Shown one piece after another: positions 1-52,098 of a stretch of DNA of 52,098 nucleotides. The DNA comes from Clostridia bacterium. GTDB lineage: Bacteria > Bacillota > Clostridia > Christensenellales > Pumilibacteraceae. The position numbers and the translations under genes are program-made. The number at the start of each line of letters is the position of its first letter. Positions within the stretch are counted from its first letter, which is position 1. The notes beneath the pieces were generated by a model. It searched no databases. It was not told the origin of the DNA and saw only the letters and a program-made list of their open reading frames with translations. The DNA is taken from contig JAGAPA010000089.1 in the NCBI GenBank assembly GCA_017623455.1, positions 1 to 52,098 on the forward strand. The letters run 5' to 3'.

Positions 1-2
1 AA

Positions 3-3000
3 CAGATATTTACCGTAAGCTTTGATCTTAACAACGAAGAAGCGCTTATCGCTACTCCCGATTCTCAGAGCATAGAAGACGGACAGCTTGCAATAAAGCC
101 TAACGATCCCGTTGTTACAGGCTTTAAGTTTAACGGCTGGTTTATTGATAAAGAATGTACGCAAGCGTTTGATTTTAATTCTCCCATCGAAAAGAGAACT
201 GCTCTTTATGCAAATTGGACAAAAACGGCTGTAGGAACTATTGACGGAAGCGATCTTCCTGCATACGAATGGGAAAGAGATGCAGCGTACGGAGAACGCC
301 CCGATCTTGAAGGTTTTGTTATTGACGGAAAGATGGGCGCGGAAGAAAATTGGGAAGAGCAGAAGTGGTACCACAACGGAATTACCGAAGCTCCCACCGT
401 TTCCTACGATATTTCCACACAGTTTTCCGAAAAAGGCTTATACGTATTCTTAAGAGCGTACGATAACGGCGGACTTGCCTTTACCGGCAGAGGTTATCAC
501 TACAAGAATACAGGTTGGAATTTCTGGATAGGACACGCAGGAGAGAGCGTGTATTCAAGCACAAATAACGTGTTTAACTTTGTCGTTGATACCTACAGCG
601 TAAAGGGCGATTATTGGTGCGTTAAGATGGCAATAAACATCACGGAGGGCGTTGTTAACCCCATAGGAGATAACAAGTACGGCTCGTTCAACGTGGAAAT
701 GTTCGTTACCTGGGATGAAATAGGACTTGAGCAAAAGCCCGAATCCATCAATATTTTCCCTCAGTACAAATATAAGAGAATACAGTCTGCAACAAGCACG
801 TTAAGCCTTGCTGCACCCTTTGCGGGAAGTATGAGCACACCCACGCATTATATCCCCTTCAACGGTGATGGATATATGCTTGCAGACGCGCAAAACGCGG
901 TAGTGGGCGATTCTTCGCTCGGCATTGCAAAAACCTCGGGTTGGGATATAAGCCACGAAAGCGACGCTACTGATGCATACGTGCAGACGACCATTGCATC
1001 CTCTACGATTCAGGCACTCTTTTTCAAGGGAATTACCGATTCGTATTACGAGGTAGAAACCGAGATTGATCCTACGAATGCAAGCATGGGCGGAAGAGCC
1101 GGAATTATGGTGTACAGTTCAAAAACTCTTTACTCTATGATGACGGCGGAAATTATGGCAGGCAACGTTCAGGACGGTAAGTTCGTTATTGTGCGTCCCA
1201 GACTTTCTTTGACGGATAAGGACGGAATACTCAATCATAGGTTCTTCGATCCAATAGAGGTAGCGGACGGCAAGGTTGTGCTAAAGCTGATATTTGCTGA
1301 CGGATATATGTATTATATCCTCAACGATAAGCTTTTCCACTGTGAGTTTGTAGAAAATCTGAACGTCAGAACCAATCCTGCGCTTGTTGCGGAAAATTGC
1401 TCGGGCGTTAGATTTAAGAACTATAAAGCTACTGTTCACACGAGAGATTCTGTAGACAAAGAAACGTCGAAATACGCATACGTAATACGCAACGGCAGAC
1501 TTTCTAACCTTAGCATCACTTACAGCTCCACAGGTGTAAGCATTGAGGGAGATAATGAGATTATTCTTTATCCACAGCACGGTGCGATTACGTTTAGCTC
1601 GGCAACAAGAGATGAAATTCTCAATAACAACGACTTTAGCGGTATTGTCAGAATGTATGAACTTGATACGCTCAGTCTTACCGTAAACGACGAAACAACG
1701 GATATTACGAATATATTTACAGATGCTCAAAACGGTGCAAAATACGGCGAATTTGTTCTTAAGAATATCAAGGGCAACGTAACGGTAACCAATACGTCCC
1801 GTTTAGTACCTACCGAAAATCTTACTGCGATAATCGTTCCGCTTAAGGATAATCTTACGGGTGGAGATATCAACGTTGCGGCGTCCGTTACCATAAAATC
1901 AAACAATCCCCGTCTTAGCAACTATTCTTCAACGGTAACGCAAAGCTGTGTTGTTGCTGTAGTTCAAAAGGGCTACGATTACGAGCTTACTATTTCTGCA
2001 ATCGGTTACAGAGCACAGACTTTAAGCAGAATTTACAACGTAACCGATAGAGTGGAGCTTGACCCCGTCGTTATGGTAAACACCGTAGTTGGAGGAACGG
2101 CAACGAGCAAGACGGATAGTACTTTTACTATTAGTTCAGGATATGATACGTGGGATTACACTCACGAGGACGACGGCTATATAATAATGGAAACGCAAAA
2201 CTTTCAAAGAGGTGATGCGTACTACACGGGTGATACCATTGCTCGCTATCAGGTAGCAGAGGTAAATATTGCCAACATCATTGACGTAAGTGCTTACGCT
2301 AAGTACGAGGGCGATCCTGCGGCAGGATTTGCAATTGTAAACAAGGCAGGAAAGCGTAGCTTTATAGGCTTGCACAGAAACGGATTGAGAGTTTTGAAGG
2401 ATACGGGTGGTGGTTGGAATCCTATTCATTACCACACTATGGGATATTCGATTATCAACAAGCCTTCCGTAACGGGCGACGTTTCGGGAAGACTTACTAT
2501 GATAAAGATAGATAAGGAAACCCGAGCCGATTGCTATATGTTTATCGACGGTATATTTATTACAAAAGTCGAGCTTGAGGGCAGAGGCGGAGAAACCGCG
2601 ATAGGCTTTGCAATAACGTCCTCGTATTATTCCAAGATTAAGTTCTTCGATTATTGGATTAAAACGGGTGACGAGGCTATTGAAAAGGCTAAGGAGCTCG
2701 GAGCTGTCAACTTTATTCTTAACGACGATTGTTACGATATAAACGATGATTATGAAACCGATTACACTAAGCCGTGCATTGAGTTTTCAGGACACGAGGA
2801 AGTACTGAAAGAGGACGGCAAAATCGAGAAGCTCGGACTTGTAGGTAACACCATGAAAGTATCGCTGACTCCCGATTATATTGTGGACGGTGTGGCTTAT
2901 ACCGTAAAAATCGGTGATATGGGAAGTGTAATTCTCACGTCAAAAACGCCCTCCGCAACGTTTGCCATTACGGGCTTTGGCGAACATACCGTAAGCATGG

Positions 3001-5045
3001 AATACGCAACGTCTTCTACCGTAGAGGGTAACGCGGTTTTAATAACCGGTGAGGCTATAGGTTGCGTGGAAGGTAATCTTGTGGACGACGATGGTAAAAA
3101 GATATCCTTTACAACGGGCGAGGACGGTTCGTTTAGCGTCGACGTGTACGCAAGCAAAAACTACACCGTAACGTTCTATAAGGACGGATACGTTTGCAAA
3201 TCATACAGGTTTGCTTCAGGTGCGGTAAGTACAACAAAGAATATAGGTGACATTTATCTTTACGATCTTCCGCTTGGAAGTCAGACTCCTGCAGGGTTGC
3301 GTTCGGGAGTAGGCGTAAGCTACGGCTATGGCTATGACGACGGAGCTAACAAGATTGACGGAATTTACGCGGAGATTGACGCAACGGGAGATAACGGTCA
3401 GGCGTACCACAAGGAGCTTGTAGAAGACGTTATCGTTAAGTTCTCTTACTTTAGAAAAGAGATCCCCGATATCGAAAAGAACGAGCATAACCCTGCAATC
3501 GGTATTCGTCTTGTTTCCAATTCAAAAGCGGAGTTTTACGGTTTTTGGCAAGACGGAACGGTAATGCTTCCTGCCGATATCGGCTGGAATGACAGACGTC
3601 CGGTGCTTGGAGTAATGGGCGGAAAAGTTTCCGAATACGATAAAGCGTTTGATTTTGTTATCGTAAGAAAAGGAATGAATATCAGTTTGTACGGCAAGGT
3701 TGCTTCTGATAGTGAGTATAAGTATATTACGACTTACACCTCTACAATCGCGTTCGGTAAGGCTTCGATGTTTATACATTGTACCAACGGAAATCCAAAT
3801 AATTACTTCTTGTATAATATCGATATTCAAAAGTATTCGACTCAAGCGCTTCCCTCGTTTATGGTAAAAACTCCCACAATTTCGAGTACGGGCAATGGAA
3901 CGTATAGTTTTGAGGGTAGCAGTATTGACGAAGAAGGTAAGTTTGCTGTAGGCGATACGGTGACTGTAAGCTTTGTTGCAAACGCGGGATTTGTTCCTGC
4001 TTACGTAAAGGTGGACGGCAAACTTATGAACGTTGTAGACGGCAAAGTAACCTTTAGTATAACGAACGATATTTCTTCCATTGAGATTGTGTTTGAAAAG
4101 GAGTATAACACGTATAACGTCGTAGCCACCGTTAATTCTCCTGCTCAGCTTAACGCGATAAACGTTGTAGCGCTTTTGGAGGACGGTAGAGATTGCAAGT
4201 TTGAAAACGTTGCCGTAACGGACGGAAAGGTTAGCCTTGCCATTCGTGAGGACGTAGTAAAAATGTACGCTTACACCGATACGTATGGGGCAAAAATGAT
4301 ACCTGTTAGCGTAAGCGAGAACGGACAAAACGTGGGAACACTTGACTTGTCGTTACCTCTTATAGGTTCTGTCAACGTAAACGGAAAGACGCTTACAACG
4401 CCTGAAAACTCTACTTGGGATTTCGATTTTGAAACGGGCGAGTATAATAATAACAGTTACGGGTCGTACAACTGGATACAAAACAGTACCACTTCCGGCG
4501 ACTTTATTTTGGAAGCTTCGATTACGCTCAGCCATGGCAACGTGAACAGTAAATACTATTCTCCCGATAGAGCAACGGGCTTTGTAATGGGTGACGGAAC
4601 AAAGATGTTCAGCGTGCTCTTTCAAGCCAACGGATTTAGAATTTGCGGTGGAGGATGGAGTACTACCGAAATGGTGGAAACTCACAACGGCAAGGGCGAT
4701 TGGTTCGTTTGGGGCGATGATAAAGATACAACTCGTTCTTTACGTATCGTGCGTATAGGTGCTTCGTTCAAGCTGTACGTAGACGGAGTGCTTGAGGCTA
4801 CCGTGGATACGACTAACGGCGTGGTAAGCGCTTACGGCGGTAAGCCGAATACTACGGGAGGAACGGGTGATCCTGTTGCTTGTAACGAGTGGATAAAACA
4901 GCGTGTTGCGGATATGTTCGGCAGTAGCGAAAACGAGATTGCTTTCGGTGTTGTTGCGCATATTGGCGGAAATATTTACAATAACGCAGGTATAGGTAAT
5001 CTTAAGATTATTACGGATGAAAGCGTGATTGCTCAGTACAAGTAA
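3..5045 (+). CDS. Giant secreted repeat protein, 3' part (start outside window)
   Basis: The reading frame is open from base 3, with no start codon required, so the true start lies to the left; about 1,680 residues are visible. The first ~75 residues form an InlB/Listeria-Bacteroides type repeat (GFKFNGWFID followed by a LYANWTK end). Next comes a DOMON/CBM9-like domain (about residues 80-260, rich in W/Y/F). After that there are at least four LamG/concanavalin-like modules of about 180 residues with motifs such as 'VYVDGVL' or 'MFIDGIFI', separated by carboxypeptidase-regulatory-like modules (EGNLVDDDGK, then EDGSFSVDVYA). No catalytic domain is visible and there is no LPxTG or membrane anchor at the C-terminus, so any anchor would be N-terminal. 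The module style matches the SASA lipoprotein at 28078-32733, which suggests paralogues that bind extracellular glycans. The function is inferred. An internal ATG at 333 is not the start, because the protein homology-like InlB repeat runs upstream of it. Confidence 0.8.
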   Translation, partial: QIFTVSFDLNNEEALIATPDSQSIEDGQLAIKPNDPVVTGFKFNGWFIDKECTQAFDFNSPIEKRTALYANWTKTAVGTIDGSDLPAYEWERDAAYGERPDLEGFVIDGKMGAEENWEEQKWYHNGITEAPTVSYDISTQFSEKGLYVFLRAYDNGGLAFTGRGYHYKNTGWNFWIGHAGESVYSSTNNVFNFVVDTYSVKGDYWCVKMAINITEGVVNPIGDNKYGSFNVEMFVTWDEIGLEQKPESINIFPQYKYKRIQSATSTLSLAAPFAGSMSTPTHYIPFNGDGYMLADAQNAVVGDSSLGIAKTSGWDISHESDATDAYVQTTIASSTIQALFFKGITDSYYEVETEIDPTNASMGGRAGIMVYSSKTLYSMMTAEIMAGNVQDGKFVIVRPRLSLTDKDGILNHRFFDPIEVADGKVVLKLIFADGYMYYILNDKLFHCEFVENLNVRTNPALVAENCSGVRFKNYKATVHTRDSVDKETSKYAYVIRNGRLSNLSITYSSTGVSIEGDNEIILYPQHGAITFSSATRDEILNNNDFSGIVRMYELDTLSLTVNDETTDITNIFTDAQNGAKYGEFVLKNIKGNVTVTNTSRLVPTENLTAIIVPLKDNLTGGDINVAASVTIKSNNPRLSNYSSTVTQSCVVAVVQKGYDYELTISAIGYRAQTLSRIYNVTDRVELDPVVMVNTVVGGTATSKTDSTFTISSGYDTWDYTHEDDGYIIMETQNFQRGDAYYTGDTIARYQVAEVNIANIIDVSAYAKYEGDPAAGFAIVNKAGKRSFIGLHRNGLRVLKDTGGGWNPIHYHTMGYSIINKPSVTGDVSGRLTMIKIDKETRADCYMFIDGIFITKVELEGRGGETAIGFAITSSYYSKIKFFDYWIKTGDEAIEKAKELGAVNFILNDDCYDINDDYETDYTKPCIEFSGHEEVLKEDGKIEKLGLVGNTMKVSLTPDYIVDGVAYTVKIGDMGSVILTSKTPSATFAITGFGEHTVSMEYATSSTVEGNAVLITGEAIGCVEGNLVDDDGKKISFTTGEDGSFSVDVYASKNYTVTFYKDGYVCKSYRFASGAVSTTKNIGDIYLYDLPLGSQTPAGLRSGVGVSYGYGYDDGANKIDGIYAEIDATGDNGQAYHKELVEDVIVKFSYFRKEIPDIEKNEHNPAIGIRLVSNSKAEFYGFWQDGTVMLPADIGWNDRRPVLGVMGGKVSEYDKAFDFVIVRKGMNISLYGKVASDSEYKYITTYTSTIAFGKASMFIHCTNGNPNNYFLYNIDIQKYSTQALPSFMVKTPTISSTGNGTYSFEGSSIDEEGKFAVGDTVTVSFVANAGFVPAYVKVDGKLMNVVDGKVTFSITNDISSIEIVFEKEYNTYNVVATVNSPAQLNAINVVALLEDGRDCKFENVAVTDGKVSLAIREDVVKMYAYTDTYGAKMIPVSVSENGQNVGTLDLSLPLIGSVNVNGKTLTTPENSTWDFDFETGEYNNNSYGSYNWIQNSTTSGDFILEASITLSHGNVNSKYYSPDRATGFVMGDGTKMFSVLFQANGFRICGGGWSTTEMVETHNGKGDWFVWGDDKDTTRSLRIVRIGASFKLYVDGVLEATVDTTNGVVSAYGGKPNTTGGTGDPVACNEWIKQRVADMFGSSENEIAFGVVAHIGGNIYNNAGIGNLKIITDESVIAQYK

Positions 5046-5060
5046 AATCAATCGAACAAA

Positions 5061-5096
5061 AATCCGATCTGAAATATTTTCAGGTCGGATTTTTTA
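5061..5096. terminator. Bidirectional intrinsic terminator
   Basis: A 14-bp stem (5061-5074 with 5078-5091, one G-U pair) and a 3-nt loop are flanked by A-rich and T-rich runs. It sits between the convergent giant repeat gene and murC and can serve both. Confidence 0.85.
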
Positions 5097-5102
5097 GTTC
5101 GC

Positions 5103-6344
5103 TTAAAAAAGTTTTCGCGCTTCGTTGTCTATATCCCCTGCTCCCATATAGCAAATGCAGGCGTAGTTTTTAGAATTATTTTTCGTCCATTCGTTTGCCT
5201 CGTTTTTACCGATTTTCTCGACACGTATCTTAGTTTTTAGTAAATTATACAGCTTGTCGTCGTCTTCTCCCTTCTCTCTTGAAGCAAAAGTAGGGAGCAA
5301 AATTACGCAATCGGCTTTAGTGAGCGCGTAGGCAAAATCGGATAAAAGGTTGGCTGTTCTGGAGTAGGTATGAGGCTGAAAAACGACGGCTGTGGATTTG
5401 TAAAACGACGTAAGAAGCGTGAGCTGGTTTATTATTTCGGTGGGATGGTGCGCATAGTCCGTATACACGTCACATTCGCCTATTTTGCCCAAAAATTCGT
5501 TGCGTCGTTTTACGCCCTCAAACTTCATTATACCGCTACGTATTGCGTTTTTACTCATTCCAAACGAGAATGCGCAAGCTATTGAGCCAAGCGCGTTATA
5601 CACGTTGTGCCTGCCCTTTACGTTCAGTGTAAACGATGACAGCAGGTGCGATTTGTAGCTTACGTCAAATACGTACCCGCATGGCGTGGGACGCAGGGAG
5701 CTTGCAACAAACTCAGCGTCGTCCGAAAAACCGTAGCTTATCGTGTTTTTACGTTTTAGTAAGAATTTACTGTGCTTGTCGTCCGCGTTAATGAAGCTCG
5801 TTCCGCATTGCTTATAAAATTGCAGATACGCGTCTTTTAGCTCGCTCAGGTTTTTGTAGCAATCGGGGTGGTCGTAGTCTACGTTTGTAAAAACCGAAAA
5901 GTCGGGACGTAGAGAAAGAAAGCTCTTTTTGTATTCGCAAGCCTCGCTTATAAAAATCTTTTTTTTGCCCGGCTTGATTTCCGTTTTTGCGCCTACGTGC
6001 AGAGTGGGGGAGAGGGAGGAAAGCGCGTGATATAGCATAGTAGTAGTTGTTGTTTTGCCGTGGCATCCGCACACCGCGAAAAACGATCCGTATTCTTTAC
6101 TTAGCTTTGACAGATAATCCGCGCGAGAAATGGTGGGGATATTGAGCCGTCTTGCTTCCAATAGCTCGCAGTTGTCTTCGTTTATTGCCGACGAGTAAAC
6201 TACAAGCTCTGCATTTTGAACGTTTTTTGCGTCGTGTCCGTGCAAAGTAAGATCCGAACCGCTCACCGTGTGTCCGTTATTTTTAGAAATGAGTGCAAGG
6301 TTTGACATGCTTGCGCCGTTAATTCCGATAAAATGAATTCTCAT
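5103..6344 (-). CDS. murC: UDP-N-acetylmuramate--L-alanine ligase MurC
   Basis: Cytoplasmic ATP-dependent ligase that adds L-alanine to UDP-MurNAc, the first step of the peptidoglycan stem peptide. The 413 residues show an N-terminal Rossmann start (HFIGINGASMSNLA), the Mur ligase ATP loop GCHGKTTTT at about residues 93-101, the EACEYKKSFL block, and the DYAHHPTEI motif typical of MurC. The protein is somewhat shorter than the usual 430-460 residues. Mpl is an alternative Mur ligase with a similar start, but the DYAHHPTEI and EACEY blocks favour MurC. No good ribosome site is visible before the ATG at 6344. It is transcribed alone on the minus strand, convergent with the giant repeat gene and divergent from the DUF1858 gene. 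Confidence 0.9.
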   Translation of the reverse strand: MRIHFIGINGASMSNLALISKNNGHTVSGSDLTLHGHDAKNVQNAELVVYSSAINEDNCELLEARRLNIPTISRADYLSKLSKEYGSFFAVCGCHGKTTTTTMLYHALSSLSPTLHVGAKTEIKPGKKKIFISEACEYKKSFLSLRPDFSVFTNVDYDHPDCYKNLSELKDAYLQFYKQCGTSFINADDKHSKFLLKRKNTISYGFSDDAEFVASSLRPTPCGYVFDVSYKSHLLSSFTLNVKGRHNVYNALGSIACAFSFGMSKNAIRSGIMKFEGVKRRNEFLGKIGECDVYTDYAHHPTEIINQLTLLTSFYKSTAVVFQPHTYSRTANLLSDFAYALTKADCVILLPTFASREKGEDDDKLYNLLKTKIRVEKIGKNEANEWTKNNSKNYACICYMGAGDIDNEARKLF

Positions 6345-6422
6345 ATTTTCATATATATGAACCGTTTTTCAAAAAAGTGAGCTACAAACGGATAAAACTT
6401 ATTTAAAAGGCTTAAAATAGTC

Positions 6423-6451
6423 TTGACAAAAACGATATATTAAGATAAAAT
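6423..6451 (+). promoter_or_regulatory. SigA-type promoter of the DUF1858-pth-mfd operon
   Basis: TTGACA at 6423-6428, a 17-bp spacer, then TAAAAT at 6446-6451. It lies 31 bp before the DUF1858 start codon, with an AAGGAG ribosome site between. Confidence 0.8.
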
Positions 6452-6482
6452 TTATTAACAATAACTTTAAGGAGAAACAATT

Positions 6483-6698
6483 ATGAACAAAATCACTCTT
6501 GATATGACTATTGCCGAAGTTTTGGCAATCAATCCCGAAATTGCACCCGTATTCTTCGAGTATGGTATGCATTGTCTTTCTTGCCCCGTAGCAAGCGCAG
6601 AAACTATTGCGGAAGCTGCAGAGGTTCACGGAATCGATGCGGACGAAATGCTTGCAAAACTTAACGAGTTTAACAACGAGCATCCCTACAACGCATAA
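6483..6698 (+). CDS. DUF1858 domain protein (small CxxC protein)
   Basis: A 71-residue protein that is almost entirely a DUF1858 domain (PF08984): TIAEVLAINPEIAPVFFEYG, then a HCLSCP cysteine pair (C-x-x-C). The domain occurs alone or fused to hybrid-cluster and redox proteins and is usually taken as a redox or metal-related helical module; its exact role here is unknown. AAGGAG lies 9 bp upstream of the ATG. Its stop codon TAA shares one base with the ATG of pth, so the two are translationally coupled. Confidence 0.85.
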   Translation: MNKITLDMTIAEVLAINPEIAPVFFEYGMHCLSCPVASAETIAEAAEVHGIDADEMLAKLNEFNNEHPYNA

Positions 6699-7234
6699 TG
6701 AAAATAATCGTAGGGCTGGGTAATTTCGGCGACGATTACGCGTATACTTTTCACAATATGGGATTCTTGGCGGTGGAATGTCTTGCCGACAGGTTGAGTG
6801 TGAAGATATCCAAAAAGCAGTGCGACGCGCTTGTGGGCGAAACGAACGTGGACGGAGAAAAGGTCGTTATCGCGCAACCGCTTACCTATATGAACTTGTC
6901 GGGAAACGCGGTAAAGAAACTGCTCGATTACTACAAGGCAACGCCCAAGGATTTGCTCGTTATTTACGACGATATCGATTTGGAAAAGGCGAGCACGAGA
7001 AAACGCGCTAAGGGCAGTTCGGGAACGCACAACGGGATGCGACATATTATCGCAACCATAAAGACGGAGGAGTTTGCAAGGCTCAGGATAGGAGTGGGCA
7101 GACCGCCTATGGGTATGCCTCTTGCCGATTTCGTGCTTTCCACAATTCCCAAGGCGGATCGTCCTGCGTTTGTCGAGGCGTTTGAAAAGACCGCGGACGA
7201 TGCTGAGCTTTTCATTAAGGGTAAACTGTTTTAG
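6698..7234 (+). CDS. pth: Peptidyl-tRNA hydrolase
   Basis: Recycles peptidyl-tRNAs that drop off ribosomes by cleaving the ester bond between peptide and tRNA. The 178 residues carry the family start GLGNFGDDYAYTFHNMGF, with Asn9 and the catalytic His19, the QPLTYMNLSG block, the YDDIDLE acidic motif at about 90-96, and a GSSGTHNGMRHI loop in place of the common GSAGGHNG. Its start overlaps the preceding stop by one base. The pth-mfd order is common in Firmicutes, which supports the call. Confidence 0.96.
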   Translation: MKIIVGLGNFGDDYAYTFHNMGFLAVECLADRLSVKISKKQCDALVGETNVDGEKVVIAQPLTYMNLSGNAVKKLLDYYKATPKDLLVIYDDIDLEKASTRKRAKGSSGTHNGMRHIIATIKTEEFARLRIGVGRPPMGMPLADFVLSTIPKADRPAFVEAFEKTADDAELFIKGKLF

Positions 7235-7237
7235 TAT

Positions 7238-10200
7238 ATGTCGGAATTGACCCAACAACTTAAAGAATCCTCCGTGCTGAAAAAAGCGGGAGCAGACTAC
7301 CGGGATAGAAAAAATATCTCGGTATTTGGCGTGCATCCGTTTGTAAAACAAATGCTCGTAAGAGAAGCAAAGGGCGCGCTCATTGTGTGTAACGACGTGC
7401 GTGACGCGCGTACTTATGCTACCGCTCTTACCGCTATGGGTGAAAAAGTTTCCTTTTTGCCCGATAAGGACGACGAGCTTGTTTTCATTAAGAATAAATC
7501 GGGAGAAAATATCCGCGAGAGAATGAAGGCGTTTTACGAGGTGCTCACCCATAAAACCGATTACGTGGTGGCAACGGTTGGATCGCTTCTTGCGCTGTAT
7601 CCCGACAGAGAAGAATACGAAAAGCGCATAATTACTCTTTCAAAAAACGAAGAGCACGATTTATACGGGGTGGTAGCTTTGCTTGCAAGCTCAGGCTACG
7701 AAAGAGTAAGTCAGGTCACCGACGTGGGCGAGTTTTCCTTGCGCGGAGATATACTTGACGTATTCCCCGTTAACACGGAAAGAGCAATACGTATTGAGTT
7801 TTTCGGTGACGAGATTGAGAAAATAAGGTTTTTTGACGTTGATTCGCAGTTGTCCGATGCGGAAACGGAACGCGTGGGTATTGCGCCTTTTGCGGAAATT
7901 TTTTCCTTTCCCGACAACCTGTCGCAAACCGTAAAGGACGCGTTTTCGGATAGGCTCGATCCCGAGAGCAGGGTAAGAGCGGACGGTATTATAAGCGAAG
8001 TGCTTTCCTCTGTTGAGGGTGGAGAGATTGCGTATTTCCAAAACTGGCTGTTACCATTTTGCAAGCATACCGATATATGCTCGTTTTTGGGGTTTGACAG
8101 GGTTGTTATAGACGACAGTAAACTGTGCTACGAAAAGCTCGAAACGCTGTATAAAGAGCATTTGACGCGCTCTGAGAGCATGCTTATAAGGGGCGAAACG
8201 TCGCTTATGCACGATACGTCGTTCTTTGCGCCCGATAAGTGCATAGACAAGCAAAAGGTATGTTTTATGTCGTTTGCGTCCATACTATCTGCAAACAGAT
8301 TTTTTATGCCCGAGGCGGTGTACAAGGTGGATTGCAAGCCTTTGCCTGCATACCATCACGATTTCAGAATGCTTGCAAACGATTTGGAAACGTGGATAAA
8401 AAAAGATTATACTATTCGCTTTTGCGTGAGCGGAAACGTTAGAATAATTACGCAGGATTTCTTGCGTGACAGATATATTCCCGTGGGTAAAAACGTGTTT
8501 ATTTTGGATCTTCCGTACGAACACGGTTGCGTGATAGAGAGCGAAAAACTCGTATACGTATGTAACTTTGACCTATCGTCAAGGGCAAAACACAAGAAGC
8601 TGTCGGGAAGAAAAAAAGACGTGTTCACTGCGCCCGAGGTAGGGGAATACGTCGTTCACGATACGCACGGAATAGGCAAGTGCGAGGGTATAACAAAGAT
8701 GAACGTTATGGGTGCAAACCGCGATTATCTCGTTATCTCTTACGCCGGCAACGATAAGCTGTACGTTCCTATGGAGAATATGGATTCGCTTTCCCGATAT
8801 ATTTCTTCGGGCGCGCCTCCCAAACTTTCCAAGATAGGCGGTGCGGAGTTTAAAAAACTTAAAGAGCGCGTAAAGCAGTCGGTAAAACAGCTTGCCGTCG
8901 ATCTTATGAGCATTTACAGCGAAAGGCTTAACGCAAAGGGTTATGCGTACAACGATGACGACGCGCTTTTGCACGAGTTTGAAAGCAGATTTCCGTTTGA
9001 CGAAACGGAAGATCAGCTTACCGCGGTTGAGGAATGTCTTAAGGATCTAAAAAGCGGAAAGATTATGGATAGACTGCTTTGCGGGGACGTGGGCTACGGC
9101 AAGACCGAGGTTGCGCTCAGAATTGCGTTCAAGGTTATTTGCGAGGGTAAGCAGGTTGCCATTCTCGCGCCCACCACCATTCTTGCGAAACAACATTACG
9201 AAACCGTAAAAAAGCGAATGGAGGAGTTTGGCGTAAACAGCGTGCGCCTTACGAGATTTGATTCCAACAAAGACGTGGCTCTTGCGATAAGTAAGCTCGA
9301 AAAGGGTGAAGCGGATATCGCGGTAGGAACTCATAAAATGCTGTCCAAAAACGTTAAGTTCAAAGATCTTGGCTTGCTTATTTTGGACGAAGAGCAGAGA
9401 TTTGGAGTGTCGGATAAGGAAAAACTCAAGGACGTAAAGCGCAACGTCAACGTGCTTACTCTTTCCGCAACGCCCATACCAAGAACTTTGCATATGTCCA
9501 TGGTAGGAATACGAGATATAAGTATTCTCGATACTCCGCCGTCCGTTCGTATTCCCGTTCAGACGTTCGTTACCTCTTATAACGATACGTTACTCAAAGA
9601 CGCGATTATGCGAGAGGTGGGCAGGGGCGGACAGGTTTTCGTGGTTTATAACAAGGTTGCGTCCATCGATACGTTTACGGCGCATCTTATGGAAATGATG
9701 CCCAACGTTAGGTTTACCGTGGCGCACGGACAAATGCCGGAAAGAATACTCGAAGACCGTATAGACGCGTTTGTGGACGGAAAGTCGGACGTTCTCGTGT
9801 CCAGTACCATTATCGAAAACGGAATAGATATGCCTCGAGCTAACACGCTGTTCGTGGTGGATTCGGACAGAATGGGACTCTCTCAGCTGTATCAGCTTAA
9901 GGGCAGAGTGGGTAGAAGCGACAGAATGGCTTACGCATACTTTACTTATGACGAGCGCAAGCAGATGGGCGATAATGCTTACAAGAGATTGGAAGCCTTG
10001 GCGTCTTATACCGATTTTGGCAGTGGATTTAAGATTGCTATGAAGGATATGGAGATAAGAGGCGCCGGAAATATTATGGGGGCGGAGCAACACGGCCACA
10101 TGGAAAAGGTAGGATACGACACCTACTGCACACTCTTAAAAGAAGCTATCGCTGAGATAGAGGGCGTGGAGATTAACAAGCGCAGAGAAGTAAAGATGAG

Positions 10201-10606
10201 CGTGGATTACGATACTTACGTCCCCGAAACTCTCGTTGCGGAGGGTGAATGGAGATTAAGACTGTATTCCAAGATTGCCGCGGTGGACGACGTAAAGTCA
10301 AGAGAAAGCCTGATAGGCGAGATTAAAGACATATACGGCGACGTGCCCGATCCCGTCAAGAACCTCATTGACGTGGCGCTAATAAAAAATCTTGCCGCTA
10401 TGATAAGAGCATGCTCGGTAACGGTAAAAAAGACGGAGCGAAAGATATATTTTGAGCATATTTCCGACCTTACCAATGCGGTGAATGCGGAGGCAACGGC
10501 GCACGAGGGAACGTTGGTTCTCGATCAAAAACCGTATCTTAAATTCCGTTCTAACAAGGCAATGGTGAGATTTTTGCTCTCTTGTCGCAAATTTTACACA
10601 AATTAA
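7238..10606 (+). CDS. mfd: Transcription-repair coupling factor Mfd
   Basis: An ATP-driven translocase that removes RNA polymerase stalled at DNA lesions and recruits UvrA. The 1,122 residues follow the standard order: an N-terminal UvrB-like module, an RNA polymerase interaction domain (GEYVVHDTHGIGKCEG near 469), a superfamily 2 helicase core with Walker A GDVGYGKTE at about 616-624 and DEEQ at 717-720, helicase motifs TLSATPIPRTL and QLKGRVGRSD, and the C-terminal TRCF domain. The start is three bases after the pth stop; the ribosome site is weak (AAGGG), which points to coupled translation. Length is near the usual 1,150. Confidence 0.97.
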   Translation: MSELTQQLKESSVLKKAGADYRDRKNISVFGVHPFVKQMLVREAKGALIVCNDVRDARTYATALTAMGEKVSFLPDKDDELVFIKNKSGENIRERMKAFYEVLTHKTDYVVATVGSLLALYPDREEYEKRIITLSKNEEHDLYGVVALLASSGYERVSQVTDVGEFSLRGDILDVFPVNTERAIRIEFFGDEIEKIRFFDVDSQLSDAETERVGIAPFAEIFSFPDNLSQTVKDAFSDRLDPESRVRADGIISEVLSSVEGGEIAYFQNWLLPFCKHTDICSFLGFDRVVIDDSKLCYEKLETLYKEHLTRSESMLIRGETSLMHDTSFFAPDKCIDKQKVCFMSFASILSANRFFMPEAVYKVDCKPLPAYHHDFRMLANDLETWIKKDYTIRFCVSGNVRIITQDFLRDRYIPVGKNVFILDLPYEHGCVIESEKLVYVCNFDLSSRAKHKKLSGRKKDVFTAPEVGEYVVHDTHGIGKCEGITKMNVMGANRDYLVISYAGNDKLYVPMENMDSLSRYISSGAPPKLSKIGGAEFKKLKERVKQSVKQLAVDLMSIYSERLNAKGYAYNDDDALLHEFESRFPFDETEDQLTAVEECLKDLKSGKIMDRLLCGDVGYGKTEVALRIAFKVICEGKQVAILAPTTILAKQHYETVKKRMEEFGVNSVRLTRFDSNKDVALAISKLEKGEADIAVGTHKMLSKNVKFKDLGLLILDEEQRFGVSDKEKLKDVKRNVNVLTLSATPIPRTLHMSMVGIRDISILDTPPSVRIPVQTFVTSYNDTLLKDAIMREVGRGGQVFVVYNKVASIDTFTAHLMEMMPNVRFTVAHGQMPERILEDRIDAFVDGKSDVLVSSTIIENGIDMPRANTLFVVDSDRMGLSQLYQLKGRVGRSDRMAYAYFTYDERKQMGDNAYKRLEALASYTDFGSGFKIAMKDMEIRGAGNIMGAEQHGHMEKVGYDTYCTLLKEAIAEIEGVEINKRREVKMSVDYDTYVPETLVAEGEWRLRLYSKIAAVDDVKSRESLIGEIKDIYGDVPDPVKNLIDVALIKNLAAMIRACSVTVKKTERKIYFEHISDLTNAVNAEATAHEGTLVLDQKPYLKFRSNKAMVRFLLSCRKFYTN

Positions 10607-10629
10607 CCCCATAATTTACCGATATTTGT

Positions 10630-10658
10630 TTGCTTTTTTTAATATTTTATTATATAAT
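10630..10658 (+). promoter_or_regulatory. SigA-type promoter of the foldase lipoprotein gene
   Basis: TTGCTT at 10630-10635, a 17-bp spacer and TATAAT at 10653-10658. The leader downstream holds a small hairpin (TCGCTT / AAGCGA) before an AAGGAAA ribosome site. Confidence 0.75.
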
Positions 10659-10725
10659 ATAAGGCAGTGAAATTGCGCTCGCTTGAAAAAGCGACGATTA
10701 CAGAATAAAAGGAAACCGGAAAACA

Positions 10726-12723
10726 ATGAAAAAAATTGTCAGGATTTTAAGTTTAGTTATTGCTCTTGTTGTTGCTTGTACCTGCTTTACGGGTTGTTTT
10801 GTAACCTATGATAAAGAATTGGATTTCAAGCAGGTAGTAGCAAAAATTGATTCGTACACGATAGTAAACCCCGAGGCAAGTGAAGAAGAGATCGCTTCCG
10901 ATCCCTCCAACACCGTAGAAACCAAGGAGTTCAAGTTCTACAAGTACCAGCTTGCAAACTTCATCAACAACTATTACGCATCTTACCTTAATGCGGGTTA
11001 CGACGTTGACTATCTCATCGATTCTATTATGCAGAGCGTTCTTACTCAGCAGATAGTTATCAACACGGCTTACGCGTACAAGCAGTTTGGTCTTATCAGA
11101 TGGTCGCAGTTTGAAGAGGATGAGGTTACGGCGTACAAGTATCAGTCGCTCGATTCGTACTTGGAGCAGATGAAGTCGGTTATTTTGGAAGAGCGCGGTG
11201 AATCTCAGTCAAACGGAAGTATTTCTCCCGAAAAAGAGGACACAGACGCAAGCACCACTTATCCCGTATACGAGGACGATACGATCACAGGTTATGAATC
11301 ATATTCCAAAGATCAGCTCATCAACGAGTGCGTGTACTATCTCCTTCCCAAGACCGCAACGGCAGAAGAGAAGGCAGAATACAAAGAGAAACTTTCCGAG
11401 CTCGTTCCCTACGCGCTTATCAAGCTTCTCAACGACTACTTCAAAACGTCTTCTTATTATGCAGATATGACTTTAGACGAGCTTAAGGCGGAAGCTAACG
11501 AGCTTGCTATCTCAACCGATAACCTTACTGATTATGAAATCATGATGGCTATCGACGATTATTATTATAATGTTAAGAAGTCAAGAGCTTACGAGCTCAG
11601 CGCTATCAAGATTCCCGGTGTTTACGGCGACGACGCAAAGCGCTCGTTGGAAAACAGCGCAATGGACAGAACCCTTACTTATATTAAGGAACAGACCGAT
11701 GCGCTTTCCAACCTTTCCGACGAGGAAAAGGCGCTTATTGACGAGGCTTGGAAGAACGTTAACGAAGTAAAGATGACCAAGGGTATTTCTTATACTTACT
11801 CTGCTATGGCTGAAAGCTATATAATGGAATATCTTGCCGGAAAGTCTTATAGAGAGCAAATTCTCGTAAATCTTTTGGAAGAGTACATCGAATCTCAGAT
11901 TGGTGTTTCCGTAAAAGAGGTTGAGGACAGATATGCAAGCGTGCTTGCTTATCAGCAGGACGCATTCTCTGCAAGTGCCGACGCATATATCGCGGCAGCC
12001 GAAGCAGGCGAAATGATTTTATTCCATCCCCAGACCAACTACTATTTCGTAAAGCACGTTCTTATTCCTTTCTCTACCGATCAGAGCGGATACCTTTCCA
12101 ACTACGAAACCTCCGCAGCAGGTCAGCAGTATGATAACAAAGAGGAATATAGAGCTTACCTTGCAACTCAGATCACCGGCTACGAGCATAGAGATGGCGA
12201 AAATTACGGCGAAGCTCTTAGTGTAGACGAGATCGTTGCTGATATCAGAAAGACTGTTGCAGAAGTTTCCGACGCAGAGAAAGATAAGGTATTTACAAAG
12301 CTTATGTACAAGTATTCTACCGATACAGGTGGATTCTCTCAAAAGTACGGCTACAAAGAGCAGGTAACGTTTGGAGCAGGCGAAAAGTCCGCGTATATGG
12401 AAGAGTTTGCCGAGGCTGCAAAACAGCTCTACGAAAACGGTAAGCTTTACGAGCTTTCCGACGTGGTTATCACCGATTACGGCGTGCATATTCTTATGCT
12501 TACCAGAACTACCGAAAAGGTGGCTGTTGCAGGTCTTTACGACTATGCTTGCGCAAGCGACAACCGTACGGTTTATCAGACCATCGAAGACGAGCTTTAC
12601 AACGCAAAGCTTAACGAGTATTTCACCAAGTGGCAGAACACCGAGATTATTGAAAATTACGAGAAATCGGTAACCACCTACGATGGCAGATTTGCAAATA
12701 TCATAGAGGAAATGGCAAAGTAA
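10726..12723 (+). CDS. PrsA/SurA-like peptidylprolyl isomerase lipoprotein
   Basis: A 665-residue exported lipoprotein with a hydrophobic signal and lipobox ending TCFTGC at residue 23. A long helical N-terminal and middle region resembles the SurA/PrsA chaperone part. The C-terminal third carries a parvulin (PpiC) rotamase domain: YYFVKHVLIPF at its start, TGGFSQKYGY in the middle, and ITDYGVHILMLTRT at the end. Such proteins help secreted proteins fold between membrane and wall. It is larger than classical PrsA (~290 residues), as is common in Clostridia. It follows mfd but has its own promoter. Confidence 0.85.
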   Translation: MKKIVRILSLVIALVVACTCFTGCFVTYDKELDFKQVVAKIDSYTIVNPEASEEEIASDPSNTVETKEFKFYKYQLANFINNYYASYLNAGYDVDYLIDSIMQSVLTQQIVINTAYAYKQFGLIRWSQFEEDEVTAYKYQSLDSYLEQMKSVILEERGESQSNGSISPEKEDTDASTTYPVYEDDTITGYESYSKDQLINECVYYLLPKTATAEEKAEYKEKLSELVPYALIKLLNDYFKTSSYYADMTLDELKAEANELAISTDNLTDYEIMMAIDDYYYNVKKSRAYELSAIKIPGVYGDDAKRSLENSAMDRTLTYIKEQTDALSNLSDEEKALIDEAWKNVNEVKMTKGISYTYSAMAESYIMEYLAGKSYREQILVNLLEEYIESQIGVSVKEVEDRYASVLAYQQDAFSASADAYIAAAEAGEMILFHPQTNYYFVKHVLIPFSTDQSGYLSNYETSAAGQQYDNKEEYRAYLATQITGYEHRDGENYGEALSVDEIVADIRKTVAEVSDAEKDKVFTKLMYKYSTDTGGFSQKYGYKEQVTFGAGEKSAYMEEFAEAAKQLYENGKLYELSDVVITDYGVHILMLTRTTEKVAVAGLYDYACASDNRTVYQTIEDELYNAKLNEYFTKWQNTEIIENYEKSVTTYDGRFANIIEEMAK

Positions 12724-12756
12724 ATTCAATACTGAACGAAACACCCCGCGCACCTA

Positions 12757-13020
12757 TAGCGTGAATGCTCTTAACGGAGCATTCACGCTAATTAAGTTTG
12801 CCCTGCGGGCAAGTGAAGTTATCTTTGATAGTGAAGTTCACTATGTGAGTGAAGTTTCGCCTGACGGCGAAGTGATGGCAAACTTAACTTCACTGTGAGC
12901 TTTAGCGAGCAACCTCACTGTGTATCACACAACTTCACTTTTGCGACAGCAAAAACTTCACTGACAGAAAAAAGAGCAAGCACATAAGGTTTTATCCTTG
13001 CGTGTTTGCTCTTTTTGTTT
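12757..13020. repeat. Compound palindromic element
   Basis: This gene-free stretch is packed with nested inverted repeats. A perfect 14-bp stem spans 12757-12770 and 12777-12790. AAGTTTGCC at 12794 pairs with GGCAAACTT at 12877. Three AGTGAAGTT units on the left face four AACTTCACT-like units on the right, with small hairpins between them (GCCC-TGC-GGGC, TTCGCC-TGAC-GGCGAA). A strong terminator-like hairpin closes it (12969-12979 with 13005-13015, then a T run). It looks like a MITE/REP-type element or a structured RNA. No protein-coding frame is visible. Confidence 0.6.
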
Positions 13021-13048
13021 GTAATAGGGGCTTGGGCTTAGCCCATAA

Positions 13049-13143
13049 AGCATTTGACCAGTCAAATGCGATGCTCGCACTTATAGTTGTTTTTTAAATT
13101 CTCCCCTAAGGATACCACCCTATGTGGCGCAGGGTGCTTTTTT
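13049..13143 (+). terminator. Palindrome and intrinsic terminator
   Basis: A perfect 9-bp hairpin GCATTTGAC-CA-GTCAAATGC at about 13050-13069 is followed by a CACCCT / AGGGTG stem (13116-13121, 13131-13136) and a run of seven T. It ends the 516-bp gene-free region before the hypothetical gene. Confidence 0.6.
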
Positions 13144-13195
13144 GCTAAAAAATACCGTTTGTGACAAAAATCGTCAATACGTTACACATAAAACG

Positions 13196-13204
13196 TGATA
13201 TACT
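13196..13204 (+). promoter_or_regulatory. Possible extended -10 promoter
   Basis: TGATATACT fits an extended -10 element (TGnTATACT); no clear -35 is visible. It lies 35 bp before the ATG of the hypothetical gene, which has an AAAGGCGG ribosome site. Confidence 0.4.
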
Positions 13205-13239
13205 TTCTGTAAAAAATGAAAAATTAAAGGCGGTTTGCT

Positions 13240-14235
13240 ATGTACGTTTTTAGAGAGGAATTGGAGAAAAACATCGGTTTTCCGACAGGTAGCGCGATTG
13301 CGGTGATCGGTGCGGACAAGGAAAGGTTTTACGATCTTAAAAAGTATAAGATTTGCGACAAGATAGACGTTGATACGCGGTTTGCGTTTGTATGCGGAGA
13401 TAAGGATACGGGGCTTAACGCGTACAGACTCACCAATAAAAAAATTCCATTTTGCATTGTTGATGCCCGTCCCGAAAACGTATTTGTAAACGACGTGCTG
13501 TGGAATGCGGACGTGCCGTTCGTTTCAAAGATTGCTCGTCCCGATTTTATGGTAAAGTTAAACGAAGATAAGAAAGCTGATATTGGGTTTTGCGCTCGTT
13601 TGATTTTTGCCGTTGCCGAGAAAATAACCGTGGAGATTTTGTCTTGTGGCTATAGCGATACCGTTTTCCCGCCCAAGTTCGTGTTGTCCGATTTTTTGCA
13701 GGACGGAGAGGGTGTGTTGGAGCTTGCAGATAAGGTTATGGGCAGAGTGGATGGGCTTAAGCAATTCGAAAGCGCTCTAACCTTGCTTAAAGTAAAGGAG
13801 AAATCTGATTTTAATCGAAATGATACTGTCGTTTTGCTTGCTAAATATTTAGCAAAAGTGTATAATTATTTTATAAAGTATCAACCCTCTTCCGTTTTTC
13901 CGCCCGACAATAACGGACGTGAGGAGGCTTTGACCGAATTCTTTGGAGTGCAAAGACCAAACGTGAGGAAAACGCTAACCGAGTTTGAAGTGCGTAAGCG
14001 GTATTATATGATTGCGCAAAACTCAAAGATTCTCACTTCTTTGTGGAATGACGTTTGCGATATCTTGGACGCGCTTTTTCTTAAGCACAGAATGTTTACT
14101 GAGAACAACGGTTTTTGTATCGAGCAGATAAGCGATGATGCAAAGTTTGCTCTTTTTATGGCGCCCGATATACTTGACGGAGAAACTCTTTTGTCGTTTA
14201 TCAAGGATTGCGGGGTGGCAGATAACTTTATATAA
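13240..14235 (+). CDS. Hypothetical protein, possibly a degenerate dehydrogenase fold
   Basis: A 331-residue soluble protein without signal peptide or membrane segments that I do not recognise. The first half has alternating beta-like segments (SAIAVIGADKERF, RFAFVCGDKDT, KKIPFCIVDARPEN), and the second half is mostly helical. The arrangement faintly resembles the two-domain layout of iron-containing alcohol or glycerol-1-phosphate dehydrogenases, but the glycine-rich NAD motif and metal-binding histidines are not evident, so this is a guess. It has its own ribosome site and stands alone, with about 130 bp before the next gene. Confidence 0.6.
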   Translation: MYVFREELEKNIGFPTGSAIAVIGADKERFYDLKKYKICDKIDVDTRFAFVCGDKDTGLNAYRLTNKKIPFCIVDARPENVFVNDVLWNADVPFVSKIARPDFMVKLNEDKKADIGFCARLIFAVAEKITVEILSCGYSDTVFPPKFVLSDFLQDGEGVLELADKVMGRVDGLKQFESALTLLKVKEKSDFNRNDTVVLLAKYLAKVYNYFIKYQPSSVFPPDNNGREEALTEFFGVQRPNVRKTLTEFEVRKRYYMIAQNSKILTSLWNDVCDILDALFLKHRMFTENNGFCIEQISDDAKFALFMAPDILDGETLLSFIKDCGVADNFI

Positions 14236-14369
14236 AGACTTTATCGCAACCGCGTTAAACGGCAAGAAATATATTTGTCAGTTATTGCGTTGCGGTCTTA
14301 AAAAAACGCATACGTATTCTCGTTTTTGAGTAAAACGTAGCTTAAAAATCAATTACGGACGGATAAATT

Positions 14370-15146
14370 ATGGATGCAAGACTAAAGAAAGTAAAGTGTT
14401 TTTTGTTGGATATGGACGGAACCGTTTATCTTGACGGTGTTCCGCTTGAGGGCGCAATAGATGCTGTAGAGCGTATGAAAAAGCAGGGTAGGGTAATATT
14501 TTTGACCAACAACTCTTCTCAGTCCAAGCCCGATTACGTGGAAAAGCTCAACAAAATAGGCTTTAAGGTTAACGAGGATAACGTGTATACTTCGGGTAAT
14601 GCGACCGTTGAGTACCTTAACACTTATTATAAGGGTAAGAAAATATACCTTTTCGGCAACGAGAAGCTTGTAAAAGAGTTTGTGGACGGCGGAGTTTTGC
14701 TCGAGAGAGAAAACCCCGATCTTATCGTTATTGGCTTCCACACTGCTTTTGATTACGACGAGCTTACGCATCTTTGCGATCTTATAAGAGAGGGTGTGCC
14801 TTACATTTGCACACACCCCGATATCAACTGCCCCACCGCGCGAGGCTTCAAGCCGGACGTTGGCGCGTTTATTGCGCTTATCGAAAAGTCTACGGGTGTA
14901 AGCCCCATTCTCATTTGCGGAAAGCCAAACAAGCCTATTGGTGATAGCGTAAAGCGTATGCTTGGGCTTGAGAGTGACGAGATTGCTATGTTTGGCGACA
15001 GACTTTGCACCGATATACAGTTTGCCATAAATAACGGCTTTGTGTCCGTTCTTGTGCTTTCCGGCGAGGCAAAGCTTGAAGATTTACCCGAGTTCGGTCA
15101 GGAGATCGATATTATTCTCCCCTCGATTGCAAAGTGGGACGAATAA
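14370..15146 (+). CDS. HAD-superfamily phosphatase, NagD/PGP type
   Basis: A 258-residue cytoplasmic hydrolase of the haloacid dehalogenase superfamily, subclass IIA. The nucleophile motif is LLDMDGTV with Asp14 and Asp16; motif II is FLTNNSSQS; motif III is the GKPNKPI lysine; and motif IV is GDRLCTDIQ. Family members dephosphorylate sugar or small phosphates such as p-nitrophenyl phosphate, phosphoglycolate or nucleotides; the substrate cannot be told from sequence. Length and motif order match NagD-like proteins. It is a single gene preceded by a weak GGACGGA ribosome site. Confidence 0.92.
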   Translation: MDARLKKVKCFLLDMDGTVYLDGVPLEGAIDAVERMKKQGRVIFLTNNSSQSKPDYVEKLNKIGFKVNEDNVYTSGNATVEYLNTYYKGKKIYLFGNEKLVKEFVDGGVLLERENPDLIVIGFHTAFDYDELTHLCDLIREGVPYICTHPDINCPTARGFKPDVGAFIALIEKSTGVSPILICGKPNKPIGDSVKRMLGLESDEIAMFGDRLCTDIQFAINNGFVSVLVLSGEAKLEDLPEFGQEIDIILPSIAKWDE

Positions 15147-15501
15147 CGGATTTTGCTTTAAGCCGATCGTTAGACGGTAGTACCAATATTGCAACGAGCA
15201 CGGCGCTTTGGGCGACCGAAATCTAATGAAATACGTTTTCAGCCGTTTGGGTTGCCGTATTTAAGCAGAGAGCCGTCACTGTAACGTTTCAGCTCGGTTT
15301 TTGCGCCGTCACGATAAAAATTTTAATCTAATTTTAATGTTAGTCTAATAATATATTTAAAATATCATGATATAATGTGTACAATCCCAAGGTGTCACGT
15401 TGTGTGTTGACAGGCAAAATATGCTTACAAAAATGCTTTATGTGCGTTTTTAAGCACATTCGTCGGACGGATGGCGCGGTGGATATTACGCGCAAAAAAT
15501 A
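15147..15501. other. 355-bp gene-free region, nothing certain
   Basis: No coding frame is convincing. I see a possible weak terminator (GAGC / GCTC with T5 near 15299), a 12-bp perfect palindrome ATATCATGATAT at 15362-15373 overlapping an extended -10 (TGATATAAT), and a TTGACA at about 15408 without a gene after it. A small RNA is possible but I do not recognise one. Confidence 0.35.
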
Positions 15502-16044
15502 TCAGATATTTGGATGTCGGTCTAAAGACTGATAAAGAGCGGATATGGGGTCCGGGGTAAACGAGGAGAGAGCGACGTCGTTGCGTTTTGTAATAAAGCT
15601 TATCAGCTTTGCGATTTTGTCGGCAAGTGCGTAAACCTTTCCCAAACAGCACGAGTGACCGTTAGTTTTCTGAGCGGACGCGATAATGGAATAATCTCCC
15701 GTTCGCGGTAAATCCTTACCGCTGGCAAGTCCGGGTTTTATACCGCCGTTGATTATTCTTATACTGTCTTCATTTTGCGTGGACTCGTACGCGTCTACCG
15801 CAATAATCTTGCCAAATGGGTTAAGCAGTCTTGCTTTATTCATTCTTTCCACAAGATTTACTGCATTAAGGGGCGATAAGAGAGAACCGACCACGGTTGC
15901 TTCTACGTGATATTTGTCTAAAAGCAGTTGTCCAACTATCGGACCAAGACTGTCGCTGATAATCTTTGTGCTTCCAATACATGCAATTATCGGATTTTTG
16001 CCAACGTTGTTTTTCATTGTAATTAGTTGTTGAATATTTATCAT
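15502..16044 (-). CDS. yyaC: Spore protease-like protein YyaC
   Basis: A 180-residue protein of the YyaC/DUF1256 family (PF06866), found in spore formers and related in fold to the GPR germination protease and hydrogenase-maturation proteases. The diagnostic block CIGSTKIISDSLGPIVGQLL is at about residues 22-41, followed by VVGSLLSPLNAVNL, an AVDAYES acidic strand, GGIKPGLASGKDLP and GDYSIIA. YyaC is expressed during sporulation; the molecular role is not settled. The ATG at 16044 has no clear ribosome site; Met10 is an alternative start. It is the only gene on this strand here. Confidence 0.88.
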   Translation of the reverse strand: MINIQQLITMKNNVGKNPIIACIGSTKIISDSLGPIVGQLLLDKYHVEATVVGSLLSPLNAVNLVERMNKARLLNPFGKIIAVDAYESTQNEDSIRIINGGIKPGLASGKDLPRTGDYSIIASAQKTNGHSCCLGKVYALADKIAKLISFITKRNDVALSSFTPDPISALYQSLDRHPNI

Positions 16045-16096
16045 AATTTTATTATTGACTTAAATTGTGCCGTCCAAAACGGTTAAAGGAGTTTTT

Positions 16097-16897
16097 ATGT
16101 TTGTAGATATAGGAATTATTGTGATTTTGCTTATCGGACTTATCGTAGGTATCGTAAGAGGTACGGCTAAATCCATAATCAAGCTTCTAAGCTTGGTTGG
16201 AGGATTGGTTCTTACCTGGTTCCTTGCCCCCTACGTTATGAAGTTCGTGTTTGATATACCGTTGCTGAACAATCTGATAATAGGCGAAAAAATTTCGCTT
16301 AAAGCATTGTTTGCCGACGCTAATATTGCGACGCTTACCGAAAGCTCGTTTATTCTCAAAACGGTTTGTACGCCTTTGCAGGAAAATATCGGCGCTATCC
16401 TTGCCGCTAAAGAGATTACCGCTATAACGGTAGAGCAAATTATGCCTTACGCGCTTGCAGTGTACAGCGCAACCGTGTTCGTGTCTTTCCTCGTTTATCT
16501 TGTAGTGCGCTTGCTTATTATGATTATTGCTGCAATAATCAAGGCGATCTTCATCAAAAACGTACCGGGCGGATTTTCCAGATTTATCGGTGCTATCCTC
16601 GGGCTTGTAAACAGCGTGGTAGCTATTATGTGGATATTCATGCTTACTTCCGCTATAATCGGTATGCCTGCTCTTACCGAACCTATCAGCAGTCAGACAA
16701 ACGGTAGTTTGGGCGTTAGTTGGACTTACGAGTTCTTCCAAGCAGGCTTTAACGAGCATATTCTTACCGATGAGCAAATCGTAAAATACGACTATATTGA
16801 GCACGCTTGCAAAGCGGCGGCATCTCACTATGAGGTGGAGTGGCCCGAACCCGGAACAGGAACAGAGCCCGGAAGCGGAACTGTAACGCCCGAATAA
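16097..16897 (+). CDS. CvpA family membrane protein
   Basis: 266 residues. I chose the ATG at 16097 because AAAGGAG lies 5 bp upstream; an earlier in-frame GTG at 16067 has no ribosome site. The N-terminus VDIGIIVILLIGLIVGIVRG matches the CvpA/colicin V production family, with four hydrophobic segments (about residues 2-25, 26-50, 125-155, 170-200). The C-terminus ends in a Pro-Gly-Thr-Glu-rich tail. The family is poorly defined functionally; members sit in the membrane. It diverges from yyaC. Confidence 0.8.
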   Translation: MFVDIGIIVILLIGLIVGIVRGTAKSIIKLLSLVGGLVLTWFLAPYVMKFVFDIPLLNNLIIGEKISLKALFADANIATLTESSFILKTVCTPLQENIGAILAAKEITAITVEQIMPYALAVYSATVFVSFLVYLVVRLLIMIIAAIIKAIFIKNVPGGFSRFIGAILGLVNSVVAIMWIFMLTSAIIGMPALTEPISSQTNGSLGVSWTYEFFQAGFNEHILTDEQIVKYDYIEHACKAAASHYEVEWPEPGTGTEPGSGTVTPE

Positions 16898-16921
16898 AAA
16901 TTTACATAATAAAAAGCAAAT

Positions 16922-16960
16922 AAAACCGTATTCTCAAAAGTTTGTCGAGGATGCGGTTTT
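16922..16960 (+). terminator. Intrinsic terminator after the CvpA gene
   Basis: A 14-bp stem (16922-16935 with 16947-16960, three G-U pairs) ends in TTTT and is followed by GTTATGTTTTT. Confidence 0.7.
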
Positions 16961-17139
16961 GTTATGTTTTTAAGCGTACGTATGTGCGATTTTCAAACAA
17001 ATTTATACTTTGATGAGCTGTTTTTACGAAAGTGGATTTTTGAAAATCGTGCAAAAAAAGTAAAATCGCGCAATCTTTCTCAAAATTCGGCATATAGATT
17101 GTAGTAGAATGTTTTTCGGAAAATATAACGGAGAAAGAT

Positions 17140-18126
17140 ATGCAGGTTACTAAAAAAACTTTGATACTGACAAGCGCGGACGGTGTGGTTGGAATGGCAA
17201 CTTTAGCGCACGTAAACAATGCGGTAAGTTTTACCGTATCATTGCCGTCTGCGGTTGGTTATAAGGTAGTAATTAGGGGGGCCAGAGAATACGTTGTACA
17301 GACGATAAGTCCGCGCGCAACCTTTCTTTTACCGTATTTTGCGCTCGATAACGTAGGAGTAGCAATTTATGCAGACGGAAAACTTTTTTGTAAAGGCGGA
17401 AAGGATTTTTCCGAGGAGGTGAAAGAGAGTGAAAAGTTCGAGGACAATGCGGAGGACGAGAGTGAGAAGTACGAGGATAAAGAAGAGCAAAAAGAGGAGC
17501 GCGTAACGTACGCGGACGAAGCAGTGGCGGAAGAGAATTATTATCCAAAAGACGTCAAGCTTGTGTGCGAAGACGGTAAAAACAAAGCGGTTTTGCTATC
17601 CGCTCGCATAAACGGGTTTATCGAAAACAGAACTGAAGGGCTTTTTAATTGTAAGATCGAGCGCAAAAAAGAGAAAGAAAAAAGCGAGCCTCGGCGCGTA
17701 TTTGCTTCGGGTTTTACCAAAAAGCCGTTTGATTACGACGAGGTTGCCTCTACCGTATATCCGTTAGAGTCTACGGTGTTTTCTCGTCGTGCGTACTATT
17801 ACGAGCAGATAAAAGACAGAGTTGACGCGCTTTTCGGGATGGGAGTGAGGGAGCGAGAGCTGGAGCGTTTGATGCCCGATACGAGGTGGGTAAGGATAGA
17901 GTATTCCTCGGTTGCGTACTACGTGGTGGGAGTAATTGGCGGAATACGCGGAATGCCCGATTATATATGTTACGGAGTGCCGTCGGAGTTTTCTGACCAA
18001 CCGCCTCTGTTTTTGGGTAAAGACGCAAGGTGGGTTCCCGTAAGCGTCCGTCAGCCGCAGGGCAGAGGGTATTGGTTGCTGTTTCAGTCCGCAAAAAGCG
18101 GTGAGACGGTAAGCGAAGACCGATAA
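17140..18126 (+). CDS. Conserved hypothetical with charged middle region
   Basis: 328 residues that I cannot name. A beta-rich N-terminal part (1-85; TKKTLILTSADGVVGMATL) is followed by a highly acidic stretch rich in E, K and D (about 90-135), then a compact C-terminal part (215-320) with VGVIGGIRGMPDYICYGVPSE, PPLFLGKDARWVPV and GRGYWLLFQSA. Sequences ending in this 'PDYICYGVP ... WLLFQ' pattern recur in Clostridia as unnamed proteins. No signal peptide or membrane segment is visible. GGAGAAAG is a good ribosome site 3 bp upstream of the ATG, and a terminator follows. Confidence 0.7.
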   Translation: MQVTKKTLILTSADGVVGMATLAHVNNAVSFTVSLPSAVGYKVVIRGAREYVVQTISPRATFLLPYFALDNVGVAIYADGKLFCKGGKDFSEEVKESEKFEDNAEDESEKYEDKEEQKEERVTYADEAVAEENYYPKDVKLVCEDGKNKAVLLSARINGFIENRTEGLFNCKIERKKEKEKSEPRRVFASGFTKKPFDYDEVASTVYPLESTVFSRRAYYYEQIKDRVDALFGMGVRERELERLMPDTRWVRIEYSSVAYYVVGVIGGIRGMPDYICYGVPSEFSDQPPLFLGKDARWVPVSVRQPQGRGYWLLFQSAKSGETVSEDR

Positions 18127-18152
18127 CGAATTTCGATAACGCGAATTATTAT

Positions 18153-18192
18153 GAGTAAGCTGTCTATAATTATAGGTAGTTTACTCTTTTTT
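18153..18192 (+). terminator. Intrinsic terminator
   Basis: A 16-bp stem starting GAGTAA and ending TTACTC (some G-U pairs, 2-nt loop) is followed by a T run. It closes the hypothetical gene at 17140-18126. Confidence 0.8.
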
Positions 18193-18248
18193 CTTGCAAA
18201 AAAACAAAAAAATTTTTATATACTATAAAGTATATTAGTATAAATGAG

Positions 18249-18277
18249 TTGACGAAAAGAGTATTTTCGGGTATAAT
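18249..18277 (+). promoter_or_regulatory. SigA-type promoter of the large lipoprotein gene
   Basis: TTGACG at 18249-18254, a 17-bp spacer and a perfect TATAAT at 18272-18277. Confidence 0.85.
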
Positions 18278-18300
18278 AAATAGGATTGATTAAATAAGCC

Positions 18301-18366
18301 TTGTTGCAATTTGCGAGCGGTTTAAGAGCGAAAAGAAATTTCCGATACCGCCGTTTATTGCGACAA
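18301..18366 (+). promoter_or_regulatory. Structured 5' leader
   Basis: Within the ~115-nt leader, TTGTTGCAA (18301-18309) pairs with TTGCGACAA (18358-18366), and GCGGT (18317) pairs with ACCGC (18347). The stem does not cover the ribosome site at 18384. It may stabilise the mRNA or be regulatory; I match no known riboswitch. Confidence 0.45.
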
Positions 18367-18400
18367 TCACTAAAAAATACAATTGGAGTAATATAAGAAT

Positions 18401-20239
18401 ATGAAGAAAATTATCGTAGTACTTACTTTTCTTATGGCAATCATGTTTGCTATGACGGGCTGTCAGGTGGATTACTATTCCGCAGTCAGCATTAAAGGCA
18501 GACAGGATACCTCCTATGCTGTTACCAGTAACGGCGGAAGCGCGGTAAAATACGGAAATTACGTTTATTTTATCAACGGTAGCAGAGGTTATGAGGATGA
18601 TAACGGAACCGCAAATAAGTTCGGTAGCGTAGTAAAGGGCGGTCTTTACAGAGCAGAGCTCATCAATGCAAACGGCGGAGATGACGAGAGCAAGGGCTAC
18701 AAGGATTTCATTCCTGCGGTAAACGATGAGACGGGTCTTGCATTGGCTTCTACTGAAAAGCTTAACTACAAGCTCGAAAAGGAACACGTTGTAAACAATC
18801 AGCTTCTCGTTCCCAAGACTATTGGAACAAGCGGATATTCTGACGGCGGTATCTACATCTTCGATAACTACGTTTATTACGCAACCCCGGCAAACAGCAA
18901 GGATAAGAGCGGTGCTATTATGGACGATTACACCCTTTTCCTTCGCACTAAGCTTGACGGAAGCTATACCGAAGAGATCTACACTTCTCAGACTCCCACG
19001 GCAAGCAAGCCCTATGGTTTTTATAAGTATAACGGAAGAATGTATCTTGTTGTAATGGAAAACAACACCAAGTACAACAACTATATAAACGTAATTGATA
19101 TCGCGACAAAAAAGGTTAAGACTGTTGCTACCAACGTTGACAGCGTAATCTTCCCCACCAATCCCGTTTACTACAACGGTATGGCAAACGACAGCGTATA
19201 CGATTACATCTATATCAGATATTCCGCAAACAACTATCCCGACTATGAGGATGATAAGGTAAACAGAACGGGTTACGTTCTTGCTTGCATGCGTCCTGAC
19301 GGAAAGGATATCGTAAACTTTGCTGAAGGCAACACCGCTTTGGAGCTTGTTGCGGTAAGAGATAACCTTGTATTTTATAAGGATCTCTACCTTACCGAAA
19401 CTGTTCTCGTTGCTCGTGACAGAGAGTCCTTGTTCAACGACGGAGTAGGCTTTAACGAGAGAGTGTACAGCACTTCTTCTCTTACCTCCGCGGTTGAGGT
19501 TTATCCCTTTGTGGAGGGCGCAGGTAATATCAATACCAATGCAATCAGCATGCTTGTTGTAACTTCCGAGTCCACCTCTTCCGGTTCGTCTACCACCACT
19601 ACTCAGAACCTTACTTACTTCAGCTCTGCAAACACACAGGGTAAGAACATCGGTAGCGGAACTACCATCTCGATTCAAAACCACGATAACACGGGCTTTT
19701 ACTATACCGTAAACGACGGAACGGTTACAAGCCTTCGTCATTACAATCTTGCGCTTGGAGATCATCCCTCTAAGACCATTAGTTCTTCCGTAGGCACAAG
19801 CGGATTTAAAGCAGACAAGATTGGCTCTTACGTTGTATACGTTGGAACTTTGGAAGATAAGTTTGACAATTATACCTTCTTTGCTAATATTTACGCCGGC
19901 GAAAGCTATGAGGATGCAAGTACCTTTGTAGGAACAAGAGTAAGCGGCGACGTTCGTTCTTCCATCAAAGAGATCGTAATCGACGAGGATTCTTTCGATA
20001 AGGTTAAGACCTCTTACGAAGTAGGCGATTCAATCAGCGTTAAGAACCTCAAGATCGTGCTTAAGTATTACGAGGCAGAAAACGAAGAGGATGCTATCGA
20101 AGATAAGATCGTGGACGTAAACAGCGCGTGGATCAGTGGATTTGATTCTTCCGCAACCGCAGACAGTCAGGAACTTACCATTTCCTATACGGACGGACAG
20201 GATAGTTTTGCAACCACTTACGTTGTATCCATTCACTAA
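18401..20239 (+). CDS. Large lipoprotein, beta-propeller-like with Ig-like C-terminus
   Basis: 612 residues with a signal peptide and lipobox AMTGC at residue 21. The body has repeated short blocks such as KYGNYVYFING, IFDNYVYYATPAN, KYNGRMYLVVM and VYYNGMANDSVYDYIYIRY, resembling the DUF5050-type beta-propeller repeats of Clostridia lipoproteins. The last ~90 residues (YEVGDSISVKNLKIVLKYYE to the ISYTDGQDSFATTYVVSI end) look like a bacterial Ig-like (Big_3-type) domain. It is surface anchored; substrate or partner unknown. It has its own strong promoter, leader and terminator, so it is monocistronic. Confidence 0.8.
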   Translation: MKKIIVVLTFLMAIMFAMTGCQVDYYSAVSIKGRQDTSYAVTSNGGSAVKYGNYVYFINGSRGYEDDNGTANKFGSVVKGGLYRAELINANGGDDESKGYKDFIPAVNDETGLALASTEKLNYKLEKEHVVNNQLLVPKTIGTSGYSDGGIYIFDNYVYYATPANSKDKSGAIMDDYTLFLRTKLDGSYTEEIYTSQTPTASKPYGFYKYNGRMYLVVMENNTKYNNYINVIDIATKKVKTVATNVDSVIFPTNPVYYNGMANDSVYDYIYIRYSANNYPDYEDDKVNRTGYVLACMRPDGKDIVNFAEGNTALELVAVRDNLVFYKDLYLTETVLVARDRESLFNDGVGFNERVYSTSSLTSAVEVYPFVEGAGNINTNAISMLVVTSESTSSGSSTTTTQNLTYFSSANTQGKNIGSGTTISIQNHDNTGFYYTVNDGTVTSLRHYNLALGDHPSKTISSSVGTSGFKADKIGSYVVYVGTLEDKFDNYTFFANIYAGESYEDASTFVGTRVSGDVRSSIKEIVIDEDSFDKVKTSYEVGDSISVKNLKIVLKYYEAENEEDAIEDKIVDVNSAWISGFDSSATADSQELTISYTDGQDSFATTYVVSIH

Positions 20240-20254
20240 AAATCAATAAAAACG

Positions 20255-20297
20255 AAAGCCTGCGCATACGTTAAGAAAAACGGGTGGCAGGCTTTTT
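20255..20297 (+). terminator. Intrinsic terminator
   Basis: AAAGCCTGC (20255-20263) pairs with GCAGGCTTT (20287-20295), followed by further T. Confidence 0.75.
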
Positions 20298-20422
20298 CTT
20301 TACCGCGGTTTGCTTAAAAACGCATAACGGGCTGTTTTGCTATTATATAAATAAAGAATAGCGAAAAAGCTGAAATTTTGCAAAAATCGGTGGAATTTAA
20401 AGCAAAATCGTGTGTTTTTTGC

Positions 20423-20451
20423 TTGACATAAATCTTGTAATAGTGTAAAAT
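20423..20451 (+). promoter_or_regulatory. SigA-type promoter of rplM-rpsI
   Basis: TTGACA at 20423-20428, 17-bp spacer, TGTAAAAT with the -10 at 20446-20451. Confidence 0.85.
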
Positions 20452-20456
20452 AGTGA

Positions 20457-20610
20457 GGCATCTTGTGAAAGGTGAATTTTGTCAAGCGCAATTAGCCCTT
20501 GCGTCAAAAACAAAAACATTCTTTTCAAGACGTAGTCATCTTTATCCGTCAGCGTGAAATTTCGGATAAAACGTGCAAATAATAAAATAATAAAAAAGGA
20601 TATTGATACC
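20457..20610 (+). promoter_or_regulatory. Structured leader of rplM, possible L13 leader
   Basis: About 154 nt separate the expected transcript start from the rplM ATG. Two hairpins are visible: CGCAA / TTGCG near 20489-20508, and an 8-bp perfect stem TTTATCCG / CGGATAAA at about 20550-20580. Firmicute rplM transcripts often carry an L13-binding leader; whether this is one needs a covariance search. Confidence 0.5.
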
Positions 20611-21057
20611 ATGAAAACATTTATGGCTAACGAACAGAATATCGAACGTAAGTGGTATTTGGTAGACGCAGCAGGAATGCCCCTCGGTAGAATTGCAAGT
20701 CAGGTTGCAACCATTTTGAAGGGTAAGAACAAGCCTACCTACACACCCCACGTTGATACCGGAGATTTCGTTATCGTTATTAACACAGACAAGATGATTC
20801 TTACAGGAAAGAAGCTCGAGCAGAAATATCATTTCTCTCACTCTCAGTATATGGGCGGACTTAAGCTTACCCAGTACAAGACCATGATGGCAAACAAGAG
20901 CGACGACGTTCTTTACGTTGCAATCAAGGGTATGTTGCCCAAGAACGCACTTGGCAGAAAGATGCTCAAGAAAGTTCGTATCTACAAGGATGGCGAACAC
21001 AACCACGAAGCTCAGAAGCCCGAAGTTCTTAATTTACAGGTAAAGAGGTACAACTAA
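20611..21057 (+). CDS. rplM: 50S ribosomal protein L13
   Basis: 148 residues of the large-subunit protein L13: [20 protein letters not shown] at the N-terminus, [19 protein letters not shown], and the [18 protein letters not shown] block. The ATG at 20611 is preceded by AAAAAGGA. An in-frame upstream ATG at 20554 would add 19 residues not seen in L13 and is not used. A second Met at residue 5 is an alternative. rpsI follows after one base. Confidence 0.98.
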
Positions 21058-21058
21058 T

Positions 21059-21469
21059 ATGGCTAAAGTAAACGCAAAGAAAAAAATTCAGTATTGGGGA
21101 ACAGGTAGACGTAAAAAGGCTATCGCACGTGTTCGTCTTGTTCCCGGTTCCGGTTCTATCACCATTAACAAGCGTACTATGGACGATTACTTTGGTGAGG
21201 AAACCTTGAAGTACGTTGTAAATCAGCCCCTCGTTTTGGTTAACGCACTCGACAAGTTCGATATTTTCGTAAACGTTGTAGGCGGTGGAATTTCCGGTCA
21301 GGCTGGTGCTATCCGTCACGGTATCTCTCGTGCGCTCGTTATCGCAGAAGAGACCTACAAGCCCGCTCTTAAGAAGGCAGGATTCCTTACTCGTGATCCC
21401 AGAATGAAGGAAAGAAAGAAGTATGGATTGAAGAAAGCACGTCGTGCTCCTCAGTTCAGCAAGAGATAA
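21059..21469 (+). CDS. rpsI: 30S ribosomal protein S9
   Basis: 136 residues with the S9 signature [20 protein letters not shown], the [21 protein letters not shown] block and the C-terminal RAPQFSKR that reaches the ribosomal P site. The ATG lies two bases after the rplM stop; the ribosome site AAAGAGG sits inside rplM. Confidence 0.98.
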
Positions 21470-21488
21470 TTTATTATCGACATTCAAG

Positions 21489-21521
21489 ATGCTCTGTGCA
21501 ATATGCGCAGAGCATTTTTTT
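21489..21521 (+). terminator. Intrinsic terminator of rplM-rpsI
   Basis: An 11-bp stem ATGCTCTGTGC / GCGCAGAGCAT with a 5-nt loop and a seven-T tail. Confidence 0.9.
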
Positions 21522-21522
21522 A

Positions 21523-21676
21523 CGTAGAGCTCTGTAGTTAGGCATAAGATACTGTCATTTACTAAAGGTGCTAACGTAGCTGTAATTTTTGTGATAGCAA
21601 GCTGTCATGCATCGATAGGTGTTATGAATCGTAGAGCTCTGTCGTGAAGTATAAGCAATATTGCTAAAGGCGGTTT
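21523..21676 (+). repeat. Degenerate direct repeat upstream of LRR lipoprotein
   Basis: CGTAGAGCTCTGT occurs at 21523 and again at 21630 (107 bp apart), each followed by a similar but drifted stretch ending in CTAAAGG. No gene is visible in 21522-21740. The meaning is unknown; decayed duplication is the simplest explanation. Confidence 0.45.
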
Positions 21677-21740
21677 ATTAAATTGTTCCGTTTGCGATTT
21701 GACAAAACGTTCTTGCATAGTCAAATAACAATAATGGGAG

Positions 21741-21769
21741 TTGACAAGAGCGTAAATATATAATATAAT
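21741..21769 (+). promoter_or_regulatory. Perfect SigA consensus promoter
   Basis: TTGACA, a 17-bp spacer, TATAAT: both boxes match the consensus at every base. It drives the LRR lipoprotein gene, 31 bp downstream. Confidence 0.9.
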
Positions 21770-21799
21770 ATTAACTATATTAAGTTTTGGAGGAGTGCT

Positions 21800-23335
21800 A
21801 TGAAAAAGTTTATAATTGCCGTAATGATCGTCTTTGTTGCCATTATGTCATTTGCACTCATTGGATGCAAGAGCTCTTCGGTGCAAGTAACGGGATTGAC
21901 TTTTGTTGAACAGGAGGACGGATATGTTCTTGCGTCTTGCGATCCCGAGCTACGTACGGTTGTGGTTCCTTCCACGTACAAGGGAAAGCCCGTGGTAAGA
22001 GTGGCTTTTAATGCGTTTTTGCATAGTAAAGCGGAAAGCGTGAGGTTCGCACACGGCATAAAACATATAGACAGAGCGTTTTGTTACTGTGAAAATCTTA
22101 CGCAGATATACGTTCCCACGTCGGTGGAAAGAATGTCCGATGATTTCATGAGTTGCCATCCTGCTCTTACGGTATATTTTGAGGGAAGTGTCTTGCCCAG
22201 TAGTTTTCTAAGCAATACGTCCACGGCTCACGTAGTAATGAATTACAGGAAAAACGACGTAGCAACCGACGGATATATCTATATAACGCACGAAAACGCC
22301 GAGTACGGACTAAAGAACGAAGAGCTGTGGTTTATGAATTATTGGGGCGACGATCTGTTCGTTAAGCTTCCCGATCACGTAAGATATAAAAATAAGGACT
22401 ATCCTCTTTACGGACTGAAAACTTTTGCTTTTTACGAAACTCCGTTTTTAGAGTCGGTATACATTCCCGACACGGTAGTGGCTTGCGAGCGTAGTGTGTT
22501 TTCTAATCACCGAGGAGTAGTGCTGTTTTGCGAGAGTGAGCAAGCGGGGCTTAGTTTTCACAAAAATTGGCGCGAATATCAGACCGTTGTATGGGACTGT
22601 CTTGTAAGCAATCTTGCCGACGACGGCAATAAATATACGATAACCAACGGATTGCTATGTGTAGTTAAGTCTAACGGAATGAGCGTAGTCGGCGCAAATA
22701 ATTGGTACGGAGAGGTTACCGTTCCGCCTAGTGTGAATTATTACGGGAACCCGTACCCGATTATTGAGATCGGTAATAATGGATTTGAAAATTATAGAAT
22801 TGACAGTATAAATTTACCCAATTCGCTTCTTGCTATAGGCGATAACGCATTTTACGGTTGTAAAAGCCTTAAGTCCATAGTTGTTCCTTCTTCCGTAATG
22901 CGTATGGGTATGTCGGCTTTTGTTGGGTGTACGGCTTTAGAGAGCTTGACGTTGCCGTTTGTCGGAGTGACTAAAAATTCTCAGAACGACGCGCAGTTTA
23001 AGTACGTTTTCGGTTACGGAACGGATAGCGTGCCTGCAAGTCTTAGGAATGTAAAGATACTGGACGGAACGGTGCTCAGGGCTAATGCGTTTTCGGAAAT
23101 CAGCTTAGAAGAGCTTATTCTTCCTCCCTCTCTTACGACGTTGGAAGGGGTTGCGTTTTATAAATGCAACGTGGAAAAACCGGTAGTTTTGCCACGCACG
23201 TTAACGACGGTAAAGAGTACTTCTTTTGTAAATTGCAATAATATGACGCTTAACTCGTACTACATAAGTCAGCCTGAAAGTTGGGGTGCGGGCTGGAATG
23301 GCGGAGCTACCGTTAACTGGGGTTATACGGATTAG
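21800..23335 (+). CDS. Leucine-rich-repeat (BspA-type) lipoprotein
   Basis: 511 residues. The signal peptide ends in a lipobox ALIGC at residue 24. The body carries BspA-like LRR_5 repeats with the pattern 'aFxxcxxLxxixxPxsvxxig', for example GFENYRIDSINLPNSLLAIG, AFYGCKSLKSIVVPSSV and AFVGCTALESLTLP. LRR_5 proteins of gut bacteria are typically surface-bound and contact host or other proteins; the ligand here is unknown. GGAGGAG lies just upstream of the ATG. The repeat style resembles the C-terminal half of the TIR protein at 24822-27623. Confidence 0.88.
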   Translation: MKKFIIAVMIVFVAIMSFALIGCKSSSVQVTGLTFVEQEDGYVLASCDPELRTVVVPSTYKGKPVVRVAFNAFLHSKAESVRFAHGIKHIDRAFCYCENLTQIYVPTSVERMSDDFMSCHPALTVYFEGSVLPSSFLSNTSTAHVVMNYRKNDVATDGYIYITHENAEYGLKNEELWFMNYWGDDLFVKLPDHVRYKNKDYPLYGLKTFAFYETPFLESVYIPDTVVACERSVFSNHRGVVLFCESEQAGLSFHKNWREYQTVVWDCLVSNLADDGNKYTITNGLLCVVKSNGMSVVGANNWYGEVTVPPSVNYYGNPYPIIEIGNNGFENYRIDSINLPNSLLAIGDNAFYGCKSLKSIVVPSSVMRMGMSAFVGCTALESLTLPFVGVTKNSQNDAQFKYVFGYGTDSVPASLRNVKILDGTVLRANAFSEISLEELILPPSLTTLEGVAFYKCNVEKPVVLPRTLTTVKSTSFVNCNNMTLNSYYISQPESWGAGWNGGATVNWGYTD

Positions 23336-23430
23336 TTAATGTTAGCAAAAGTTGCATACGTATATAGGAAACAGTGTAAATTTTGTTGTAAACGGCAATA
23401 AAAAAATCAAATAAAACAGGAATAAAAACA

Positions 23431-24252
23431 ATGAATATCAGCGAAATAACAAAAAAATACGACTTCAGATTTTCCAAGAAGTACGGGCAAAATTTTATCG
23501 GTGACGAGAATTTGCTTTCGGCTATCGTGGCGGATGCAGGCATTACGGAAAACGATATCGTTTTGGAGATTGGACCCGGAGCAGGTACTCTTACAAGGCA
23601 AATAGCAAAAAAGGCAAGGTGCGTGGTTGCGTACGAGATAGACAAGAGTTTAGAGCCGGTTTTGGACGATACGCTAAAGGATTGCGATAACGCTGAAGTG
23701 ATCTTTGACGACATTATGGAAGTGAGCGAGGATGAGATACGCGACGCCGTAGGCGAAAAGTTCAAGATAGTGGCAAACCTTCCGTATTACATAACGACTC
23801 CTATACTTTTCAAGTTTTTATCCTCTTCTTTGGACGTTGAAAGTATTACGGTGATGGTGCAAAAAGAAGTAGCAGAGCGTATTTGCGCACAGCCTCATAC
23901 CTCCGATTACGGCGCGCTTACCGTGTCCGTGGCACTAAAGGGTGAGGCGCGTATTTGCAGAATTGTAGGCAGAAATTGCTTTACTCCTCCGCCAAACGTG
24001 GATAGCGCGATCGTAAGAATAGATATAAAAAATCGGTTTGAAATAAAGCGCGCGGATAAGGTGGACTCTTTGGTAAGAGGCGCGTTTGCAATGAAGAGGA
24101 AAACGCTTGTAAACAATCTTTGTTCGTCGTTAGGACTAAGTAGAGCTGATGCAGAGAGCAAGCTTGCCTCGCTTGGGCTAAAGCCCACGGTGCGCGCGGA
24201 AGAACTGTCAGCCGAGCAGTTCGTTCAGCTTTGTAACGAATTGTACAACTAA
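23431..24252 (+). CDS. rsmA: 16S rRNA adenine dimethyltransferase RsmA (KsgA)
   Basis: Dimethylates two adjacent adenines (A1518 and A1519) near the 3' end of 16S rRNA, using S-adenosylmethionine, as a late step in small-subunit assembly. The 273 residues show KKYGQNFIGDENLL, the SAM-binding motif LEIGPGAGTLT, the acidic YEIDK, the catalytic NLPYYITTPILF motif and FTPPPNVDSAIV. Length fits the family. The ribosome site is weak (CAGGAA). Confidence 0.96.
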   Translation: MNISEITKKYDFRFSKKYGQNFIGDENLLSAIVADAGITENDIVLEIGPGAGTLTRQIAKKARCVVAYEIDKSLEPVLDDTLKDCDNAEVIFDDIMEVSEDEIRDAVGEKFKIVANLPYYITTPILFKFLSSSLDVESITVMVQKEVAERICAQPHTSDYGALTVSVALKGEARICRIVGRNCFTPPPNVDSAIVRIDIKNRFEIKRADKVDSLVRGAFAMKRKTLVNNLCSSLGLSRADAESKLASLGLKPTVRAEELSAEQFVQLCNELYN

Positions 24253-24261
24253 ACAGCATGC

Positions 24262-24300
24262 AAAAAGAGTAACGGAGATATAACCGTTTACTCTTTTTTT
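24262..24300 (+). terminator. Intrinsic terminator of rsmA
   Basis: AAAAAGAGTAA pairs with TTACTCTTTTT around a loop with a small bulge; the T run directly abuts the tandem array. Confidence 0.8.
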
Positions 24301-24697
24301 GTGGGCAGACCCAGTGGGCAGACCCACGGTCGAAAATGTTATTCAATTATGCAAAAGCACAGTTATGGTGGGCAGACCCACGGTCGAAAATGTTATTCAA
24401 TTATGTAAAAGCACAGTTGTGGTGGGCAGACCCACAGTCGAAAATGTAATTCAATTATGTAAAAGCACAGTTGTGGTGGGCAGACCCACAGTCGAAAATG
24501 TTATTCAATTATGTAAAAGCACAGTTGTGGTGGGCAGACCCACGGTCAAAAATGTTATTCAATTATGTAAAAGCACAGTTGTGGTGGGCAGACCCACGGT
24601 CGAAAATGTTATTCAATTATGTAAAAGCACAGTTGTGGTGGGCAGACCCACGGTCGAAAATATTATTCAATTATGCAAAAGCACAGTTGTGGTGGGT
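24301..24697. repeat. 54-bp tandem repeat array, seven full copies
   Basis: A 13-bp partial unit (24301) is followed by seven head-to-tail 54-bp copies starting at 24314, 24368, 24422, 24476, 24530, 24584 and 24638, and a short partial copy at 24692. Copies differ by only one to three bases. Each begins with a small dyad GTGGG-CAGA-CCCAC. The first and last copies share a 'GCAAAAG' variant while the inner ones have 'GTAAAAG', as expected if inner copies were amplified. There are no unique spacers, so it is not CRISPR. Confidence 0.95.
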
Positions 24698-24757
24698 AAT
24701 TCCGCGTAATAACAAAGGCAAACGTTGTGAAAAAGTTACATAAAAATTAATTTATTA

Positions 24758-24787
24758 TTGACAAAGCATAATTTTATAGTGTAAAAT
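24758..24787 (+). promoter_or_regulatory. SigA-type promoter of the TIR-LRR gene
   Basis: TTGACA at 24758-24763, an 18-bp spacer, TAAAAT at 24782-24787; it starts 61 bp after the array ends. Confidence 0.75.
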
Positions 24788-24821
24788 TATACACATAAAT
24801 ATACTTTTAGGAGATATATAA

Positions 24822-27623
24822 ATGGGGTTATATACTTGTAAAAACTGCGGAGAGGATATTGAGATAGAGAACGGTCAAAAAACGGTTGTGTGTGATTTTT
24901 GCGGTATGGAGCAAACTTTACCAAAGCTTGATGATCCCAAAAAGCTTGAGCTGTTGCTTGAAGCAAACGACCGCCGTATAAGATGTCGGTTTGATGTTGC
25001 GAAGAAGATGTACGAACAGATAATACAGCAGTATCCCGATGATAACGAGGCGTACTGGTGCAAGCTGTTGTGCGAATTTGGAATAGAGTACGTAGAGGAT
25101 TCTTTGACGGAAAAGAACGTTCCAACCTGTCACAGAACGGTTACGGAAAGTATTTTTGACAATGCAGACTACAAGTTTATTATCGGTAGGGCAACCGCGG
25201 AAGAAAAGAGAATATACGAAGCGGAAGCAATAGAGATTGACCGTATACAGAAAGATATAATAGCAAAGGCGCAAAATGCGGAGAGCTACGACGTTTTCAT
25301 TTGCTACAAAGAAACGGATTTAGAGAGCAGAAAGCGGACGTTGGATTCGCAGTATGCAACAAAGATTTACACGCGCCTTGTTAACAACGGCTACAAGGTC
25401 TTCTTTTCCCGTGTAACGCTCAATCAAATGATGGGTAGCGAGTATGAGCCTGTTATATTTTCGGCGTTAAAAAGCGCAAAGGTTATGCTTCACGTTACGA
25501 CAAGCGAGGCTAATACGAATTCGCCTTGGGTGCGAAACGAGTGGAGCAGATATCTTGAGTTTATGCAAGAGGATGACGGCAAGATTATAGTACCGTGTAT
25601 TGCAAAAATGGATCCTTACGACCTTCCCGAAGAGCTTTCGGAGTTTCAGGTAGCGGTAATGACGGATCTTGATTTTGCAGAAAATTTGTTACGCCAAATA
25701 AACAGTAAGTTTGGCAGAACACCTATGTACGGCATGCCTTATTCTATGCCCACGCCTCCGCCCCCACCTCAGGCTCCTACGGTAAATCCGCAAATTGCAA
25801 ACTTAGTAAGTAGAGCAAAGCTGTTTATTGAGGACGGGGATTGGGAGAATGCAAACAAGTATGCGGAAAACTGTTTGGATATAGATTGCGAGTGCGCAGA
25901 TGCGTATGCCGTAAAGCTGATGTGCGATTTTAAGGTAAACGTATTGCACAAACTTGTCAAAAACGGAGAATTTCTCACTAACCGTAACTTTGTAAAAGCA
26001 ATGCGTTTTGCAAGCGGAGAGCTAAAGAATAAGCTTTTAGATATAGAGAACGAGTACTGGATGGACAAGGCGGAACTTGCAAGTGACAATGATGTGTTTG
26101 ACAATGAATTCTATCTTACGGTTACAGAAAAGTTAAAGAGCTTAGGTTCGTACAGGGGTGCGGATAAGATCCTGAGCGAATTGGAGGCAAAACGGAATGC
26201 GGGCAAAAAAATAGGGCTTATAGTTGACCTTATAAGAATATTGGATGCTATACCCGATATAGGAAAGGGCGAGGACCTGCAACTGAAGCTGTCCGCGGAT
26301 AAGAGGTATTATATTGTAAAAGGCGTTGTTGACGAGAGTATAAAGCAATGCGTTATCCCACGAAAATACAAAGGAATACCAATAAAAGAAATAGCGTCGG
26401 AAGCGTTTAATAAATGTAAAAAATTGGAGAGCGTGGAGATTGGAGAAAACGTAACGACCATAGGATCAAGAGCGTTTTATAATTGCAGTATGCTAAATAG
26501 TATAATAATACCTGCAAGTGTGACAAACATAGGAAATTGCGCGTTCTTTAAATCTATATATCTTACGATTTACTGCGAAGCCGAAAGCAAACCGAGCGGT
26601 TGGGATAATAATTGGTTTTCGGGTCAATCCGGTATCTGGGGATACGGCGGAGAAAAGGGAGAAACGAACGACGGTTGGCGTTGGTGTTTAACGTTGCCGG
26701 ATAACGCTTTGACAATAGCAAGATATACGGGTGATGACGATTTGCAGGTAAACATTCCTACAACAATAAACGGACGTGCGGTAACGGGTATAGGAAGCGG
26801 TGCGTTCGCTCATCGCTTAAACGTAACAAGCGTAACTATTCCCGATAGCGTTACAAGCATAGGTTCTTGCGCTTTTGCTTACTGCTCGTCTATCAAAAAC
26901 ATAACGTTTGGAGAAAAAAGCCGATTGGAAAAAATAGAATACAGGGCGTTTTATGGTTGTCACAGTATAACAAGCATAAAAATTCCCAACAGTGTAGCAA
27001 TAATAGGAAAAGAAGTATTCGGTAATTGCGATAAGCTTATAATTTACAGTGAAGCTACGAGCAGACCAAGCGGTTGGTATAGTATGGAAACTTATTTAAA
27101 ACGTCCTTTTGTGTGGGATTGTAAAAACAATAACGTTGCAGACAACGGGTATATGTACGGAATAACAGTTGGCGGAATAAACTATGCTATAAAGGATAAT
27201 ACCGCAAAAGTTGTGGGAACGAATATAAGTGGAGATATAGCGATTCCCAAAACAATACCGTATAAGTCTAAACAATATTCGGTAACAGCAATAGGTGATA
27301 GGGCGTTTGCACACTGTGATATTACAAGTATTAAAATACCTGATAGTATAGTAACTATAGAAAACTTTGCATTCTACAGTTGCGAGGCATTAACAAGCGT
27401 GGAAATTCCCAATAGCGTTACAAGCATAGGATGTTATACGTTCAGTGGTTGCAATAATTTAACAGCTATAAAAATTCCAAGAAGTGTAACAAATATGCGA
27501 AACTGGGCGTTCTCCTATTGCTCTAAGCTTACAATTTACTGTGAAGTTGCAAGCAAACCGAGCGGTTGGGACAACGATTGGAATTATTCAAATAATCTGG
27601 TTATATGGGGATATAAGAATTAG
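24822..27623 (+). CDS. Zinc-ribbon / TIR / leucine-rich-repeat protein
   Basis: 933 residues with no signal peptide, so probably cytoplasmic. An N-terminal zinc ribbon has Cys6, Cys9, Cys24 and Cys27 (CKNC, CDFC). A helical part follows (40-150). The TIR domain (about 154-300) has SYDVFICYKETD, the FSRVTLNQMMGSEYEPVIF loop, and SPWVRNEWSRYLEF, where Glu240 sits where NADase TIR domains carry the catalytic glutamate. A proline linker (PTPPPPPQAP, near 310) leads to a TPR-like helical part (325-470), then seven or more BspA-type LRR_5 repeats (about 505-930). TIR domains either cleave NAD or act as adaptors, and LRRs can sense ligands. A defence or signalling role is inference. It is a single gene with AGGAG, its own promoter and a terminator. 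Confidence 0.85.
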   Translation: MGLYTCKNCGEDIEIENGQKTVVCDFCGMEQTLPKLDDPKKLELLLEANDRRIRCRFDVAKKMYEQIIQQYPDDNEAYWCKLLCEFGIEYVEDSLTEKNVPTCHRTVTESIFDNADYKFIIGRATAEEKRIYEAEAIEIDRIQKDIIAKAQNAESYDVFICYKETDLESRKRTLDSQYATKIYTRLVNNGYKVFFSRVTLNQMMGSEYEPVIFSALKSAKVMLHVTTSEANTNSPWVRNEWSRYLEFMQEDDGKIIVPCIAKMDPYDLPEELSEFQVAVMTDLDFAENLLRQINSKFGRTPMYGMPYSMPTPPPPPQAPTVNPQIANLVSRAKLFIEDGDWENANKYAENCLDIDCECADAYAVKLMCDFKVNVLHKLVKNGEFLTNRNFVKAMRFASGELKNKLLDIENEYWMDKAELASDNDVFDNEFYLTVTEKLKSLGSYRGADKILSELEAKRNAGKKIGLIVDLIRILDAIPDIGKGEDLQLKLSADKRYYIVKGVVDESIKQCVIPRKYKGIPIKEIASEAFNKCKKLESVEIGENVTTIGSRAFYNCSMLNSIIIPASVTNIGNCAFFKSIYLTIYCEAESKPSGWDNNWFSGQSGIWGYGGEKGETNDGWRWCLTLPDNALTIARYTGDDDLQVNIPTTINGRAVTGIGSGAFAHRLNVTSVTIPDSVTSIGSCAFAYCSSIKNITFGEKSRLEKIEYRAFYGCHSITSIKIPNSVAIIGKEVFGNCDKLIIYSEATSRPSGWYSMETYLKRPFVWDCKNNNVADNGYMYGITVGGINYAIKDNTAKVVGTNISGDIAIPKTIPYKSKQYSVTAIGDRAFAHCDITSIKIPDSIVTIENFAFYSCEALTSVEIPNSVTSIGCYTFSGCNNLTAIKIPRSVTNMRNWAFSYCSKLTIYCEVASKPSGWDNDWNYSNNLVIWGYKN

Positions 27624-27638
27624 TGTTTTCAAATCGAT

Positions 27639-27677
27639 AAAAAGGCTTGCGGATGTTTTGTCCGTGAGCCTTTTTTT
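27639..27677. terminator. Bidirectional intrinsic terminator
   Basis: A 15-bp stem (27639-27653 with 27661-27675, two G-U pairs). T runs occur on both strands, so it would also stop leftward transcription from the inverton promoter. Confidence 0.85.
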
Positions 27678-27850
27678 GCGTAATGTGAAAAAAAGAAGCA
27701 TACGTATAAGGGATTTTGGTGTTTATTGTGGTTGGAAAACATATTTGATGCAGATGATTAATCCATAATATTGGATAGTATCGATAAATGCAAAAACTAC
27801 GGTTGTACGCTTCAATGGGCGCATATAATCGCAGTTATTTTCGCGTTATT

Positions 27851-28060
27851 TTGTTCGTGGAATAGTATATTCAGCGAATGTTTGCCACATTCTCAACCGA
27901 ACGCGTCGGCAAAACCCCTGAAATTTTACCCATTCAATACAGTTTAGTACTATAATAAATACAGTATAACACTAATTTGCTTTCATTGCAACAATATTTT
28001 CACTTTTATTTTTATTTTAATTTAAAAATTTGTTCGCTGAATATACTATTCGCAGAACAA
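27851..28060. promoter_or_regulatory. Putative invertible promoter (inverton)
   Basis: Inverted repeats at 27851-27878 and 28033-28060 match at 25 of 28 positions: six outer bases, three mismatches, then a perfect 19-bp core GAATAGTATATTCAGCGAA. They enclose 154 bp. The core contains its own dyad (GAATA-GTA-TATTC), as recombinase sites often do. The enclosed DNA holds a good promoter on the minus strand, pointing away from the lipoprotein gene 18 bp beyond the right arm. Inversion would place it facing the gene at about 27920-27948. No recombinase gene is in the window. Confidence 0.65.
27963..27991 (-). promoter_or_regulatory. SigA-type promoter inside the inverton, facing left
   Basis: On the minus strand: TTGCAA (27991-27986), a 17-bp spacer, TATACT (27968-27963) preceded by TG, an extended -10. 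On the plus strand only a TATAAT at 27951 without a matching -35 is seen. Confidence 0.7.
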
Positions 28061-28077
28061 TTTATCAGGAGGAAAAT

Positions 28078-31000
28078 ATGGATAAGAAAAAACTGTTAAG
28101 CTTAGGTATAGCCGGAGCTTTGTGCTTCACCGTAGGCGGAATGGCAGTAGCTTGCGCTACGCCCGAAGGGGGCGGAGGCGGAGAAACGCCACCCGTAACG
28201 CACGAGATTACCGCTACTATCGGTTCTACGACCATTGAGGTAGGACAAAACGAATCGATAAGTTTGGACGTTGCTACGATGGAGGGCGAGGAGTTCAGAT
28301 ACGTTATCGACAACTCGGGAATCATTCGTTACGATGCGGTAAACGGCAAGATCGTTGCCTTACAGCCCGGTACTGCAACTATTACCTTTGCAGTAAAGAG
28401 CGCGCCGTCCGTTACAAAGAGCATTACTATTACCGTAACTCCCATTTCTGCGCAGTACGACGTAGTAGTAGGAGATAACGCTCCCGTTAAGGTTGTGCAC
28501 GGAAACAAGATTGACAAGCCTGCCGATCCCGTAAAAGAGCCTACCTTAAGCACTGTTTATACCTTTGATTGCTGGATAAAGCAGGGTAGTGATATTGAGT
28601 GGGATTTCGATACTCCCGTAACCGGCCCCGTTGTTTTGGAGGCTAAGTGGATTGAGTCAGTGAGAAAATATTCGGTAAAGATAGGCGAGGATAGCGCGGA
28701 ATACGAATATGGCGCAAAGCTTATCAAGCCTGCCGATCCTGCCGATTATATCACCGCTACCAAGGTTTATACTTTCGCAGGATGGAAGAACAAAGAAACC
28801 GACGAGGTTTGGAATTTTAACGTTGACAAGGTTAACGGAGAAGGAATAGAACTCATTCCGTATTTTACCGAAGCTGACAGATATTTTGACGTAAGCGTAG
28901 CAGTTGGCGCTAAGAAGATATCTATTGGCGGTAAGCAGTACGCAACTTACGAATTCAGTAATAGCGAAATAAGGGATATGAACGTTGTTTTAAGCGATGG
29001 CGAAAACGATATTCCCGTAGTGAACGGAAAGGCAAACGTTCTTCCCGGAACTTATACCGTAAAACTCAATTATAACGGCAACGAGTACACCTCTTCCGTA
29101 GTTGTGGGAGAGAGCGAAGCAAATGCCGTAGCCATAGAGCTTAGTACAAGTAAGCTTAACGGCTCTGTGGGCGGATTTGACAGCTTTGCGCACGGCAGTA
29201 AAAAGGTTGTGAGCGGTGACGAGGTATGGCTTGGATATTACGACTATACGTATCAAGATAAGGTTCAGGGGTCTGAGTACTATATCGAAAGTAATATTTC
29301 ATTCGAGCCTTTCGCGGGTAAGACAAATGCAAACCTTGTAGGACTTATGCCTGCAGTATACAATGCAGACCTCAGTTCAAACGGCGCAGGAAAGCTTATC
29401 GTAGGCGTAACGCAGGAAGGTAAGCTTGCATATACAATCGCAGGCGGTTGGGGAACGAAAGCTACCGAGATTGCGGACGTTAGCGACAAGGTAACCTTTA
29501 ACGGCGACGCATATTCTTATAAGCTCGGCGTATACAGAAAGGGCGCGGAGTTTGCAATCTTTGTAAACGACGAATATATCGATACCCTTACGATTGGAAT
29601 GTTTGAAGAATGTGGATTTGGCGTAGGTTCTATGGCAGACAATCAGACAAACGGCTTTACCAAGTTTACGGAGTTTAAGTATTCGTTCAACGAGGAATTG
29701 CTTGCGGACTTGTATACGGCAACGAACGAAGCTGAAGCTATTTGGGTAAACGCGGTATTGGATAGCGATTACGTAATGTATAACGGCACGAAAGTATATC
29801 TTCAGGACGAAATTACTTACGACCTTGCAAAGCGCGTAAAGCTTGAAATTTTTGACAGCGAGAACAATCTCGTAAAGACGGTTTATACCGCGCATCGCCG
29901 TTCCGCATTTGCGCTTAAGCCGGGTACGTATAAGCTAAAAGCAACCTTTATGGGAACGCAGGCTAACACGGTAAAAGAAACCGAGTTCGCTCTTGTAAAG
30001 ACCTCGAGATCGTTTGTATACAATCTTTCTCTTACAGATATCGGCGGATCGTACACGCTTCCTAGCGGAACTAAGGTAGGCTCGTTCGGACAGTTCTATA
30101 CCTTCCCCTCGGCTGATAGCATAAGCCTTTCAAATAACTCTTACGCGTATATCAACGGCGTAACGGGTAGTACCTACTACATTGAGGCAACCATCACAAA
30201 GAAAGAAAAAGGTTGGCACGGATTTATCCTTAACTCGTCAGAGGGTGCGCCCACAAATGGATTTAAGAAGGTTGTAGCAGCTGTTTACGACGACGGAAGC
30301 GGAAATCCCTCGCTCTTCGTTCAACGCAGTATAGAGCACAGTTGGGGCTCGGGTGTAGGTATGGGCTCGGTTGCATCGTACACGGGTACGGGCGACACCT
30401 ACAAACTTTCGGCGCTTCGTGTAAACAACAAGTACACCTTGTATATCAACGGTACAGTGGTTTGGAGTGAAACTATCGACTCTTTAACAAAGGACGGAAA
30501 GGTTCTTCCCGCGGACAATATTTCGGGATTTGGTATCTTTAGAGGAAGCAACTTCAGTCCCGCTGCTCCCACTTTGAAGGATATTAAGTACACGACCAAT
30601 TTAGAGGCTATAAACGCGATCTTCAAGGGCGAAACGGCAACGTTGGAAGCTCCCGAAAGCGTAACCGTTGTATCGGGTGACAGAAACGTAAAAGACGGCG
30701 GACAGCTTTACGGATTTGAAGGTAAGACCAAGCTGGTTAAGGTTGACGTTCCCGACGGAAAAGTAATTTCCCACTTCGCTGTAAAGATTAACGGTAAAGA
30801 GCAGGAGTTCGGTTATACTGCCGACGGCTCTTTCAAGTTCGATCTTAATACAAACGGAACCGTAGCGATTGACGTTGAGTTTGAGGATGCAAAGGAAACA
30901 ACTCTTACGCTTTCTTACGAATCTGCATACGTAGAAAAAGACGGCAAAAAGATTGCACTTTACGATCTTTCGGGTATTAACCCTGCAGACGTAACGGTAG

Positions 31001-32733
31001 AAGTTATCAATATCTACGGCGGTAAGACGGATACTTTCGTGTTTGACGGCACGAGCAAAACTCTTAACGTAACGACGGGAACCTTTAAGATCAGCTTTGT
31101 TTACAAGAATAACTTGTGGAGCAAGGATATCGTTATCGGCGAGGACGGAGCTGAGGTTGTGGGCTTGCTTTCCGACGTATACCTTGGCGGAGCAATTACC
31201 TTTACCGCAAATACCGGTGCTCAGACCACCATTAAGTCGTTTGATAAAGCGGAAGTCGGTGCAACTTCAGGTAACGGTTGGGCACTTGTGGATGGGTACA
31301 GAAACAGTGTAAGAACATCCAGCTATACTTTCGCATTCCAAAACGAAGTAGTTGGTAGCAAGTACTATCTTGAGGGCGTATTCGATTCTACGGCAACGTC
31401 TTACAACATGTACGACAATAAATTCTCAGGCTTGCTTATCGCTCACGCTAACGATACGGTTTTGGACGGAAACGGACACAATAAGTCGGTAGCGTACATC
31501 AAGAACGATAGCGTTGTACTTGGTCATACTGATGCTTGGTCACTTTCTATGCCTATTACTATCGCAAACTACAAAGACGTGCTTGGCGAGGGCAACTACG
31601 ATCCTACCGCTGTTAAGCTCGGAGTTCTTCGTAACGGAACAGACTTCTACTTCTTTGTAAACGACGTATTCGTAGCATATAGAAAGATTGATACGTACGG
31701 AACTAACGTAAGCGGATTTGGAGTTGCGTCTAACGTAGTAACTAACGTTATTTCTAACTTCAACTACACCACTAACGAACAAGCGTTAAACGCAATAACC
31801 GAAGGCATTAAGGTAACCGACCGCTCTATTGATATCTATCTTATCGCTGGTCAGTCAAACGCTGCAGGTTATACCAACTTCAGTTCAGCTAACCTTCTTC
31901 CCCTTGACGATCATTATATCTACGGCTACCAGAACATTATGTACGCAGGTAATGCAGAATCTTCGGGAAATAACTATACTACAACAGTTGACCACGAGCA
32001 TCCTTGGTCGTTACTCCGTGCAGGTCAGGGCGCAGGAACAGGCAAGATCGGACCCGAGATCGGTATGGCAAACGTTCTTTCTTCCTACTATAACGTAGAA
32101 AGTGGAAGAGAGGCGGGAATTATCAAGTTCGCTCACGGTGGAACTTGCTTGCTCGACTCTATCGGCGGTGAGAATGCAACGGGCGGAAACTGGGTGCCCC
32201 CCTCATATGAGGCAACTATTACTCCCAAATCTGCCGGAAATCTTACGGGCGGATTGTACAGAAGCTTGTTGGAGCAGGTAGAAAAGAATATCGGCGAGCT
32301 TAAGGCTATGGGATATTCGGATATTAAGGTTAAGGGCTTGTACTGGATGCAGGGTGAGTCTGACAAGGGCAACCCCACCGAGTACCTAAAGGCATTCAAG
32401 TACTTTGCATCTGACGTAAGAAGAGATCTTACGGAGATTTGCGGTCAGGATCTGTCCAAGATGCCCATACTTATCGGTGAAATTTCCAGAACGTCAGGCT
32501 CTGCAGTTGTCGGTACGGTAAATACCAACAATGCATTTATTGCAATGCAGAGAACCATTCCCGATCACGTAAACGATACTTACGTAATTGCGGCAGGTGA
32601 TTACGATATCAACAAGCTCGTAAACGGAAACAATACGGCTGTTGGTACTGATAGCTGGCACTGGAATTACAAAGATCATATCGACATCGGTAAGCTTGTA
32701 GGTAACTGTATTCTTAACAATATCTTAAAATAA
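28078..32733 (+). CDS. Giant lipoprotein with C-terminal SASA/SGNH carbohydrate esterase
   Basis: 1,551 residues. The ATG at 28078 follows AGGAGGAAAAT; an in-frame upstream ATG at 28030 overlaps the inverted repeat and adds a non-signal extension. A signal peptide ends in AVAC (lipobox-like, Cys at 24). Then come a Gly-rich linker, a BIG2 Ig-like domain (about 40-125), two InlB-type repeats (about 130-275), and three or four LamG-like modules (about 300-1,240), each with an 'IFVNDEYI' or 'LYINGTVV' strand. The C-terminal SASA domain (PF03629; 1,250-1,551) has IAGQSNAAGY with nucleophile Ser1260, WMQGESD at 1423-1429, and Asp1525/His1528. Such enzymes remove acetyl groups from glycans or sialic acids. 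It is likely a surface glycan-binding esterase, possibly phase-variable. Confidence 0.88.
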   Translation: MDKKKLLSLGIAGALCFTVGGMAVACATPEGGGGGETPPVTHEITATIGSTTIEVGQNESISLDVATMEGEEFRYVIDNSGIIRYDAVNGKIVALQPGTATITFAVKSAPSVTKSITITVTPISAQYDVVVGDNAPVKVVHGNKIDKPADPVKEPTLSTVYTFDCWIKQGSDIEWDFDTPVTGPVVLEAKWIESVRKYSVKIGEDSAEYEYGAKLIKPADPADYITATKVYTFAGWKNKETDEVWNFNVDKVNGEGIELIPYFTEADRYFDVSVAVGAKKISIGGKQYATYEFSNSEIRDMNVVLSDGENDIPVVNGKANVLPGTYTVKLNYNGNEYTSSVVVGESEANAVAIELSTSKLNGSVGGFDSFAHGSKKVVSGDEVWLGYYDYTYQDKVQGSEYYIESNISFEPFAGKTNANLVGLMPAVYNADLSSNGAGKLIVGVTQEGKLAYTIAGGWGTKATEIADVSDKVTFNGDAYSYKLGVYRKGAEFAIFVNDEYIDTLTIGMFEECGFGVGSMADNQTNGFTKFTEFKYSFNEELLADLYTATNEAEAIWVNAVLDSDYVMYNGTKVYLQDEITYDLAKRVKLEIFDSENNLVKTVYTAHRRSAFALKPGTYKLKATFMGTQANTVKETEFALVKTSRSFVYNLSLTDIGGSYTLPSGTKVGSFGQFYTFPSADSISLSNNSYAYINGVTGSTYYIEATITKKEKGWHGFILNSSEGAPTNGFKKVVAAVYDDGSGNPSLFVQRSIEHSWGSGVGMGSVASYTGTGDTYKLSALRVNNKYTLYINGTVVWSETIDSLTKDGKVLPADNISGFGIFRGSNFSPAAPTLKDIKYTTNLEAINAIFKGETATLEAPESVTVVSGDRNVKDGGQLYGFEGKTKLVKVDVPDGKVISHFAVKINGKEQEFGYTADGSFKFDLNTNGTVAIDVEFEDAKETTLTLSYESAYVEKDGKKIALYDLSGINPADVTVEVINIYGGKTDTFVFDGTSKTLNVTTGTFKISFVYKNNLWSKDIVIGEDGAEVVGLLSDVYLGGAITFTANTGAQTTIKSFDKAEVGATSGNGWALVDGYRNSVRTSSYTFAFQNEVVGSKYYLEGVFDSTATSYNMYDNKFSGLLIAHANDTVLDGNGHNKSVAYIKNDSVVLGHTDAWSLSMPITIANYKDVLGEGNYDPTAVKLGVLRNGTDFYFFVNDVFVAYRKIDTYGTNVSGFGVASNVVTNVISNFNYTTNEQALNAITEGIKVTDRSIDIYLIAGQSNAAGYTNFSSANLLPLDDHYIYGYQNIMYAGNAESSGNNYTTTVDHEHPWSLLRAGQGAGTGKIGPEIGMANVLSSYYNVESGREAGIIKFAHGGTCLLDSIGGENATGGNWVPPSYEATITPKSAGNLTGGLYRSLLEQVEKNIGELKAMGYSDIKVKGLYWMQGESDKGNPTEYLKAFKYFASDVRRDLTEICGQDLSKMPILIGEISRTSGSAVVGTVNTNNAFIAMQRTIPDHVNDTYVIAAGDYDINKLVNGNNTAVGTDSWHWNYKDHIDIGKLVGNCILNNILK

Positions 32734-32757
32734 GAAGCTAAAACAATTAAAATAAGC

Positions 32758-32789
32758 AAAAACGGGTTTTGAACAAAAGCCCGTTTTTC
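32758..32789 (+). terminator. Intrinsic terminator
   Basis: AAAAACGGGTTTT pairs with AAAAGCCCGTTTTT (one G-U pair). Confidence 0.85.
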
Positions 32790-32960
32790 TTGTCTTTGAG
32801 TGTTGATTTTTTTGGTTTTGTAACATAATCAGCGGTACGTATTTGACTTTTTTTGACAAAATTCTTTAATTTCGACAGATAAGGCGGTTAGATTTTCGTT
32901 AAAATACGCGTAATATAACAGAGAAACGGAAAGATTATTGAATTATATTTTTAATTGGGC

Positions 32961-32989
32961 TTGCAATTTAAAAAGTTTTGTGATATAAT
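32961..32989 (+). promoter_or_regulatory. SigA-type promoter of the DUF1273 gene
   Basis: TTGCAA at 32961-32966, 17-bp spacer, TGATATAAT with the -10 at 32984-32989, an extended -10. Confidence 0.8.
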
Positions 32990-33014
32990 ACCATACACTA
33001 TAGAGAGGAATATA

Positions 33015-33506
33015 ATGGATAGAAGAAAGACTTGCGCTTTTACAGGTAACCGTCCGCAAAAGCTTCCTTGGGGAGAAGACGAAACGGATTATAGGTGTGT
33101 TGCGGTTAAAAACAGAATACGCGAAGAGCTTATCGCAGCGATAGAGCGAGGCTACGATACGTTTATCAGCGGAATGGCGCTTGGCGGAGATACGTACTTT
33201 GCAGAGGAGGTTCTTGCGCTTAAAAAGACGCACGGTATAAAGCTTATTTGCGCAGTACCCTTTCCCGACCAGAGCAAGGGCTGGAGCGCGAGTGACGTGG
33301 ATAGGTATTACGGCATTTTGGCGCAAGCCGACGAAACGGTGACGTTGAGCGAGCATTACAGTAAGTATTGCATGCACAAGCGCAACAGATACATGGTAGA
33401 CAACAGCTCGCTTTTACTCTGTCTTGACTATGCGGACGACGGCGGAACGACTTCTACGGTGGCTTATGCGGTAAGACAAAATCTTATAATTGTATCAGTC
33501 AGATAA
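33015..33506 (+). CDS. DUF1273 / YpsA-like SLOG-fold protein
   Basis: 163 residues. The ATG at 33015 follows GAGAGGA; an earlier in-frame start at 32955 lies within the promoter. The family signature is FTGNRPQKLPWGEDE at the N-terminus, then GMALGGDTYFAEEVLALK, an LICAVPFPDQSKGWS strand, and the ending DGGTTSTVAYA. This is the DUF1273/YpsA branch of the SLOG nucleotide-binding fold; B. subtilis YpsA is linked to cell-division control, while other SLOG proteins are linked to nucleotide signalling. The role here is unknown. Confidence 0.85.
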   Translation: MDRRKTCAFTGNRPQKLPWGEDETDYRCVAVKNRIREELIAAIERGYDTFISGMALGGDTYFAEEVLALKKTHGIKLICAVPFPDQSKGWSASDVDRYYGILAQADETVTLSEHYSKYCMHKRNRYMVDNSSLLLCLDYADDGGTTSTVAYAVRQNLIIVSVR

Positions 33507-33648
33507 AGAATTTAAAAAACTTAGGTAAAATTTAAAAAAACTGCTTAAAAACAGTTTACAAACGCAGTAAAAATGCATATAATATTGTCGCAACGTACAT
33601 TATGATTATAGCTAAAAGATAAGAAAAAATTAAATCGGAGAAAAGAAG

Positions 33649-34119
33649 ATGTTTGTTTTATGTCCCAGATGCGAACTCAATTACATTGAGGAAGAAGAAG
33701 AGTTTTGCAAGATTTGTAAGGCGGAAATGGGTCTTATAGATCCCAACGAGGTATTTATGCCCGAAGACGACGAAGTGAGCGAAGGTAAGCTTTGCCCTAT
33801 CTGTAAGATCAATTATATTGAAGACGACGAAGAAATGTGTCTTATGTGCAAGCGCGAAAAGGAAGAAAAAGTCGCAGCCGAAAAAGCGGAAGAAGAGTCT
33901 ATCAACAACTGGAGAGATGAAGAAGTTGCCGCTGAAGACGACGAAATGGAAATTTCGCTTTCCGACCTTGAAGAAGAGGAGGAAGAAGAGGAAGAAAAGA
34001 CTTCTAAGCGCAAAGACGACGATGACTTTAACTACGACGTCGACCCCAACGACTTTATCGGAGATGACGAAGATGAAGACGAGGATGAAGAGAAAGACGA
34101 CGAGGACGATGATTTTTAG
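33649..34119 (+). CDS. Acidic protein with two zinc-ribbon motifs
   Basis: 156 residues that I cannot name. Two near-duplicate modules open it: CPRCELNYIEEEEEFCKICK (residues 5-24) and CPICKINYIEDDEEMCLMCK, each with two CxxC pairs separated by an acidic loop, as in zinc ribbons. The rest is extremely acidic with little hydrophobic content; the last 60 residues are mostly D and E. This suggests a soluble nucleic-acid-mimic or metal-binding protein, but that is speculation. GGAGAAAAG precedes the ATG. Confidence 0.75.
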   Translation: MFVLCPRCELNYIEEEEEFCKICKAEMGLIDPNEVFMPEDDEVSEGKLCPICKINYIEDDEEMCLMCKREKEEKVAAEKAEEESINNWRDEEVAAEDDEMEISLSDLEEEEEEEEEKTSKRKDDDDFNYDVDPNDFIGDDEDEDEDEEKDDEDDDF

Positions 34120-34132
34120 TTGTTAAAACATG

Positions 34133-34166
34133 CCCGTAGGTGTAATGCCTGCGGGTTGTTTTTTTT
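34133..34166 (+). terminator. Intrinsic terminator
   Basis: CCCGTAGG pairs with CCTGCGGG (one G-U pair), followed by TTGTTTTTTTT. Confidence 0.75.
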
Positions 34167-34168
34167 GA

Positions 34169-34248
34169 CAAATCGTCCCCCGTCCCTAATTTGATACTCC
34201 TGTTACGTTATTTAAAATAGCAAATCGTCCCCCGTCCCTAATTTGATA
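34169..34248. repeat. Identical 28-bp direct repeats
   Basis: Two identical 28-bp copies at 34169-34196 and 34221-34248, 52 bp apart. Each has CAAAT at one end and ATTTG near the other, around a C-rich centre. They lie 85 bp before the promoter of the amino-acid transporter operon. They could be paired operator sites or leftovers of a mobile repeat. Confidence 0.85.
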
Positions 34249-34332
34249 AAAGGCGGTCTTTGCGGTTGCTTAAGCACTACTGCGATAATTATAAAAAAAT
34301 TAATTAAAATCCTAAAAACCCCCTTAAAACGC

Positions 34333-34361
34333 TTTACAACTTTAGCGAAATAAAGTATAAT
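34333..34361 (+). promoter_or_regulatory. SigA-type promoter of the amino-acid ABC operon
   Basis: TTTACA at 34333-34338, a 17-bp spacer and TATAAT at 34356-34361. Confidence 0.8.
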
Positions 34362-34445
34362 CTACATACCGTCTAAATTGCTTTAGTGTATTAAAGCGGT
34401 AAAGCGGAAATAAAGTGTAAATTTTTTTATAAGGAGAAAATAAAA

Positions 34446-35270
34446 ATGAAGAAGATTGTTACGTTTATTATGACGACAATTATGGCAGTAGTAATGCTTT
34501 TCAGCTTTACGGCTTGTACACCTGCAGGCAGTGGAGTAGTTGACGTTACCACAAAGACAATTACGGTAGGTTATACCGATTACGCGCCCATGAACTACGA
34601 GGAGAACGGCGTACTTAAGGGATTTGATACCGAGCTTGCTCTTATGACTTTCAACGCGCTTGGTTACGACGTAAGATTTAAGCTTATCGAGTGGTCTAAC
34701 AAGTATTCCGAGCTTGAGAGTGGAACTATCGACTGTGTTTGGAACGGATTTACAATGAACAGTACCGATGAAATTAACGGTGTTAAGACAGACAGAACCG
34801 AAATCGTAGACTTTACTAAGCCTTATATGTTTAACGCTCAGTGTATTGTAAGAAGAAACAACGTAGCTGAAATTACAGATATCGCTCAGTTTGCAGGCAA
34901 GGCAGTGGCATACGAGGCAGGCTCTGCTGCAGTGGATTTCGTAGATACTCTCACAGGAATCAACAACGTTGCTCTTGAGTCCCAGATGAAAGCGTTGCAG
35001 GAAGTTAACGCAGGTACCGCTGATTACGCAGTTGTAGATATTATTCTTGCAAAAGCTAACGCAGGAAAGGGTAACTATGCTAACCTTGTTATCAACGAAG
35101 GTCTTGAAATGGATCAGGAGCTTTACGCAATCGCATTTGCAAAGGACAGCACTCTTGACGAGAAGGTAAACATTATGCTTCAGGCATTTGCAGATACCGG
35201 AGTTTTGACTGATCTTGCTACCAAGTACGGTCTTGAGAACGTTGTTATTCTTGACGGATACGTTGCTTAA
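34446..35270 (+). CDS. Amino-acid ABC transporter substrate-binding lipoprotein
   Basis: 274 residues with a signal peptide and lipobox FTAC at about residue 24. It belongs to the family-3 solute-binding proteins (SBP_bac_3): KTITVGYTDYAPMNYEENG, LKGFDTELA, the ESGTIDCVWNGFTMNSTDE block and RTEIVDFTKPYMFNAQCIV. It captures polar amino acids outside the cell and delivers them to the permease encoded next. Specificity cannot be read from sequence. AAGGAG precedes the ATG; it leads a three-gene operon. Confidence 0.93.
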   Translation: MKKIVTFIMTTIMAVVMLFSFTACTPAGSGVVDVTTKTITVGYTDYAPMNYEENGVLKGFDTELALMTFNALGYDVRFKLIEWSNKYSELESGTIDCVWNGFTMNSTDEINGVKTDRTEIVDFTKPYMFNAQCIVRRNNVAEITDIAQFAGKAVAYEAGSAAVDFVDTLTGINNVALESQMKALQEVNAGTADYAVVDIILAKANAGKGNYANLVINEGLEMDQELYAIAFAKDSTLDEKVNIMLQAFADTGVLTDLATKYGLENVVILDGYVA

Positions 35271-35282
35271 TACAGTTAATTT

Positions 35283-35984
35283 ATGAATCAGTTTTTGAAC
35301 GTTACCCAAAGCCTTTTAGAGGGCTTTGGGGTAACTTGTCTTTTATTTGTTTTAACGCTCGTCTTCTCAATACCGTTAGGACTTTTGATATCGTTTCTTA
35401 CGATGAGCAAGATTAAGCCAATTAAGTATATTTTCAAGGTAATAGTTTGGATAGTAAGAGGCGTACCCCTTATGCTTCAGCTGTTTATCGTATTTTACTT
35501 ACCGGGTATGTTGAGCGAAACCGGGCTTAATCCTTTTGGTCAGCTTGATAACTTCCTGTATTTTGAGTACGGAATCGATAACGGTGGAAGATTTATCGCA
35601 ACGTTGATTGCATTCTCTCTTAACTATGCTTGTTATTTTTCGGAGATTTTCCGTGGCGGTATAGAGTCTATCCCAAAAGGTCAGACGGAAGCCGGGAAAG
35701 TGCTTGGAATGACTAAGGGACAAATCTTTTTTAAGGTTATCCTTATGCAGGTTGTAAAGCGTATCATTCCGCCTATGAGTAACGAGATTATTACGCTTGT
35801 TAAAGATACGGCGCTTGCAAGAGTTATTGGAGTAATCGAAATTATTAAGGTAGCGGATATGTTTGCGGCAAACGCGCTTATCTGGCCACTCTTCTACTCA
35901 GGTGTATTCTATCTTATATTCGTTGGCGTTCTTACTTTGCTTTTCGGCTTTATCGAGAAGAAACTTTCGTATTACAAGGTGTAA
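35283..35984 (+). CDS. Amino-acid ABC transporter permease
   Basis: 233 residues with five or so membrane segments, of the His/Glu/Gln/Arg/opine permease family. The N-terminal TM block VTCLLFVLTLVFSIPLGLLI is followed by IVRGVPLMLQLFIVFY, a marker of this family, and the cytoplasmic EAA loop EAGKVLGMTKGQIFFKVILM that contacts the ATPase. Only a weak ribosome site is visible before the ATG, 12 bp after the preceding stop. Confidence 0.93.
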   Translation: MNQFLNVTQSLLEGFGVTCLLFVLTLVFSIPLGLLISFLTMSKIKPIKYIFKVIVWIVRGVPLMLQLFIVFYLPGMLSETGLNPFGQLDNFLYFEYGIDNGGRFIATLIAFSLNYACYFSEIFRGGIESIPKGQTEAGKVLGMTKGQIFFKVILMQVVKRIIPPMSNEIITLVKDTALARVIGVIEIIKVADMFAANALIWPLFYSGVFYLIFVGVLTLLFGFIEKKLSYYKV

Positions 35985-35988
35985 AATT

Positions 35989-36918
35989 ATGGCATATCTA
36001 CAACTTACAAATATACATAAAAGCTTCGGTAATACGCAGGTATTAAAAGGCGTGGACGTATCGCTCGAAAAGGGCGAGGTTCTCTCTATAATCGGATCTT
36101 CAGGCAGTGGTAAAACCACGCTCTTAAGATGTATTAACTTTCTTGAAAACGCGGACAAGGGTAGTATGGTGCTTGATGGTGAAACCTTGTTTGACTGCTC
36201 AAGCGAAATAAAGGATTCCGACGCGCAGATTAGAGAAAAAACTCTCAACTTCGGACTTGTATTCCAGTCTTTCAACCTTTTTCCGCAGTATACGGTTTTC
36301 AAAAACATCACTCTTGCCCCCACGCTTCTTATCGATCACGACGCAAAGGTGCTTAGCGCAGAGCTTAAGAAAAAGCAGGCGGAGCATAAAGCAAAGCTTA
36401 AGAAAGAGGGAGTCAGAGATAAAAAGCAAGTAGCGGTTCTTTTGGCTCAGCAACGTCTTACAGATAAAGATATCAGGGAAGAAATTGAATATTTTAAGAC
36501 GCGCAGAAAGAAGGAAATAGCAGACGACGGCGAACAGCTTCTTGCAAAGATTGGTCTTGTCGAAAAGCGAAATAGCTATCCTTGCGAGCTTTCGGGCGGT
36601 CAGCAACAGCGTGTGGCAATAGCAAGAGCTCTTGCAATCAAGCCCAAGGTTTTGTGCTTTGACGAGCCTACCTCCGCGCTCGATCCCGAGCTTACGGGCG
36701 AGGTGCTAAAGGTTATCCGTTCGCTTAAGGACGAGGGCAGAACGATGATCATAGTTACCCACGAAATGGGTTTTGCAAAACACGTTTCCGACAAGATACT
36801 CTTTATGTCGGACGGAGTGGTGGAAGAAGAGGGCGATCCCGTTCAGCTTATCGAAAACCCAAGATCGGAAAAATTAAAAGCATTCCTTTCCAACGTAAGC
36901 GAAAAGGAAGAAATGTAA
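35989..36918 (+). CDS. Amino-acid ABC transporter ATP-binding protein, with insertion
   Basis: 309 residues, with the start at 35989 (AAGGTG upstream, MAYLQLTNIHKSFG). The ATPase has Walker A IGSSGSGKTTLL, Q-loop VFQSFNLFP, signature LSGGQQQRVAIARAL, Walker B VLCFDEPTSAL and the H-loop VTHEMGFA. It resembles GlnQ-type subunits of about 240 residues but holds an extra, highly charged helical stretch at residues 115-180 between the Q-loop and signature, likely a protruding coiled coil. A terminator follows. Confidence 0.93.
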   Translation: MAYLQLTNIHKSFGNTQVLKGVDVSLEKGEVLSIIGSSGSGKTTLLRCINFLENADKGSMVLDGETLFDCSSEIKDSDAQIREKTLNFGLVFQSFNLFPQYTVFKNITLAPTLLIDHDAKVLSAELKKKQAEHKAKLKKEGVRDKKQVAVLLAQQRLTDKDIREEIEYFKTRRKKEIADDGEQLLAKIGLVEKRNSYPCELSGGQQQRVAIARALAIKPKVLCFDEPTSALDPELTGEVLKVIRSLKDEGRTMIIVTHEMGFAKHVSDKILFMSDGVVEEEGDPVQLIENPRSEKLKAFLSNVSEKEEM

Positions 36919-36927
36919 AAATCAATA

Positions 36928-36970
36928 AAAAACACGTTACGTATATAAAAACGCGACGTGTTTTTGTTTT
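36928..36970 (+). terminator. Intrinsic terminator of the amino-acid ABC operon
   Basis: AAAAACACGT pairs with ACGTGTTTTT, then GTTTT. The next 240 bp hold two further hairpins (CAAGCG-TGA-CGCTTG, and an AATACAA / TTGTATT stem at 37030-37069) without a gene. Confidence 0.8.
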
Positions 36971-37208
36971 AGGCTCCGTTTAATACTTGGTTAATTTTCA
37001 AGCGTGACGCTTGACTTGAAATAGTTTACAATACAAAGAAAATTACCCATTTTAGTGGGTTATTGTATTTGGGTGTGACTTGAACGTGTCTTTAGAAATT
37101 AAGCGAGCAAGTGAGTGAGTGCAGTAATTCAAATTGTTATGCAAAAATGAGCGGTTTTGCGGATTAGTCCGTCGTAAAAAAGATAACGGCAATCGCTTTA
37201 TAAAGCTT

Positions 37209-37448
37209 TCAAATTGCTTTTATCTTTACTTCTCCGCATATAATTTCTTTGTACGAACAGCATAGCGATGAGATAAGAGGGTTGTTATCTATCCTTATTA
37301 TAAACAGATGGGGGTGAGTGGAAATTATCGTGCCGTTGTATTTTTCCACCTTGTTTCTTCCCCTGTTGACCGCGATTTTAATCGGCTTTTGGATAAGGGT
37401 ATATACTTCGTTTTTTACTTCTTGTAGGGTTTTGCATTTTTTAATCAT
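37209..37448 (-). CDS. veg: Veg family protein
   Basis: 79 residues of the Veg/DUF1021 family, small cytoplasmic proteins common in Firmicutes that in B. subtilis stimulate biofilm formation. Matching blocks are an early helix (TLQEVKNEVYTLIQKPIKIAV), NRGRNKVEKYNGTIISTHPH with the Lys/Arg-rich NRGRNKVE, LFIIRIDN, and a C-terminal SYKEIICGEVKI. It runs opposite to the SPOCS gene, whose start lies 99 bp away, as in other Clostridia. Confidence 0.88.
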   Translation of the reverse strand: MIKKCKTLQEVKNEVYTLIQKPIKIAVNRGRNKVEKYNGTIISTHPHLFIIRIDNNPLISSLCCSYKEIICGEVKIKAI

Positions 37449-37547
37449 ATAACTTATTATGCCCTTTTATTAAAAGTTTAACCGAAAAACACGCATAAAC
37501 TTTTGGCATCAGCATAAGATATACTGTTATAAAAAAGGAGGGCGTAT

Positions 37548-39050
37548 ATGGTTTTTAATCCCGTTTACGATAAAATCAGCGCGCTTAGCGCAAAAAAAGG
37601 AGAAACGGTTCAATCGGTAGTGGAGGGTTCTTTTAAGCTTTCAGGGCTTAAAGAAGTGCTTAACGTAGTGTGCAGGTGCAGAGTGTTGAAGGCGGATTGT
37701 GCCGACGGCTTTGCAAAGGCAGAGGGGGTTTTAGAGTGCAAGATCTTGTACTTGGGTGAAGAAAACGCGATAAAGAGCGAAACGTTTACTTGTGAGCTTG
37801 TTGCAAAGTCAAAGCATGAGCTTAAGGGCGGAAAGGTAAGAGCGGAATGTTCGGTAGTGGATAGCGGTGTTTCCGCACTGTCAGGCGAAGAGGTTAAGAT
37901 ATCTTCCGTTGTGGAAACGTGTTTTATAATTACCGAGTGTGAGGAGATTTCTTCACTGTCCGTTGCTTCTACCGGGTTTTACCTTAAAGATACAAGCGAG
38001 AGATACGTTGCTTGCAAGTGCTCGGACAGGGCAAAAACGGAGTATTCGCTATCCGATAAAACGGTTATGGACGAGGTGGTATTTACTCGCGGAACGTGTA
38101 TTATAAACAAGCGTAACTGCGGTGTGGATAGCATATCGGTAGAGGGCGAGGTTATCTTGGAAGCTGTTGGAACGAAAAACGGCGAGATATGCTCTCAAAC
38201 TATTGCTATGCCGTATTCTGAAACGTTTGAGTGCAATGGAACAGGGTATGGAGATACGGCGGTTGCGAGTGTAAAAGTTACCTTTTCTGATGCCGTGATA
38301 ATCGACGTAGAGGACGGTAAAAAACTTGACGGAGTGGTAAAGTGCACCTTTGATATAGCAACGTACAGCGATAGCGAATTTTCTGTGGTAAGCGACGTGT
38401 TGGGGATAAAAAAACAATTGCTCCCGACGGTAAAAAGCTATAACGTATGCGAGAAAATAAGTAATTTTACGATTTTGGAGCGCGTGGACGGAAACGTAAA
38501 GCTGGGGGATAATATGCCTGCTTGCGACGTTATTTTGTCCTCTTCCGCTTTTGATTGCGTAATAAATTCAATCAAGTGCGAAGACGGCAGTGTCAACGTA
38601 GAAGGCGTAGTTTCGGGTCGTGTGGTGTATTCGTGTTCATCTCCCGAAAAAACGGTTTCGGCGTTCGTAGTTGCGCCCTTTGCATTTTCTGCGCTCGTTC
38701 CGCTAACAGAGAGAGATGAGGTTGTTGCAAATGCTTGCGTTACCGCGGTGACGTGCAGGGTAAGACGTGGAAACGAGATTGACGTAAAAGCCGACGTCGC
38801 TGTGGAAATTCTGTCGCTGAGAAGTAAGGAGATCGCAGTAATTTCCGAGCTTACCGAGGGCGAAGATATAGTAGTTCCCACGTCCGCGTTTTCGGTATAT
38901 ATAAGCGAGGGCGGTGAGGATTTGTGGAGCGTAGCGAGCGCGTTGGGCGTTACGCCTGATACGGTTACGGAGCAAAACAGCCTGACGTTTCCGTTGACTA
39001 AAGGCGATAAGGTAACAGTATACCGTGCGCTTGACAGCAAAAAAATATAA
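37548..39050 (+). CDS. DUF3794/SPOCS domain protein with LysM end
   Basis: 500 residues, with AAAAGGAGGG just upstream. SPOCS (DUF3794) domains occur in Clostridia spore-coat or sporulation proteins. Repeated modules recur: GETVQSVVEGSFKLSG near the start and CRVLKADC, then later RVDGNVKLGDNMPACDV. The last ~50 residues (YISEGGEDLWSVASALGVTP to the GDKVTVYR end) look like a LysM peptidoglycan-binding domain. There is no signal peptide. The veg, SPOCS-LysM, ispE order recurs in Clostridia. Confidence 0.85.
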   Translation: MVFNPVYDKISALSAKKGETVQSVVEGSFKLSGLKEVLNVVCRCRVLKADCADGFAKAEGVLECKILYLGEENAIKSETFTCELVAKSKHELKGGKVRAECSVVDSGVSALSGEEVKISSVVETCFIITECEEISSLSVASTGFYLKDTSERYVACKCSDRAKTEYSLSDKTVMDEVVFTRGTCIINKRNCGVDSISVEGEVILEAVGTKNGEICSQTIAMPYSETFECNGTGYGDTAVASVKVTFSDAVIIDVEDGKKLDGVVKCTFDIATYSDSEFSVVSDVLGIKKQLLPTVKSYNVCEKISNFTILERVDGNVKLGDNMPACDVILSSSAFDCVINSIKCEDGSVNVEGVVSGRVVYSCSSPEKTVSAFVVAPFAFSALVPLTERDEVVANACVTAVTCRVRRGNEIDVKADVAVEILSLRSKEIAVISELTEGEDIVVPTSAFSVYISEGGEDLWSVASALGVTPDTVTEQNSLTFPLTKGDKVTVYRALDSKKI

Positions 39051-39065
39051 TGTTATACTATACGT

Positions 39066-39890
39066 ATGATAAAGGTTAAGGTTTATGCAAAAGTTAATAT
39101 TTCCCTGCTCGTAAACGGAACGGACAATAAGGGATACCATATACTCGATTCGGTTGTGGCGTCTGCAAATATTGCGGACGTTATTTCCGTGCAAAAAAGT
39201 GAGAGGGACGTTGTGGTAATGAGCAGTGCGAACGAGAGTATTAAGGCTAAGATACTGTCGCTCGTTGCAAAAATGCGTGAGCAGTTTGCGTTTTCGCCCG
39301 TTTGTATAAATATCGAAAATAACATTCCGCTTGGTGCAGGGCTTGGCGCGTCAAGCGCGGATATGTCGGGTGTTATAATAGGCATTGACGAGCTTTTTGA
39401 TTTGGGAATAAAAAAAGAAAAGCTCATTGAGATTGCCGATTCCGTGGGCAGTGATACTGCGTTTATGCTTGATGGAGGTTGTGGCAGAATAGAAGGTCGC
39501 AGTACGGTTACGGACAGGTTTTGCATGAAAGAGCGCAACGCTGTTATTGCGATAAAAGGCTTTTGTAATACCGCCGACGTATTCAGGCTTTACGACGGCT
39601 TGCCCAAAACGTTGCAGGCGTTGGACAACTCAGCCGTGATTCGCGCGCTTGAAAACGACGAGAGTGTCGAGGGTATAACGGCAAACGATCTGACCACCGC
39701 GTCCTCTGTCTTAAACCCCGATATTTTAAGAGCGATTAAGATAATGGGTAAGTGCGCGTACATGTCGGGAAGCGGAAGTGCGGTATTTGGCTTTGACGTA
39801 AGCGAAGACAAAACGGTAAAACTTAAAAACGAGGGTTTTGAGGTGTTTCCCTGCAAGATAGGCAATTTTGTTACGCAAGTTATAAAATAA
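39066..39890 (+). CDS. ispE: 4-diphosphocytidyl-2-C-methyl-D-erythritol kinase IspE
   Basis: Phosphorylates CDP-methylerythritol in the non-mevalonate isoprenoid pathway, using ATP. The 274 residues show the GHMP-kinase order: VYAKVNISLLV at the N-terminus, the ATP loop IPLGAGLGASSADM (about 90-103), DSVGSDTAFML, and the C-terminal MSGSGSAVFGF. Family members usually have 'GADVPF' where this has 'GSDTAF', a modest change. It follows the SPOCS gene after 15 bp and is followed by the hairpin at 39903-39941. Confidence 0.93.
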   Translation: MIKVKVYAKVNISLLVNGTDNKGYHILDSVVASANIADVISVQKSERDVVVMSSANESIKAKILSLVAKMREQFAFSPVCINIENNIPLGAGLGASSADMSGVIIGIDELFDLGIKKEKLIEIADSVGSDTAFMLDGGCGRIEGRSTVTDRFCMKERNAVIAIKGFCNTADVFRLYDGLPKTLQALDNSAVIRALENDESVEGITANDLTTASSVLNPDILRAIKIMGKCAYMSGSGSAVFGFDVSEDKTVKLKNEGFEVFPCKIGNFVTQVIK

Positions 39891-39902
39891 AGAAAAAGTG
39901 GA

Positions 39903-39941
39903 TATAATCTCCGTCAAGCTGACGACGGAGGTTATATTTTT
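39903..39941 (+). terminator. Terminator hairpin that contains the spoIIR ribosome site
   Basis: A 13-bp stem with one G-U pair (39903-39915 with 39924-39936) and a 5-T tail ends the ispE transcript. Its 3' arm carries GGAGG at 39927-39931, the only good ribosome site for the spoIIR ATG at 39944. A TATAAT also lies in the 5' arm. Confidence 0.75.
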
Positions 39942-39943
39942 AT

Positions 39944-40480
39944 ATGAAAAAGATTTTTTCGCTGATTATGAGTTTTTTAATTATTTTTATTTTTACGGGA
40001 ATAAATTCAGCGTGTTCTACTCATACTACAATCGAAGAAGGGTATGAGCTATTGAGGATACATATCCGCGCAAACAGCAACGACAAAGACGACCAATCGG
40101 TTAAACTCCTTGTCCGAGATGCGGTGGCGCAGTATATATCCTCCAAACTGCGCGCCGTGTCGTCTTTGGAAAAAGCAAAGCAGATTGTTTCCGACGAGCT
40201 TACAACTCTTAAGGCTGTTGCCGACAGAGTTCTTAGGGAAAACGATAAGACGTATGCGAGCACAGCCAAACTTTCTACCGAATTTTTCCCAACGCGTGCC
40301 TATAAAGATATCGTTGTCAAAAGCGGTTATTACGACGCTTTGATCATATCTTTGGGCGAAGGCAAAGGCGATAACTGGTGGTGTATTATCTATCCGCAGT
40401 TATGTTATGAAAGCACGGGTAACGGAAAGGTTACGTTGCGATCTAAGCTTAAGGAATTGTGGGATAAATACTTTGGTTAG
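39944..40480 (+). CDS. spoIIR: Stage II sporulation protein R
   Basis: A forespore signal that triggers processing of pro-sigma-E in the mother cell. 178 residues: an N-terminal hydrophobic export signal (1-24) precedes the conserved RIHIRANSNDKDDQSVKLLVRDAV, then FFPTRAYKDIV, SGYYDALIISLGEGKGDNWWCI and the ending IYPQLCYES. The 'GEG.GDNWWC..PxLC' ending is the family hallmark. In this family transcription is by sigma-F. The ribosome site is inside the preceding hairpin, which may restrain translation when read-through from ispE occurs. Confidence 0.95.
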   Translation: MKKIFSLIMSFLIIFIFTGINSACSTHTTIEEGYELLRIHIRANSNDKDDQSVKLLVRDAVAQYISSKLRAVSSLEKAKQIVSDELTTLKAVADRVLRENDKTYASTAKLSTEFFPTRAYKDIVVKSGYYDALIISLGEGKGDNWWCIIYPQLCYESTGNGKVTLRSKLKELWDKYFG

Positions 40481-40640
40481 AATAATGCATTTTACTCCTC
40501 TTCTTAGGATAGACTGCGCTTCTGTAAACGTAAAAGCAGAGAACTTTGCATAAACATTGCGTTTTTAGCGGATGTTGCAAAAACTGTAATACGTATTACG
40601 GAAATGCGGTCTTTTTTTGATTTTTTTAGGGGGAGAAATT

Positions 40641-41339
40641 ATGGAAAAAACTATTGAATCACAAAAAAAACGACTGAATGCAAAAAGATTTACGGCAATA
40701 ATTCTTTCGCTTTTGCTTGTCGTGTGCGCCTGTTTTGTGTTTTCTTACTCGGCTGACGCGTACGTTGTAAAGGGCAATACGTATTCTAACGTAAAAGCGG
40801 TTCAGCAACGTCTTTCCACTCTTGGTTACTATACTTACAAGGTGGACGGAATATGGGGATGGAGGACGAGCAACGCAGTCAAAAAATTCCAACGGGATTA
40901 TGGGCTTACCGTAGACGGAATAGTGGGAAAGAATACCGAAAAGGCACTTAAGATCAACTTAGGTGGCGGTTCATCTTCGCTCACAACGTCGGAGCGTAAC
41001 CTGCTTGCAAGGTGCGTATACGCCGAGGCGAGAGGAGAGCCGTATGCAGGGCAGGTCGCAATAGCTGCCGTTGTGCTTAACCGTGTTCGCTCGTCGTCTT
41101 TTCCAAATACCGTATCGGGTGTGATATACCAAAAAGGAGCGTTCACTTGCGTAAGCGACGGTCAAATCAATATGACTCCCAATTCCACCGCGTACAAGGC
41201 TGTTACCGATGCAATAAACGGTTGGGATCCCACGAACGGGTGTTTGTATTATTATAATCCTGCAACCGCAACGAGCAAGTGGATATGGTCGCTTAAGGTT
41301 GAGCTTAAGATAGGTAGGCACGCGTTTGCAAAGGCATAA
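40641..41339 (+). CDS. sleB: Spore cortex-lytic enzyme SleB
   Basis: Germination-specific lytic enzyme that degrades spore cortex peptidoglycan. 232 residues, with the start at 40641 after AGGGGGAGA. A signal peptide (about 20-45) is followed by a peptidoglycan-binding domain (YSNVKAVQQRLSTLGYYTYK to GIVGKNTEKAL, about 55-112), then the hydrolase_2 domain with ARCVYAEARGEPYAGQVAIA (catalytic Glu), AAVVLNRVRSSSFP and the GCLYYYNPATA block. ypeB follows 11 bp later, the classic pair. Confidence 0.95.
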   Translation: MEKTIESQKKRLNAKRFTAIILSLLLVVCACFVFSYSADAYVVKGNTYSNVKAVQQRLSTLGYYTYKVDGIWGWRTSNAVKKFQRDYGLTVDGIVGKNTEKALKINLGGGSSSLTTSERNLLARCVYAEARGEPYAGQVAIAAVVLNRVRSSSFPNTVSGVIYQKGAFTCVSDGQINMTPNSTAYKAVTDAINGWDPTNGCLYYYNPATATSKWIWSLKVELKIGRHAFAKA

Positions 41340-41350
41340 AGGAGGAATTT

Positions 41351-42655
41351 ATGAAAAGTAAAAATATAATCGGTGCGATAACTTCGGGGCTTGCTCTTAC
41401 CTTGGTGCTTTTAGCAATTACTTTTGGCATGGTTATGGGTGAGCTTAATGCAAAAAAGCGCGAGCTTGATAACGTTTACGAGAGCGAATTTTATTCTTTT
41501 TGTGATAACGTAAACAACTTAGAAACCGATCTCGGTAAGCTTACGGTAGCAAGAGCAAACGCGGACAGCATTGGAATTATAAACGACGCGAGGGCTCACG
41601 CGCAGAGCGCGATTGATTCATACTCGCTTCTACCGCTTGATTTCAGCTCGGAACAGTCCTGTCTTAAGTTCTTAAATCAGGTATGCGACTGGTCGGGAAG
41701 CTACGCAAAGGCGATAGCAAAAAATTCGACGGACGGCTTCGATGGGGGCGCGGAAAAGTTGTATAAGTGCGCTAAAGAGCTTAACTCACAGCTTAAAGAG
41801 ATAGTAAACAAGGTTAACGGCAATAAGATAGCCCGTCTTGAAGGAACAGAGCTTCTTGCAAAAAATTCGGTGGACTTAAATCTTTCGGTAAAGTCCATAA
41901 ACGTAGAATACCCCACGCTTATATATGACGGACCTTTTTCGGATAGAGAAGAGTTTGTTGCAAAAGCGCTTGAAAACAAGAGGGCAATAAGTGAGGAAGA
42001 GGCGATAGATATTGCTAAAAAACAGCTTGATATGAGCGAGATTGAAATGCTTGGAAAAAGCGACAGAAAGGTTGCCGTATATGAGCTTTCGGGCAAGGTG
42101 GCAGGAAGAGAAGCTTATGCTTGCATTACCCAAAAAGGCGGATACGTATCGATGTTTTTGTGTAATTGTGATGAGCATACGGGCGAATTTTTGGCGGAAA
42201 AGAGTATGGAAAAGCTAATGAAGGCAAAGCTTGAAAGTTTGGGATATACCAACATGCAGGCAGTATGGAGAAATAATAACGAAGGACATATCTATATTAA
42301 TTTTGCGCCTAAAGCTGACGGGATTATATACTATACCGATCTTGTAAAGGTTAGAGCCTCGCAAGAGGGAGGAGTAGTTGAGGGAATAGAGGCGAGCGGT
42401 TACGTTTCTTCGTATACTAAGCGCAATTATAAGGCAAAGATAAGCAAGGAGCAAGCCGAGCGCAACGTAAAGCTTGACGAGATAGTACTAAGCCGTCTTG
42501 CCGTGATTCCAACAGGTCGTACCGAACGCTTTTGCTACGAGGTGTATGGCTTCTATAACGGTGAGCAGTATTATATTTATATAGACGCGGTTACGGGTGA
42601 GCAGGTTGACGTGCTGAAAGTAGTAGGCACCGATCAGGGCGAAGCTATAATGTAA
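41351..42655 (+). CDS. ypeB: Germination protein YpeB
   Basis: Partner protein needed for SleB to localise and be stable in the spore. 434 residues: an N-terminal membrane anchor (about 7-30), a helical region to about 190, the family marker EYPTLIYDGPFSDREEF, then PepSY-type repeats (EEAIDIAKKQLD, and later ISKEQAERNV) up to the C-terminal EVYGFYNGEQYYIYIDAVTG. AGGAGG lies just upstream. A terminator follows. Confidence 0.93.
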   Translation: MKSKNIIGAITSGLALTLVLLAITFGMVMGELNAKKRELDNVYESEFYSFCDNVNNLETDLGKLTVARANADSIGIINDARAHAQSAIDSYSLLPLDFSSEQSCLKFLNQVCDWSGSYAKAIAKNSTDGFDGGAEKLYKCAKELNSQLKEIVNKVNGNKIARLEGTELLAKNSVDLNLSVKSINVEYPTLIYDGPFSDREEFVAKALENKRAISEEEAIDIAKKQLDMSEIEMLGKSDRKVAVYELSGKVAGREAYACITQKGGYVSMFLCNCDEHTGEFLAEKSMEKLMKAKLESLGYTNMQAVWRNNNEGHIYINFAPKADGIIYYTDLVKVRASQEGGVVEGIEASGYVSSYTKRNYKAKISKEQAERNVKLDEIVLSRLAVIPTGRTERFCYEVYGFYNGEQYYIYIDAVTGEQVDVLKVVGTDQGEAIM

Positions 42656-42687
42656 CGCGTTAGTGCGCAATGAATTACAACGTAACC

Positions 42688-42732
42688 AAAAAAGAGAGAA
42701 CGGCGGTTAATGAACGTCTTCTCTTTTTTTGT
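42688..42732 (+). terminator. Intrinsic terminator after ypeB
   Basis: AAAAAAGAGAGAACG pairs with CGTCTTCTCTTTTTT (one mismatch), then T. The next ~170 bp hold no gene. Confidence 0.8.
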
Positions 42733-42905
42733 TGCGGAGAGTTTGTAGAGTAAAAGCGATACCGGCAGAAATGAAAATTTCCAAAACGCCGTTACTAAAG
42801 ATTGCGCCACTTATCCGTAATGGTAGTGCCGCCGTATTGTCTTAAAACATCGGTTATTCCTTGTGTTTTGCGCGCATTTTTTGTTTTGTTAAAGAAATTT
42901 GGGTA

Positions 42906-42934
42906 TTGACAAAAGAGAGGGTTTGTGGTATTCT
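42906..42934 (+). promoter_or_regulatory. SigA-type promoter of the flavoprotein operon
   Basis: TTGACA at 42906-42911, a 17-bp spacer, TATTCT at 42929-42934 preceded by TG. Confidence 0.7.
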
Positions 42935-42953
42935 TATTGTGGGAGAAATTCTA

Positions 42954-43802
42954 ATGGAAAAATACGATATTATTATAATCGGTGCAGGACCTGCAGGGCT
43001 TACCGCCGCACTGTACGGAGCGAGAGCCAACCGCAAAGTTTTGGTGCTTGACGGCGCATTCGGTACGGGCGAGGCAGGAAAAATCTTGCATCTTGACAAC
43101 TATCCCGGAATAGAGAATACGGACGGGTTGACTTACCTGCTCACGCTAAAAGCTCAAGCGGAAAAATCCGGAGCGACGATAATAAACAGAAGCGCGATTG
43201 ACGTGAATTGTACGGCTATGACGGTAAGCACGCGAAAGGAAACGTATGTAGCTGACAACATTATTCTTGCTACGGGATGTAAAAGTCAAAAGCTTGGAAT
43301 AGAGCGAGAGAAAGAGCTTATCGGGTACGGTGTGAGCTATTGCGCTACGTGTGACGGAGCTTTGTTCAAAAATCGCGAAGTTGCGCTTGTTGGGCGCGGA
43401 AAAAAAGCGGAGGAAGACGTAAAATATCTTGCAAAAATTGCTAAAAAGGTTTATTATATAACTGAGGATAAAAATTATATTGCTCCAAACGTGGAGAATA
43501 TAAGCGCAAACGTTGAAAGGCTTGCGGGACACCCTCTCGAATCAATTATGCTAAGTGACGGAAAAGTGCTTAACGTACCGGTGATTTTTGTAAATATCGG
43601 CTATCTTCCCGAAACTTCGCTGATTGTGGGTCAGGTTAAATCGGACGGTAAAGGTTATATAATAACGGACGAAAATATGCAAACGGACGTCAGGGGTGTT
43701 TACGCCGTGGGAGATATACGGCAAAAGAATGTCAGACAAATAGTAACGGCTTGCTCGGACGGCGCGATTGCCGTAGAGCATGCAATAAGAAGAAAGGAGT
43801 AA
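42954..43802 (+). CDS. Thioredoxin-reductase-like flavoprotein
   Basis: 282 residues, starting at 42954 after GGGAGAA; an earlier in-frame start at 42861 overlaps the promoter. FAD-binding GAGPAGLTAALYG, redox pair YCATCDGAL (Cys130, Cys133), GRGKKAEEDV where NAD(P) motifs lie, and the C-terminal GDIRQKNVRQIVTACSDGAIAVEHA. Standard NADPH thioredoxin reductases carry 'HRRxxxR' about 20 residues after GxGxxA; here VYYITEDKNYI follows, so the phosphate-binding arginines are absent, and the protein is shorter than the usual ~310. A ferredoxin-linked or NADH-linked enzyme is possible. No thioredoxin gene is adjacent. Confidence 0.85.
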   Translation: MEKYDIIIIGAGPAGLTAALYGARANRKVLVLDGAFGTGEAGKILHLDNYPGIENTDGLTYLLTLKAQAEKSGATIINRSAIDVNCTAMTVSTRKETYVADNIILATGCKSQKLGIEREKELIGYGVSYCATCDGALFKNREVALVGRGKKAEEDVKYLAKIAKKVYYITEDKNYIAPNVENISANVERLAGHPLESIMLSDGKVLNVPVIFVNIGYLPETSLIVGQVKSDGKGYIITDENMQTDVRGVYAVGDIRQKNVRQIVTACSDGAIAVEHAIRRKE

Positions 43803-43805
43803 AGC

Positions 43806-44348
43806 ATGAACGTAGAAAGAGCAATATCGGTAAGAAGAAGTATCAGAAAGTTTAACAGCAGACCCGTATCGGACGAGGTTTTGCGCAAGGTTTTGCTTGC
43901 CGGAAACGACGCGCCTTCCGCGCTCAACAATCAGAAAAAGGCGATTGTGGCAATAGTGGGCGACAAGGCTAAAGCTAAGCTTAACGAGGTGGTAAAAGCA
44001 AATTCGAGCGCAGAAACCGTAGAGAGAATTACCGCGCGTCTTAACGGCGAATTTAACTTTTTCTATAACGCGCCCGTGCTTATTCTGGTAACCTCGTGCG
44101 ACGTTTTGTATCCCGAGGCGGACTGTGCGTGCGCTATTGAAAATATGTATCTTCGCGCTACCGATTTAGGACTCGGCGCGTGCTGGATTAATCAGCTTAC
44201 CAAAGTAGATTATCCCGAGCTTAAAGAGTTTTTGAAAAAGTCGGGATTGGACGAGAGTTATACCGTTTACGGCGCGCTTGCTGTCGGACATACGGAAGAA
44301 ACGTTCCATACTAAGGCTAAAAATAACAGGATTATCGTAGTGAGATAA
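43806..44348 (+). CDS. Nitroreductase-family flavoprotein
   Basis: 180 residues of the FMN-binding nitroreductase family: ISVRRSIRKFNSRPVSDEVL with the FMN phosphate-binding arginines at the N-terminus, APSALNNQ, and GLGACWINQL in the C-terminal part. Family members reduce nitroaromatics, quinones or similar substrates with NAD(P)H; the natural substrate is unknown. AGGAG precedes the ATG, three bases after the flavoprotein stop, so they form one operon. Confidence 0.9.
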   Translation: MNVERAISVRRSIRKFNSRPVSDEVLRKVLLAGNDAPSALNNQKKAIVAIVGDKAKAKLNEVVKANSSAETVERITARLNGEFNFFYNAPVLILVTSCDVLYPEADCACAIENMYLRATDLGLGACWINQLTKVDYPELKEFLKKSGLDESYTVYGALAVGHTEETFHTKAKNNRIIVVR

Positions 44349-44366
44349 TAAAGGAGAAAAACGACA

Positions 44367-45191
44367 ATGATGACCGTAAAACAAATTAATTTGAGCGAAG
44401 AGTACGGGATTCCCGGAAACGCTAAGCTTGATATCTATCTTCACGAGATAACGAGCGAAATACAAGGTAAAAAATACACCTTAAACCGCAAAGCAATGGT
44501 GGTTGTTCCGGGCGGTGGATATAGTATGGTATCCGTGCGCGAGGGCGAGCCTATTGCTATCGACTTTTTCAATCGCGGATATAATTCGTTCGTGCTTTAT
44601 TACGACGTAGCGCCCAATCGCTATCCCATGCAGATAACTCAGCTTGCTTGCGCCGTTGACTACGTTAAAAAGCATGCTCAGGAATTTAATATCGACGATA
44701 GCGAGGTTTGTGCGGTAGGATTTTCGGCAGGCGGACATCTTACGGGCTGTCTTGCAAATATGTGGAACTGCTTACCCAAGGATTATCTTGAGGGAAAGGA
44801 TATCGACGCGAAGATTAAAGCGGTAATACTCTCCTATCCCGTAATCTATAACGATTCGCACGTTGGTTCGTTTAAGAACCTTTTGGGAATAACGGACGTT
44901 GAAAACGATCCTTTAGCAAACGCGCTTTCGTTGGATAGGACGGTAAACGCTGACAATCCGCCTTGCTTTATCTGGACTACCGCAACGGATAAGTGCGTAA
45001 ATCCTATGGCTACTATCAAGTATACCGAAGCGTATCTTAAGGCAGGTCTTCCCATAGAGTGTCATATGTGGCCGTGCGGAGCTCACGGCGCTGCTACTTG
45101 CGACGGCAGAACAAACGAATGTTATGATGAAGTCTATCCTGCAAGAGAGTGGTTGGATCTTGCCGACAGATTTATCAGCAATCTTAAGTAA
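44367..45191 (+). CDS. Alpha/beta hydrolase, esterase type
   Basis: 274 residues without signal peptide. VVVPGGGYSMVS is the oxyanion-hole block, GFSAGGHLTG carries the nucleophile serine, an Asp follows in TTATDKCVNP, and the C-terminal GAHGAA holds the histidine. It resembles bacterial acetyl-xylan-esterase-like or BD-FAE enzymes that remove acetyl or feruloyl groups from plant sugars; that substrate is inferred. AAGGAG lies upstream. It is the third gene of the flavoprotein operon. Confidence 0.88.
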   Translation: MMTVKQINLSEEYGIPGNAKLDIYLHEITSEIQGKKYTLNRKAMVVVPGGGYSMVSVREGEPIAIDFFNRGYNSFVLYYDVAPNRYPMQITQLACAVDYVKKHAQEFNIDDSEVCAVGFSAGGHLTGCLANMWNCLPKDYLEGKDIDAKIKAVILSYPVIYNDSHVGSFKNLLGITDVENDPLANALSLDRTVNADNPPCFIWTTATDKCVNPMATIKYTEAYLKAGLPIECHMWPCGAHGAATCDGRTNECYDEVYPAREWLDLADRFISNLK

Positions 45192-45193
45192 TT

Positions 45194-45451
45194 ATGATAC
45201 ATTCAATGTCGGGTGGCGTAATAAAAAAGTACGCGACAAAAACTTTAGTCAAAGTACGCTTTGACGATACCGTAAAATGGTACGAATGTTCCGTGCCCGC
45301 GTTTGTCGGAGATAATGCGACGGCTGAGGTTGACGGAGTGGAAAAAACGGGAAAAGTGGAGGAGGTATTATTGCAAGTTACCGCCGATAAATCCCCCGTT
45401 CCCTTTCCTCTTCTTAAAGAAGTGATCAGGGTTTTTGAGGATGAAATGTAA
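45194..45451 (+). CDS. Small conserved hypothetical protein
   Basis: 85 residues that I do not recognise. The first half looks like a small beta barrel (GGVIKKYATKTLVKVRFDD, then WYECSVPAFVGDNATAEVDG), and the end is helical (FPLLKEVIRVFEDEM). No signal, membrane segment or cysteine pair. The start is three bases after the hydrolase stop with no ribosome site, so translation is probably coupled; Met5 is an alternative start. Confidence 0.7.
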   Translation: MIHSMSGGVIKKYATKTLVKVRFDDTVKWYECSVPAFVGDNATAEVDGVEKTGKVEEVLLQVTADKSPVPFPLLKEVIRVFEDEM

Positions 45452-45475
45452 CGAAAAAATATATACGTATAAGAG

Positions 45476-45513
45476 AAAAGCTCACCAAACCGTTTGGCTT
45501 GGTGAGCTTTTTT
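45476..45513. terminator. Bidirectional intrinsic terminator
   Basis: AAAAGCTCACCAAACC pairs with GGCTTGGTGAGCTTTT, flanked by A and T runs; it separates the convergent flavoprotein operon and the Ppx/GppA gene. Confidence 0.9.
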
Positions 45514-45582
45514 ACATCTTAGATCGGATTTGTTTTTTGCTTTATGCTTGCAGATAAAACCCCAAAGCAGAATGTCTTAGCT

Positions 45583-46446
45583 TTAGTCGTTTGTTTGAGT
45601 TTTTAAGGCGTAGTAGCCTTCAATGTTGTCGTGTTCGCTTACCGTAAATTCCGTTTTGTTTAGGTATTCCAGAATTTCGATAAGAGCTATGCAACCAACG
45701 CCTATTACGCGCGCGCGTTTTTCGCCAATAGAGGGGAATTTTTCCGCAATTTCGTTCGACGAGTTGCACGCATAAATTTCTTCTTCCAAAATTTTCAGCT
45801 CGTTTAAGGTGATAACCGAGCCGTGATTGAGCGTAGCGTCATAAGTTTGCATTTTTTTAACCATTGCCGAAAGCGAGGTCGCGGTTCCGCCTATGCCCAC
45901 GGCTTTTGAGGTAAACCGCGGATATTTCTTTACCTGCTCACGGTAATACTCGTGCGTTTTTTGTCTGTCGTTTTTGCAAATGTCTTTTACGCGCATAACG
46001 CCTATAGGCAAACTAAGTCCGCTCTCTATGACCTTTTGTCCCTGAACAAGCTCTACCGAAGCACCGCCTATATCTATTACGCACACGTCCTCGCCCTTTG
46101 GGTTAGCTCCCACGAATCCGCACAAAGCCTCGTCGTTTCCCGTTATTACGTCAATGGTTATTCCCGTAGCTTTTTGTACGGTTTGGGATACAACGTATGC
46201 GTTTTTTCCGCTACGCATCGCCTCAGTTCCGAATATAAAAACGCGCTTAGCACCCTTGTTTTTTGCTTCGTTTACAAACGTTATTATTGCTTTGCACGTG
46301 CGGTCGATTGCTTCGGGTAACAGCGAGCCCGTGATTGCCAGATTTTCCGAGAGGAAAGTAGTTTCCACCTTTTTGGGATTTACCGCCCTGTTTTCCATAA
46401 AACACAAGCGCACCGAATTGCTTCCGATATCTATTACTGCATCCAT
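45583..46446 (-). CDS. Ppx/GppA family phosphatase
   Basis: 287 residues of the exopolyphosphatase / guanosine-pentaphosphatase family, which hydrolyse polyphosphate or pppGpp. I chose the ATG at 46446 because AAGGAATAAT precedes it and MDAVIDIGSNSVRLCF is the family's standard start; an upstream in-frame start at 46593 would run through the divIC gene. Further motifs are FGTEAMRSGKNA, the ASKHA-fold phosphate loops CVIDIGGASVEL and AVGIGGTATSL. It lacks the C-terminal domain of long E. coli Ppx, so it is a short form. Transcribed with divIC. Confidence 0.9.
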   Translation of the reverse strand: MDAVIDIGSNSVRLCFMENRAVNPKKVETTFLSENLAITGSLLPEAIDRTCKAIITFVNEAKNKGAKRVFIFGTEAMRSGKNAYVVSQTVQKATGITIDVITGNDEALCGFVGANPKGEDVCVIDIGGASVELVQGQKVIESGLSLPIGVMRVKDICKNDRQKTHEYYREQVKKYPRFTSKAVGIGGTATSLSAMVKKMQTYDATLNHGSVITLNELKILEEEIYACNSSNEIAEKFPSIGEKRARVIGVGCIALIEILEYLNKTEFTVSEHDNIEGYYALKTQTND

Positions 46447-46447
46447 A

Positions 46448-46747
46448 TTATTCCTTGTTAACTCCCACGTAAACCTCTTCGTCTTCGTTGGACATGTCGA
46501 GGTGTTCTCTTGCGTATCTGTCCGTATAGTCGGAACTTTGCTTGTATTCGATTTCCGTTTGATTTTGTTCCGCCGTTTGATTAAGTCTGACAAGCTCTGC
46601 TTTAAGCGCGTTCTCCTGCGCCGTCAAGCTTATTGCCCTGACGATATTCGTTCCTAAAGAAACTAAAAGCAAGCCTATAAATATTATAAGCGAGATGGAA
46701 AGAATTTTTATAAATTGCGGTTTGTTGGTAATCAAGTCGGTATTCAC
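46448..46747 (-). CDS. FtsB/DivIC-like septum protein
   Basis: 99 residues, with one membrane segment (about 14-36: ILSISLIIFIGLLLVSLGTN), an extracellular coiled coil (ALKAELVRLNQTAEQNQTEIEY), and the end YTDRYAREHLDMSNEDEEVYV, typical of DivIC/FtsB, which helps assemble the division site. The start is unsure: GTG at 46747 has the Shine-Dalgarno sequence touching it, so TTG at 46735 (residue 5), 11 bp after AAGGAG, is a better start. It lies one base before the Ppx gene on this strand. Confidence 0.85.
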   Translation of the reverse strand: MNTDLITNKPQFIKILSISLIIFIGLLLVSLGTNIVRAISLTAQENALKAELVRLNQTAEQNQTEIEYKQSSDYTDRYAREHLDMSNEDEEVYVGVNKE

Positions 46748-46772
46748 TCCTTAAGTTTTCAGCTTGCGGTTT

Positions 46773-46801
46773 TGTATACAATAGCCGATTGTTGTAGTCA
46801 A
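46773..46801 (-). promoter_or_regulatory. SigA-type promoter of divIC-ppx
   Basis: On the minus strand: TTGACT (46801-46796), a 17-bp spacer and TATACA (46778-46773). Confidence 0.75.
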
Positions 46802-46889
46802 TCTCCTATTCTTTTATTAAGTATAACATATCATTAAAAAAAATTCAAGAACATCTCGTAATTTTTTTTGTAAAATGCCTTAAAAATAA

Positions 46890-46918
46890 TTGACAAAAAT
46901 CGCAAAACTTTATACAAT
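46890..46918 (+). promoter_or_regulatory. SigA-type promoter of the regulator-pot operon
   Basis: TTGACA at 46890-46895, a 17-bp spacer and TACAAT at 46913-46918. Confidence 0.8.
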
Positions 46919-46934
46919 ATGTTTGTTTAGTTAA

Positions 46935-46999
46935 AATAAACCTCAAGTTTATTATAAAGTGACTTTCCTTTGGGAAAATATTTTGTTTCAAACCGGTTT
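46935..46999 (+). promoter_or_regulatory. Possible operators in the HTH-cupin leader
   Basis: AATAAAC-CTCAA-GTTTATT (46935-46953), a 7-bp dyad, begins just downstream of the -10 and covers the expected transcript start region. AAACCGGTTT (46990-46999), a perfect 10-bp palindrome, lies further on. Both are plausible binding sites for the encoded regulator. Confidence 0.45.
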
Positions 47000-47046
47000 T
47001 ATTTTGACTATTTTTGTTTTACTTCATTTTACGTTGGAGGTGCATT

Positions 47047-47580
47047 ATGGAGCTTGGAGCAAAAATAAAAGCGTTAAGACTAAAAAACAGGCTGACGCAA
47101 GGAGAGCTTGCCGACAGGTGCGAGCTTACTAAGGGGTATATATCCCAGATAGAAAACGAGCTTACAAGCCCGTCGATAGCCACGCTTAAAGATATTTTGC
47201 AAACCTTAGGTTCGTCGCTTAACGAGTTTTTCTCGGATGACGACGATGAAAAAGTGGTTTTTGGAAAGGAAGATTATTTCGTAAAAGAGACCGAGGATTT
47301 TAACGTTACTTGGCTTGTGCCGTCGGCGCAAAAGAACGTTATGGAGGCGATACGGATAGAGATCGAGCCGTATAAATGCAGTGAAAACGATTTACCGCAC
47401 GACGGCGAAGAGTTCGGGTACGTGCTTGAGGGAAAGATAAGAGTGAACCTTGGCAAACGCAAGTTTGTCGCAACGAAGGGCGAAACGTTTTATTTTAGGG
47501 CAGACAAAACGCATTATATACAAAATCTTACGGACAAAAAGGCAGTAGTTTTATGGCTGTCCTGTCCACCTAATTTTTAA
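47047..47580 (+). CDS. HTH-cupin transcriptional regulator (PuuR-like)
   Basis: 177 residues, with the start at 47047 after GGAGG. An N-terminal HTH of the XRE type (residues 4-60: GAKIKALRLKNRLTQGELAD, then ISQIENELTSPSIATL) is followed by a short linker and a C-terminal cupin_2 domain (about 105-175: HDGEEFGYVLEGKIRVNLG). This layout is that of PuuR-type regulators, which in several bacteria respond to polyamines. potABCD follows 15 bp later, so it likely regulates the polyamine importer and itself. Confidence 0.88.
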   Translation: MELGAKIKALRLKNRLTQGELADRCELTKGYISQIENELTSPSIATLKDILQTLGSSLNEFFSDDDDEKVVFGKEDYFVKETEDFNVTWLVPSAQKNVMEAIRIEIEPYKCSENDLPHDGEEFGYVLEGKIRVNLGKRKFVATKGETFYFRADKTHYIQNLTDKKAVVLWLSCPPNF

Positions 47581-47595
47581 GAGAGGAATACGAAT

Positions 47596-49065
47596 ATGAA
47601 TATGAAAGAAAAACAGGCAGTAAAAACAGATAAGATTATCGAGGTAAAGAACGTTACCAAGATTTTTGAGGACGGAGTAACCGTAATTGACGACATGAAC
47701 CTCTCTATAAAGCGCGGACAGTTTGTGACCTTGTTGGGACCGTCCGGTTGCGGAAAGACCACTTTGCTCAGAATGATTGCAGGCTTTGACACTCCCACTA
47801 AGGGAAATATTTATATTGAAAACGAGAACGTTACCAACGAGCCACCCTATAACCGTCCCGTAAACACGGTTTTCCAAAAGTATGCACTTTTCCCTCACCT
47901 TAACGTATTTAAGAACGTAGCGTTCGGTCTTAAACTTAAAGTGTTGGAGGAAGTGGGCGCAGACGGAAAGATAACAAAGAGAAAACTCAGCAAAAAAGAG
48001 ATAGAGGAAAAGGTAAACAGAGCGCTTAAGCTTGTAGACCTTGAAGATTACGGACACCGTAACGTAAATTCGCTTTCGGGAGGACAGCAACAGCGTATCG
48101 CAATTGCAAGAGCGCTTGTGTGTGAGCCTAAGGTTTTGCTTTTGGACGAACCGCTCGGTGCGCTTGACCTTAAAATGCGTAAGGAAATGCAGATAGAGCT
48201 TATGAACATGCACAAAAATTTGGGCATAACCTTTATATACGTTACGCACGATCAAGAAGAGGCTCTTACCATGAGTGACGTTATCGTGGTAATTAACGAC
48301 GGATATATTCAGCAGGTGGGTACGCCCAAAAAGATATACGACGAGCCTGCAAACGCGTTTGTTGCAAACTTTATCGGCGAAAGTAATATTCTGTCGGGTG
48401 TAATGCTCAAAGATTACGTGGTAAAATTCCTCGACAAAGAATTCGAGTGTCTTGACAAGGGTTTCTTGAAAAACGAGAAAGTCGATCTTGTAATTCGTCC
48501 CGAGGATATTAAGGTGTACGCAAAGGGTAGTAATAAGGGGCAGTTTGAGGGAGTGGTTACCTCGTCCGTGTTCAAGGGAACGTACTACGAAATGAATATT
48601 CTTGCGTCCGAGTACGAATTTACCGTGCAAAACACAACCGAGCATAAAACGGGCGATGAGGTAGAGCTTAAGATCGTTCCCGACAGTATTCATATAATGA
48701 GAAAGCTCCGTACCGTAAACGAGTTTAAGGGAGTGGTTAGCGGAGAAAATACCGTATCCTTCTGCGGTGGCGACTTTGAGTTTATAAACGACGGAAGCTT
48801 TGAAAAGGGCGATGAGGTAAACGTTAAAGTGCCCTTTGACGGAATAGAGATTACCGACGACGAAAACGACGGTATTATTGGCGCGAATATTACTCAGGCA
48901 CTGTATAAAGGTACGTACTATCAGGTACAGATTTATTCGGATACGGACGAGGATTTTTATACCGATACGCCATACGAGTGGGATATTGACGACAGAGTGG
49001 GAATAAAGATCGCTCCCGATAAGATTACCCTTACAAAGGTAGAGGAGGACGTAGATGAAGCCTAA
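47596..49065 (+). CDS. potA: Spermidine/putrescine ABC transporter ATP-binding protein PotA
   Basis: 489 residues, longer than the usual ~370. Walker A GPSGCGKTT, Q-loop TVFQKYALFPHL, signature LSGGQQQRIAIARAL, Walker B LLLDEPLGAL and the H-loop YVTHDQEEA. After residue 290 there is more than the single TOBE domain of PotA: a first TOBE-like unit (FEGVVTSSVFKGTYYEMNI, about 315-370) and a second similar one (IGANITQALYKGTYYQVQIY, about 430-480), suggesting a duplication. The 3' end overlaps potB by 11 bp. Confidence 0.93.
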   Translation: MNMKEKQAVKTDKIIEVKNVTKIFEDGVTVIDDMNLSIKRGQFVTLLGPSGCGKTTLLRMIAGFDTPTKGNIYIENENVTNEPPYNRPVNTVFQKYALFPHLNVFKNVAFGLKLKVLEEVGADGKITKRKLSKKEIEEKVNRALKLVDLEDYGHRNVNSLSGGQQQRIAIARALVCEPKVLLLDEPLGALDLKMRKEMQIELMNMHKNLGITFIYVTHDQEEALTMSDVIVVINDGYIQQVGTPKKIYDEPANAFVANFIGESNILSGVMLKDYVVKFLDKEFECLDKGFLKNEKVDLVIRPEDIKVYAKGSNKGQFEGVVTSSVFKGTYYEMNILASEYEFTVQNTTEHKTGDEVELKIVPDSIHIMRKLRTVNEFKGVVSGENTVSFCGGDFEFINDGSFEKGDEVNVKVPFDGIEITDDENDGIIGANITQALYKGTYYQVQIYSDTDEDFYTDTPYEWDIDDRVGIKIAPDKITLTKVEEDVDEA

Positions 49066-49846
49066 ATTCAAACGCACTTACTTCGCCTTCCCGTATGCAT
49101 TGCTTTGCGTGCTGTTCGTGGTAGTTCCGCTTATAATAATGCTTGTGTTTGCGTGTACGGACTTTGAAGGCAATTTTACTCTCAATAATTTCGGGTACTT
49201 TTTCACCGAGAGCGAAACGCAGATAGTTTTGTTAAAGTCCGTAGGAACGGCTTTGCTTGCTACCGTGATATGCTTTCTTTTAGCATACCCGTTAGCATAC
49301 ATTCTTGCGTCCTCGCCCTTTAATAAAACGGCTATACTCGTTATGCTGTTTATTATCCCCATGTGGATAAATTCGCTGTTACGTATATACGCAACGCGTA
49401 CGTTTTTCGAAATGATAGGAATAGAGCGCGGATACTTGGCGGTGGTGATTGGTCTTGTTTACGACTTTTTGCCGTTTATGCTTTTGCCTATTTATACCTC
49501 GCTTAACAATATGGACAAGAGCTTTTTGGAGGCATCGTACGATCTGGGCGCAAACCCGATAACGAGCTTTTTGAAAGTTACGTTTCCTCTTTCCATGCCG
49601 GGCGTGGTAAGCGGAATTCTTATGGTATTCATGCCCGCGATCTCCACAATCGGTATTACCGAGATGCTCGGAAATAAGGACGTGTACCTGTTCGGTAATC
49701 TTATAAACGATTATCTTGGAGAGTTTTACACTTGGAATATCGGTGCGGCGTATTCGTTTATTATGCTTATACTTATCGCCGTGTCCATGCTTGTAGCAAA
49801 CAGGTTTGGAGATAAAGAATCAAACGTAAGAGGAGGTACGATATGA
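49055..49846 (+). CDS. potB: Spermidine/putrescine ABC transporter permease PotB
   Basis: 263 residues with about six membrane segments (the first at about 8-30). The permease EAA-type loop is EASYDLGANPITSFLKVTFP, and the typical PotB block is LFIIPMWINSLLRIYA. Paired with PotC it forms the channel for polyamine import. It starts 11 bp inside potA, so translation is coupled. Confidence 0.93.
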   Translation: MKPKFKRTYFAFPYALLCVLFVVVPLIIMLVFACTDFEGNFTLNNFGYFFTESETQIVLLKSVGTALLATVICFLLAYPLAYILASSPFNKTAILVMLFIIPMWINSLLRIYATRTFFEMIGIERGYLAVVIGLVYDFLPFMLLPIYTSLNNMDKSFLEASYDLGANPITSFLKVTFPLSMPGVVSGILMVFMPAISTIGITEMLGNKDVYLFGNLINDYLGEFYTWNIGAAYSFIMLILIAVSMLVANRFGDKESNVRGGTI

Positions 49847-50646
49847 GAAGTAAAACCGCAAAAACAATATCTTGGGTTTTTATCGCGATTATGCTTGTAT
49901 TCACGTATCTACCCATAATTATTCTTATTATTTTCTCGTTTGCGCCCGAAAGCAAGGCGATAGGTAATTGGGCAAAGATAACCTGGTCGTTCGATCTTTA
50001 CGCGCAGTTGTTCTCCTCGCAGGAAATTCTTACCGCAATACTTAATACATTTATTCTTGCCCTTTCATCCTCGCTTCTCGCAACGATTTTGGGTACGGTT
50101 GGAGCGGTTGGTATTCAACAGCTCGGCAAAAAGAGTAAGATGCTCGTAAACGGAATGAGTCAGATAACCGTAATTAATGCGGATATCGTAACGGGTGCGG
50201 CGTTTATGCTGTTCTTTACTCTGTTTCCTACCGGCTTTAACGGATTCCCCGCGCTCATTATCTCGCATACGATAATCTCTATGCCGTACGTTTTACTTTC
50301 CGTTATGCCCCGACTTACTCAGCTTAACCCCAATCTTTACGAGGCAGGCTTGGATCTTGGCGCAAAGCCGATGCGTACGCTTATGACGGTAATTATGCCT
50401 CAGCTTATTCCCGGTATGATAAGCGGATTTGGTCTTGCGTTTACGCTTAGCTTGGACGATTACGTAATATCTAAGTTTATCAACGGTAACGTGCAGACTA
50501 TTTCTACGCTTATTTACAGCGCGACAAAGAAGGGTATTCCGCCCGTTTGGCGTGCGGTTTCCTCGCTTATGTTTATTGTGGTTCTTATCATTCTTATCTT
50601 TATTAACGTTAAGGGAAAGAAGAAGGAAAAAGGAGGTTTACTGTGA
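49843..50646 (+). CDS. potC: Spermidine/putrescine ABC transporter permease PotC
   Basis: 267 residues, with membrane segments at about 10-30 and onwards. The cytoplasmic loop is YEAGLDLGAKPMRTLMTVIM; it ends LIFINVKGKKKEKGG. It starts with an ATGA overlap with potB and overlaps potD by four bases. Confidence 0.93.
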   Translation: MRSKTAKTISWVFIAIMLVFTYLPIIILIIFSFAPESKAIGNWAKITWSFDLYAQLFSSQEILTAILNTFILALSSSLLATILGTVGAVGIQQLGKKSKMLVNGMSQITVINADIVTGAAFMLFFTLFPTGFNGFPALIISHTIISMPYVLLSVMPRLTQLNPNLYEAGLDLGAKPMRTLMTVIMPQLIPGMISGFGLAFTLSLDDYVISKFINGNVQTISTLIYSATKKGIPPVWRAVSSLMFIVVLIILIFINVKGKKKEKGGLL

Positions 50647-51953
50647 AAAGAATAATCTCTTTTATCCTGTGTATTGCGCTCGTTTTTGCCTCGTTAGCGT
50701 TTACTGCATGCACTAACAGAGCGGAAATACTCAAGGTCTACAACGTTGGAGAATATATGGACGAGGACGTTATTGCAGGCTTTTCCGATTGGTACAAAGA
50801 ACAGACGGGTAAGACGGTAACGGTAGAATACAAGACGTACTCCACAAACGAGGATATGTATACCGAAATTTATAAAAAGCACGCGGACTACGATATCGTG
50901 TGCGGTTCGGATTATATAATATCGCGTATGATAAAAAACAATCTTCTCTCGCCTATTGACAGGGAGCTTATTTACGGCGAGGATGGCGAGGACGGAGTTA
51001 TTTCTCCGCGCATCCTTCAGTTCGTAAACGATTATGAAAACTATAATACGGATCCCGATTATACCGCTGACGAGCGTTATTCAATTCCCTATATGTGGGG
51101 AACGTTCGGTATAATGTACCGCAGTGATATGGTGGATCTTGATTGGCAAAACCTTACTTGGGATGCGCTGTTCAAAAACGGAGATTACGTGAACAAACGC
51201 TATATGAAAAACAGTGTGCGCGATGCTTATGCGTCCGCTTCCATTGTTGCAAATATGCAGGCGCTCAGCGACGCGTCCAACGGTTTTACCGATTATAACG
51301 ACGCGTACTATGAGCTTTTAAGTAATGCAATCAACGATACGTCTATGCAAAACATGAACAAAGTCAAGTCTGTCTTAAAAGAGCAGAAGAAGTATTTGTT
51401 CGCGTACGAGTCGGACGATGGAAAGGACGACATGATAACCGACAGTCCCTCTGCGTATATGGGTTTGTTCTGGTCGTGCGACGCAGGCTATGCTATGGAC
51501 GATAGTACCGATCTTTATTACGGTGTGCCCAAAGAGGGTGCAAACGTGTGGGTGGACGGGTTTGTTATTCCTAAGTATGCGGGAAACAGGGCTTGCGCTC
51601 AATATTTCTTGAAGTATTTATGTACGTATGACGTTGCGTACCTTAACCGTGATTACGCAGGCTGTTCTTCGCCCGTAAAAGCAGTTTCGGACGATACGGA
51701 AAGCGTAATGCGTACGGCGTGGGATTGCGTTAAGAACGGAACCGAGTATGATACTGAGAGTGAAAATGCGGAGGATATCGAATATTATATCGAGTATTTC
51801 ACCGATACCAACGATGATTTCGGGGATATGTATATTGATATGCTGTTCCCGTGCGACGAAGTACTTTCGCGCTGTGCGGTTATGAAGGACTCGTCCGCAA
51901 AGGCGTGCGTTGATATGGCTAAAATGTGGATTAGCGTAAAAGCCGGTGCTTAG
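50643..51953 (+). CDS. potD: Spermidine/putrescine-binding lipoprotein PotD
   Basis: 436 residues, with a GTG start at 50643 that overlaps the potC stop; AGGAGG lies 5-10 bp upstream. Signal peptide and lipobox AFTAC (about residue 23), then the SBP core: ILKVYNVGEYMDEDVIAGFS, YDIVCGSDYIISRM, RYSIPYMWGTFGIMYRS and NVWVDGFVIPKYA. It captures polyamines at the cell surface. It is longer than the usual ~350, through acidic insertions near residues 100-110 and 360-390. Confidence 0.93.
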   Translation: MKRIISFILCIALVFASLAFTACTNRAEILKVYNVGEYMDEDVIAGFSDWYKEQTGKTVTVEYKTYSTNEDMYTEIYKKHADYDIVCGSDYIISRMIKNNLLSPIDRELIYGEDGEDGVISPRILQFVNDYENYNTDPDYTADERYSIPYMWGTFGIMYRSDMVDLDWQNLTWDALFKNGDYVNKRYMKNSVRDAYASASIVANMQALSDASNGFTDYNDAYYELLSNAINDTSMQNMNKVKSVLKEQKKYLFAYESDDGKDDMITDSPSAYMGLFWSCDAGYAMDDSTDLYYGVPKEGANVWVDGFVIPKYAGNRACAQYFLKYLCTYDVAYLNRDYAGCSSPVKAVSDDTESVMRTAWDCVKNGTEYDTESENAEDIEYYIEYFTDTNDDFGDMYIDMLFPCDEVLSRCAVMKDSSAKACVDMAKMWISVKAGA

Positions 51954-51956
51954 TGC

Positions 51957-52098
51957 GCAGGCGCACCCCCGATATTGTTATTCAGCTAAGCTTAAAGAAC
52001 AGGTGTAGTGAGTGCTTTGGGTTTGGGGTGACAATACGAGTTTAATTAGCAGGCGCACCCCCGATATTGTTATTCAGCTAAGCTTAAAGAACAGGTGT
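51957..52098. repeat. 50-bp direct repeat at the window edge
   Basis: Two identical 50-bp copies at 51957-52006 and 52049-52098, separated by 42 bp, so the period is 92 bp. The first begins 3 bp after the potD stop, and the second ends exactly at the last base. Each contains the palindrome TAAGCTTA. The array may continue beyond the window. Confidence 0.9.

Follow-up and report, generated by a model that had tools for sequence, protein, structure and literature searches.

The window, the whole stretch of 52,098 nucleotides that was analysed, carries at 28078–32733 on its plus strand a lipoprotein gene. Domain search assigned to its product a match to List-Bact repeats and, at the C-terminus, a SASA esterase domain; the lipobox was recognized by eye. 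Upstream of this gene lie two inverted arms of 28 nt each (27851–27878 and 28033–28060), which are complementary at 25 of 28 positions (89%) and enclose 154 nt. Within them, a 19-bp core is present as two exact copies in the window, inverted to each other; chance would give 0.01 matches at up to three mismatches, and none of 100 shuffles contained two copies. An earlier sequence-only reading had described these arms with their perfect core, and had taken them to bound an inverton that is currently OFF and served by an invertase encoded elsewhere; the geometry was reproduced in every respect. What that reading missed is the palindromic nature of each arm, the genome-wide set to which the arms belong, and the helical spacing of the sites.

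Each window arm is a 27-bp palindromic site. The left site occupies 27853–27879 (plus strand) with the central 7-mer TAGTATA, and the right site occupies 28032–28058 (minus strand) with the identical central 7-mer inverted, both being defined by the repeat, a genome pattern search and core comparison; the right site has drifted on one side (TTCTGCG). Between the two lies the candidate invertible segment of 152 bp (27880–28031), the site centres being 179 bp, or ~17 helical turns, apart. The window thus presents the arrangement expected of an inverton, with short inverted repeats around one dominant promoter ahead of a gene. For this locus, a search for an orthologue in the same genus returned gene-level similarity only from one genome (G001) and nothing from the other (G002).

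The promoter within the segment (27963–27991, minus strand; TTGCAA-17-TATACT, with TG before the second hexamer) was located by consensus scan and faces left, as had been claimed. The strength ascribed to it did not hold up: 62 of 200 segment shuffles gave an equally good promoter, and a scan of the region found 3 promoter-like sites against 2.5 in shuffles. However, a second locus on contig C3 keeps the promoter (TTGCAA-17-TATAAT) together with an A-rich upstream tract, in identical orientation to its gene, which supports the window promoter despite its low score. Mirroring about the arms places the inverted promoter at 27920–27948, ~125 nt before the ATG at 28078, which agrees by simple arithmetic with the position and leader length proposed earlier. 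A terminator had also been proposed at 27639–27677 to stop leftward transcripts. A hairpin is indeed present at 27639–27675, after the upstream TIR/LRR gene, and its minus-strand fold of –15.8 kcal/mol was equalled by none of 200 shuffles; it could also stop leftward transcripts, but a leftward transcript would meet an earlier terminator-like hairpin at ~27785–27835 (minus strand), with –16.5 kcal/mol and 7 of 200 shuffles as good. The C3 counterpart of the latter reaches –19.8 kcal/mol (z –5.7, 0 of 200 shuffles) and ends in a U run. A consensus terminator scan of 27600–28100 found no terminators, and so lists neither hairpin. The upstream gene (24822–27623) encodes a TIR protein with a zinc-ribbon-like start and BspA-type leucine-rich repeats, of the same kind as switch-linked genes on C3, C15 and C47; no site was found at its start in the genome pattern search, and defence-system models gave no match to the TIR proteins.

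A genome-wide set of paired palindromic sites

The sequence-only reading had suggested looking for further copies of the arm core. The genome (2.40 Mb in 96 contigs, 77.6% complete) was searched first with this core and then with the site pattern GTTCG-NN-GAWT-N5-AWTC-NN-CGAAC at up to three mismatches, using the pattern read backwards as control. This yielded 26 sites compared to 4 in the control. Eighteen of these form nine inverted pairs, located on the window contig (C26), C3 (two pairs), C16, C83 (two), C22, C51 and C65, and all nine pairs have the half-site pattern in common. Four are single sites (C15, C47, C84 and C86), and the remaining four (two on C2, one on C78, and C65:11710), equal in number to the control, are probably chance matches. 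The same-genus genomes lack such a set, with 6 sites versus 5 in the control for G001 and 1 versus 0 for G002.

The central 7-mer is identical within all nine pairs. At the five central positions left free by the pattern, partners agree in 45 of 45 comparisons, whereas their arms agree in 139 of 180. Comparison of different loci, in either orientation, gave a shared central 5-mer in only 3 of 36 cases. The nine pairs have six different cores between them, that of the window being also the core of the lipoprotein locus on C3. Among relatives in other genomes, the core is identical in 33 of 35 pairs that were picked without regard to it. An identical, pair-specific core fits strand exchange between partner sites and should keep most loci apart, and an odd-length site with a 7-bp core suits a tyrosine recombinase better than a serine recombinase. 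Looping repressors also use palindromic sites, helically phased around a promoter, and the window sites could accordingly be a pair of operators for a looping repressor or activator around a segment that never flips. Operators, however, need no identical locus-specific centre in both copies.

The state of each locus was called from the strongest promoter in its segment, with promoter calls being plain consensus counts. At five loci (C26, both on C3, C16 and C65) this promoter points away from the gene (OFF), and at three (both on C83, and C51) it points towards the gene (ON); the C22 pair could not be assigned, as its contig ends one base past the site, before any gene. All eight other pairs have promoter scores above that of the window, with equally good promoters in 14 of 200 shuffles for C3 (28336), 7 of 200 for C16, and 0–2 of 200 for the other six. 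At C15, C47 and C86, inspection by eye reveals a TTGAMA-17-TATAAT promoter that reads through one good remaining site into the gene, as if these loci were locked ON; C47 also has an apparent damaged second site (by eye). The single site on C84 (7731–7757) has no promoter, with a decayed SipW-type gene behind it (by eye), and has the look of a scar left where the outer halves of a pair like that on C51 became joined.

Such single-site loci raise the alternative that the window holds a former inverton, its sites kept by descent and its promoter stuck OFF, and both the drifted side of the right site and the weak promoter are in keeping with this. Against decay, both window cores are intact and identical, and the C3 copy has the same layout. 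In addition, both promoter directions occur among the sister loci, which suggests activity of the system in the fairly recent past. We therefore regard a switch that no longer flips as very unlikely.

The genes under these switches encode lipoproteins, SipW-dependent surface proteins and a TIR protein. The SipW-dependent signal TIGR04088 was matched above its cut-off in four scanned proteins, those of C16, C83 (one of the two), C51 and C65. The proteins encoded at the second C3 locus, C15 and C47 start with what by eye resembles a zinc ribbon, have a TIR domain, and end in LRR or DUF6273 sequences.

Tyrosine recombinases and neighbouring cassettes

As stated in the sequence-only reading, no recombinase lies near the locus: neither PF00589 nor PF00239 was found on the window contig. 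The genome-wide profile search for invertases proposed there revealed two tyrosine recombinases (PF00589), on C94 and C63. No serine resolvase (PF00239) was detected at E 0.001 in the 77.6% complete genome, and a serine invertase was thus set aside as the switch enzyme. The C94 protein matches PF00589 at 1.4e-24, and R156, H260, R263, H286 and Y296, corresponding to the R, HxxR, H, Y catalytic motif of tyrosine recombinases, are invariant in 18 sequences. The closest solved chains by sequence profile are PDB 6en0, 6emy and 6emz ('Int protein'; 1.8e-26), which we take to be the Tn1549 integrase. That enzyme moves a conjugative transposon; unlike it, the C94 family sits beside inverted promoter cassettes. 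On the 3′ side of the C94 gene are a 200-aa ORF and a SipW-like signal peptidase, followed further on by a second peptidase and a SipW-type protein; both peptidases gave matches to NF046067 (4.5e-17 and 3.6e-18) that stay under the cut-off of that model. At E ≤1e-40, 31 of 74 genomes contain members of the C94 family, the genome of C94 included (33 of 74 at 1e-20), with 33–54% identity outside that genome; the nearest relative (54%) belongs to the same-genus genome G001.

Relatives of the recombinase were compared in 80 named records, 75 of them with enough 3′ flank and nearly all titled as Clostridia or other Firmicutes (the exceptions by title being L136 and L182, Bacteroidales and Phocaeicola). 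A palindromic site pair with a score of at least 38 lies 3′ of the recombinase at 63 of the 75 named loci, the first site being centred 14–152 bp after the recombinase match (median 26); at the other 12, no pair reached the threshold. Control scores peaked at 38 for the 5′ flanks and at 36 for 150 single-letter shuffles, 57 of 75 loci scored 39 or more, and by a second score 51 of 75 exceeded all 75 of the 5′ flanks. Because the 38-point score includes core as well as palindrome, the core test was redone without the core. For sites chosen partly as palindromes, 83% of half-site cells are complementary; shuffling lowers this figure to 70% and sliding to 43% or less. Adjacency of site pairs to tyrosine recombinases in so many relatives also argues against the looping operators considered above.

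Promoters of at least 10.5 points are present in 44 of 63 segments, as against 13 of 315 shuffles. Of the 44, 40 point towards the recombinase and 4 towards the next gene, so the assemblies mostly show the presumed OFF state. By a simple rule applied to 60 of the 63 loci, the next genes include nine List-Bact repeat proteins and several DNA methylases (five PF01555 and two PF00145), the latter also examined with PADLOC methylase models. At some of the loci L128–L207, DNA methylases or helicases belonging to restriction-type systems come after the switch, and phage defence may be phase-variable in the relatives with such cassettes. We also observed a recurrent small protein after the cassette, mostly of ~155 aa and starting like IYRVSFIGHR (L132, L133, L136, L137, L140, L143, L144, L156, L157, L159, L167, L170, L173, L177 and L189); 2 of the 60 scanned next-gene proteins match the YspA SLOG family weakly.

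Recombinase and sites co-occur across genomes, with sites in 27 of the 31 genomes that have the recombinase versus 5 of the 43 that lack it (p 4e-11), at a cut-off of E 1e-40 by which G006 and G057, with matches of only 1e-21, count as lacking it. The site model was trained on the relatives' sites, some probably from genomes later scanned, such that this co-occurrence is not fully independent. Among the matches listed, and under stricter filters, the model scan returned matches in 32 of the 74 family genomes; with both strands of each palindrome counted, those listed number 35 for the window's own genome, 41 for G030 and 30 for G029, and 0–11 elsewhere. Judging from these counts, dispersal of the sites away from the recombinase probably took place repeatedly. 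Recombinase similarity tracks site similarity over 64 loci (Mantel 0 of 999; rho 0.34, or 0.23 for pairs less than 80% identical).

Taken together, the family, the position of the C94 protein as its only close member in the incomplete assembly, the co-occurrence and the sipW neighbourhood make the C94 recombinase the likely invertase of these switches. The second tyrosine recombinase, on C63, was rejected for this role; it is 32% identical and has inovirus-like neighbours, as judged from translations read by eye. From the same reading, the C63 locus (L059) has genes resembling an integrated inovirus with its own integrase.

The switches could nevertheless be real and be operated by a recombinase encoded in the missing part of the assembly, or with help from the C63 integrase. 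The incompleteness of the genome leaves room for another invertase, and C94, unlike most relatives, has no adjacent pair: the best score beside it is 33, inside the range of the 5′ flank controls. Neither does half-site similarity single out C94 (row rho 0.08, p 0.53), which is about equally distant from all relatives, and G001 has the nearest C94 relative yet no genome-wide sites. On the other side, C94 is the assembly's sole close member of the site-linked family, the C63 enzyme is both divergent and surrounded by inovirus-like genes, and two sipW-like genes are found near C94, the presumed substrates of their products being encoded under several of the switches. Participation of a different enzyme consequently seems unlikely, though it deserves to be kept in view, and we infer that it is the C94 recombinase that acts on the window segment.

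Orientation of related segments and spacing of the sites

Comparison of related loci in other genomes provides a view of inversion itself. The outer flanks of L162 and L195 are 0.87 and 0.89 identical, while their interiors are 0.49 identical as they stand and 0.84 when one is turned; the alignment score rises from 210 to 311.5 on turning the whole site-to-site piece, and from 209 to 260 for L162 and L165. G030 contains four pilin-like (prepilin-like) genes with flanks 0.79–0.98 identical, each with its own cassette and identical sites, and the cassette of L209 is turned relative to those of L208, L211 and L214. Nine locus pairs have both flanks at least 0.8 identical, seven being alike and two turned (both involving L162), so that most close relatives agree in orientation, a point against the inverton reading. 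Three of 17 locus pairs with an interior identity of at least 0.72 are turned; for unrelated interiors, the 95th percentile of identity is 0.66 and the 99th is 0.72. Such turned segments, in some relatives and sister loci, are inversion as seen by comparison of sequences. A fixed orientation would be expected of looping operators and is not what these related and sister loci display; we consider operators a very improbable explanation of the window sites.

The nine pairs, their pair-specific cores, the two promoter directions, the turned relatives and the adjacency to recombinases all lend support to the proposal of an OFF-state inverton with its invertase elsewhere. We infer, with considerable confidence, that the window segment is an invertible promoter flipped by a tyrosine recombinase and that the lipoprotein is OFF as oriented, the same enzyme probably serving at least eight other loci in the genome. 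In this mechanism, the recombinase would bind the two palindromic sites, bend the DNA between them into a small loop and exchange strands inside the identical central 7 bp, thereby reversing the 152-bp segment. As the segment now lies, transcription from the promoter would run left towards the terminator-like hairpin and leave the lipoprotein silent; in the flipped state it would run right, with a leader of ~125 nt. Mostly locus-specific cores would cause each site to recombine mainly with its partner.

The distance between paired sites was evaluated over 52 named loci, which remained from 63 after removing near-identical site pairs and are still related to one another. Their centre-to-centre distances fall at 117, 126–129, 137–139, 147–150, 158–159, 169 and 191 bp, corresponding to R 0.90 at a period of 10.5 bp (Rayleigh p ~5e-19); no jittered set did as well, either with a free period (0 of 2000) or at 10.5 (0 of 20,000). 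The nine pairs of the window's genome (137–179 bp) give R 0.91, a value reached by 4 of 2000 jittered sets when the pairs are collapsed to seven loci. Eighteen further pairs from other genomes, measured from 20 regions picked by eye (G030 holds more), give R 0.76. The 22 distinct distances, each used once, again yield R 0.76, unmatched by any of 20,000 jittered sets. Overall, 76 of 79 pairs exceed a whole number of turns by at most 3.15 bp; the rest are 157 (half a base short), 161 and 225 bp, and three more pairs outside those sets measure 136 (half a base short), 168 (on the turn) and 142 bp. The last of these, L127 (G055:C4), is a strong pair behind a recombinase (score 46) whose 142 bp amount to 13.5 turns, a clear exception to the spacing rule. 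The spacing is thus nearly always a whole number of helical turns, with 142, 161 and 225 bp as exceptions, and the empty gaps between spacing classes indicate that common descent alone is insufficient to explain it.

DNA has a persistence length of ~150 bp, and the likely reason for the phasing is that sites on a loop of about this length must face each other; whole-turn spacing would permit them to do so. With moderate confidence, we favour the broader view that one tyrosine invertase governs a regulon spread over the whole genome, that most loci are kept from recombining with one another by their different 7-bp cores, that sites lie nearly always whole turns apart (~11 to 19) by virtue of a twist-sensitive loop, and that the sites have spread from an ancestral recombinase-side cassette at least twice (in the window's own genome and in G030). 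With the repeat centre taken as the site centre, the coordinates of two group-139 invertons in PMC11892184 correspond to spacings of 231 and 241 bp (22.0 and 23.0 turns). For three invertons of other groups described there, which are longer (650, 382 and 414 bp), the values are 61.9, 36.4 and 39.4 turns; we take these figures as no more than a hint in support of the helical rule. The words 'helical', 'periodic' and 'palindrom' have no occurrences in the main text of PMC11892184. Helical spacing of invertons was not found in searches of open-licence papers, where only one on the serine invertase Hin surfaced; DNA inversion at SipW-dependent genes was likewise not found in the open-licence literature.

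Relation to known inversion systems

Inversion at several loci has already been described for Mpi and RecV (PMC5903667), as has the presence of tyrosine recombinases next to invertons in Clostridia (PMC11892184). In Bacteroides fragilis, the serine invertase Mpi acts on at least 13 invertible regions (PMC5903667), and the present set resembles this regulon in that one recombinase probably serves many surface-gene promoter inversions. Unlike Mpi, the enzyme here is a tyrosine recombinase, no serine resolvase having been found in the genome, and the odd-length sites carry an identical 7-bp core that differs between most loci, in an organism outside Bacteroides. In the RecV/Cdi switches of Clostridioides difficile, too, a tyrosine recombinase acts in trans on several invertible segments in Clostridia, but their inverted repeats are reported to be unrelated except for Cdi2 and Cdi5 (PMC5903667), whereas one half-site pattern is found in all nine pairs here. 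Inverton group 139 and invertase group 35 of Clostridia, for which orientation change in culture is reported (PMC11892184), also involve a tyrosine recombinase adjoining invertons, as in the relatives' cassettes; this likeness is one of description. What sets the present system apart is a probable tyrosine recombinase regulon spread over many loci, most of them with a core of their own, and with site spacing in phase with the helix.

The set suggests that each cell sets by chance its adhesin-like lipoproteins, SipW-dependent surface proteins and TIR proteins, and in relatives its DNA methylases and pilins. The helical rule, if physical, would show how small tyrosine invertases pair their sites. 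Together with the palindromic site, it offers a means to find switches, partner sites and a candidate enzyme from assemblies of uncultured gut Clostridia without reads. Several contigs end at or near a switch (L064 on C22, L226 on G053:C6, L213 and L208), which mixed orientations in the sample could cause.
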